Program-made: the position numbers and the translations under genes
Notes under the pieces: generated by a model
The model's database searches: none
Seen by the model: only the letters and a program-made list of their open reading frames with translations
What the model was told of the DNA's origin: nothing
Source: Lawsonibacter sp.
GTDB taxonomy: Bacteria > Bacillota > Clostridia > Oscillospirales > Oscillospiraceae
Assembly (NCBI GenBank): GCA_022795855.1
Contig: JAAWHL010000012.1
Location: 1 to 43,274 of the forward strand
Length of the DNA stretch: 43,274 nt
Direction of reading: 5' to 3'
Part shown: positions 1-43,274 of the stretch, one piece after another
Layout of the letters: each line of letters starts with the position of its first letter
How positions within the stretch are numbered: position 1 is the first letter of the stretch

Positions 1-1
1 C

Positions 2-580
2 CCTGCCGGTCCTGCCGGCCCCGTGGGTGCTACGGGTGCCACCGGTGCCACGGGTGCGACCGGCGCTGTCGGCCCCACTGGCCCTACCGGCCCTGCCGGC
101 CCCGTGGGCGCTACAGGTGCCACGGGTGCGACCGGCGCTGTCGGCCCCACTGGCCCCACCGGCCCTGTCGGTCCCGTGGGTGCTACGGGTGCTGCTGGTG
201 CCGCCGGTGCGGAGGGTCCCACTGGTCCCGCTGGCCCTGCTGGTGCAGAGGGTCCCACCGGCCCTGCCGGTCCTGCTGGCGCGGAGGGCCCCACTGGTCC
301 CGCTGGCCCTGCTGGTGCAGAGGGCCCCACTGGCCCTGTCGGTCCCGTGGGTGCTACGGGTGCCGCTGGCGCCGCCGGTGCAGAGGGTCCCACTGGTCCC
401 GCCGGCCCTGCCGGTCCTGCTGGTGCAGAGGGCCCCACCGGCCCCACCGGCCCTGCCGGGACGGTGACCCCCGGCGCCGCCGTAGCCGACTTGGATGCCG
501 CCGCTGACCTTGCCGCGACGGTGGCCAAGGTGAATGAACTGTTGGCCAGCCTGCGCGCTGCCGGCCTCATTGCAACCTGA
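2..580 (+). CDS. Collagen-like Gly-X-Y repeat protein, 3' part only (5' end lies outside the window), with short C-terminal helical domain
   Basis: Frame open from base 2 ([12 protein letters not shown]...) to TGA at 578-580; uninterrupted Gly-X-Y triplets followed by [39 protein letters not shown]. The GTG listed at 23 is a Val codon inside a repeat. Confidence 0.9.
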
Positions 581-600
581 GCCAGACAGGCTTGAGTTGG

Positions 601-624
601 GAGCCGCCCAGGAATGGGCGGCTC
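601..624. terminator. Perfect 10-bp hairpin between collagen-like gene and glycosyltransferase (no clear T-tract)
   Basis: GAGCCGCCCA-GGAA-TGGGCGGCTC. Confidence 0.6.
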
Positions 625-649
625 CCGCACCATAGGAAGGGAGGATTTT

Positions 650-1756
650 ATGGGCCGGTATCAAATCTGTGTCTACGCAATCTGCAAGAACGAGGTGAAG
701 TTTGCCGACCGTTGGATGGACTCTATGGGGGAGGCCGACCGGGTGGTGGTGCTGGACACCGGCTCTGACGACGGGACGGCAGAGCGGCTGCGGGCCCGGG
801 GAGCGGAGGTGACGGTGGAGGTCATTGCGCCCTGGCGCTTTGACACAGCCCGGAACCGCTCGCTGGAGCTGGTGCCGGAGGACATGGATATCTGCGTATG
901 CACCGACCTGGACGAGGTGTTCCGGCCTGGCTGGCGGGAGCGGCTGGAGGCGGCCTGGGGGGAAGGGGTCAGTCTGGCCAATTACCGCTACACCTGGAAC
1001 TTCAATCCGGACGGGAGCGAGGGATATGTCTTTTGGATTGAGAAGGTCCATGCCCGCCGTGGGTTCTGCTGGACCCACCCGGTGCACGAGGTGCTGACCT
1101 GGGTGGGACCGGGCCGGCAGGGCCGGACGGTGACGGCGGAGGGCGTGCAGCTGGACCACCACGCAGATGCGGGCAAGTCCAGGGGGCAGTACCTGCCTCT
1201 GCTGGAGCTGTCCGTGCAGGAGTCCCCTCAGGATGACCGAAACGTCCACTATCTGGGCCGGGAGTACATGTTCAGGGGCCGCTGGGACGACTGTATCGCC
1301 ACGCTGAAGCATCATCTGTCCATGCCCAGCGCCCGGTGGCCCGATGAGCGCGCGGCATCCATGCGCTTTATCGCCCGCTCCTATGAGCAGAAGGGGGAGA
1401 TACAGCTGGCCCGGGACTGGTATCTGCGGGCGATTGCTGAGGCGCCCCACCTGCGGGAGGCCTATCTGGACCTGGCCGGGCTGCTCTACCGCCGGGAGGA
1501 CTGGGAGGGAGTGCTCTATTTCACCGCCTGCGCCCTGAAAATCACCGTCCGCCCGAGAAGCTATATCTGCGAGGCGGCCAGCTGGGGCAGTCTGCCCCAC
1601 GACCTGCGCTCCATCGCCCTGTTCCGCACAGGCCGGACGGAGCAGGCCCTGGAGCAGGCGCGGCTGGCGCTGGCCTGCTCTCCCTCCGACCCCCGCCTGG
1701 AGGGGAACGTCAGGGTGCTGGAACGGCTGTGCGGAGCGAATCAGGAACGGGGCTAG
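650..1756 (+). CDS. Family 2 glycosyltransferase with C-terminal TPR-like region
   Basis: ICKNEVKFADRWMDSM...VVLDTGSDDGTAERL and DLDEVF motif; start chosen at ATG 650 after GGAAGGGAGG rather than 614, which lies inside a hairpin loop. Confidence 0.85.
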   Translation: MGRYQICVYAICKNEVKFADRWMDSMGEADRVVVLDTGSDDGTAERLRARGAEVTVEVIAPWRFDTARNRSLELVPEDMDICVCTDLDEVFRPGWRERLEAAWGEGVSLANYRYTWNFNPDGSEGYVFWIEKVHARRGFCWTHPVHEVLTWVGPGRQGRTVTAEGVQLDHHADAGKSRGQYLPLLELSVQESPQDDRNVHYLGREYMFRGRWDDCIATLKHHLSMPSARWPDERAASMRFIARSYEQKGEIQLARDWYLRAIAEAPHLREAYLDLAGLLYRREDWEGVLYFTACALKITVRPRSYICEAASWGSLPHDLRSIALFRTGRTEQALEQARLALACSPSDPRLEGNVRVLERLCGANQERG

Positions 1757-1909
1757 GAGGGGGAAAAATCCCTCATCAAGCCCCGATTCAACCACGTCAC
1801 GCCCGATTCGGATCTGGCGGCCATCTGTTTTAGATTGTAGACTTTCGCCCAGCGTTCATAAGCCGGGCCCTTGCCCTTGACACTCCATGCGTCAAGGTAT
1901 GTATATTTA

Positions 1910-2430
1910 GAAGCTGTACCAATGGGAAAGAAAGTGCTATAATGGGAACACGATACAGAAAAATAAGAGACGCAGTTATGCGAACGCTTTGAGCGACAGT
2001 CAATGGGCGGTCATAGCACCGCTGTTTCCCCGAGCAGGAAGCAGGAGGAAATAGGAAAAGCGGAAATTGGCAAACGCGGTGCTGTATTTTGCAGATAACG
2101 GCTGCAAATGGCGAAATCTGTCCCACGGTTTTCCACCGTACACAACAGCGGCGAATTTTTATTACGCCGCAATCCGAAGCGGGCTTTGGGAAAAGAGCCG
2201 TGCGGCGTTGGTGGAACGGGTACGGACAGACGCAGGACGGAATGTGGACCCCAGCGGCGCAATGATCGACCCGCAAAGCGTAGAGACCGCCTCAGCCGCA
2301 GAAGAACGCGGGATTGATGGAGGAAAAAATAAAAGGACGCAAACGGCACATCGTAGCGGATCCTATGGGTAATCTGCTGGCGGCGGTAGTTTACACTGCC
2401 AATACACATGATGCCAAAGAGGAAGAGAAA
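1910..2430 (+). pseudogene. Degenerate IS5-family (IS4/IS5 DDE) transposase remnant
   Basis: Fragments LSDSQWAVIAPLFP / ANAVLYFADNGCKWRNLSHGFPPYTTAANFYYAAIRSGLWE / AMIDPQSVETASAAEERGIDGGK / KIKGRKRHIVADPMGNLLAAVVYTANTHDAKE in interrupted frames (TAG near 2061, frameshift at an A-run near 2320), then truncated. TTA followed by GAAGCTGTACC at 1907-1920 resembles an IS5-type left end. Confidence 0.8.
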
Positions 2431-2599
2431 GAAGCCGAGCAAATCCGCAGGAGCGGTTGCAGTATCTTGCGACAGGAACAGCGGGAACAGCAACTCCGCA
2501 GGGCGCGGGATATGGAGCGATACCAGGCAGGGCGGCGGGATAGTCAGCGCTTATCCCACCGCCCTATTTTAGTTTCTGTATCTGCCCGAAAAATTGGAA

Positions 2600-3070
2600 T
2601 TAACTGTCTTTTGTGACTTCCGTTACTGTTAATTGTAACTGGTATGTGTTTTCTTCACCGTCTAAATTGGTGGTTTTTAACTCAAAGTAAAGATTGTTCT
2701 GTAAATCATCTTCCTCTGCTCTTTTGAGGACATCCCCGGATATTTTCCCTGTTTCACCCGCGATACCTATCGTTCCGCCTGTCATGTCGGCCACGCTGTT
2801 AGAAAGCAAAACTATGTCATCACTGCCGGATTGGATGTAGAAGGTCATGGAATAAGCAATAATATCCGATAATTCTCCATCCAAATTTCCACCATAAAAG
2901 ATTTCTTCCCCTTCATTCAAAACAATAACGCCATTGGAGATTGATAACATCTCATTTTCTCCGCAGAAAGAGTACACGACAAGAGATTCCCTTGTTGATT
3001 CATTGCCACAGCCCGACAGCAAGGCACAACACACTAAGGCGGCAAACAATATTACAGATATTTTTCTCAT
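2600..3070 (-). CDS. Putative secreted lipoprotein of unknown function
   Basis: MRKISVILFAALVCCALLSGCGNES: signal peptide with lipobox LLSGC; GGAGG upstream of start. Confidence 0.75.
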   Translation of the reverse strand: MRKISVILFAALVCCALLSGCGNESTRESLVVYSFCGENEMLSISNGVIVLNEGEEIFYGGNLDGELSDIIAYSMTFYIQSGSDDIVLLSNSVADMTGGTIGIAGETGKISGDVLKRAEEDDLQNNLYFELKTTNLDGEENTYQLQLTVTEVTKDS

Positions 3071-3470
3071 AGATTTTCTTTTTAACCTCCGTTTTTACAC
3101 TGTTATGCTATCTGACAAATTATGATTTCCTTCTCTTTTCAAAGTACCCATATAATGAAATACAAATGTTTGCAGGACTCCGCTCTGAACCCCTTGGCCG
3201 TCTGGATTTTGCCGCTGCCGTTTCGCCGCCAAAAACGGGGAACAGGATTTGACAATCCTGCCCCCCGCTTTCGTCCGCTTCATTTTAACGGCAAAACCGT
3301 CTGCACTGCTGCGGCGGCTGCCGGTAGGTTTTGTGGTGGCTCTGCCCCCGCGCCCCCGGCCTCTCCCAAAGAACAGGATAAGGGCAAGTGCGTAACCGGC
3401 GGGCATGGACATTTAGACTTGCGGCACAGCCCCAAACCCGCATGAATACGGGCTTCCTGGGGCGCTCCAA

Positions 3471-3496
3471 GCCCCCGGCGCGGGGCGGGTTTTTTA
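3471..3496 (+). terminator. Terminator-like hairpin with T6 run
   Basis: GCCCCCGGCGCGGGGCGGGTTTTTTA. Confidence 0.35.
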
Positions 3497-3615
3497 TGCT
3501 GCCTACCCCCGAAAACGGCTTTTAACCGTCCACGGGGCTTTTCCTGCCTGATTTTCCCACCCCCTGAAAAGTTCCTCTTGACAAAAGCCTAACAGCCTGA
3601 CAACCGTGTTTGCGG

Positions 3616-5106
3616 TCACACCTGGTTCAAGAAGCGAAGGAAGGCGTCCCGGCCGTCGGGGGTGCGGGCATAGACTCCCGCGTGTTCCAGGACCTGGGCA
3701 AAGACCATCCCGGTTTCCTTTTTAACGAGCTCCAGGGCGTTTTCGGCAGTGATGGTATCCTTTGGGGCGAAGCGCTCCGCCCAATCGGCGTGCTTGGCGG
3801 TGAGCGCTTCGCTGCGCAGGTCGCCTCTGGAGGCCAGACAGCCGGCCACAGCGGCCAGTTCCTCCTTCAGCCGGGCGGGGAGGACAGCCAGACCCATCAC
3901 CTCAATCAGGCCGATGTTCTCCTTCTTGATGTGGTGCAGCTCGGCGTGGGGGTGGTACAGGCCCAGGGGGTGCTCGGGAGTGGTCAGATTGTTCCGGAGG
4001 ACCAGGTCCAGCTCATAGGATTCCCCTCGGCGGCGGGCGATCGGCGTGATGGTGTTGTGGGGCTCGCCGTCGGTCTGGGCGAAAATGACCGCCGCCTCGT
4101 CGGTATAGCCCCGCCAGGAAAGGAGGATTCTGTCGGCCAGGTCAATCAGCCGCTGCCGGTCCCGGGAGGCAATCCGCACCACCGACATAGGCCATTTGAC
4201 GATACCCGCCTCCACATCCTCAAAGCCGGGGAAACGGAAGGGGGTCTCCACCGGGGCCTTGGCCATGGCGAAGTCGTACCGGCCGCCCTGGAAATGGTCG
4301 TGGGCCAGGATGGAGCCGCCCACAATGGGCAGGTCGGCGTTGGAGCCCACAAAATAGTGGGGGAATTGGTGCACAAAGTCCAGCAGCTTGGCGAAGCAGG
4401 CCCGGTCGATTTTCATGGGTGTGTGTTCGCTGTTGAGGCAGATACAGTGCTCGTTGTAGTAGACATAGGGGGAGTACTGCAGGAACCAGGGGGAGTTATG
4501 GATGGTGATGGGGATGATTCGGTGGTTCTGCCGGGCGGGGTGGTTGACCCGGCCGGCGTAGCCCGCGTTTTCGGCACACAGCTGGCACCGGGGGTAGGAG
4601 GAAGCGGGCAGATTCTTTGCGGCGGCGATGGCTTTTGGGTCCTTCTCCGGCTTGGACAGGTTGATGGTGATATCCAGCTCGCCGTATTCGGTGGGCACCT
4701 TCCACTGGATGTCCCGGGCGATGCGGTCCCGGCGGATGTAGTTGGTGTCCTGACTGAACCGGTAGTACCAGTCGGTGGCCTGCCTGGGGTCCCGGGCATA
4801 GAGCGTCCGAAATGTTTCGATGACCTGGGCGGGGCGGGGGGTCAGGCGGCCCATCAGCTCGGTGTCAAACAGGTCCCGGTAGACAACTGAGTTCTCCGGA
4901 AGCACGCCCCGGGCGCAGGCGTCGTCCAGCAGCTCCTCCAGCACGGGGGCCAGCCGGATTTCCCCCCAGTCCCGGCCGGGGTCGCTGAAGCTGTCCAGCT
5001 TCAGTACGTCCAGGATGGTGTTGACAGCCCAGGTAAATTCGCTGTCCTCAATCAGCCCGGTGCGCAGGGCGTAGACAGCCAGTTTGGAAACGGCATGGTC
5101 AATCAT
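3616..5106 (-). CDS. galT: UDP-glucose--hexose-1-phosphate uridylyltransferase (GalT, Firmicutes-type)
   Basis: MIDHAVSKLAVYALRTGLIEDSEFTWAVNTILDVLKLD...; GGSILAHDHFQGG motif; start at 5106 after GGAGGAG. Confidence 0.92.
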   Translation of the reverse strand: MIDHAVSKLAVYALRTGLIEDSEFTWAVNTILDVLKLDSFSDPGRDWGEIRLAPVLEELLDDACARGVLPENSVVYRDLFDTELMGRLTPRPAQVIETFRTLYARDPRQATDWYYRFSQDTNYIRRDRIARDIQWKVPTEYGELDITINLSKPEKDPKAIAAAKNLPASSYPRCQLCAENAGYAGRVNHPARQNHRIIPITIHNSPWFLQYSPYVYYNEHCICLNSEHTPMKIDRACFAKLLDFVHQFPHYFVGSNADLPIVGGSILAHDHFQGGRYDFAMAKAPVETPFRFPGFEDVEAGIVKWPMSVVRIASRDRQRLIDLADRILLSWRGYTDEAAVIFAQTDGEPHNTITPIARRRGESYELDLVLRNNLTTPEHPLGLYHPHAELHHIKKENIGLIEVMGLAVLPARLKEELAAVAGCLASRGDLRSEALTAKHADWAERFAPKDTITAENALELVKKETGMVFAQVLEHAGVYARTPDGRDAFLRFLNQV

Positions 5107-5154
5107 GGAATCTCCTCCACATCTAAGGCGGCGCAGAGCCGCTTTTTCGCACAT

Positions 5155-5183
5155 ATTGTACTGTGTTTTCAGCCGTCCGTCAA
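5155..5183 (-). promoter_or_regulatory. Sigma-A-like promoter for galT
   Basis: Minus strand TTGACG-17 nt-TACAAT. Confidence 0.6.
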
Positions 5184-5214
5184 GCCGGGATTGGGGGAAA
5201 CGGGGCACGGAAGA

Positions 5215-5251
5215 GCGGGCAGGGCAGACCGGTCCGGTCTGTCCTGCCCGC
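5215..5251. terminator. Very strong near-perfect hairpin between transporter and galT
   Basis: GCGGGCAGGGCAGACCGG-T-CCGGTCTGTCCTGCCCGC, one G:T position. Confidence 0.5.
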
Positions 5252-5281
5252 TGGCGCGGTCCGATTCAGGAATCTGTATGG

Positions 5282-5309
5282 GCGCCTCCAAACGCGCGTC
5301 TGGAGGCGC
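5282..5309 (-). terminator. Hairpin just downstream of transporter stop
   Basis: GCGCCTCCA-AACGCGCGTC-TGGAGGCGC. Confidence 0.5.
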
Positions 5310-5315
5310 TGTGCT

Positions 5316-6749
5316 TTATGCGGAGAACAGGCCCAGGCCGAAGAACTCATTCAGCTGGCCCAGAAGGACAAGGACCATGATGACAGGGACCACAAAGCGG
5401 ATGCAGAAGGAGAAGAAACGGTAGCTCTGGAAGGAGTTTCCCTCTCGGGTGACCTCGTCCCGGATTGCGGACGGCTTGACAACCCAGGCGACCATGACGG
5501 ACATGAGCAGCGCGCCCAGAGGCATGGCAAGCCCCTCGGAGATGCAGCCCATAAAGTCCAGCCAGGAGCTGGCGAAGGGCCGTCCCGTAGAGGCGAAGGG
5601 AATCCAGAGGCCGTTGCTGCCCAGGCCGTCCAGGGCCACCACAACGGCCTCGGCCAGAATGGCCAGGCAGACGATGCCTACCAGGCGGGGGCGGTTTGGT
5701 TTCCGGTGCTCCATCTCGGCCCGGTCCACAAAGAAGGTAACCAGCACTTCAATCAGGGCGATGGCGGAGGTGACAGCGGCAATCAGAACCAGCAGGTAGA
5801 ACAGGATGCCGAACAGGGGGCCGGAGGCGCCCATGGAATGGAACACGTCCTGAAGGGTGATGAACAGCAGCTTGGGTCCGGCCATGTTGGCGCCCTCGCC
5901 CCCCAGGGCGAAGGCGGCGGGCAGCACGGCTATGCCGGCCATGACGGCCACCAGGGTATCGGAGAGGATGATGAGCAGGGAGTTGCGCACCAGACTTTCC
6001 TTCCGGTTCAGATAAGAGCCGTAGGTGACGGTGATGCCCATGGCCAGGGACAGGGAGAAGAACATCTGGCCGCCGGCGGCGGCCAGCACCTTGATAAAGT
6101 TGTCCCGCAGGGGCTGCAGGTTGGGCCGGAACATGAAGGCCAGACCCTCGGCGGCGCCGGGCAGGGTGACGGCGCGGACGATGACCGCCAGCAGCATGAT
6201 AAACAGCGCGGGCATCCCCACGGTGTTGAAGCGCTCGATGCCGTCCTTGATGCCGCCCCGAATGATGAGGAAACAGATTAGGAGAAACAGGAGGGTATAC
6301 AGCACGCTGCTGGCCGGGTCGGTGAGCATGGCGGAGAAGGAATCGGCCCCGCTGGCCAGGGGGAGCTCCGCCAGTCCAAGCAGCTCCCGCACGTTCAGGG
6401 CGACATACTCCATGCAGTAGGCGCCCAGAACGCTGTAAAAGCTGAGAATCAGGAAGGGGGAGAGCATGGCAAGCCAGCCAATCCAGCCAAACCGTTTGGA
6501 CATGGACTGATAGGTGACGACTACGCTGCGCCCCACCTTGCGGCCCATGGCCAGCTCGGAGATCATGATGGGAAAGCCCACCAGGATGGCGAGAATCAGA
6601 TAAAGAATCAGAAAAGCGAAACCGCCGTTGGCGCCCATTTTATAGGGAAAGGCCCAGATGTTGCCCAGGCCGACGGCGGCGCCCACCGTAGCCAGGAGAA
6701 ACCCCAGGTTGCTGCCCCATTGGCCGCGGGAATGGTGTTGATGTTCCAT
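5316..6749 (-). CDS. Sodium-dependent transporter, neurotransmitter:sodium symporter (NSS/SNF) family
   Basis: WGSNLGFLLATVGAAVGLGNIWAFPYKMGANGGFAFLILYL; start at 6749 (MEHQHHSRGQ). Confidence 0.9.
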   Translation of the reverse strand: MEHQHHSRGQWGSNLGFLLATVGAAVGLGNIWAFPYKMGANGGFAFLILYLILAILVGFPIMISELAMGRKVGRSVVVTYQSMSKRFGWIGWLAMLSPFLILSFYSVLGAYCMEYVALNVRELLGLAELPLASGADSFSAMLTDPASSVLYTLLFLLICFLIIRGGIKDGIERFNTVGMPALFIMLLAVIVRAVTLPGAAEGLAFMFRPNLQPLRDNFIKVLAAAGGQMFFSLSLAMGITVTYGSYLNRKESLVRNSLLIILSDTLVAVMAGIAVLPAAFALGGEGANMAGPKLLFITLQDVFHSMGASGPLFGILFYLLVLIAAVTSAIALIEVLVTFFVDRAEMEHRKPNRPRLVGIVCLAILAEAVVVALDGLGSNGLWIPFASTGRPFASSWLDFMGCISEGLAMPLGALLMSVMVAWVVKPSAIRDEVTREGNSFQSYRFFSFCIRFVVPVIMVLVLLGQLNEFFGLGLFSA

Positions 6750-6972
6750 GTTTTCCTCCGTAAATAGTTGGTGATTTGTCAGAAGCGCCCGAAAAAAGGG
6801 AGGGAGCGCGTCCCGCGCCGCAGGGGCGCCGGGCGGTTTCCGACGGCAGGAAAGCAGCGCCGGGGGCCGGAGCTTCTCCGGCACGGACGGTGCTGTTCGT
6901 CCAGTATATACGAATATGGCGGAAAAGGGAAGAGGAAATCCCCATTATTTTCTAAAATATTTTCCGTTTTCC

Positions 6973-7001
6973 TTGCGGGGCGGGGATGTTTTGGATAAAA
7001 T
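6973..7001 (+). promoter_or_regulatory. Sigma-A-like promoter
   Basis: TTGCGG-17 nt-TAAAAT upstream of the GIY-YIG gene. Confidence 0.5.
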
Positions 7002-7025
7002 AGAGGCGAGGAGGAGGGGAGCGGC

Positions 7026-7301
7026 GTGGATTGGTACGTGTACATCCTCCGGTGCGGGGACGGGACCCTGTACACCGGGGCGACCAGCGATGTGGAGCGC
7101 AGGCTCCGGACCCACCGGGCCGGGCGGGGGGCCAAGTACACCCGGGGACGGGGGCCGCTGGAGCTGGTCTATCAGGAGCGGACGGAGGGCCGCGCCCAGG
7201 CGCTGCGGCGGGAGCGGGCGATTAAGGCCCTGCCCCGGGCGGAAAAGCTGGCCCTATGCCGGGATACGGCCGGAAAAAGCGGGACGGGAGCAGACGGATA
7301 A
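7026..7301 (+). CDS. GIY-YIG nuclease family protein (UPF0213-like)
   Basis: [48 protein letters not shown]. Confidence 0.9.
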
Positions 7302-7396
7302 AGAACGGGGAAAAAATTTGCCTTCCCCTCTATGCAAACTGGAAGAAATATATTAAAATAAAAGGGACATATCTTGAAGAGACAAGGAGTGGTTCC

Positions 7397-8113
7397 ATGG
7401 AGCAGCCAAAATATAAAAGAGTCCTGCTGAAAATCAGCGGCGAGGCCCTGGCGGGCGACGCCTCCCGCGGCCTGGATTTCGGCGTAATCGGGCAGGTGTG
7501 CGACGTCATCAAGCGGTGCGTGGACCTGGGCGTACAGGTGGGCGTCGTGGTGGGCGGCGGCAATTTCTGGCGCGGCCTGAAGGACGGCGGCGACAAGATG
7601 GAGCGGGTGCGGGCCGACCACATGGGGATGCTGGCCACCTCCATCAACGCCCTGGCTGTGGCCGACGTGCTGGAGCAGAAGGGCGTGGAGGTCCGGGTGC
7701 AGACCGCCATTGAGATGCGTCCCTTTGCCGAGCCCTTTATCCGCTCCAAGGCCATCCGCCATTTTCAGAAGGGCAGAGTGGTGATTTTTGGCTGCGGGAC
7801 GGGCAATCCCTTCTTTTCCACCGACACCGCGGCGGTGCTGCGGGCGGCGGAGATTGACGCGGACGTGATTCTTCTGGCCAAAAATATCGACGGGGTGTAC
7901 TCCGCCGACCCCAAAAAGGACCCCGCCGCAGTGAAATACGACTCCATCAGCTACGACGCGGTGCTGGCGCAGCATCTTCAGGTGATGGACTCCACCGCCA
8001 CCTCCCTGTCCATGGACAACAAAATTCCGGTGCTGCTCTTTGCCCTGAAGGACCCGGAGAACATTCTGCGTGCGGTGATGGGCGAGAAAATCGGCACCGT
8101 GGTGGAGAACTGA
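7397..8113 (+). CDS. pyrH: UMP kinase
   Basis: [15 protein letters not shown]...; start chosen at ATG 7397 after AAGGAGTGG. Confidence 0.96.
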
Positions 8114-8163
8114 CCGGATGAAGCGGCCGGACGGCCCTGATACAGAAAGGAAGGTAAAGACAT

Positions 8164-8718
8164 ATGAGCCCTGAGGTAAAAGCCTACGACGACAGAATGC
8201 AGAAGACCATCGACGTGGTGAAGTCCAACTTTGCCGCCGTCCGCGCGGGCCGGGCCAACGCCGGTGTGCTGGACCGCATCAGCGTGGAGTACTACGGAAC
8301 CCCCACGCCGCTGAACCAGGTGGCGGCCATCTCCTCGCCCGACCCCCGCTCCCTGATGATTCAGCCCTGGGACGCCTCTCTGCTCAAGGCCATTGAAAAG
8401 GCCGTCCAGACCTCGGACCTGGGTATCAACCCCCAGAACGACGGCAAGGTAATCCGTCTGGCCTTCCCCCAGCTGACCGAGGAGCGCCGCCGGGACCTGA
8501 CCAAGCAGGTGCGCAAGTACGGCGAGGAGGGCAAGGTGGCCCTGCGCAACATCCGCCGGGACGCCATGGAGGATTTCAAGAAGCAGACCAAAAAGTCGGA
8601 GATGACCGAGGACGACCAGAAGAAGCTGGAGAAGGAGCTCCAGGAGCTGACCGACAAGCGGTGCAAAGAGGTGGACGACCTGACCGCCAAGAAGGAGCAG
8701 GAACTGATGGCGGTCTGA
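8164..8718 (+). CDS. frr: Ribosome recycling factor
   Basis: VRAGRANAGVLDRISVEYYGTPTPLNQVA...; follows pyrH. Confidence 0.97.
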   Translation: MSPEVKAYDDRMQKTIDVVKSNFAAVRAGRANAGVLDRISVEYYGTPTPLNQVAAISSPDPRSLMIQPWDASLLKAIEKAVQTSDLGINPQNDGKVIRLAFPQLTEERRRDLTKQVRKYGEEGKVALRNIRRDAMEDFKKQTKKSEMTEDDQKKLEKELQELTDKRCKEVDDLTAKKEQELMAV

Positions 8719-8785
8719 TCGGCAAAGGGCGGCCCGCCTGCTCGGGCGGAGCTGCGGCAAACCGGCGGAGGAACGCACGGACGGG

Positions 8786-8832
8786 CCGGCGGGGCGCCGG
8801 CCCCTACACGGGAGGCAACCTGTAGGGGCCGC
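8786..8832. repeat. REP-like GC-rich palindromic intergenic element
   Basis: GGCCCCTACA (8799-8808) / TGTAGGGGCC (8821-8830), flanked by GGCCGGCGGGGCGCC and GCCGCC. Confidence 0.5.
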
Positions 8833-8882
8833 CGCCTTTGCCGGCCTGTTTTCTTAAAGACAGAGAGGGAGAGGACGCGGAT

Positions 8883-9401
8883 ATGATTCGGAACATATCC
8901 CGCCTGGCGGTGCTGGTATGTGCCTGGGCGATTGTCGGCCTGGGGTTCTGGTCGGCGGGGAAGGAGCTTGCGGACCGGGTGGTGAACACCCTGTTTTTTG
9001 CCGGATACCTGCTGCTGGTCCCCCTGGGGCTGCTGTCGGGCGCGGCCGCCCTGCTCCACGGAGGAACGCCCTGGAACCGGCGGCTGTTCCAGTCGCTGGT
9101 GTGTAAGATTCTGCTGGTGCAGTTTTTCCGGTTCAACCTGACCATGGGAGCGGCGGGGGCGTTCGTCGGGCTGTTTTTCGGCCCCGGGCTGCTGGTGGTC
9201 CTGTATACCGCCCTGGCGGCCTGGACGGTGGTCTTTGCCATTTCCGGAGACGTCATCCGGGCCCTGGGGGAGATGCGCCGCGAGGGGGTCATCACCCGCG
9301 GGCAGCAGATTTTTCACTCCGTCTGCCAGCTGATTTTTGTGGCGGATGTCATTGACGCCGCGGTGCTGTGCCTGAGCTACAGCAGGACGCGAAAAAAGTA
9401 G
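8883..9401 (+). CDS. Hypothetical multi-pass membrane protein
   Basis: MIRNISRLAVLVCAWAIVGLGFWSAGK...; several hydrophobic segments. Confidence 0.65.
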   Translation: MIRNISRLAVLVCAWAIVGLGFWSAGKELADRVVNTLFFAGYLLLVPLGLLSGAAALLHGGTPWNRRLFQSLVCKILLVQFFRFNLTMGAAGAFVGLFFGPGLLVVLYTALAAWTVVFAISGDVIRALGEMRREGVITRGQQIFHSVCQLIFVADVIDAAVLCLSYSRTRKK

Positions 9402-9411
9402 GAGGGCGCCC

Positions 9412-10155
9412 ATGGCCTTTTTTCAGAAAAAACCGGCCCCGGTCCAGGTGGACTTTAACCGTCTGCCCCGGCATATCGCCATCATCATGGACGGCAACGG
9501 ACGCTGGGCCAAAAAAAGAGGCCTGCCCAGGACGGCGGGCCACGCCGCCGGGGCGGAGACCTTCCGCACCATCGCCACCTACTGCAAGGACATCGGCCTG
9601 GAGTACCTGACGGTTTATGCCTTCTCCACCGAGAACTGGAAGCGGCCGGAGGAGGAGGTGGGGGCCATCATGGGCCTTTTGAAGCGCTACCTGCTGGAGG
9701 CCATCGGGCAGATGGAGCGGGACCGGGTGAAGATGGAGTTTTTCGGCGACCTGTCCCCCCTGACCGGCGAGCTGCGGCAGCTGTGCCGGCGGACGCAGGA
9801 GATTTCCAAGCGCTATGAGGGCTGTCAGGTGAACATCTGCCTGAACTACGGCGGCCGGGACGAGCTGCTGCGGGCCGCCATGGCCTATGCCCGGGACTGC
9901 CAGGAGGGCAGGGCGGACCCCAACCATTTGAGTGAGAGCCAGTTCGGCGGCTACCTCTTTTCCAGGGGGGTGCCCGACCCGGATCTGGTAATCCGGCCCA
10001 GCGGCGAGCTGCGGCTGTCCAACTTCCTGCTGTGGCAGTCGGCCTATGCGGAGTTCTACTTTACCGACGTGCTGTGGCCTGATTTCTCCAAGGAGGAACT
10101 GCACCGGGCGATTGCGGCCTATCAGGGCCGGTCCCGCCGGTTTGGAGGTGTATGA
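9412..10155 (+). CDS. uppS: Isoprenyl transferase (undecaprenyl diphosphate synthase)
   Basis: PRHIAIIMDGNGRWAKKRGLPRTAGHAAGAE. Confidence 0.96.
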   Translation: MAFFQKKPAPVQVDFNRLPRHIAIIMDGNGRWAKKRGLPRTAGHAAGAETFRTIATYCKDIGLEYLTVYAFSTENWKRPEEEVGAIMGLLKRYLLEAIGQMERDRVKMEFFGDLSPLTGELRQLCRRTQEISKRYEGCQVNICLNYGGRDELLRAAMAYARDCQEGRADPNHLSESQFGGYLFSRGVPDPDLVIRPSGELRLSNFLLWQSAYAEFYFTDVLWPDFSKEELHRAIAAYQGRSRRFGGV

Positions 10156-10156
10156 G

Positions 10157-10975
10157 ATGCTGACGCGGATTGTTGTGGCTGTGATTTTCGCGCCCATCCT
10201 GTTTGTCCTTCTCTTCTTTCTGCCCCCTGTGTGGACGGCGGTGCTGGCGGCCTTGATTGCCTCGCTGGGCTCCTTCGAGCTGCTGCGGGCCAGCGGGGTG
10301 GCCCGCCACAACCGAATTTACGTCTATACCGCGCTGGCCGCCGGGCTGGTTCCGGCAGGCTTTGCCCTGGGCCACCCCCTTTGGATGGTGACCGCCCTGA
10401 CCCTGCTGCTGATGGCGGCGCTGTTTGTTGAGGCCATCCGCCGCTTTGACGGCCCCGGCCCCATCTCCTTGGAGCACATCCTGGTGTGCATGTTCGCCGG
10501 AATCGCCATCCCCGCCATGCTGTCGCTGCTGATTCAGCTCAGACGGATGCCCCAGGGGCGATATCTGGTGCTGCTGCCGGTAATCAGCGCCTTTCTCACC
10601 GATTCCGGCGCCTATTTTGCCGGGATGTTTTTCGGAAAGCACCGGGGCGTCACCAAGGTCAGCCCCAACAAGTCCCTGGAGGGCTATCTGGGCGGTATCC
10701 TCTCCGGGGCGCTGTTCATGCTGGGCTACGGGGGAATTCTGCACAGCTTTGGGGGGCTGGAGGTCTCCTACCCCATTATGGCCGTCTACGGCCTGGTGGG
10801 CAGCGGGATGACCGAGCTGGGCGACCTGGCCTTCTCCCTGATTAAGCGGCAGTACGGCGTAAAGGACTACGGCAGCCTGCTCCCCGGGCACGGGGGGATG
10901 CTGGACCGCTTTGACAGTATGATTTTCGCCGCCCCGGCCCTGTGGCTGATGGTGGAGTGGTTCCCGGCGTTTTAA
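10157..10975 (+). CDS. cdsA: Phosphatidate cytidylyltransferase
   Basis: KVSPNKSLEGYLGG and LLPGHGGMLDRFDSMIF signature; start ATG 10157 just after uppS stop. Confidence 0.95.
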   Translation: MLTRIVVAVIFAPILFVLLFFLPPVWTAVLAALIASLGSFELLRASGVARHNRIYVYTALAAGLVPAGFALGHPLWMVTALTLLLMAALFVEAIRRFDGPGPISLEHILVCMFAGIAIPAMLSLLIQLRRMPQGRYLVLLPVISAFLTDSGAYFAGMFFGKHRGVTKVSPNKSLEGYLGGILSGALFMLGYGGILHSFGGLEVSYPIMAVYGLVGSGMTELGDLAFSLIKRQYGVKDYGSLLPGHGGMLDRFDSMIFAAPALWLMVEWFPAF

Positions 10976-11051
10976 TTTGGAGAGGAACCGGGAACCTGTT
11001 GTATCCGAGCCTTCCGGGCGGTTCCGGCAGCACAGCAAAGAGAGGATAAAA

Positions 11052-12197
11052 ATGAGACGAAACATTTCCATTTTAGGTTCCACCGGCTCCATCGGGCGGC
11101 AGTCACTGGAGGTGATTGCCGCCTGCGGCATGGACGCGGCGGCGCTGACGGCCAACACCGATGTGAGGCGGATGGAGGAGCAGGCCCGGCACTTCCGGCC
11201 CAAGCTGGCCGTGATGATGGACGAGGGGGCGGCGGCCGACCTGCGGGTGCGGCTGGCCGACACCCCGGTGCGGGTGGCCGGAGGGCCGGAGGGCCTGGTC
11301 GAGGCCGCCTCCCTGCCCGAGGCGGACACAGTTATCACCGCAGTGGTGGGGATGGTGGGCCTGCGGCCCACTTTGGCGGCCATCCGCGCGGGAAAGCGCA
11401 TTGCCTTGGCCAACAAGGAGACCCTGGTGTGCGGGGGAGAGCTGGTCATGGCGGAGGCGGAGCGCTGCGGGGCGGAGATTATTCCGGTGGATTCGGAGCA
11501 CTCCGCCCTGTTCCAGAGCCTTCAGGGCTGCCGGGGCCGGGGCGAGGTAAAGCGGCTGATTCTCACTGCCTCCGGCGGGCCCTTTTACGGGCGGACGGCC
11601 GGGGAGCTGGAGGGCGTCACCCTGGAGCAGGCGCTGAAGCACCCCAACTGGTCCATGGGGGCGAAAATCACGGTGGACTCCGCCACCTTGATGAACAAGG
11701 GCCTGGAGTTTATCGAGGCCATGCACCTGTACCGTATGCCGCCGGAAAAAATTTCGATTGTGGTCCATCGGGAGAGTATCATCCACTCCCTGGTGGAATA
11801 CTGTGATAATGCGGTTATCGCCCAGCTGGGCGCGGCGGATATGCGTCTGCCTATCCAGTACGCCCTGACCTGGCCGGACCGGACGCCGGGACCGGCCAAG
11901 CCGCTGGACCTGCTCGCCTGCGGCGCGCTGACCTTCGGAAGGCCGGACCCGGAGGCCTTCCCCTGCCTGGCACTGGCCCTGGAGGCCGCCCGGACGGGGG
12001 GGACCGCCGGAGCGGTGCTCAACGGGGCCAACGAGGCGGCGGTGGACCTGTTCCTGAGGGGGAAAACCGGCTTTACGGACATTCCGCGCCGGGTGGCACG
12101 GGCCATGGAGCGGGTGAGGGCCGTCCCGATCCGCAGTCTGGAGGATATTCTTCAGGCCGACCGGCAGGCCCGGGAGAGCGCCCTGGCAGAGGGCTGA
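11052..12197 (+). CDS. dxr: 1-deoxy-D-xylulose-5-phosphate reductoisomerase
   Basis: RRNISILGSTGSIGRQSLEV...IIPVDSEHSALFQSL. Confidence 0.97.
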   Translation: MRRNISILGSTGSIGRQSLEVIAACGMDAAALTANTDVRRMEEQARHFRPKLAVMMDEGAAADLRVRLADTPVRVAGGPEGLVEAASLPEADTVITAVVGMVGLRPTLAAIRAGKRIALANKETLVCGGELVMAEAERCGAEIIPVDSEHSALFQSLQGCRGRGEVKRLILTASGGPFYGRTAGELEGVTLEQALKHPNWSMGAKITVDSATLMNKGLEFIEAMHLYRMPPEKISIVVHRESIIHSLVEYCDNAVIAQLGAADMRLPIQYALTWPDRTPGPAKPLDLLACGALTFGRPDPEAFPCLALALEAARTGGTAGAVLNGANEAAVDLFLRGKTGFTDIPRRVARAMERVRAVPIRSLEDILQADRQARESALAEG

Positions 12198-12235
12198 AGC
12201 GCCCTGAATCCTTGTTCTTTATCCATGGAGGTTTT

Positions 12236-13300
12236 ATGCTCTACATCATTGTCGCGATTTTGATTTTCGGACTGCTGATTGCGGTCCACGAGTTCGGCCA
12301 CTTCTTCACCGCCAAGCTCTTTGGAGTGAAGGTAAACGAATTTTCCATCGGAATGGGCCCCGCCCTGTGGAAGCGGAAGCGGGGGGAGACCCTCTACAGC
12401 CTGCGCCTGCTGCCCATCGGCGGATTCTGCGCCATGGAGGGGGAGGACGAGGATTCCGGGGATCCCAGGGCCTTCGGCAACGCGGCCGGGTGGAAAAAGG
12501 TGATTGTCCTGAGCGCTGGGGCGGCGATGAACTTCCTGGCAGGCTTTCTCATGATTCTGGCCCTCTACTCCCAGAGCAGCGGCTTTTACCAGCCTGTGAT
12601 TGCCGGATTCCTGGAGGAGCCGGACGTATCCGGCTGCGGCCTTCAGCCCGGGGACGTGGTGCTCTCGGTGGACGGACACCGGGTATACTTCTACGACAAC
12701 CTGAGTATGCTGCTCTCCCGGGCGGGGGACACGGTGGACTGGATTGTGGAGCGGGAAGGGGAGCGGGTCAAGGTTCCCGGCACCTATATTCCCCTCCGGG
12801 CCGTGGAGAACGAGGAAGGGCAGACAGTATATCTCCGGGGCCTGACCATTCAGGCCAAAGTCCAGCCCGCCACGGCGGGAAACGTGCTGAAATACAGCTG
12901 GTACGGTGCGCTGGACTTTGTGCGTATGGTGTGGATGAGCCTGGGCGACCTGGTGAGCGGGGCGGTGGGCCTGCGGGAGATGTCCGGCCCGGTGGGAATT
13001 GTTACCATGATGGGCGACGTAGGCGCCAGCGCCCCCACAACCCGGGCGGCGGCCTATAACATCCTCTACCTGTCGGCCCTGGTGGCGGTAAATCTGGCGG
13101 TCATGAACCTGCTGCCGCTGCCCGCCCTGGACGGAGGCCGGATTTTCTTCCTGGCGGTCAACGGCCTGCTGTATGCCGTGTTCCGGCGGAAGATTGACGC
13201 CAGGTACGAGGGCTATGTCCACATGGCGGGGCTGGCTCTGCTGATGGGGCTGTCCCTGGCGGTGACCTTCAGCGACGTTGGGAAGCTGCTGGGAAGATAA
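12236..13300 (+). CDS. rseP: RIP metalloprotease, site-2 protease (RseP/RasP)
   Basis: HEFGHFFTAKLFGVKVNEFSIGMGP; PDZ region; NLLPLPALDGGRI. Confidence 0.95.
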   Translation: MLYIIVAILIFGLLIAVHEFGHFFTAKLFGVKVNEFSIGMGPALWKRKRGETLYSLRLLPIGGFCAMEGEDEDSGDPRAFGNAAGWKKVIVLSAGAAMNFLAGFLMILALYSQSSGFYQPVIAGFLEEPDVSGCGLQPGDVVLSVDGHRVYFYDNLSMLLSRAGDTVDWIVEREGERVKVPGTYIPLRAVENEEGQTVYLRGLTIQAKVQPATAGNVLKYSWYGALDFVRMVWMSLGDLVSGAVGLREMSGPVGIVTMMGDVGASAPTTRAAAYNILYLSALVAVNLAVMNLLPLPALDGGRIFFLAVNGLLYAVFRRKIDARYEGYVHMAGLALLMGLSLAVTFSDVGKLLGR

Positions 13301-13305
13301 GAACC

Positions 13306-13328
13306 CGGGGCCCGCTTTGCGGGCCCCG
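13306..13328. terminator. Perfect 10-bp hairpin between rseP and ispG, no T-tract
   Basis: CGGGGCCCGC-TTT-GCGGGCCCCG. Confidence 0.5.
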
Positions 13329-13354
13329 CATTTGGAAAGCTGCGGAGGAATGAC

Positions 13355-14392
13355 ATGACAAAACAAATCCGTGTGGGCGGCGTGCCAATCGGCGGCGGCG
13401 CGCCGGTTACCGTTCAGTCCATGACCAATACCCGCACCGGCGACGCGGCGGCCACTCTGGAGCAGATTAAGCGGCTGGCCGCCGCCGGCTGTGAGATTGT
13501 TCGGGCCGCCGTCCCCGATTTGGAGGCCGCCCGGGCAATCGGGACGCTGAAGGAGCACAGCCCTCTGCCCATTGTGGCGGACATCCACTTTGACTACAGG
13601 CTGGCCCTGGAGGCCGTGGCCGCCGGGGCGGATAAAATCCGCATTAACCCGGGCAACATCGGCGGCGAGGACCGGGTGAGGGAGGTGGCCCGGGCGTGCG
13701 GGTTACATAACATCCCGATCCGCATCGGGGTCAACGGGGGATCCCTGGAAAAGCCGCTGCTGGCCAAATACGGAGGCGTCACGCCGGAGGCCATGGTGGA
13801 GTCGGCCTTCGGCCACATCCGCCTGCTGAACCGGTTTGATTTTGACGATATCTGCATCTCCCTCAAATCCTCCTCCGTTCCGGTCACCATGGCGGCATAC
13901 CGCCTGATGAGGGAGCGGAGCGATTACCCCCTCCATCTGGGAGTTACCGAGGCGGGGACCGTGAGGATGGGCACCCTGAAATCCGCCGTGGGCATCGGCG
14001 GGCTGCTGGCCCTGGGCGTGGGGGATACCATACGGGTGTCCCTGTCCGCCGACCCGGTGGAGGAAATCTACGCCGCCCGGGATATCCTCAAGGCCGCCGG
14101 AATCCGCCGGGAGGGGCCTGAGCTGGTGTCCTGCCCCACCTGCGGCCGGACGCAGATTGACCTGATTGCCCTGGCCAATCAGGTGGAGGAGCGGCTGAAG
14201 ACGGTGGACAAGCCCATTACCGTGGCCGTGATGGGCTGCGCCGTCAACGGGCCCGGCGAGGCGGCCGCCGCGGACTGCGGCATTGCCGGTGGCACCGGCG
14301 AGGGCCTGCTGTTCAAAAAAGGACAGATTATCCGAAAGGTCCCCCAGGACCGGCTGGTGGACGAGCTGTTCGCCCTGATTGAGACGCTGTGA
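13355..14392 (+). CDS. ispG: 4-hydroxy-3-methylbut-2-en-1-yl diphosphate synthase (flavodoxin)
   Basis: TKQIRVGGVPIGGGAPVTVQSMTNTRTGD...CPTCGRTQIDL...VMGCAVNGPGEA. Confidence 0.97.
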   Translation: MTKQIRVGGVPIGGGAPVTVQSMTNTRTGDAAATLEQIKRLAAAGCEIVRAAVPDLEAARAIGTLKEHSPLPIVADIHFDYRLALEAVAAGADKIRINPGNIGGEDRVREVARACGLHNIPIRIGVNGGSLEKPLLAKYGGVTPEAMVESAFGHIRLLNRFDFDDICISLKSSSVPVTMAAYRLMRERSDYPLHLGVTEAGTVRMGTLKSAVGIGGLLALGVGDTIRVSLSADPVEEIYAARDILKAAGIRREGPELVSCPTCGRTQIDLIALANQVEERLKTVDKPITVAVMGCAVNGPGEAAAADCGIAGGTGEGLLFKKGQIIRKVPQDRLVDELFALIETL

Positions 14393-14823
14393 GCGGGCCG
14401 AAGAGCAAGGAGTACTTTGCCCGCGCCCTGGCGGAGCGGTTCCCGGAATTCCGGGAGGCGTATGAGGAGCACATGCGGGATTATTTTGAGGAGTACGGGG
14501 AAATCCTGGGACATATTTTTTTCGGCGGGGAGACGCTGCTGGGCGTTCTGCCGGAGCTGCTGAAAACCGATGGGAACCAGGAGAAAATCCGCGGGTACAT
14601 AGACTTTATCGAGGATATGTATGCAAACGGGGACGGGGATGTGCAGAATATCGTAGGGGTCACCCTTCTGGAGTGCCTGGGAGACGACGAGACCGTACTG
14701 CGCAGAGCGTTCTCCTACTTCTCCGAGGAATTGATGCTGGCCTCCCAGTCCATTGAAAAGGGCTGGGGCCGACGGGACATCAGAATATGGCACAGGAGGG
14801 GAAAAACGCTGTATGACTGGTAA
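14389..14823 (+). CDS. Hypothetical protein, DUF7674-like
   Basis: GTG start overlaps the ispG stop (GTGA); FPEFREAYEEHMRDYFEEYGEILGHIFFGG... Confidence 0.65.
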   Translation: MSGPKSKEYFARALAERFPEFREAYEEHMRDYFEEYGEILGHIFFGGETLLGVLPELLKTDGNQEKIRGYIDFIEDMYANGDGDVQNIVGVTLLECLGDDETVLRRAFSYFSEELMLASQSIEKGWGRRDIRIWHRRGKTLYDW

Positions 14824-15277
14824 GATTGACAGCCGTAAACTGGCGGGAAAGAAAACCGAAGAGAAACGGGAAGAGACGATTGCCCTGTGGTTTCGGATGT
14901 GGCTGGAGGGGAAGGACCTGGGAATCCGGGAGATCTTTGACCCGGACTGCGTCTACATCGAGAGCTGGGGCCCCCAATATCAGGGTGCGGAAAAGGTTGT
15001 CCTCTGGTTCCGGGAGTGGAACACCCGAGGGACTGTGACCGATTGGGAAATCAAGCAGTTCTTCCACAAAGACAATCAGACCGCAGTGGAGTGGTATTTC
15101 CGGAACAGGATGAAGGACGGCAGGGAGGAGTGTTTTGACGGCATCACCCTGGTTCAATGGACTCCGGAGGAGAAAATTGCTTTGCTGAAGGAGTTTGGCT
15201 GCAATATCAGCCGCTATGACCCTTACGCACGGGGCGGGGAGCCCTGCTTCCGGGAGGAAGCTCCCCGGTGGTTCTGA
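14813..15277 (+). CDS. Nuclear transport factor 2 / SnoaL-like family protein
   Basis: ETIALWFRMWLEGKDLGIREIFDPDCVYIESWGPQYQGAEKVVLWFREW; overlaps preceding CDS. Confidence 0.75.
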   Translation: MTGKIDSRKLAGKKTEEKREETIALWFRMWLEGKDLGIREIFDPDCVYIESWGPQYQGAEKVVLWFREWNTRGTVTDWEIKQFFHKDNQTAVEWYFRNRMKDGREECFDGITLVQWTPEEKIALLKEFGCNISRYDPYARGGEPCFREEAPRWF

Positions 15278-15388
15278 CCCGGCAGGGGGCAGGTCCGCAG
15301 AACAAAGTTGTCTGTTTGATTCTTTTTCCCTGGAGAATATTTGCCGAGGGGGATTTCACCACGAAGATGAAATCCCCCCATTTGGGAA

Positions 15389-16190
15389 TCAGTGTGCCTT
15401 TTTATAATAGGCGCGTAGAATAGGTTCCAGCTCCCGCCACTTGATCTCGTACTGCTGGCGGTAGTCCTCCATGGTGTAGTATGGAGTGACGAGCCGTTCC
15501 TTCCCCCGGTAAGTGGTGGTGTAGGGCTTGAAGGCGACGGAATCCGGGTCCAGGCCGTACAGGCCGTCCAGCAGCTCCCGGCCCTCCTCCAGGTTGCGCA
15601 GGATCACCGAGACATGGGACAGGCCCTCTTTATTGGGCGGATTAAAGTCGTGGATATCCGCCCCGTGCTTGAGCAGCTCATCCAGCACCGCCTTGAGCAT
15701 CTCCCGCAGCTGACGGTTTTTGGCCTTGGTCTGCTCGACGTAGTAGCTGGGATAGGAATCGTGGGCGAACTCGTCATACTGCTCCAGTGCGTGCTGCCAG
15801 GCCGTGAGGCCGTGGGAGGTTTTCTGGTTGGGGTCCATCCCCATGTCCAGCAGGCGGCGCAGGAGAAGGAAATAGCCCCTTGTCCGCCTGAGACACATGA
15901 TCCCCCGCCCGCATGAAGCACTGGCCAACTGCGTCGTACCAGATTGGGGCGGAGAAATTGATGCCGTAGGGATTGACGGCGTCTGCGAAATTCACGTCCG
16001 CCCCCCGGTCCAGCAGCAGGTGGGCCGCCTCCAAGTTGTCGCTCTTGATGGCCACCATCAGGGGGGACTGTCCATCGTCCTTCTTGGGCGGTGCTTTGGC
16101 AAGACAGGAGATTAGGTCGGGCTTCTTATCCAGAATGGCGGCAACCTCCTCCAGATTGCCCCGTCGGATCATGGTAAACAGCTTTTTCAT
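15389..16190 (-). pseudogene. Ankyrin-repeat protein gene split by a frameshift
   Basis: MKKLFTMIRRGNLEEVAAILDKKPDLI...SPLMVAIKSDNLEAAHLLLDRGADVNFADA...HVSQADKG then the frame changes to GYFLLLRRLLDMGMDPNQKTSHGLTAWQHALEQ...; break at the C4/G4 tract 15876-15879. Confidence 0.75.
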
Positions 16191-16226
16191 GTCAGCTCTT
16201 CCTTCTGGTCAAATTGATACGAACAA

Positions 16227-16255
16227 AGTATACCATCAACACGCACGATGTTCAA
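16227..16255 (-). promoter_or_regulatory. Sigma-A-like promoter for the ankyrin gene
   Basis: Minus strand TTGAAC-17 nt-TATACT. Confidence 0.6.
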
Positions 16256-16705
16256 CTTTCGTTTTAAGCATTGTATAGCAGCAAGCAATACCCCGGCATA
16301 TACCCGGCGCAGCTTGTTGGCGGCCGAGGGCCCCAAGCCCCCAGCGCATCGGCGCGGCTCCGCCCGATGCACAAGCCGCCGGCGGCGTCCGCTGGCCTGT
16401 CCATACCGGGCAGGGAAGGGGCGCCCGGCATCCCTCGGAGCGCGTGCGGCTGCCGGGGGCAGTGCCGCCGCCCGCTTGCGGATGGTGGGTAAGTGCACTC
16501 TTTGAGAGGGCCGGCAAAGAGAACGGAGCGCCCAGGTCATCCCCGGACGCTCCCGCTTCGGTCCCCTCCTGCCGGTCAATCACCGCCCCTCCAGCCTGTG
16601 CCATTTTGCCACAAATGAACCGCAGTCAATGTAATGCAGTGGTCTGGTAAAACCACCCTTTACAATACATCTCAAGAAAAAGAATCAACAGCAAGGAGCG
16701 TCGAG

Positions 16706-19700
16706 ATGTCAAAAAAGATACCGTTTTTAGAGATGTTCGCCATGCTGAGGACCTGGCCGGAGCTGGCGGCGGCGGCGGAGCGCTGGATGATTGTGTCCGC
16801 AGCCATTGACAAGGCCAGCCGCAGCGCCAAGGTGGTGGTGGAGGGGGCCTCCGGAGCGGGAGCCAACCTGATTGCGCAGGTGGAGGAGGCGGCGGCCCGG
16901 GCCTACGGCCTGGCATCGGTCAGGCTGAGCTGTCCCGCTCCCGCGCCGGCGGCCCCCGCGGAGGGGAAAGCGGCGGCCCCTGCCGGACCCGCGGCGGAAG
17001 AGAAGGGGGCGGAGGCCCCCCGCCTGAAGCCCACGGCGGAGATGGACGCCTTTGCCCGTACCGAGGCCATCCGGGCGGAGGCGCTGAAGGGGTTCCGCAA
17101 AAGCCCGCCTCCGCCTCCCAAGGGGGAGAAGAAGCCGGCGGGGAAGAACATTTTCGGCCACCCCATAAAAAAAAGCCCGCTGTCCATCGGGGAGCTGGAG
17201 CTGGACATGGGGACAGTGGTCATAGAGGGCGACGTATTCGCCGTTGATAACCGGGAACTGAAAAAACGGGGGGCCTGGGTGGTGGCCTTTGACGTCACCG
17301 ACTACACCGGGTCCATCCGGGTGAGCAAGTTCTTTCCCGGGGACGAGGGAAAACCGATTGTGGACGGGGTCAGAAAGGGGATGCACCTGCGGATTCAGGG
17401 CCGGCTGAACATGGACCGCTTTTACGGCGACATGGTGCTGGAGCCGGTGGCCGTTATGGCGGCGGAGAAGCCCCTGAAAATGGATACCGCCCCGGAGAAG
17501 CGGGTGGAGCTCCACCTGCACACCACCATGTCCTCCATGGACGCGCTGACGTCGGTAGGGCCTAAGCTGGGGCCGGACAGGAACGTGGTCAAGCGGGCGG
17601 AGGCCTGGGGCCACCGGGCCATCGCCATCACCGACCACGGGGTGGCCCAGTCCTTTCCGGACGCCTGGCACTCGGCCAAAAACATCAAAATCCTCTACGG
17701 TGTGGAGGCCTACTATATCAACGACGTGGACGACCGGGTGGCCGTCCACGGGGAGACGGGCCGGACGTTTGAGGAGGAGATTGTCTGCTTTGACATCGAG
17801 ACCACCGGCCTGGACAAAAAGCGGGAGGTCATCATTGAAATCGGCGCGGTGGTGCTGAAAAACGGGGAAATCACCGATACCTTCAACACCTTTGCCGCCC
17901 CGGGGCGCCTGCTCAGCCCCGAAATCATCCGCCTGACCGGCATCACCGACGAGATGCTGGAGGGGGCCCCCCCACAGGCGGATGCCCTGCGGGCCTTTCT
18001 GGCCTTTGCCGGGGACCGGCCCCTGGCGGCCCACAACGCCGAGTTCGACATGGGCTTTATCTCCGAGGGCTGCCGGAAATTCGGACTGCCCTTCACCAAC
18101 CCCTCGGTGGACAGCCTGATCCTGGCCCAGAATCTGCTGCCCGAGCTGGGGAAATATAAGCTGGACATTGTGGCCGAGCACCTGCGCCTGCCCGCCTTCC
18201 AGCACCACCGGGCCAGTGACGACGCGGCCGCAGTGGCCTATATGCTGCCCCACTTTTTCCGGATGCTGGAGGAGCTTGGGGCCCACAGGCTGGACGAAAT
18301 CAACGCCCTGGGCCCCAGGCTGCGCCAGGGGGGGAAGGCCAAGCGCCAGCCCCGCCACCTGATTGTCCTGGCCCGGAACAAGCTGGGACTGCGCAACCTC
18401 TACAAGCTGATTTCCCTGTCCCATCTGGAGCATTTCAAGCGCTATCCCATCATGCCCAAAAGCCTGATTAACGAGAACCGGGAGGGCCTGATTATCGGCT
18501 CGGCCTGCGAGGCGGGGGAGCTGTTCGGCGCGGTGGCCAAGGGGAAGGACTGGGAGGAGCTGAAGCGCATCGCCTCCTGGTACGACTTCCTGGAGATTCA
18601 GCCCCTGTGCAACAACATGTTCATGCTGCGAAAGGGGATGGTGCGCTCGGAGGAGGAGCTGCGGGAGTTCAACCGCACCATCGTCCGGCTGGGGCAGGAG
18701 CTGCACAAGCCGGTATGCGCTACCGGGGACGTCCACTTCCTGGACCCGGAGGACGAGATTTACCGACACATCCTGCTGGCCTCCAAGGGCTTTGAGGACG
18801 CGGACGAATCCCTGCCCATCTACTTCAAAACCACCGACGAGATGCTCCGGGAGTTTGCCTACCTGGGCAGGGAGACCGCCTATGAGGTGGTGGTAAAAAA
18901 CACCAATCTCATCGCCGACTGGTGCGAGCCCATCAAGCCCCTGCCCAAGGGCCTGTTCGCCCCCAAGCTGGAGGACTCGGACGGGGAGCTGAAGCGCCTG
19001 GTGTGGGGCAAGGCCCACGAGCTGTACGGGGAGGAGCCGCCCCAAATCGTGGTGGACCGCATCAATGTGGAGCTCCATGATATCATCGGCTGCAAGTACG
19101 ACGTAATCTACATGTCCGCCCAGAAGCTGGTGCAGAACTCCCTGGAGCACAGCTATCTGGTAGGGTCCCGGGGGAGCGTGGGATCCTCCCTGGTGGCCTT
19201 CCTGTCAGGCATTACCGAGGTCAACTCCCTGCCCGCCCACTACCGCTGTCCCAAATGCAGGCACTCTGACTTCGACTATGCCCAGGCGCCGGAGCACCCC
19301 TACGGCTGCGGGGCGGATATGCCGGACGCAGTGTGCCCCGTATGCGGAACCCCTTACCAGAAGGACGGCTTCAACATCCCCTTTGAGACCTTCCTGGGGT
19401 TCGGCGGGGACAAGGTGCCCGATATCGACCTGAATTTCTCGGGGGAGTATCAGGCCAGCGCCCACCGCTACACCTTTGAGCTGTTCGGCCAGACCCATGT
19501 GTTCCGGGCGGGGACCATCGGCACAGTGGCAGAGAAAACCGCCTTCGGCTACGTGAAAAAGTACCTGGAGGAGAAGGGGAAGGTGGTCTCCAAGGCGGAG
19601 GAGAACCGCCTGGCCATCGGCTGCACCGGAGTGAAGCGCACCACGGGCCAGCACCCCGGCGGCATGGTGGTTATCCCCCAGGATAAGGAAATCTACGACT

Positions 19701-20863
19701 TCTGCCCTGTGCAGCACCCGGCAGACGACCCAAATACCGATATCGTCACCACCCATTTTGAATACCATTCCATGGAGTCCAACCTGCTGAAGCTGGACAT
19801 GCTGGGCCACGACGACCCCACCATGATCCGGATGCTGGAGGTGCTGACAGGGGTGAACGCCCGCACGGATATCCCCCTGGACGACCGGGACACCATGTCC
19901 ATTTTCCAGTCCTCCAAGGTGCTGGGCTATGAGAACGACAAAATTCTGGGCCCCACCGGGGGCACTGCCATCCCGGAGTTCGGCACCTCCTTTGTCCGGG
20001 GGATGCTGGAGGACACCCAGCCAGACCAGTTCGATGTGCTGGTGCGGCTGTCCGGCTTTTCCCACGGGACCGACGTATGGCTGGGCAACGCCAAGGACCT
20101 GATTACCTCGGGCACCTGCAAGGTCAACGAGGCCATCGGCTGCCGGGATGACATCATGCTGTTCCTGATTTCCAAGGGGATGGACCCCAAGCGCTCCTTC
20201 AAAATCATGGAGGCCGTCCGAAAGGGCCGCGGCCTGCCCGAGGGGGCGGAGGAGGAGATGAAGGACCACGGCGTGCCCGACTGGTATATCACCTCCTGCA
20301 AAAAAATTGCCTATCTGTTCCCCAAGGCCCACGCCGTAGCCTATGTGATGATGGCCTTCCGCATTGCCTGGTTCAAGGTTCACCGGCCCCTGGCCTTTTA
20401 CGCCGCCTATTTCTCCATCCGGGCCAAGGCCTTTGACGAGGCCTTCATGTGCCGGGGAATGGACGTATGCCAGCAGAAAATGCGCCAGATTGCCGCCAAG
20501 GACAAGGAGGCCACTGCTGTGGAGCAGGACATGTATACCACGCTGGAGGTGTGCTATGAATTCTACCTCCGGGGCTTTACCTTCCGGCGCATGGATTTGT
20601 ATCAGTCGGACGCGATACGCTTTCAGATGGACGAGGCGGCGGGGGCCCTGATCCCCCCCTTTGTCTCGGTGGCCGGGCTGGGGGAGACGGCCGCGCTCTC
20701 CCTGGCCGAGCAGCGCCGGGGCCGCAGCTTCATCTCCATTGAGGAGGTGTCCGCCGCCTGCCCCAAGGTGTCCAAGACCCATATCGAGCTGCTCAAGGAC
20801 GCGGGGGCCTTCGGCGACCTGCCGGAGACCAGCCAGCTGGACCTGTTCTCCATGCTGGGGTGA
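16706..20863 (+). CDS. polC: PolC-type DNA polymerase III alpha subunit
   Basis: PHP (VELHLHTTMSSMDALTS), DEDD exonuclease (VCFDIETTGLDKKREVIIEIGAVVL) and polymerase (PDIDLNFSGEYQ) domains. Confidence 0.97.
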   Translation: MSKKIPFLEMFAMLRTWPELAAAAERWMIVSAAIDKASRSAKVVVEGASGAGANLIAQVEEAAARAYGLASVRLSCPAPAPAAPAEGKAAAPAGPAAEEKGAEAPRLKPTAEMDAFARTEAIRAEALKGFRKSPPPPPKGEKKPAGKNIFGHPIKKSPLSIGELELDMGTVVIEGDVFAVDNRELKKRGAWVVAFDVTDYTGSIRVSKFFPGDEGKPIVDGVRKGMHLRIQGRLNMDRFYGDMVLEPVAVMAAEKPLKMDTAPEKRVELHLHTTMSSMDALTSVGPKLGPDRNVVKRAEAWGHRAIAITDHGVAQSFPDAWHSAKNIKILYGVEAYYINDVDDRVAVHGETGRTFEEEIVCFDIETTGLDKKREVIIEIGAVVLKNGEITDTFNTFAAPGRLLSPEIIRLTGITDEMLEGAPPQADALRAFLAFAGDRPLAAHNAEFDMGFISEGCRKFGLPFTNPSVDSLILAQNLLPELGKYKLDIVAEHLRLPAFQHHRASDDAAAVAYMLPHFFRMLEELGAHRLDEINALGPRLRQGGKAKRQPRHLIVLARNKLGLRNLYKLISLSHLEHFKRYPIMPKSLINENREGLIIGSACEAGELFGAVAKGKDWEELKRIASWYDFLEIQPLCNNMFMLRKGMVRSEEELREFNRTIVRLGQELHKPVCATGDVHFLDPEDEIYRHILLASKGFEDADESLPIYFKTTDEMLREFAYLGRETAYEVVVKNTNLIADWCEPIKPLPKGLFAPKLEDSDGELKRLVWGKAHELYGEEPPQIVVDRINVELHDIIGCKYDVIYMSAQKLVQNSLEHSYLVGSRGSVGSSLVAFLSGITEVNSLPAHYRCPKCRHSDFDYAQAPEHPYGCGADMPDAVCPVCGTPYQKDGFNIPFETFLGFGGDKVPDIDLNFSGEYQASAHRYTFELFGQTHVFRAGTIGTVAEKTAFGYVKKYLEEKGKVVSKAEENRLAIGCTGVKRTTGQHPGGMVVIPQDKEIYDFCPVQHPADDPNTDIVTTHFEYHSMESNLLKLDMLGHDDPTMIRMLEVLTGVNARTDIPLDDRDTMSIFQSSKVLGYENDKILGPTGGTAIPEFGTSFVRGMLEDTQPDQFDVLVRLSGFSHGTDVWLGNAKDLITSGTCKVNEAIGCRDDIMLFLISKGMDPKRSFKIMEAVRKGRGLPEGAEEEMKDHGVPDWYITSCKKIAYLFPKAHAVAYVMMAFRIAWFKVHRPLAFYAAYFSIRAKAFDEAFMCRGMDVCQQKMRQIAAKDKEATAVEQDMYTTLEVCYEFYLRGFTFRRMDLYQSDAIRFQMDEAAGALIPPFVSVAGLGETAALSLAEQRRGRSFISIEEVSAACPKVSKTHIELLKDAGAFGDLPETSQLDLFSMLG

Positions 20864-20938
20864 ACCAGGCGCCCGGCGGCGGCAGGCGGGCGCGGTGAGG
20901 GCCGTCAATTGATTTCCCAGCCTGACGCCGGAAAACAC

Positions 20939-20967
20939 TTGACAGAAATTTAGCGTTGTAGTATATT
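20939..20967 (+). promoter_or_regulatory. Sigma-A-like promoter for the GT2-his operon
   Basis: TTGACA-17 nt-TATATT. Confidence 0.7.
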
Positions 20968-20992
20968 AGCGTGGTAAAGCGAGGGAGTGCCC

Positions 20993-21925
20993 ATGAAGCT
21001 GATATCCGTAGTCGTGCCCTGTTACAACGAGGAGGAGGTTCTCCCCCTGTTTTACCGGGAAATTACCCGGACGGCCGGGGAGATGCCGGAGTACGAATTT
21101 GAATTCCTGCTGGTGGACGACGGGTCCGGAGACGGCACCCTTTCGGTGATGCGCGGGCTGGCCGGCGGGGACGAGCGGGTGAAGTACCTGTCCTTTTCCC
21201 GGAACTTCGGCAAGGAGTCGGCCCTTTACGCCGGCCTGAGCCGGGCCCGGGGGGATTATGTCGCCCTGATGGACGCCGACCTTCAGGACCCGCCGGCCCT
21301 GCTGCCGGAGATGATGCGGGCCATTCAGGAGGAGGGCTACGACTGCGCGGCTACCCGGCGGGTGACCCGCAGGGGAGAGCCCCCAATCCGCTCCTTTTTT
21401 GCCCGGCGGTTCTACGGCCTGATGCGCCGCATCTCCAAAACGGAGATGATGGACGGGGCCCGGGACTACCGGCTGATGACCCGGCAGTTTGTAGACGCGC
21501 TGCTGGAGCTGGGGGAGTACAACCGCTTCTCCAAGGGGCTGTTCGGCTGGGTGGGCTTTCGCACCAAATGGCTGGAGTACGAGAATGTAGAGCGGGCGGC
21601 GGGGGAGACCAAATGGTCCTTCTGGAAGCTGCTGCTGTACTCCATCGAGGGGATTGTGGCCTTTTCCGAGGCGCCCCTGGCCGTTGCCGCCTTCGCGGGT
21701 CTGCTGTTCTGCCTGCTGGCCCTGTTTTTCCTGGTGTTCGTTCTGGTGCGGGCAGCCATTTTCGGCGACCCGGTGGCCGGCTGGCCCTCCATGATGTGCA
21801 CCATTCTGCTCATCGGCGGCATTCAGCTGTTTTCCATCGGCGTTTTGGGCGAGTACCTCTCCAAAACCTATCTGGAGGTCAAAAAGCGCCCCATCTATAT
21901 CTGCAAGGAGACGAATCTTCCGTGA
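20993..21925 (+). CDS. Polyprenyl-phosphate glycosyltransferase, GT2 (GtrB/DPM1-like) with two C-terminal TM helices
   Basis: MKLISVVVPCYNEEEVLPLFY...LLVDDGSGDGT...ALMDADLQDPP. Confidence 0.92.
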   Translation: MKLISVVVPCYNEEEVLPLFYREITRTAGEMPEYEFEFLLVDDGSGDGTLSVMRGLAGGDERVKYLSFSRNFGKESALYAGLSRARGDYVALMDADLQDPPALLPEMMRAIQEEGYDCAATRRVTRRGEPPIRSFFARRFYGLMRRISKTEMMDGARDYRLMTRQFVDALLELGEYNRFSKGLFGWVGFRTKWLEYENVERAAGETKWSFWKLLLYSIEGIVAFSEAPLAVAAFAGLLFCLLALFFLVFVLVRAAIFGDPVAGWPSMMCTILLIGGIQLFSIGVLGEYLSKTYLEVKKRPIYICKETNLP

Positions 21926-23091
21926 ATGTGACCGTCAACACCCCGGAGGGGACCCGGGACCGGCTGTTTGCCGAGTGTCAGGAGCGCCGCCAGGTCCAGT
22001 CCAGGCTGACCCGCCTGTTCCGCCAGCGGGGATTTTTAGAGGTGTCCACCCCGGACACCGAGTTTTACGACCTGTTTGCCCTGTCGGGCAGCGCCATTCC
22101 CCAGGAGCGGATGCTGAAGGTGGGGGACGTCAGCGGAAAAATCTGCGTCATGCGTCCCGATTCCACCACCCCCATCGCCCGGGTGGCGGCGACCAAGCTG
22201 AAGGCATTGCCCCTGCCCCAGCGGCTGTACTATGACCAGACGGTCTACCGCTCCAACCCCGCCCACAACGGAGGTAGCCGGGAGATCCCCCAGTGCGGAG
22301 TGGAGCTAATCGGCGCCCTGGGCCGGAAGGCGGATTTGGAGATTATTGCCGCCGCAGTGGACGCCCTGCGGGCCTGCGGCGCGGCCCGCTTCCACGTAGA
22401 GCTGGGCCACGCCGGATTTTTCCGGGACCTGGCCGGCCGGCTGGAGCTGGACAGCCAGCAGGCGGAGACCGCCCGGCGGCTGATTGAGGGGAAGAACTTC
22501 GCCACCCTGAAAAACTTCCTGGCCCCCTTTGCCGGCCGGGGGGCCTGCGGCGCGCTGGAGCAGCTGTCCCGGCTGTTCGGCGGACCGGAGGTGCTGGACC
22601 AGGCGGTCCGTCTGGCCGGGCCTACCCCGGCGGTGGACTATCTGCGGGAGCTCTATGACGAGCTGTCCGCCGCGGGCTACGGGCCCTATGTCCGCTTCGA
22701 CCTGGGGATGGTCCACCAAATCGACTACTACACCGGCGTGGTCTTCCGGGGCTACATGGAGGGAGCGGGGGAGGCCGTGCTCTCCGGCGGCCGGTATGAC
22801 GACCTGGTGGGCGTTTTCGGCCGGGACACCCAGGCCACTGGGTTCGCGGTGGATGTGGACGCGGTGGCCCGCACCCTGCCCAAGACCGCGCTGCCCCGTT
22901 TGCGGACCGTGATTCACTACGAGCCGGGCTACCTGGCCCAGGCCCTGGAGGCGGTGGACAGCCGCCCTGCCGGCACCTGCGAGCTGTCTCCCTGCCGCAC
23001 CCTGACCTCCACCCGGAATCTGGCCCGGGAGAAGGGGGCACAAAACATTGTAATCTTTGACAAGGACGGAGAGAGGGTGGAGCAGCTGTGA
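21922..23091 (+). CDS. hisZ: ATP phosphoribosyltransferase regulatory subunit
   Basis: HisRS-like NTPEGTRDRLFAECQERRQVQSRLTRLFRQRGFLEVSTP...; GTG start overlaps GT2 stop; directly precedes hisG. Confidence 0.88.
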   Translation: MNVTVNTPEGTRDRLFAECQERRQVQSRLTRLFRQRGFLEVSTPDTEFYDLFALSGSAIPQERMLKVGDVSGKICVMRPDSTTPIARVAATKLKALPLPQRLYYDQTVYRSNPAHNGGSREIPQCGVELIGALGRKADLEIIAAAVDALRACGAARFHVELGHAGFFRDLAGRLELDSQQAETARRLIEGKNFATLKNFLAPFAGRGACGALEQLSRLFGGPEVLDQAVRLAGPTPAVDYLRELYDELSAAGYGPYVRFDLGMVHQIDYYTGVVFRGYMEGAGEAVLSGGRYDDLVGVFGRDTQATGFAVDVDAVARTLPKTALPRLRTVIHYEPGYLAQALEAVDSRPAGTCELSPCRTLTSTRNLAREKGAQNIVIFDKDGERVEQL

Positions 23092-23729
23092 GCGAGAGAC
23101 TTCGCATCGCCCTGACCAAGGGCCGTCTCCAGGACAGGTCGGTGGAGCTGTTCGAGCGCTTCGGACTGGACTGTGCGCCCATCCGGGACCCGGGCCGCCG
23201 TCTGGTCCACGCCATTCCCAACTACCCCCTGGACGCGGTGCTGGCCAAGGCCCCCGACGTTATCACCTATGTGGAGCACGGGGTGTGCGACCTGGGCATT
23301 GTGGGCAAGGATACCATCCTGGAGAAGGGCGGCGCCTTTTACGAGGTGCTGGACCTGGGCTTTGGGGTCTGCCGCTTTGCCCTGGCGGTGAAGGAGGGCG
23401 GAGATTTTTACGGAGGCTACGAGACCCGCCGGGTCGCCTCCAAATATCCGGAGGTTACCCGGGCTTTTTTTGAGACCAAGGGCATGGACGTGGACATTAT
23501 CAAAATTGAGGGCAGCGTGGAGCTGGCCCCCATTTTGGGGTTGGCCGACGCCATTGTGGACATTGTGGAGACCGGGGCCACCCTGAAGGCCAACGGCCTT
23601 CAGCCCATTGAGACGGTGGCACGGGTGTCCGCCCGGCTGATTGTCAACACAGCCAGCATGAAGCTGTACAAGGGGCAGATTGAGGACTTTATCGCCCGGT
23701 GCGAGGCGGGATTGGAGGACCGGACATGA
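23088..23729 (+). CDS. hisG: ATP phosphoribosyltransferase, short form
   Basis: ERLRIALTKGRLQDRSVELFERFGLDC...; GTGA overlap with hisZ. Confidence 0.95.
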   Translation: MSERLRIALTKGRLQDRSVELFERFGLDCAPIRDPGRRLVHAIPNYPLDAVLAKAPDVITYVEHGVCDLGIVGKDTILEKGGAFYEVLDLGFGVCRFALAVKEGGDFYGGYETRRVASKYPEVTRAFFETKGMDVDIIKIEGSVELAPILGLADAIVDIVETGATLKANGLQPIETVARVSARLIVNTASMKLYKGQIEDFIARCEAGLEDRT

Positions 23730-25000
23730 TTGCAGTCATTCAGGCCGACGGCGCGGCGGAGCGGAAGCAGCTGGAGGCCATGCGGGCCCGGGCGGCGGAG
23801 CGCAGCGCTCAGATTGAGCTGACCGTGCGGGCGGTGATGGAGAACGTGCGGGAGGAGGGCTTTGCGGCAGTAGAGCGCTATACCCGCCAGTTTGACCGCA
23901 GGGTCCCCTATGAGGTTTCCCGGGAAAAGCTGGAGCAGGCCTGCGCGGCCTGCCCGCCTGAGCTGATTGCCGCCTTGGAGCACGCCGCCTGCAACATCCG
24001 GGACTACAATGAGAAGCTGCTGACCCGCTCTGCGGAGTGGACCTCCCCCGACGGGGGCCGGGTGGGCCGGGTGGTCCGGGGCCTCCGGCGGGTGGGGATT
24101 TACGTGCCCGGCGGAACCGCCGCCTACCCCAGCAGTGTGCTGATGAACGCCGTCCCCGCCAGAGTGGCCGGGGTGGAGGAGATTGTCATGGTCACGCCGC
24201 CTACGGAGAATCTCAGCGCTCCTGTGCTGGCCGCCGCCAAAATCGCCGGGGTGGACCGTGTGCTGGCCGTGGGCGGGGCCCAGGCGGTGGCCGCGCTGAC
24301 CTACGGGGCGGGCTTTATTCCCAGGGTGGACAAGCTGGTGGGGCCGGGCAACGCCTATGTGGCCGCCGCAAAGCGGCTGGCCTACGGCAGTCTGGATATC
24401 GACATGGTGGCGGGGCCCTCGGAGGTGCTGGTGGTCGCCGACTGTTCCGCCAACCCCAGATACGTGGCCGCCGACCTGCTCAGCCAGGCCGAGCACGACA
24501 GGCTGGCCTCCGCCGTGCTGCTGACCGACAGCCCGGAGCTGGCCCGGGCGGTGGACGGGGAGCTCGTCCTGCAGGCCGGCGGCCTGGAGCGCTCGGAGAT
24601 TGCAGAGGCCTCTCTGAGGGACTTCGGGTGCGCCATCGTGTGCGGAAGTCTGGAGCGGTGCGTGGAGCTGGCCAATGAGATTGCCCCGGAGCATCTGGAG
24701 ATTGTCACCCGGGAGCCCAGGGCTCTGCTGCCCCAGGTGAGAAACGCCGGCGCGGTGTTCCTGGGGGCCTATACGCCCGAACCCCTGGGGGACTATCTGG
24801 CCGGACCGGACCACGTGCTGCCCACCAGCGGAACCGCCCGGTTCTTCTCCCCTCTGAGCGTGGAAAGCTTTTTAAAGACCATGAGCGTGCTGGAGTTTGA
24901 CCGCGCCTCTCTGGAACCCCTGGCCCCGGAGATTATCACCCTGGCGGAGACGGAGAAGCTGACCGCCCACGCCAACGCCATCCGGGTGCGGTTTGAGTGA
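23726..25000 (+). CDS. hisD: Histidinol dehydrogenase
   Basis: YVPGGTAAYPSSVLMNAVPARVAGV...DMVAGPSEVLVVAD; ATGA overlap with hisG. Confidence 0.96.
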   Translation: MIAVIQADGAAERKQLEAMRARAAERSAQIELTVRAVMENVREEGFAAVERYTRQFDRRVPYEVSREKLEQACAACPPELIAALEHAACNIRDYNEKLLTRSAEWTSPDGGRVGRVVRGLRRVGIYVPGGTAAYPSSVLMNAVPARVAGVEEIVMVTPPTENLSAPVLAAAKIAGVDRVLAVGGAQAVAALTYGAGFIPRVDKLVGPGNAYVAAAKRLAYGSLDIDMVAGPSEVLVVADCSANPRYVAADLLSQAEHDRLASAVLLTDSPELARAVDGELVLQAGGLERSEIAEASLRDFGCAIVCGSLERCVELANEIAPEHLEIVTREPRALLPQVRNAGAVFLGAYTPEPLGDYLAGPDHVLPTSGTARFFSPLSVESFLKTMSVLEFDRASLEPLAPEIITLAETEKLTAHANAIRVRFE

Positions 25001-25025
25001 TGGAAGGCTGTGTATTGGCCGTGCA

Positions 25026-25051
25026 TTCGTTTCTTTTGAAAAAGAAACGAA
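25026..25051. repeat. Purine/pyrimidine hairpin repeat between hisD and the DUF4261-like gene
   Basis: TTCGTTTCTTTT-GA-AAAAGAAACGAA. Confidence 0.7.
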
Positions 25052-25105
25052 CCAAAAGAAAATATTCATTTTGCGCCCTGGCAGGGCGCGGCCGCAACTT
25101 GGGAA

Positions 25106-26035
25106 ATGGGAGCTGAGAAAATGGGTTTTTTGGATAAGCTGAAAAATAAGGGTCGGGAGGCGGAGGAGAAGACCGCTGAACCGGAGCGCAAGCCCCAGGA
25201 CCTGGAGGGCAAGTGGCAGCCGGTCTATTTCATGTGGCTCCTCTTTGACCGTGAGCCGCAGCTGCCCAGCCCGGAGGCGATGCAGAGCGCTTTGGAGAAA
25301 AAATACGGGCCGGTGGACAGCCTGGGGACAGAGGAATCCCGGGCCTTTGCGGTGCCCAAGTACATGGCCCAGTTCCAGGACGGGCAGATGCCCGCCCAGG
25401 TGGTGATGTTTCCGCCCCAGCCCTTTGTCCAGGAGGAGCTGGGCGTCCTGGAGCGCAGCCAGCTGTGGAATGTGCCGGACGGTCAGGAGCTGCTGTCCAG
25501 GGCAACCCACAAGGTCCTGCTGTCGGACATGATGGCGGTAATGGACTACCCCAAGCGGTGCGAGCTGCTGATGGACTACATGGAGGCGGCGGTGGAGCTG
25601 TTCCCCGACTGCCTTGGGGTCTGGTTCCCCCACGCCTGGAAGCTGTTTGCGGCGGATTACATCAGAAACCACACCATTCCCCGGGAGGACCGTTTTGTCT
25701 GCTTCGGAGTGAACGTCCGCTTCTTCAACATTCAGGACAGCCGGGACAAGGTGGTGGACAGCCTGGGGATGTACGCTGTGGGCCTGCCTGACGTGCAGTA
25801 CCACTTCCGGGACCTGGACCCCAACGCGGTGGTTGACCACGCCTATAACCTGTGTTCCTATCTCTTCGCGCACAATGCCCCGATCAAAGGCGGGGAGACC
25901 GTGGATGGGCTGAGAGACGGCAGGCTGTGCCGGGAGGTCCAGTGGTGCTGTCAGTATGAGAACGCCCTGATTGCCCCCAAGCGGGAGCTGATGGATGTAT
26001 GCCCCGGGGAGTACGCCGCCGGGGGCAGAGGTTAG
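25106..26035 (+). CDS. DUF4261-like domain protein embedded in the his operon
   Basis: 309-aa ORF; C-terminal DSLGMYAVGLPDVQYHFRDLDPNAVVDHAYNLCSYLF resembles DUF4261; start could be 25106 or 25121. Confidence 0.7.
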   Translation: MGAEKMGFLDKLKNKGREAEEKTAEPERKPQDLEGKWQPVYFMWLLFDREPQLPSPEAMQSALEKKYGPVDSLGTEESRAFAVPKYMAQFQDGQMPAQVVMFPPQPFVQEELGVLERSQLWNVPDGQELLSRATHKVLLSDMMAVMDYPKRCELLMDYMEAAVELFPDCLGVWFPHAWKLFAADYIRNHTIPREDRFVCFGVNVRFFNIQDSRDKVVDSLGMYAVGLPDVQYHFRDLDPNAVVDHAYNLCSYLFAHNAPIKGGETVDGLRDGRLCREVQWCCQYENALIAPKRELMDVCPGEYAAGGRG

Positions 26036-26045
26036 GAGGGGAACT

Positions 26046-26621
26046 ATGCGCTGCTCCGAGAGAAACCGGGAAACCAAGGAGACCCGAATCAGCGTGACCC
26101 TCTCCCTGGATGGGGGGGCGGTTGACATCAAAACAGGGATTGGTTTTTTTGACCACATGCTCACTGCTCTGGCCTTCTATGCCGGGTGGGGGCTGGCGCT
26201 GACGGCGGAAGGGGACCTCCATGTGGACGGCCACCACACGGTGGAGGATACCGGCATCGTGCTGGGGCAGGCGCTGCGGGAGGCCGTCGGAGACAAGAAA
26301 GGGATCCGCCGTTTCGGCTCTGCCTTTGTTCCCATGGATGAGGCGCTGTGCTTTACCGCCCTGGACTTCTCCAACCGCCCTTTTCTGGTGTTCGATGCGC
26401 CTATGCCTCAGCCCATGATCGGGGACTATGACGCCTGCCTGACGGTGGAGTTTATGCGGGCCCTGGCGATGAACGCCGGGCTGACCCTGCATCAGAAGTG
26501 CCATTACGGCGCCAACGCCCACCATATCACAGAGGGCCTGTTCAAGTCCCTGGGCCTGGCTCTGAAGGACGCCGCGCGGGTGGAGGGCGCGGCAGTGACC
26601 TCCACCAAGGGCGTGCTGTGA
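26046..26621 (+). CDS. hisB: Imidazoleglycerol-phosphate dehydratase
   Basis: ETKETRISVTLSLDGG...GIGFFDHMLTALAFYAGWGL...DGHHTVEDTGIVLGQAL. Confidence 0.96.
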   Translation: MRCSERNRETKETRISVTLSLDGGAVDIKTGIGFFDHMLTALAFYAGWGLALTAEGDLHVDGHHTVEDTGIVLGQALREAVGDKKGIRRFGSAFVPMDEALCFTALDFSNRPFLVFDAPMPQPMIGDYDACLTVEFMRALAMNAGLTLHQKCHYGANAHHITEGLFKSLGLALKDAARVEGAAVTSTKGVL

Positions 26622-26642
26622 CGGCAGGCTGAAATAAACAGA

Positions 26643-26710
26643 AGCAAAACGAAGCTGTGCGTCAAAAGTTTCTTGTTGATTCTTTTTCTTTCCAAAGAAA
26701 AAGAATCAAC
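26643..26710. repeat. Dispersed hairpin repeat, copy between hisB and hisH
   Basis: GCAAAACGAAGCTGTGCGTCAAAAGTTTCTT + 17-bp perfect inverted repeat GTTGATTCTTTTTCTTT-CC-AAAGAAAAAGAATCAAC; homologous to 32444-32512. Confidence 0.85.
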
Positions 26711-26738
26711 AGCCCAAACCCACAAGGAGGGATAAAAC

Positions 26739-27350
26739 ATGCCCGGTAAAATCGCCATTGTGGACTATGGAGTAGGCAATCTGAAAAGTGTGTCCAACGC
26801 CCTGCGGTACATCGGACTGGAGAGCGTGATTACCGCCGACCAAGGGGAGCTGGAGCGGGCCGGAGGGGTGATTCTGCCGGGGGTGGGGGCCTTCCCGGAC
26901 GCGGCGGACAGGCTGCGTCAAAGCGGGCTGGACCGGGCGGTGCTGGAGCAGGGGCAAAAAAAGCCTGTGCTGGGCATCTGCCTAGGGATGCAGCTGCTGC
27001 TGGAGCGGGGAGAGGAGGTCCGGCCCTGCGCCGGTCTGGGCGCGGTGCGGGGGACCTGCCGCCGCATTCCGACAGCTCGGAAGCTGCCCCACATCGGCTG
27101 GAACAGCCTGACCTTCCCCAACGAATCCCCGCTGTTCCGGGGGCTGGAGGAGGGGGAATATGTCTACTTTGTCCATACCTTTTCCGCTCAGGACACCGGC
27201 CCGGAGCATGTGATAGCCGAGACGGACTATGGCGTAGGAATTGCCGCCGCCGTGCAGTGCGGAAACTTTTTCGGCTGTCAGTTCCACCCGGAGAAAAGCG
27301 GCGAGACGGGTCTGCGGATTTTAAGAAATTTTGGGGAGTTGAGCCGATGA
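26739..27350 (+). CDS. hisH: Imidazole glycerol phosphate synthase subunit HisH
   Basis: KIAIVDYGVGNLKSVSNALRYIG...PVLGICLGMQLLLERGEE. Confidence 0.96.
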   Translation: MPGKIAIVDYGVGNLKSVSNALRYIGLESVITADQGELERAGGVILPGVGAFPDAADRLRQSGLDRAVLEQGQKKPVLGICLGMQLLLERGEEVRPCAGLGAVRGTCRRIPTARKLPHIGWNSLTFPNESPLFRGLEEGEYVYFVHTFSAQDTGPEHVIAETDYGVGIAAAVQCGNFFGCQFHPEKSGETGLRILRNFGELSR

Positions 27351-28069
27351 TTATTCTGCCTGCCATCGACCTGAAGGACGGACAAGTGGTTCGCCTTTAT
27401 AAAGGGGAGTTTGATACAGTCCACCAGGTGGCCCAAGACCCGCTGGAGACGGCCCGGGCCTTCTATGACGCGGGTGCGCGGCATATCCATATGGTGGACC
27501 TGGACGGCGCGCGGGACGGCGTCCGGAAAAACGGGGAGATTGTCCGCCAAGTGGTTCGGGAGTCCGGGCTGGAGGTGGAGCTGGGGGGCGGAATTCGCAC
27601 CTTGGCCGACCTGGAGGCGGTGTTCGGCCTGGGCGTCCGGCGGGCGGTAATCGGCTCTGCCGCAGTAACCTGTCCCGAGCTGGTCCGCCAGGCGGCGGAA
27701 CGCTGGGGCGAGCGGGTGGCTGTGGGCATTGACGCGAAAAACGGCCGGGTGAAAACCGCCGGCTGGCGGGAGGACTCCGGCATGGATTACCTGGAGCTGG
27801 CCCGGCGCATGGAGGGATATGGGGTAAAGGTAATTATCTTTACAGATATTGACACCGACGGCACCCTCCAGGGACCGGCCTTCTCCCGGCTGGAGGCGCT
27901 CCAAAAAGCGGTTTCCTGCGGGATAGTGGCCTCCGGAGGGGTATCCAGCCACGAGGATCTGAGGCGGCTGTCCGCTATGGGCCTCCGCGGGGCCATTGTG
28001 GGCAAGGCCTATTACGCCGGGACGGTAGATCTGGCCCGGGCAGTGAGGGAGGCGGGGGCGCAGTGTTAG
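27347..28069 (+). CDS. hisA: HisA, ProFAR isomerase
   Basis: [29 protein letters not shown] overlap with hisH. Confidence 0.96.
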
Positions 28070-28818
28070 CCAAACGCATCATCCCCTGTCTGGACGTGCG
28101 GGACGGCCGGGTGGTAAAAGGGGTCAATTTCGTGAACATCCGGGATGCGGGCGACCCGGTGGAGATGGCCAGGTTTTATTCCGAGCAGGGGGCGGACGAG
28201 ATTGTCTTTCTGGACATCACCGCCACCAGTGACGGCCGGGATACGGTGGCCGGCGTGGTGGAACGCACCGCCGCGCAGGTCTTTGTCCCCCTGACTGTGG
28301 GAGGCGGCATCCGCACTCTGGAGGATTTTCAGCGCCTGCTGCGCTCCGGGGCGGACAAAATCTCCGTCAATTCAGCGGCTGTAAAGGATAAAACCTTGAT
28401 ATCCCGTGCGGCGGAGCGCTTCGGTTCCCAGTGCGTGGTGCTGGCCATTGACGCCCGCCGCCGCCCGGGCGGCGGCTTTGAGGTGGTCACCGCCGGAGGG
28501 CGGACCCCCACCGGGCTGGATGCGATCGAGTGGGCCAGGGAGGGGGAGCGGCTGGGCGCCGGAGAAATCCTGCTGACCTCCATGGACGCCGACGGAACCA
28601 AGGAGGGATTTGACCTGGAAATGACCCGGGCGGTCACTCAGGCGGTGTCCATTCCCGTGATTGCCTCGGGCGGATGCGGCAGCCTGGCCCATTTTGCCCA
28701 GGTGTTTCAAGAGACGGACTGCGACGCGGCCCTGGCCGCCTCGCTGTTCCACTTTGGCGAGCTGACGGTGCCCCAGGTGAAGCAGTACCTGGCCGGACAG
28801 AACATCCCGGTGCGGTGA
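28063..28818 (+). CDS. hisF: Imidazole glycerol phosphate synthase subunit HisF
   Basis: [33 protein letters not shown]. Confidence 0.97.
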
Positions 28819-28821
28819 GAG

Positions 28822-28992
28822 ATGCTGGAGACGCTGCTGGAGCTTGCCCTGGAAGTGGGCGGAGAGGCCGCGGAGCTTCTGGCGGGCTGGCTGCTGAAGA
28901 AGAAAAAACAGGAGCGCCGCAGGCCGAAGAACCTCCGGGGCCCGGCGGAGCCCTGGGAGCGGGGGCGGGAAAAGCCGCCCTGGGAGGGATAA
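28822..28992 (+). CDS. 56-aa small ORF between hisF and hisI
   Basis: Not in the supplied ORF track. MLETLLELALEVGGEAAELLAGWLLKKKKQERRRPKNLRGPAEPWERGREKPPWEG; ATG 3 nt after hisF stop, TAA 3 nt before hisI ATG. Confidence 0.5.
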   Translation: MLETLLELALEVGGEAAELLAGWLLKKKKQERRRPKNLRGPAEPWERGREKPPWEG

Positions 28993-28995
28993 AAG

Positions 28996-29316
28996 ATGTT
29001 TGATTTGGAGCTGCTGTTTCAAAAGTCGGACCTGATTCCGGTGGTGATCCAGCACGCGGAGACGCGGGATGTTTTGATGCTGGGCTTTACCAACCGGCGG
29101 GCGGTGGAGCTGTCCCTGGAGACAAAAACCGCCTGGTTCTGGAGCCGAAGCCGGCAGGAGCTGTGGAACAAGGGGGAGACCAGCGGGAATTTTCTCCATA
29201 TAAAGGAAATTTTTACCGACTGCGATACCGATACGCTGCTCTACCTCTGCGTTCCCGACGGGCCCGTCTGCCACACCGGAGCTGACAGTTGCTTTTTTCG
29301 GCGAATTGAGTTATAA
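28996..29316 (+). CDS. hisI: Phosphoribosyl-AMP cyclohydrolase
   Basis: DVLMLGFTNRRAVELSLETKTAWFWSRSRQELWNKGETSGN...DCDTDTLLY. Confidence 0.95.
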   Translation: MFDLELLFQKSDLIPVVIQHAETRDVLMLGFTNRRAVELSLETKTAWFWSRSRQELWNKGETSGNFLHIKEIFTDCDTDTLLYLCVPDGPVCHTGADSCFFRRIEL

Positions 29317-29377
29317 TAGGGGAAGAAACGGTCGAGATTGCAAACAGAGGCAAAATTTGAAAAATGAGGCGTGAGAC

Positions 29378-29704
29378 ATGAGCGATACCCTGGAACGGCT
29401 GTATCAGGTGGTCCGGGACCGGCAGGAGCACCCCCAGGAGGGATCCTATACCTGCTATCTTTTTGACAAGGGCCTGGACAAAATCTTAAAAAAGGTGGGG
29501 GAGGAGTGCGCGGAAACCATCATTGCCGCTAAAAACGGCACCCAGGAGGAGACGGTGGGGGAGATATCCGACCTGCTGTACCACCTGACCGTGATGATGG
29601 CCGCGCAGGACATCCCGCTGCGGGCGGTATTGGAGGAGCTGGACCGCCGCAGCGCCAAAATCGGCAACCTGAAGCAGTTCCATGTCAGCGATCATGAAAC
29701 CTGA
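29378..29704 (+). CDS. hisE: Phosphoribosyl-ATP diphosphatase
   Basis: SYTCYLFDKGLDKILKKVGEECAETIIAAKN...EISDLLYHLTVMM. Confidence 0.95.
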   Translation: MSDTLERLYQVVRDRQEHPQEGSYTCYLFDKGLDKILKKVGEECAETIIAAKNGTQEETVGEISDLLYHLTVMMAAQDIPLRAVLEELDRRSAKIGNLKQFHVSDHET

Positions 29705-29732
29705 CCGCAATTTTTGAAAGGAGCGATTTCCC

Positions 29733-30455
29733 ATGAGTTTTGATCCCTATGAGCTTGACCGCAGCTACACCCCCGCCGGACAGGTGGAGACCATCGGCCA
29801 GTACACAGCCAAAACCTTCCTGTGGATGGTTCTGGGCCTGCTGGTGACCTTCGGAATTGCCGTTGTATGCTGGGCCACCAACGCCACGCTGTACGCCCTG
29901 GTCTATATTCCCTACTGCCACCTGATTGTTCTGATTGCCACCTTGGTTCTGTCCGTCACCATGTCGGCCCGCATTGAGAAAATGGCGGTAGCCACGGCGC
30001 GGATTATGTTCCTCACCTTTTCCGCCCTGTTTGGCTTTACGATGTCAATCTACCTGTATATTTTCGAGTTTGGCAGCCTGATTTTTGTCTTCCTGGCTAC
30101 TGCCGTCTATTTCGGCGCTCTGGCCGCCTACGGCTACCTGACCAAGGCTGACCTGAGCAATCTGCGTCCCATTTTGTTCTCCGGCCTGCTCTTCCTGATC
30201 CTCTTTGGGGTTATCAGCATGTTTATCCCCGGCCTTCAGATGCTGGACCGGATTGCCTGCATCATCGGTATCGCCATTTTCCTGGGCTATACCGCCTATG
30301 ACACCCAGAGAATCAAGGCTTACTACAGCTATTACGCCGGTTACCCCGACATGCTGGAGAAGGCCTCGGTTTTCTCCGCGCTGCAGCTGTATCTGGACTT
30401 CATCAACCTGTTCCTGTATCTGCTGCGTTTCCTGGGCAAGGCGAGGAGAAACTGA
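29733..30455 (+). CDS. Bax inhibitor-1/YccA family membrane protein
   Basis: Multi-TM; FLGYTAYDTQRIKAYYSYYAG...DFINLFLYLLRFLGKARRN. Confidence 0.9.
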   Translation: MSFDPYELDRSYTPAGQVETIGQYTAKTFLWMVLGLLVTFGIAVVCWATNATLYALVYIPYCHLIVLIATLVLSVTMSARIEKMAVATARIMFLTFSALFGFTMSIYLYIFEFGSLIFVFLATAVYFGALAAYGYLTKADLSNLRPILFSGLLFLILFGVISMFIPGLQMLDRIACIIGIAIFLGYTAYDTQRIKAYYSYYAGYPDMLEKASVFSALQLYLDFINLFLYLLRFLGKARRN

Positions 30456-30481
30456 GGCGTCCGCCCGCAGAAGTCCGCTGT

Positions 30482-30514
30482 AAAAATCGCTCCGCCGCCG
30501 GCGGAGCGATTTTT
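30482..30514. terminator. Strong intrinsic terminator after the BI-1 gene
   Basis: AAAAATCGCTCCGCC-GCC-GGCGGAGCGATTTTT. Confidence 0.92.
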
Positions 30515-30516
30515 TA

Positions 30517-30673
30517 GAGCCTGTTTAAGTTCTCAAAGTATACCGGATGGCAGGGGATTTTCCGCAGGACAGGGCAGATCTTCGCAGGAATCCTTGTGGA
30601 TTCCAAGAAAATTTCACGCGGAATGGCGGCAAAAGGACTGCCAGCCGGTGTGCGAGCGATGTTAAACAGGCTT
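30517..30673. mobile_element. MITE-like foldback element, copy 1 (157 bp), TTA direct repeats at 30514-30516 and 30674-30676
   Basis: Ends GAGCCTGTTTAA / TTAAACAGGCTT (11 of 12 complementary); the two halves are imperfect inverted repeats meeting at GAATCC-TTGT-GGATTC; homologous to reverse complement of 41444-41603. Confidence 0.8.
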
Positions 30674-31654
30674 TTACATGACTGGAATCGTAACGTCGCA
30701 AATGGTGACAGAGACCACCTCATCCGGAGAGATCAGCTGCTGCGCGGAGCTGTCCCCCATGAAATAACCCTGCCAGGAGAACGATACCTTGCTTCCGGAT
30801 CCGTGGAAGTGGAGGCTGCTGTTTCCAAAAGAAACCCGGGAGCCGTCGGTAAGGGTGGCATAGGCGGAATATTGGCGGTCATCCGGCCCCTCCCCGCAGC
30901 CCGGGGAGGTGGTCCCTGTGAGATGAAACCCCAGATAGGAGAGAGAAAGGGCGCTTATGGTGTACGAATGCCCCTGCTGATCCGAAAAGACCGACCCATT
31001 TGCGCGGAGCGCCCGGGAGCTGTCCGGATAGCGGCAGGTGAAGGAGAGTTCCCAGGGGCCCTCCGCCAGAGGGGTGTACTCATATTTCCCCTCTCCCACC
31101 TCTCTGTACTGGACCAGCTCAGAGAAGGAGAGCTTCAGGGTGTGGGGAAGGGTCGGCCCCTGGGAACACTCCTGATAGTACCGGGTCTGGTTGTCAGTGG
31201 GGTCGTCGTCCGCCGGCCAGTAGTATCCGCTGCCGCTGCCCCGGAGGTTGTCCCGGATTCCTTCAAAGAAGCACAGCTCGGGGAGGGACTGTCCGTCCTC
31301 CCGGGTGATGGTGTAGGCGATGACAAAATTGTGCCGGTCCCCCAGAATGGCCTCGGCGGTCAGGGTGTAGCCGTCCGCCGAGACGGAGGCCCCTACCGGG
31401 CGGCCGATATCCCCCAGCAGCTGGGTGCGGGTGCTGCCAAAGGCGGGGGCCAGGAGATTGGTGACTGCGGCGCTGTTCACCTCGGCGCTGACACCGGTGG
31501 TCAGAAGGGCGGCGGCGGCCGCAGCGGCCAGCGCCGGACGGAAAGTGCGCCGCCGGGGCTTGGGGAGCTCGCTGAGGGAGGCAAGAGCCCTGTCAACGGC
31601 CCGCCGCGGGGCTTTTCCCGCAAAGGCGGCGCGGTAGCGTTCCTGTGTCGTCAT
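30674..31654 (-). CDS. DUF4179-like anti-sigma / membrane-anchored protein
   Basis: MTTQERYRAAFAGKAPRRAVDRALASL...FRPALAAAAAAALLTTGVSA (one TM); directly downstream of an ECF sigma gene. Confidence 0.7.
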   Translation of the reverse strand: MTTQERYRAAFAGKAPRRAVDRALASLSELPKPRRRTFRPALAAAAAAALLTTGVSAEVNSAAVTNLLAPAFGSTRTQLLGDIGRPVGASVSADGYTLTAEAILGDRHNFVIAYTITREDGQSLPELCFFEGIRDNLRGSGSGYYWPADDDPTDNQTRYYQECSQGPTLPHTLKLSFSELVQYREVGEGKYEYTPLAEGPWELSFTCRYPDSSRALRANGSVFSDQQGHSYTISALSLSYLGFHLTGTTSPGCGEGPDDRQYSAYATLTDGSRVSFGNSSLHFHGSGSKVSFSWQGYFMGDSSAQQLISPDEVVSVTICDVTIPVM

Positions 31655-31656
31655 GT

Positions 31657-32127
31657 TTATTCCTCCGCTAATAAATCTTTCAGCCTGATCCGCGCCCGGC
31701 GCAGCCAGGTGCGGACGGTGGGTTCTTTGGCGCCCAGGAGAGCGGCTGTCTCGGCGGTGGAGTACCCCTCGTAGTAGTACAAATCTACAGCCCGCCGCCA
31801 CTTCCGGGGCAGAGCGGCCACGGCAGCCCGCAGAGCGATGTGCTCCGGCGCTTGGGAAACACAGCAGTCCTCCGCTTCCTCCAGCGGCAGGGCGGCGCGG
31901 CGCAGAAGGGTGCGGCGGTGGTTCTTCCCCTTGTTCAGAGTTACCCGGATCAGCCAGCGCTTTTCGTGCTCTCTGCTCTCAAAGGAGAGGGGAGAGAGAA
32001 ACAGCGCCAGCAGAACCTCCTGCAAAATATCCTCCGCGTCCGGGGGAGAGCCGGTGTCGTTCAAGGCGATGCGGTAGATCATATCGGCATACTGCGCCGC
32101 TTTTTCTTCCAGCTCCCAGGTCTCCAT
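31657..32127 (-). CDS. RNA polymerase sigma-70 family (ECF) factor
   Basis: YRIALNDTGSPPDAEDILQEVLLALF...KRWLIRVTLNKGKNHRR...DLYYYEGYSTAETAALLGAKEPTVRTWLRRARIRLKDLL. Confidence 0.93.
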   Translation of the reverse strand: METWELEEKAAQYADMIYRIALNDTGSPPDAEDILQEVLLALFLSPLSFESREHEKRWLIRVTLNKGKNHRRTLLRRAALPLEEAEDCCVSQAPEHIALRAAVAALPRKWRRAVDLYYYEGYSTAETAALLGAKEPTVRTWLRRARIRLKDLLAEE

Positions 32128-32220
32128 GACGCCCGCTCCTTTCTGAAAGGTCCTTTCACTTAATAATACACCGCGCCGGGGGCCAATGTTTCAGACAGAA
32201 AAAATAATTGCCGCAAAAAT

Positions 32221-32250
32221 TTGACAGCCAGCCGGGGGTTGGGGTAGAAT
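32221..32250 (+). promoter_or_regulatory. Sigma-A-like promoter
   Basis: TTGACA-18 nt-TAGAAT. Confidence 0.55.
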
Positions 32251-32256
32251 TGGGGT

Positions 32257-32331
32257 GAGGTGACTGCTGTGGAGCGGATCGAGCCGGCCAATATTGGGCC
32301 GGAACGGAAAGCGCAGCTGAGCGCTTTTTAA
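32257..32331 (+). ncRNA. Candidate small RNA or leader-peptide/attenuator unit upstream of tgt
   Basis: Downstream of promoter: hairpin CCGGCC-N7-GGCCGG (32284-32302), then AAAGCGC-AGCTGA-GCGCTTTTT (32308-32329); overlapping 20-codon ORF GTG 32269 - TAA 32331. Confidence 0.45.
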
Positions 32332-32443
32332 CAGCCTGTAAGAGGGGCCGCTGCCTGTATTTACAACCTCGAACGCGCATCTGGCCGGCCCTTTTCCCGC
32401 CAGACTGCGGTCCATTTTTCAAACGAGGCCTGATATTCCTGGT

Positions 32444-32512
32444 GCAAAACGAAGTTTTGTGTCAAAAGTTTCTTTTTGATCCTTTTTCTTTTCAAAGAAA
32501 TAAGGATGAACA
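32444..32512. repeat. Dispersed hairpin repeat, copy upstream of tgt
   Basis: GCAAAACGAAGTTTTGTGTCAAAAGTTTCTTTTTGATCCTTTTTCTTTTCAAAGAAATAAGGATGAACA; about 9 differences from 26643-26710. Confidence 0.85.
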
Positions 32513-32515
32513 ACC

Positions 32516-33679
32516 ATGAAGGAGCTCTGCTTTGTGTTTGAAGTATTAAAAAAAGAAGGGCGCGCCCGGCGGGGGCTGTTTACCTGCGCCCACGGCGCGG
32601 TCCAGACCCCGGTGTTTATGAACGTGGGCACCCAGGGGGCTATTAAGGGGGCGGTGTCCGCCCTGGACCTGAAGGAAATCGGCTGTCAGGTGGAGCTGTC
32701 CAACACCTATCACCTGCACCTGCGCCCGGGGGACGGAGTGGTGCGGGAGCTGGGGGGGCTTCACCGCATGATGGGCTGGGACGGGCCCATGCTCACCGAC
32801 AGCGGCGGATTTCAGGTATTCTCCCTGTCCGGACTGCGGAAAATCAAGGAGGAGGGGGTCACCTTTTCCTCCCACATTGACGGCCGGCGCATCTTTATGG
32901 GGCCGGAGGAGTCCATGCAGATTCAGTCCAACCTGGGCAGCGACATTGCCATGGCCTTTGACGAGTGCGTGGAAAATCCTTCCCCCTACGAGTATGTAAA
33001 GGCCTCGTGCCAGCGGACTTACCGCTGGCTGGAGCGGTGCGTGGACGAGCACTGGCGGCTGAACGCCCTGCCCGGCTGCGTCAACCCGGAGCAGATGCTC
33101 TTCGGCATCAACCAGGGGGGGACCTACGCGGACCTGCGGGTGGAGCATATGGAACAAATCGCCCGCCTCCCCTGCGACGGCTTCGCCATCGGCGGTCTGG
33201 CGGTGGGAGAGCCCACCCAGACCATGTATGACATCATCGACGCGGTGGAGCCCCATATGCCGCAGGACAAGCCCCGCTATCTGATGGGGGTGGGCACCCC
33301 CTCCAACATCATTGAGGGCGCCGCCCGGGGAATTGACTTTTTCGACTGCGTCATGCCCGCCCGGAACGCCCGCCACGGAAAGCTCTATACCTGGCAGGGA
33401 ACCATCAACCTGAAAAACGAGAAGTATAAGCTGGACCGCAGCCCCATCGACCCGGCCTGCACCTGCCCCGCCTGCCGCAGCTTTTCCCGGGCCTATCTGC
33501 GCCATCTTTTTGTGTCGGGAGAGATGCTGGCCATGCGGCTGGCCGTACTGCACAACCTCCATTTCTACAACACGCTGATGGCCCGCATCCGCCAGGCCCT
33601 GGAGGAGGGGACGTTTGCGCAGTTCCGCCGGACCTTCTCCGGCCCCCTGGACCGTCCGGCTGGCAGCAGCGGAGGCTGA
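32516..33679 (+). CDS. tgt: tRNA-guanine(34) transglycosylase
   Basis: GGFQVFSLSGLRKIKEEGVTFSSHIDGRRIFMGPEESM...CVMPARNARHG...CTCPACRSFSRAYLRHLF. Confidence 0.97.
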   Translation: MKELCFVFEVLKKEGRARRGLFTCAHGAVQTPVFMNVGTQGAIKGAVSALDLKEIGCQVELSNTYHLHLRPGDGVVRELGGLHRMMGWDGPMLTDSGGFQVFSLSGLRKIKEEGVTFSSHIDGRRIFMGPEESMQIQSNLGSDIAMAFDECVENPSPYEYVKASCQRTYRWLERCVDEHWRLNALPGCVNPEQMLFGINQGGTYADLRVEHMEQIARLPCDGFAIGGLAVGEPTQTMYDIIDAVEPHMPQDKPRYLMGVGTPSNIIEGAARGIDFFDCVMPARNARHGKLYTWQGTINLKNEKYKLDRSPIDPACTCPACRSFSRAYLRHLFVSGEMLAMRLAVLHNLHFYNTLMARIRQALEEGTFAQFRRTFSGPLDRPAGSSGG

Positions 33680-33723
33680 CGGCGGCCCGATACGGCAAAT
33701 TTCTGAAAAATGCAAAATCCTGC

Positions 33724-33752
33724 TTGCAAAAAAGCCGGATGTGTGCTATCAT
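33724..33752 (+). promoter_or_regulatory. Sigma-A-like promoter for rplS
   Basis: TTGCAA-17 nt-TATCAT. Confidence 0.7.
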
Positions 33753-33758
33753 ACCTGA

Positions 33759-33850
33759 GTCTGAATAACGGGCGGTCCTCTGCGGCGGTCCCAATCCGGA
33801 AGGCGCGGGACGCTGACGCCGCATGAACGCCTATACAACAGGAGGAAAAA
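33759..33850 (+). ncRNA. Structured 5' leader of rplS, candidate L19 leader
   Basis: ~90 nt GC-rich leader between promoter and RBS of rplS, position as in Firmicutes L19 leader; consensus match not tested. Confidence 0.4.
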
Positions 33851-33852
33851 CA

Positions 33853-34194
33853 ATGGATTTAATGCAGGTTTTCACCGAGAAGTACAAGAAGGCAGAGCCC
33901 CCCGCTGTGGAAGTTGGCGACACCGTCCGCGTCCACATCAAGGTTAAGGAAGGCAGCCGCGAGCGTATCCAGGTGTTCGAGGGCACCGTGATTGCCAAGA
34001 AGCACGGCGGTCTGGAGGAGACCTTTACTGTTCGCCGCATCTCCTACGGCATCGGCGTGGAGAAGGTGTTCCCCATCCATGCTCCTTCTATCGAAAAAAT
34101 CGAGACCGTGCGCCGCGGCAAGGTCCGCCGCGCAAAGCTGTACTACCTGCGTGACCGCGTGGGCAAGGCGGCCAAGGTCAAGGAAGCCTTGTAA
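33853..34194 (+). CDS. rplS: 50S ribosomal protein L19
   Basis: [63 protein letters not shown]; start ATG 33853 after AGGAGG. Confidence 0.97.
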
Positions 34195-34198
34195 TCCC

Positions 34199-34228
34199 AA
34201 AAGGAGCGGCTGCGTACCGCTCCTTTTT
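34199..34228 (+). terminator. Intrinsic terminator after rplS
   Basis: AAAAGGAGCGG-CTGCGTA-CCGCTCCTTTTT. Confidence 0.92.
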
Positions 34229-34331
34229 ATTATTTCCCCAGGCCTGTGTGTAAAAGGTCAGCGGACCCAGGCGGCGGACCTTTTTCCCATATTCCCAAGC
34301 AAGACCTGGTTTTTAAGAGGAGGTTCCGGAT

Positions 34332-35669
34332 ATGGACGCCAGAGAAGCGGCCCTGCTGTCCCTGCACGCCTGCCAGCGGCAGGGGGGCTGGTCGGACGGC
34401 GCACTGAAAAAGCAGATTTCCGCCGCCGGGCTGGACGCCCGGGATGCCGCGCTGTGTACCAACCTGTGCTTTGGCGTGCTTCAGAACCGTCTGCTGCTGG
34501 ACTTCTACCTGAGCCGCTTCTCCAACCTGCCTCTGGAGCGAATGGAGTCCAAGGTCCAGTGCATTCTGCGCCTGGGGGCCTATCAGATGCTGTTTCTGAC
34601 CAAAATTCCCCACAGCGCGGCGGTGGACAGCAGCGTGGAGCTGGCCAAGCGCCACAGCAGGAGCGGACGCACCCCAGGGATGGTCAACGCCATTCTCCGC
34701 AGCCTGGAGCGCAGTCTGGACCGCCTGCCCTCCATCCCCTGCGGGGACCCGGTGCAGTATCTGTCCACCCTCTACAGCCACCCGGCGTGGCTGACGGAGG
34801 AGCTGCTGCGCACGCTGGGCAGCGGCGAGGCCGCCCAGGCCCTTCAGGCGAACAACAGCCAGCCGCCCATGACCGCCCAGGTGAACACCCTGAAAACGGA
34901 CGCGGGGACGCTGGCCGCCCGCCTGGAAGAGGAGGGGGTGGAGGCGGAGCCCCATCCATGGCTGGAGAACTGCCTGATTTTGTCCCGCACAGGAAACCTG
35001 GAGCGGCTGTCCGCTTTCCGGGAGGGCCTTTTTTACATACAGGACCCGGCCTCCCGGCTGGCAGTTCTGGCGGCGGGGCTGCGGCCCGGAATGCGGGTGC
35101 TGGACGCCTGCGCCGCGCCGGGCGGGAAATCCTTTGCGGCGGCGCTGGATATGGAAGGGGAGGGGGAAATCGTTTCCTGCGACCTCCACCCCCACAAAAG
35201 GAAGCTGATTGCCAACGGCGCCCGGCGCCTGGGCCTTTCCCTAATCAGCCCCATGACTGCGGACGGCCGGGAATTCCGGCCGGAGTGGGAGAAGGCCTTC
35301 CACTGCGTGCTGCTGGACGCGCCCTGCTCCGGGCTGGGCGTAATCCGCAAAAAGCCGGACATCCGGGACAAGAATCCCGAGGAGCTGAAACAGCTGCCCC
35401 GGGTCCAGCTCGCCCTGCTGGAAAATGTCAGCCGCTATGTCCGGCCGGGCGGGGTGCTGCTGTACTCCACCTGCACCGTCCTGGACCGGGAAAACCGGCA
35501 GACGGCGGAAACGTTTTTGAGCAGAGGGCGTGAATTTGTCCCGGAGCCCTTCTCCCTGCCCGGCCCCGCCGGACGGGCGGAGGACGGAATGGTCACTCTG
35601 TGGCCCCACCGCCACGGCACCGACGGGTTTTTTATCGCCAAGCTGCGCAGAAGGGAGGAGTCCCTGTGA
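34332..35669 (+). CDS. rsmB: 16S rRNA (cytosine(967)-C(5))-methyltransferase
   Basis: NusB-like N-terminus; VLDACAAPGGKSFAAA; DAPCSGLGVIRKKPDIR; YSTCTV. Confidence 0.94.
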   Translation: MDAREAALLSLHACQRQGGWSDGALKKQISAAGLDARDAALCTNLCFGVLQNRLLLDFYLSRFSNLPLERMESKVQCILRLGAYQMLFLTKIPHSAAVDSSVELAKRHSRSGRTPGMVNAILRSLERSLDRLPSIPCGDPVQYLSTLYSHPAWLTEELLRTLGSGEAAQALQANNSQPPMTAQVNTLKTDAGTLAARLEEEGVEAEPHPWLENCLILSRTGNLERLSAFREGLFYIQDPASRLAVLAAGLRPGMRVLDACAAPGGKSFAAALDMEGEGEIVSCDLHPHKRKLIANGARRLGLSLISPMTADGREFRPEWEKAFHCVLLDAPCSGLGVIRKKPDIRDKNPEELKQLPRVQLALLENVSRYVRPGGVLLYSTCTVLDRENRQTAETFLSRGREFVPEPFSLPGPAGRAEDGMVTLWPHRHGTDGFFIAKLRRREESL

Positions 35670-36715
35670 CTGATTTGAAATCCATGACCCCGGAGGAGCT
35701 GGCCGCCTTTTTTCAGGAGCTGGGCCAGCCGGCGTTCCGGGCCGGGCAGGTGTTCCGCTGGCTGAACCGGGGGGCCTCCTCCTTCGACGAGATGAGCAAC
35801 CTGCCAAAGCAGCTTCGGGAGAAATTGAAGGAAACCTGCCTGCTTGCCCGCCCGGTCGCCGCCCGAAAGCAGGTATCCGCCCTGGATGGTACAATCAAAT
35901 ACCTCTGGCGCCTGGGGGACGGGAGCTGCATCGAAACGGTTTTGATGAAGTATCAGCACGGCAATACGGCCTGCATCTCCTGCCAGGTGGGCTGCCGGAT
36001 GGGCTGTGCCTTCTGCGCCTCCACCCTGGGGGGCAAGGTAAGGGATTTGACGCCGGGGGAGATGCTGGATCAGGTAATTTTTACCCAACTGGACAGCGGC
36101 GAAGCCATTTCCAACCTTGTTTTAATGGGGATTGGGGAGCCTTTGGACAATTTTGACACGGTTTTGAAGTTCCTTCACCTGGTCAACCACCCGGAGGGGC
36201 TTAATATCGGGATGCGCCACATCTCGCTGTCCACCTGCGGTTTAACGGAGAAAATTGACAAACTGGCCCGATGTGAGTTACAATTGACGTTATCGGTTTC
36301 TCTCCACGCTCCCGACGACGAGACCCGCTCCCGGCTGATGCCGGTGAACCGGGGGATTGGAGTGGAAAAGCTGATGGAAACATGCCGCCGCTATTTCCAG
36401 ACCACAGGCCGGCGCATCTCCTACGAGTACGCCATGATTGACGGCGTCAACGACTCCGACCGACAGGCGGACCAGCTGGCCGCCCTGCTGAAGGGAACCC
36501 CGGGGCATGTGAACCTGATTCCGCTGAACAACGTAGCGGAGAGCCCCCTGAAGCCCAGCCGCCGGACGGCTGCCTTCCGGCGCAGGCTGGAGGAGCACGG
36601 AGTTACGGTGACGGTGCGCCGCCGGCTGGGCGGGGACATCGACGCATCCTGCGGTCAGCTCCGCCGGAAAGCCATGGCGGACCCCGGGCCGCCCAACGAA
36701 GAAAGAGGACGATAA
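35666..36715 (+). CDS. rlmN: Dual-specificity 23S rRNA/tRNA (adenine C2) methyltransferase
   Basis: CISCQVGCRMGCAFCASTLGG radical-SAM motif; NLVLMGIGEPLDN; GTGA overlap with rsmB. Confidence 0.96.
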   Translation: MTDLKSMTPEELAAFFQELGQPAFRAGQVFRWLNRGASSFDEMSNLPKQLREKLKETCLLARPVAARKQVSALDGTIKYLWRLGDGSCIETVLMKYQHGNTACISCQVGCRMGCAFCASTLGGKVRDLTPGEMLDQVIFTQLDSGEAISNLVLMGIGEPLDNFDTVLKFLHLVNHPEGLNIGMRHISLSTCGLTEKIDKLARCELQLTLSVSLHAPDDETRSRLMPVNRGIGVEKLMETCRRYFQTTGRRISYEYAMIDGVNDSDRQADQLAALLKGTPGHVNLIPLNNVAESPLKPSRRTAAFRRRLEEHGVTVTVRRRLGGDIDASCGQLRRKAMADPGPPNEERGR

Positions 36716-36718
36716 TCC

Positions 36719-37459
36719 ATGAATGTATGGGGGATTACCCACCGCGGCGCGGTGCGGGAACAAAATCAGGACGCCTATGCGGTCCGGCAGCTGCCGGACG
36801 GCCAGGTAATTGCCGTGGTCTGCGACGGAATGGGAGGCGCCCGGGCGGGCAATATTGCCAGCACCATGGCGGTGGAGCTCTTCCTGGAGGAATTCTTCCG
36901 CACGGAGCCCCAGATTCTGGAGACCGGTCACGAGCGCATGGAGCGGGCCGCCGCTCTGGCCAACGCCCAGGTGTTCCGCCGCTCCTCGGCGGAGCCGGAG
37001 TGCAGCGGAATGGGAACCACCCTGGTGGCCGCGCTGGCGGACCGGACGGGAGCCGCCATCCTGAACGAGGGGGACAGCCGCGCCTATCATATCACCGGCG
37101 ACGGCATTGTCCGCGTCACCCGGGACCACTCTCTGGTAGAGGACCTGGTTCAGCGGGGGGATCTGACCCGGGACCAGGCCAGGGTCCACCCCCATAAAAA
37201 CCTGATTACCCGGGCGCTGGGCGCAGAGCCCAGACTGCATACCGACCGGTTCTATCAGGCCCTGGAGCAGGGGGACTATTTGCTCTTGTGCAGCGACGGA
37301 TTGAGCAACATTGTCACCGAACAGGAGATTTTGTATGAAGTAATCCACGGCGGCCCGGCGGAGAGCTGCTGCCAGCGGCTGCTGGACATCGCCCTGAAGC
37401 GGGGCGCGCCAGACAATGTGACAGTGGTGCTGATTCAGCACGAGCAAAGCCAGGAATAA
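36719..37459 (+). CDS. prpC: PP2C-type Ser/Thr phosphatase (Stp/PrpC)
   Basis: GITHRGAVREQNQDAYAV...VVCDGMGGARAGNIAS...NEGDSRAY. Confidence 0.94.
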   Translation: MNVWGITHRGAVREQNQDAYAVRQLPDGQVIAVVCDGMGGARAGNIASTMAVELFLEEFFRTEPQILETGHERMERAAALANAQVFRRSSAEPECSGMGTTLVAALADRTGAAILNEGDSRAYHITGDGIVRVTRDHSLVEDLVQRGDLTRDQARVHPHKNLITRALGAEPRLHTDRFYQALEQGDYLLLCSDGLSNIVTEQEILYEVIHGGPAESCCQRLLDIALKRGAPDNVTVVLIQHEQSQE

Positions 37460-37472
37460 GGAGGACTTTACC

Positions 37473-39446
37473 ATGGATCAATACATAGGTAAATTACTCG
37501 ACAATCGCTATGAAATTTTAGAGCTCATCGGAACGGGCGGCATGGCGCGGGTATACAAGGCCCGATGCCACCGGCTGAACCGGCTGGTGGCCATCAAAAT
37601 CCTCCGGGAGGACCTGTCCCAGGACGCCGAATTCCGCCGCCGCTTCCACGACGAGTCCCAGGCCGTGGCCATGCTCTCCCACCCCAATATTGTGGCGGTG
37701 TACGACGTGAGCCGTTCCTCTGAGTTTGAATATATCGTCATGGAGCTGATTGACGGCATTACCCTGAAGCAGTACATGCAGAAGAAGGGGAACAAGCTCA
37801 ACTGGCGGGAGGCGCTCCACTTTATCACCCAGATTGTCAAGGCCCTGGGCCATGCCCACAGCCGGGGCATCATTCACCGGGATATCAAGCCCCACAACAT
37901 CATGGTCCTGCGGGACGGGAGCGTCAAGGTGGCCGATTTCGGCATTGCCCGGGTGGCCTCCGGCGGACACAGCACCCTGACCCAGGAGGCGCTGGGCTCG
38001 GTCCACTACATCTCTCCTGAACAGGCCAGAGGCAGCCACATCGACGCCCGGTCTGACCTGTACTCTGCCGGCGTGGTTCTTTACGAGATGATTACCGGCC
38101 GGCTGCCCTTCGAGGGGGACACCCCCGTCTCGGTGGCCATTCAGCACATCAACTCCATCCCGCTCTCCCCGCGGGAGCTGGACCCCTCCATCCCGGAGGC
38201 CCTGGAGGCCATCACCATGCGGGCCATGGCCCCCAGTCCGGACAACCGGTATGTCTCCGCCGACGATATGCTGGCCGACCTGGAGGAGTTCCGCAAAAAT
38301 CCCAACATCAATTTTGAGTACCAAATCAGCGAGTTCATGGAGCCCCTGGAGGACGACAGCGACAAAACGCAGATTCGTACCGCCTACTCCGCCGGTTCCT
38401 CCACCGGCGCCCGCCGCCGCCCCCGGCAGGAGCCGGACTATGACAGCGAGGAGGAGGAGCACTACCGCTCCGGCGGCCCCTCCTGGCCCTTCCTGGTGGC
38501 CGTGCTGCTGATTCTGGTGTTTATCGGCGGCGTGTTCTACTTTGTCTATCAAAACTTCATTCTGGACTATATGAAGCCCCAGGAGCAGTATACCATTCCC
38601 AATGTGGTGGGGCAGCTGCTGGAGGAGGCCGGCATGGACCGGGAGCTTTTGGGTGAATTCATCCTGGTGGAGGGGGACGTGCTGGAGGACGACGCGCCTG
38701 CCGGCACCATTCTGCGCCAGAATCCCCAGGCCAACACCCAGGTCTTGGACCCCAAGGCAGAAATTACAGTGACCGTCAGCGGGGGGCCCAAGCTGTTGAA
38801 CATGATTCCGGTGGAGAACACCGAGTATCTCAAGGCCCTGGTGGAGCTGCAGAATATGGGCCTGCGGGTGGCTACTCCCACCTATGAGTACGACGACGAG
38901 GTGCCCTCCGGCTATATCATCTCCGCCACGCCGGCACCCAATACCCCGATGCGCCCAGAGATTGACGAGGTGCAGCTGGTGGTCAGCCGGGGTGCGGAGA
39001 GCAAAAAAATCGCCCTGAGCAACTATATCGGGCAGACCCGCAGCTGGGCGGAGAGTGACCTGCTCTTCAAGAACCTGGAGTGCAAGGTGATTGAGGACTA
39101 CAGCAGCGAGTATCCGGCCGGACAGGTCATTGACCAGAACCCCGTGGCAGGCACCGAGGTGGAGGAGGGCACCGTGGTCAATCTGCGGGTCAGCATAGGC
39201 CCCGACCCGGCGGACCTGCCCCAGGAGGTCACAAAAGAGGTGATGGTCAACCTGCCGGAGAATATTATCCCCTCGGAGGTACGCCTGGAGGTCACCATGG
39301 ACGGCGTGACCGTGTTTAATGAAATTGTGGATACTGCTATGAAGGTGGCCCAGCCCGTCCCTGTGACCGGCACCGGGACCAAGACCATTTTCATCTACTT
39401 CAACGGCCAGTATGACCGCAGTGAAGTAGTGGACTTTGATTCCTGA
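37473..39446 (+). CDS. prkC: Ser/Thr protein kinase with PASTA domains
   Basis: Kinase domain (IIHRDIKPHNIMV, VADFGIAR), one TM, PASTA repeats (IPNVVGQLLEEA...). Confidence 0.96.
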   Translation: MDQYIGKLLDNRYEILELIGTGGMARVYKARCHRLNRLVAIKILREDLSQDAEFRRRFHDESQAVAMLSHPNIVAVYDVSRSSEFEYIVMELIDGITLKQYMQKKGNKLNWREALHFITQIVKALGHAHSRGIIHRDIKPHNIMVLRDGSVKVADFGIARVASGGHSTLTQEALGSVHYISPEQARGSHIDARSDLYSAGVVLYEMITGRLPFEGDTPVSVAIQHINSIPLSPRELDPSIPEALEAITMRAMAPSPDNRYVSADDMLADLEEFRKNPNINFEYQISEFMEPLEDDSDKTQIRTAYSAGSSTGARRRPRQEPDYDSEEEEHYRSGGPSWPFLVAVLLILVFIGGVFYFVYQNFILDYMKPQEQYTIPNVVGQLLEEAGMDRELLGEFILVEGDVLEDDAPAGTILRQNPQANTQVLDPKAEITVTVSGGPKLLNMIPVENTEYLKALVELQNMGLRVATPTYEYDDEVPSGYIISATPAPNTPMRPEIDEVQLVVSRGAESKKIALSNYIGQTRSWAESDLLFKNLECKVIEDYSSEYPAGQVIDQNPVAGTEVEEGTVVNLRVSIGPDPADLPQEVTKEVMVNLPENIIPSEVRLEVTMDGVTVFNEIVDTAMKVAQPVPVTGTGTKTIFIYFNGQYDRSEVVDFDS

Positions 39447-40336
39447 TGGCGGAGGGCATCATTCTGAAGGCCCTGAGCGGGTTTTACTACGTGGACGGCG
39501 GACAGAGGCTGTATGCCTGCCGGGGCCGGGGCCGGCTGCGCCATGAGCAGCTGACCCCCCTGGTGGGGGACCGGGTGAGATTCACGCCCCTGGAGGACGG
39601 GCAGGGCGCGCTGGACGAGGTGCTGCCCAGGAAAAACTGCTTTCAGCGGCCGGCTGTAGCCAATATTGACCAGCTGGTGATGATTGCTTCCCAGGCGGTT
39701 CCCGCGACCGACCCATTCCTGATTGACCGGTTGATTTCCATTGCCGAGATTCGGGGGTGCGGGTGCGTAATCTGCGTCAACAAATGTGATTTGGCGGACG
39801 GGTCGGCGCTGGCGGGCATCTACCGGCGGGCGGGCTACCCGGCCCTGACAGTCAGCGCCCAAACCGGAGAGGGGCTGGAGGAGCTAAGGCGTTTGATTGC
39901 CGGAAAGGTTTCCGCCTTTACGGGGAATTCCGGCGTGGGGAAGTCCAGCATCCTGAACGCCCTGGAGCCCGGCATCGCCCTGAAGACGGGAGATATCAGC
40001 CGGCGGCTGGGCCGGGGAAGGCACACCACCCGCCATGTGGAGCTGTTCCGCCTGGCCTGCGGCGGGGTGGCTGCCGATACCCCCGGGTTCTCCTCCTTTG
40101 AACCGGATCTGCAGGAGCTGGGACGGAAGGAACAGCTTCAGGACACCTTTCGGGAGTTTGCGCCCTACCGGGGCCGGTGCCGTTTTCCGGACTGCGCCCA
40201 CCGCAGGGAGAAGGGGTGCGCGGTGCTGGCGGCGGTAAAGGCGGGAGAGATTGCGCCCAGCCGGCACCAAAGCTACCTCCGTCTCTACGAGCAGGCCGGC
40301 GCCGTCCCGGATTGGGAGCGAAAGCGTTTGGAGTAA
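39446..40336 (+). CDS. rsgA: Ribosome small subunit-dependent GTPase A
   Basis: Circularly permuted GTPase with GNSGVGKSSILNAL, DTPGFSSF and Cys/His zinc motif (CRFPDCAHRREKGCAV). Confidence 0.96.
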   Translation: MAEGIILKALSGFYYVDGGQRLYACRGRGRLRHEQLTPLVGDRVRFTPLEDGQGALDEVLPRKNCFQRPAVANIDQLVMIASQAVPATDPFLIDRLISIAEIRGCGCVICVNKCDLADGSALAGIYRRAGYPALTVSAQTGEGLEELRRLIAGKVSAFTGNSGVGKSSILNALEPGIALKTGDISRRLGRGRHTTRHVELFRLACGGVAADTPGFSSFEPDLQELGRKEQLQDTFREFAPYRGRCRFPDCAHRREKGCAVLAAVKAGEIAPSRHQSYLRLYEQAGAVPDWERKRLE

Positions 40337-40377
40337 TGCGGTTCCCCGGCTTTAGGTGGCCTATCGCAAGGAAGCTG

Positions 40378-40413
40378 ACACCCGCTGAAAAGCAGCTGCT
40401 TTCCGGCGGGTGT
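40378..40413. repeat. 36-nt imperfect palindrome after rsgA
   Basis: ACACCCGC-TGA-AAAGCAGCTGCTTT-CCG-GCGGGTGT. Confidence 0.6.
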
Positions 40414-40473
40414 TGCTGTATGGTAACTTGACCAGCAAACTGAAATCTTTCGGGGGAATTTTTGGAGGGCGAA

Positions 40474-41295
40474 ATGCAGCAGGGATTTTATGTTTATCGA
40501 AATAACATATACTTTGGAAGTTATCCTGCGGAACAGGTTTCCGGTTACCAGAACGTTTCACTCAGCAGATCGGAGCACATTTTAACAGACCACCAAATTA
40601 GCAAAGAAGATCAGGCCGTCCGTTTTTGGGAAAACCACCCTTTGCTGGAGCCTGAATATACAGATTTACAAGCCATGATATTAAAAATGCAGTCATTTAT
40701 GAACCTCAGCAGGAAGGAAGATATTGATTTTTCCGCAGTGGAAGAAAAACTGGAGGTTCCTTTTCCGGCAGAATTAAAACTTATTTACACAGCAATTCAC
40801 AATCAAGAGGAATATTTTTCAAATGCTGAGCATTTCTTGCCGCTTGGAGAAATCTATACAGAACAGGGAATCATTGTGTTCTTCAAGAAAAAGCGGACGC
40901 CAATTGCTGGTTACGATATAAAAAGCGGCTGCCTTGCACAATATTACAAAAGGGAATGGCATATAGAAAAGAGCGGCTTTTGCTGCTGCCAGTTTTGTGC
41001 GGCCAGAATGCTTACAATTGCGCTGGAAAATAAACCGGTTGTAAAAAAAGGAAGATGTAAAGGGAAATTCGTGACAACGCTTGATATTGAACGGGAATTA
41101 GAAAAATTTTGCAATGAGGACTATCATCTTTTGCCGGAATTCAATGTGTATGGAATTGCCGTCATTTATTCGGACGAAAAACTCATTGCTTGGATACGAA
41201 GCAATGGATTTTATGCCGACATTCATGCAGGAGCCATTGATGAATCTCATTTAGAAGCACTCAGAGAGCATTTAGGTCAAATCACATGGCAATAA
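40474..41295 (+). CDS. SMI1/KNR4 (SUKH superfamily)-like protein
   Basis: DFSAVEEKLEVPFPAELKLIYTAIHNQEEYFSNAEHFLPLGEI; markedly AT-richer than neighbours; start 40462 or 40474. Confidence 0.65.
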   Translation: MQQGFYVYRNNIYFGSYPAEQVSGYQNVSLSRSEHILTDHQISKEDQAVRFWENHPLLEPEYTDLQAMILKMQSFMNLSRKEDIDFSAVEEKLEVPFPAELKLIYTAIHNQEEYFSNAEHFLPLGEIYTEQGIIVFFKKKRTPIAGYDIKSGCLAQYYKREWHIEKSGFCCCQFCAARMLTIALENKPVVKKGRCKGKFVTTLDIERELEKFCNEDYHLLPEFNVYGIAVIYSDEKLIAWIRSNGFYADIHAGAIDESHLEALREHLGQITWQ

Positions 41296-41366
41296 GGGGA
41301 TTCCGGATTACTGTGCTCTCACACAGGCACTGTCTCTGAAAGTATCATCGTAGGTTACATCGTCAA

Positions 41367-41403
41367 AAAGGCACGACAGGCCGCCGTGGCCTGTCGTGCC
41401 TTT
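41367..41403. terminator. Strong intrinsic terminator downstream of the SUKH-like gene
   Basis: AAAGGCACGACAGGCC-GCCGT-GGCCTGTCGTGCCTTT. Confidence 0.9.
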
Positions 41404-41443
41404 AGCTTCTCTATGAGGCCCCACCCTTCAGCCGGGGAATTTT

Positions 41444-41603
41444 GAGCGCCGGTTTAACATCTCTCATCCCACCGGCTGGCGGGCGTTTTGCCGCCATACG
41501 GTGTTAAATTTCCTTGGGATCCGCCAAGGGTTCCAAGAAAATCTGCCCTGCCCGGCGGAAAATTCCCTGCCGCTCGGCATACTCCGGGATATTAGACAGG
41601 CTC
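41444..41603. mobile_element. MITE-like foldback element, copy 2 (160 bp), opposite orientation to 30517-30673
   Basis: Reverse complement aligns end to end with 30517-30673; shared blocks ATTTTCCGC, CAGGGCAGAT, ATGGCGGCAAAA, GCCAGCCGGTG, GATGTTAAAC; TTA follows the right end at 41604-41606. Confidence 0.8.
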
Positions 41604-41860
41604 TTAGAACCTGTGACACATTTCCGCCCAGGGCCATATACTGAAGTAGCCGGAAACGGCCAGTTCAAGGGAGGGGAGGGGTGAGTGATGGGTATCGTGG
41701 TAGTCCGTTCTCCCAAATGTCTGCGGGGCCTGCTGCGCAAAATATTCAAAATGAAAGGATGATTCCGGCATAAACCTCTCAGCCTGTACATATAGTGTCA
41801 CAAAGCAGACAGCGGCCCGAAGGGGCCGGCCGGACATTGAATGTAAAGGGAGAGGTCACA

Positions 41861-43273
41861 ATGGAGCTGGAATTGCGGCGTGATGTAATCAATTGCTTTG
41901 AACTGGTGCTGGACACCACCGTCTGTCAGGAGGAAACCCAGGAGGCCATCGTCCCGGACGCCTGCCCGGATATTCTGCGTATTCTGGACAGCCGGGCGCA
42001 GGCCTGCCTCACCGGAAAGCAGCTGCGGGACGGGGCGGTAACCGTTACCGGCCTGGTGCGCGCCTGCGTGTTTTACCTGCCGGAGGCGGGAGAAGGGGTG
42101 CGCCACATGGATGCAGCGCTGCCCTTCACCTGCCAGGCGGAGGCCAAGGCCCTGACCGGCCAGGGCAGCGTGATTGCCGTTCCCCGGGTGCGCTGGTGCG
42201 AGGCCAGGGCGCTCAACCCCCGCAAGGTGCTTATCCGGGCCGATTTGGCCGTGGACCTTCAGGCCTATCAGCCGATGGAGCTGAATCTGTGCTGCGGCGT
42301 GGAGGAGGGCGAGGAGCACGGCATCCGCCAGCTTCTCTCAGAGCAGAGCGCGGATGTGACAACATCTGTACAGGAAAAACCCTTTACCTTTTCGGAGACG
42401 GTGGATTTCGCTCTCTCCGGAGGGGACAGAGGGGAGATACTCAGCCTCCAGGCCGAGCCCTACTGTACGGAAAGCAAGCTGATTGGCAGCAAGCTGATTT
42501 TCAAGGGCTCGGTCGAGCTGGAGGCCCTGCTGATGGACGGCGGGGAGATGAAAACAGTCCGCCAGTCCCTGGCTTTCTCCCAGATTATGGAGGTGGCCGG
42601 AGCAGGGGAGAGCTGTGAGTGCGAGCTCCGGGTGGCGCTGGCTGATTTGACCCTCCAAAGAGCAGAGGAGGCCGCCGCCGGAGAGGTGACGCTGGAGCTG
42701 CTGGCCCAGGCCGTGGTCCGGGAGACCCGCCAGATGACGGTGCTGTGTGATGTCTACAGCACCAACTGGCAGATGGAGACGAAGACCGTCTCCCATATGC
42801 TGGCTCACACCACCGAGCGGGGTGTTCGCGCCATTCCGGTGCGGGAGCTGATGGAGACCCCGGCCATGGTGCGTACCGTTGCCCACAGCTGGGTGGATCT
42901 GGGAGAAATCCGCGTCAACAGGGAGGGGGAACAGTCGGTCCTCACCGCCGATGTGCAGTTCACTGCGCTGTACATAGACGACGGGGAACAGCTCCAGTCG
43001 GTTCACAAGACCTTCCAAATCCAGTGCCGGGTGGAGACCCCGGCAGGCAGCAGCTGCCAGTGCTGGTGCTCCGCGCCCAGGGAGCTGTTCGTTACCCCCG
43101 CCGCCGGGGGCCTGGAGGTCCGCTTCTCCCTGGATTTTCACTGCCTGGTCCTGGTACGGCAGAGCCTGGAGGCGGTTTACAGACTTTACAGACACCACTC
43201 CTGGAAAATACGCCCAGACGCTGCGCAGCGGACAATTTGTTCCCATCCCTCATGCCATCTGCCAGCCTGCTGA
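41861..43273 (+). CDS. DUF3794 (SPOCS-like) domain protein; C-terminal tail atypical
   Basis: MELELRRDVINCFELVLDTTVCQEETQEAIVPDACPDILRILDSRAQACLTGKQLRDGAVTVTGLVRACVFYL...; stop at 43271-43273, at the window edge. Confidence 0.75.
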   Translation: MELELRRDVINCFELVLDTTVCQEETQEAIVPDACPDILRILDSRAQACLTGKQLRDGAVTVTGLVRACVFYLPEAGEGVRHMDAALPFTCQAEAKALTGQGSVIAVPRVRWCEARALNPRKVLIRADLAVDLQAYQPMELNLCCGVEEGEEHGIRQLLSEQSADVTTSVQEKPFTFSETVDFALSGGDRGEILSLQAEPYCTESKLIGSKLIFKGSVELEALLMDGGEMKTVRQSLAFSQIMEVAGAGESCECELRVALADLTLQRAEEAAAGEVTLELLAQAVVRETRQMTVLCDVYSTNWQMETKTVSHMLAHTTERGVRAIPVRELMETPAMVRTVAHSWVDLGEIRVNREGEQSVLTADVQFTALYIDDGEQLQSVHKTFQIQCRVETPAGSSCQCWCSAPRELFVTPAAGGLEVRFSLDFHCLVLVRQSLEAVYRLYRHHSWKIRPDAAQRTICSHPSCHLPAC

Positions 43274-43274
43274 T

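Follow-up and report, generated by a model that had tools for sequence, protein, structure and literature searches.

The 157-bp element at positions 30517–30673 (forward strand) of the window, the whole 43,274-nucleotide stretch of Lawsonibacter sp. DNA analysed here, is almost certainly a non-autonomous transposon of the IS5 family (a MITE) whose TNA target duplication restored the stop codon at which it inserted, and the landing of its relatives on stop codons follows mostly from this TNA target together with selection. The analysis confirms an IS5-type MITE family that has an unusual association with stop codons and is new to the open-access literature searched. No paper in that literature contains the exact letters GAGCCTGTTTAA of the terminal repeat, and none combines MITE, Oscillospiraceae and insertion sequence, a scope that does not establish priority.

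The element ends in GAGCCTGTTTAA and TTAAACAGGCTT on the forward strand and carries 12-bp terminal inverted repeats with one mismatch, the left repeat (30517–30528, forward strand) reading GAGCCTGTTTAA and the right repeat (30662–30673, minus strand) reading AAGCCTGTTTAA. Its flanks form a perfect 3-bp duplication, TTA/TTA, in which the left copy (30514–30516) is also the end of a terminator T-tract and the right copy (30674–30676, minus strand) is the TAA stop codon of a gene for a DUF4179 protein. A length of 157 bp leaves no room for a transposase gene, and the most common length in the family is 160 bp. The element is a foldback over its whole length. Specifically, when folded as single-stranded DNA it reaches −32.7 kcal/mol, compared with −18.9 kcal/mol (s.d. 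2.8) for shuffled sequences (z = −4.9), and none of 200 shuffles folds as well. An earlier note on this DNA had described a MITE-like element with these coordinates, ends and flanking TTAs, capable of forming a single long hairpin and placed between the DUF4179 stop codon and the T-tract of the terminator that follows the BI-1 gene. Re-inspection and folding bear out this description, and the MITE reading gains support from the copy number, the TNA duplications and the existence of complete congeneric insertion sequences of the IS5 family that share its ends.

The element separates the stop codon of the DUF4179 gene (PF13786, 35.2 bits in Pfam; minus strand, 30674–31654; 326 amino acids) from a bidirectional intrinsic terminator (30487–30515). 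This terminator sits between the DUF4179 gene and the convergent BI-1 gene (PF01027, Bax1-I; forward strand, 29733–30455), and a gene for an ECF-type sigma-70 factor (minus strand, 31657–32127) is located directly upstream of the DUF4179 gene. When the flanks are joined without the element, the coding sequence reads ..VTIPVM, then TAA, then AAAATCGCTCCGCCGGCGGCGGAGCGATTTTT. An element-free orthologue in another genome (G086), which is 45% identical to the window protein and has a different downstream neighbour, shows a TAA followed by 10 nucleotides and a GC-rich hairpin, GGCGCTCCGCCGCGGCGGAGCGCC, that resembles the terminator of the window. The orthologue ends in ...LCDVTIPVQ* and the window protein in ...TICDVTIPVM*, at the same position. 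Thus, the earlier suggestion that the insertion could have altered the C-terminus of the DUF4179 protein is not upheld and, as judged from the aligned protein ends, the C-terminus was left unchanged. Because it is situated between the DUF4179 stop codon and the terminator, the element is presumably transcribed.

Many genomic copies are present beyond the one near 41.5 kb to which the earlier note had referred. With two family copies as queries, 44 and 57 match rows were obtained in the genome that contains the window (2.5 Mb in 127 contigs), and the terminal 12-mer occurs there 99 times at no more than one mismatch, against 4 occurrences of a reversed control pattern. At least 35 copies have both ends, and most of these are 154–162 bp long. 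Flanking trinucleotides match in 20 of the 35 (7.9 when the right flanks are shuffled) and are mostly TNA, within a wider target consensus that resembles TCTNAGA. The second copy in the window (41446–41603, minus strand, 158 bp) is degraded, being 78% identical over the match, and its flanks, TGA and TTA, do not agree. Family matches were found in 17 of the 60 genomes compared (this one included), all from the same genus. A pattern scan of named genomes showed that the 160-bp elements also occur in Oscillibacter, Lawsonibacter, Ruminococcus and other metagenome-assembled genomes (MAGs) of gut Clostridia, in which contigs often break inside the element. Plasmid and phage collections yielded no match.

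Complete insertion sequences with these ends exist within the genus. In a congeneric genome, a profile search identified two IS5-family members with ends GAGCCTGTTTAAAATCTT, one of 867 bp (L374, 1490–2356) and one of 868 bp (L386, 1490–2357), both with a transposase read in two overlapping frames; the copy in L386 is flanked by TTA/TTA. The same ends and the same 3-bp TNA duplication therefore delimit both the complete congeneric elements and the short ones, which identifies the latter as IS5-type MITEs. The two share the terminal repeat (GAGCCTGTTTA...), but the MITE lacks a transposase gene, has only about 12–17 bp in common with the insertion sequence at each end and is occupied internally by the long foldback. 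Another genome that carries MITE copies (G025) has one end of such an insertion sequence next to the transposase C-terminus (L385). In Spirochaetia MS495-2, an IS5 transposase gene is closed by the same end and finishes in ..LLLRRY*, with its stop codon inside the repeat; in a pattern scan, transposase genes that reach into the repeat with their final codons and stop codon were recovered from both Spirochaetia MS495-2 and Defluviitaleaceae. Complete relatives of about 848 bp, represented by L327 (848 bp), are flanked by TAA duplications and encode DUF4096 (PF13340) and DDE_Tnp_1 (PF01609) domains across two frames; L327 matches NCBIfam transpos_IS5_3 (NF033580) above the cut-off. The nearest known systems are TNA-duplicating insertion sequences of the IS5 family, a type represented by the IS1031/IS427 groups.

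In the genome that contains the window, a draft of 127 contigs broken up by repeats, neither a search with a 97-amino-acid fragment nor a profile search returned an insertion sequence with MITE ends, and present mobility in this genome is unproven for that reason. This genome may have lost the insertion sequence, or the sequence may sit in an assembly gap. None of the PF01609 matches in congeneric genomes has MITE ends.

Several further observations concern repeats of this kind. In Oscillibacter ABMPRH_168_1 (G089) a very large number of contigs terminate within the MITE, as do those of Spirochaetia MS495-2 (G087) within the insertion sequence. The repeats are therefore likely to have broken the assemblies, and the real copy numbers are probably higher than those counted. 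Short forms of 79–95 bp (L090 915–995, L093 929–1023, L100 1089–1170 and L101 12095–12173) retain little beyond the two outer arms, and three of the four have matching TNA flanks. Within the window, positions 1911–2600 hold a decayed IS5-type transposase gene with a DUF4096 match and a PF01609 match at 2305–2469; its left end, TTTAGAAGCTGTACCAATGG, belongs to another type of end (GAAGCTGTACCA), which differs from GAGCCTGTTTAA. Four repeats (L079 4553, L117 363, L082 2010 and L095 1073) look like chimeras of two MITE families, with one end of the GAGCCTGTTTAA type and another part like the GAAGCTGTACCA type (GATTGGTACAGC or similar). A repeat array beside a transposase gene (L031, G000:C13, 41–605), which translates as SPPSQGAWIE / FNPRPLRGGR, looks like a CRISPR-type direct-repeat array.

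The arrangement at the DUF4179 gene is recurrent. In 13 of the 35 two-ended copies of the same genome, the target duplication is exactly the stop codon of the flanking gene, whereas stop codons are expected to provide about 9–10% of the combined stop and intergenic (non-coding) TNA sites (p about 1 × 10^−5). Of 78 ends from other genomes, 9 coincide exactly with a stop codon and 3 are displaced by one base, where the duplication and the first G of the element together make TAG. Genes with a copy at the stop codon include those for UvrB and RuvB, recognized by sequence reading, and those for aspartate decarboxylase, MntP, haemolysin-III and response regulators, recognized by Pfam. The proteins tested end naturally and have complete C-termini. 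Gene disruption was considered as the origin of these boundary cases and rejected: it would give roughly equal counts at offsets 0 and −12, but the latter offset is absent, which indicates that the boundaries are real gene ends. TAA and TGA are TNA sites on whichever strand they lie, and a TNA duplication therefore restores the stop codon.

We lean towards a purely passive explanation for this pattern, in which any TNA is hit, insertions in coding sequences or promoters disappear, and the neutral TNA sites that survive are enriched in stop codons. Of the stop codons called in this genome, about 84% have the form TNA, and 24–29% of the TNA sites within 100 nucleotides past genes are stop codons. 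Against a null limited to sites 0–100 nucleotides past the stop, 13 of 30 copies in this genome (p = 0.016–0.06) and, with 17% expected, 9 of 22 in other genomes (p = 0.008) still fall on stop codons, a residual excess of 1.5- to 2.4-fold that passive landing does not predict. A locus-matched test gave 10 observed cases against 4.2 expected in this genome (p = 0.001) but 7 against 5.1 in other genomes (p = 0.19, not significant), and the latter result agrees with passive landing. All of these tests, and that of orientation below, used our own simple codon-usage gene caller with several nulls tried, and genome-wide expectations were taken from about 160 kb of this genome. Most stop-codon landing thus follows from the TNA target and selection, and a smaller excess remains that may reflect target choice or selection.

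Passive landing also fits poorly with an orientation bias, since either orientation restores the stop codon: right ends abut a stop codon in 26 of 108 cases and left ends in 13 of 138 (Fisher p = 0.0025). This bias emerged during exploration rather than from a preset test, and a small held-out set lacks it (0 of 8 versus 2 of 15). Of the copies at stop codons, 19 lie antisense and 4 sense relative to the gene; for ends 1–150 nucleotides past a gene, the two orientations number 18 and 16. An asymmetric target duplication was examined as the source of the bias, but the duplications of non-stop copies are nearly symmetric (21 TYA and 16 TRA), which is insufficient. The tendency of the right end to face the gene may reflect target choice or selection. 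One could go further and suppose that the IS5-type transposase, or selection on the MITEs, picks gene ends with polarity and so uses stop codons as safe harbours, the stop being rebuilt by the TNA duplication, the right end facing the gene and a covarying foldback being delivered into the 3′ UTR; we regard both this polarity and this use of the 3′ UTR as tentative proposals that are rather doubtful.

The foldback itself has been maintained. An alignment of 31 members from many genomes (A1), in which the forward strand of the window element is the family orientation, contains 51 predicted pairs over the whole element, and compensatory changes are found at 32 of them. Alignment cells at these positions are paired in 95.2% of cases, compared with 81.6% in shuffles and 33–49% when the alignment is slid, and reverse-complementing a copy creates no such compensatory changes at Watson–Crick pairs. 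Because these changes run along the whole element, they indicate that the foldback, and not only the insertion-sequence ends, was kept between subfamilies. The covariation could stem from selection on DNA, selection on RNA or correction of quasipalindromes.

This covariation, together with the stronger folding of the forward over the reverse strand in the alignment, is what would be expected if the element were a structured RNA in the first place, such as a 3′-UTR stabilizer or an RNase III target whose hairpin is selected and whose mobility is a means of spread. We consider this origin unlikely. Departures from pairing in the copies of this genome are about equally G-U (54) and A-C (68), as for decaying DNA copies, which argues against ongoing RNA-strand selection; copies elsewhere show 38 G-U and 28 A-C departures, which is not a significant difference, and an excess of G-U over A-C in the mixed alignment vanished within genomes, so that selection on the RNA strand was rejected as its cause. 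Moreover, most copies at stop codons run antisense to the gene, the element lacks a U-tract and has only a chance-level match in Rfam (18.6 bits against a cut-off of 40), and quasipalindrome correction at the DNA level could also yield the paired changes. The role as a 3′-end RNA structure raised in the earlier note is therefore possible from the location between stop codon and terminator, but the copies of this genome give no sign of RNA-strand-specific selection. A non-mobile repetitive palindrome of the REP or ERIC type, flanked by TTA by chance, would likewise be palindromic, intergenic and multi-copy, but it is scarcely credible given the exact ends in common with complete IS5 elements and the 20 matching duplications where shuffling gives 7.9.

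MITEs made from the ends of insertion sequences are well known in prokaryotes (PMC10969869; PMC6382973; PMC5896051), and a review of them does not mention stop codons (PMC10969869). Like the family described here, MITEAba12 of Acinetobacter is a short, fixed-length, IS-derived element (111–114 bp) that has terminal inverted repeats as well as target duplications at about 40% of its copies, and it is mobilized by a resident insertion sequence; in contrast, its duplications are 9 bp without a consensus, gene disruptions are reported and, in the portions of that report consulted, no stop-codon preference is mentioned (PMC6382973). QMITE2 of Coxiella also forms stable stems and in one case lies at the 3′ end of a gene, but its in-frame insertion lengthens the protein (PMC5896051), whereas in the DUF4179 gene the stop codon is rebuilt by the target duplication. 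The BOX, RUP and SPRITE repeats of Streptococcus pneumoniae resemble the family in being small, clustered, mobile repeats that are partly terminator-like (PMC10969869); going by their description, they are set apart from it by name and host, and the present family does not bring along a terminator with a U-tract.

Returning to the MITE reading, we propose that an IS5-type DDE transposase acting in trans recognized the terminal GAGCCTGTTTAA repeats and that the element inserted into a TNA target in a TCTNAGA-like context, duplicating 3 bp. The target would have been the TAA stop codon of the DUF4179 gene, overlapping the T-tract of the terminator that this gene has in common with the convergent BI-1 gene. 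The duplication would have rebuilt the stop codon, leaving the protein the same and the element as a roughly 160-nucleotide folded 3′ UTR ahead of the terminator, in an insertion that was presumably neutral. The loss by selection of insertions in coding or regulatory DNA, combined with the TNA target, would then account for most of the recurrent landing on stop codons.

Two features take this family beyond a routine MITE: its landing on stop codons and the covariation of the whole foldback between subfamilies. Under a target rule that matches stop codons, a high-copy transposon could multiply in a compact genome while sparing the genes, and numerous 3′ UTRs in gut Clostridia would gain folded sequence from the family.
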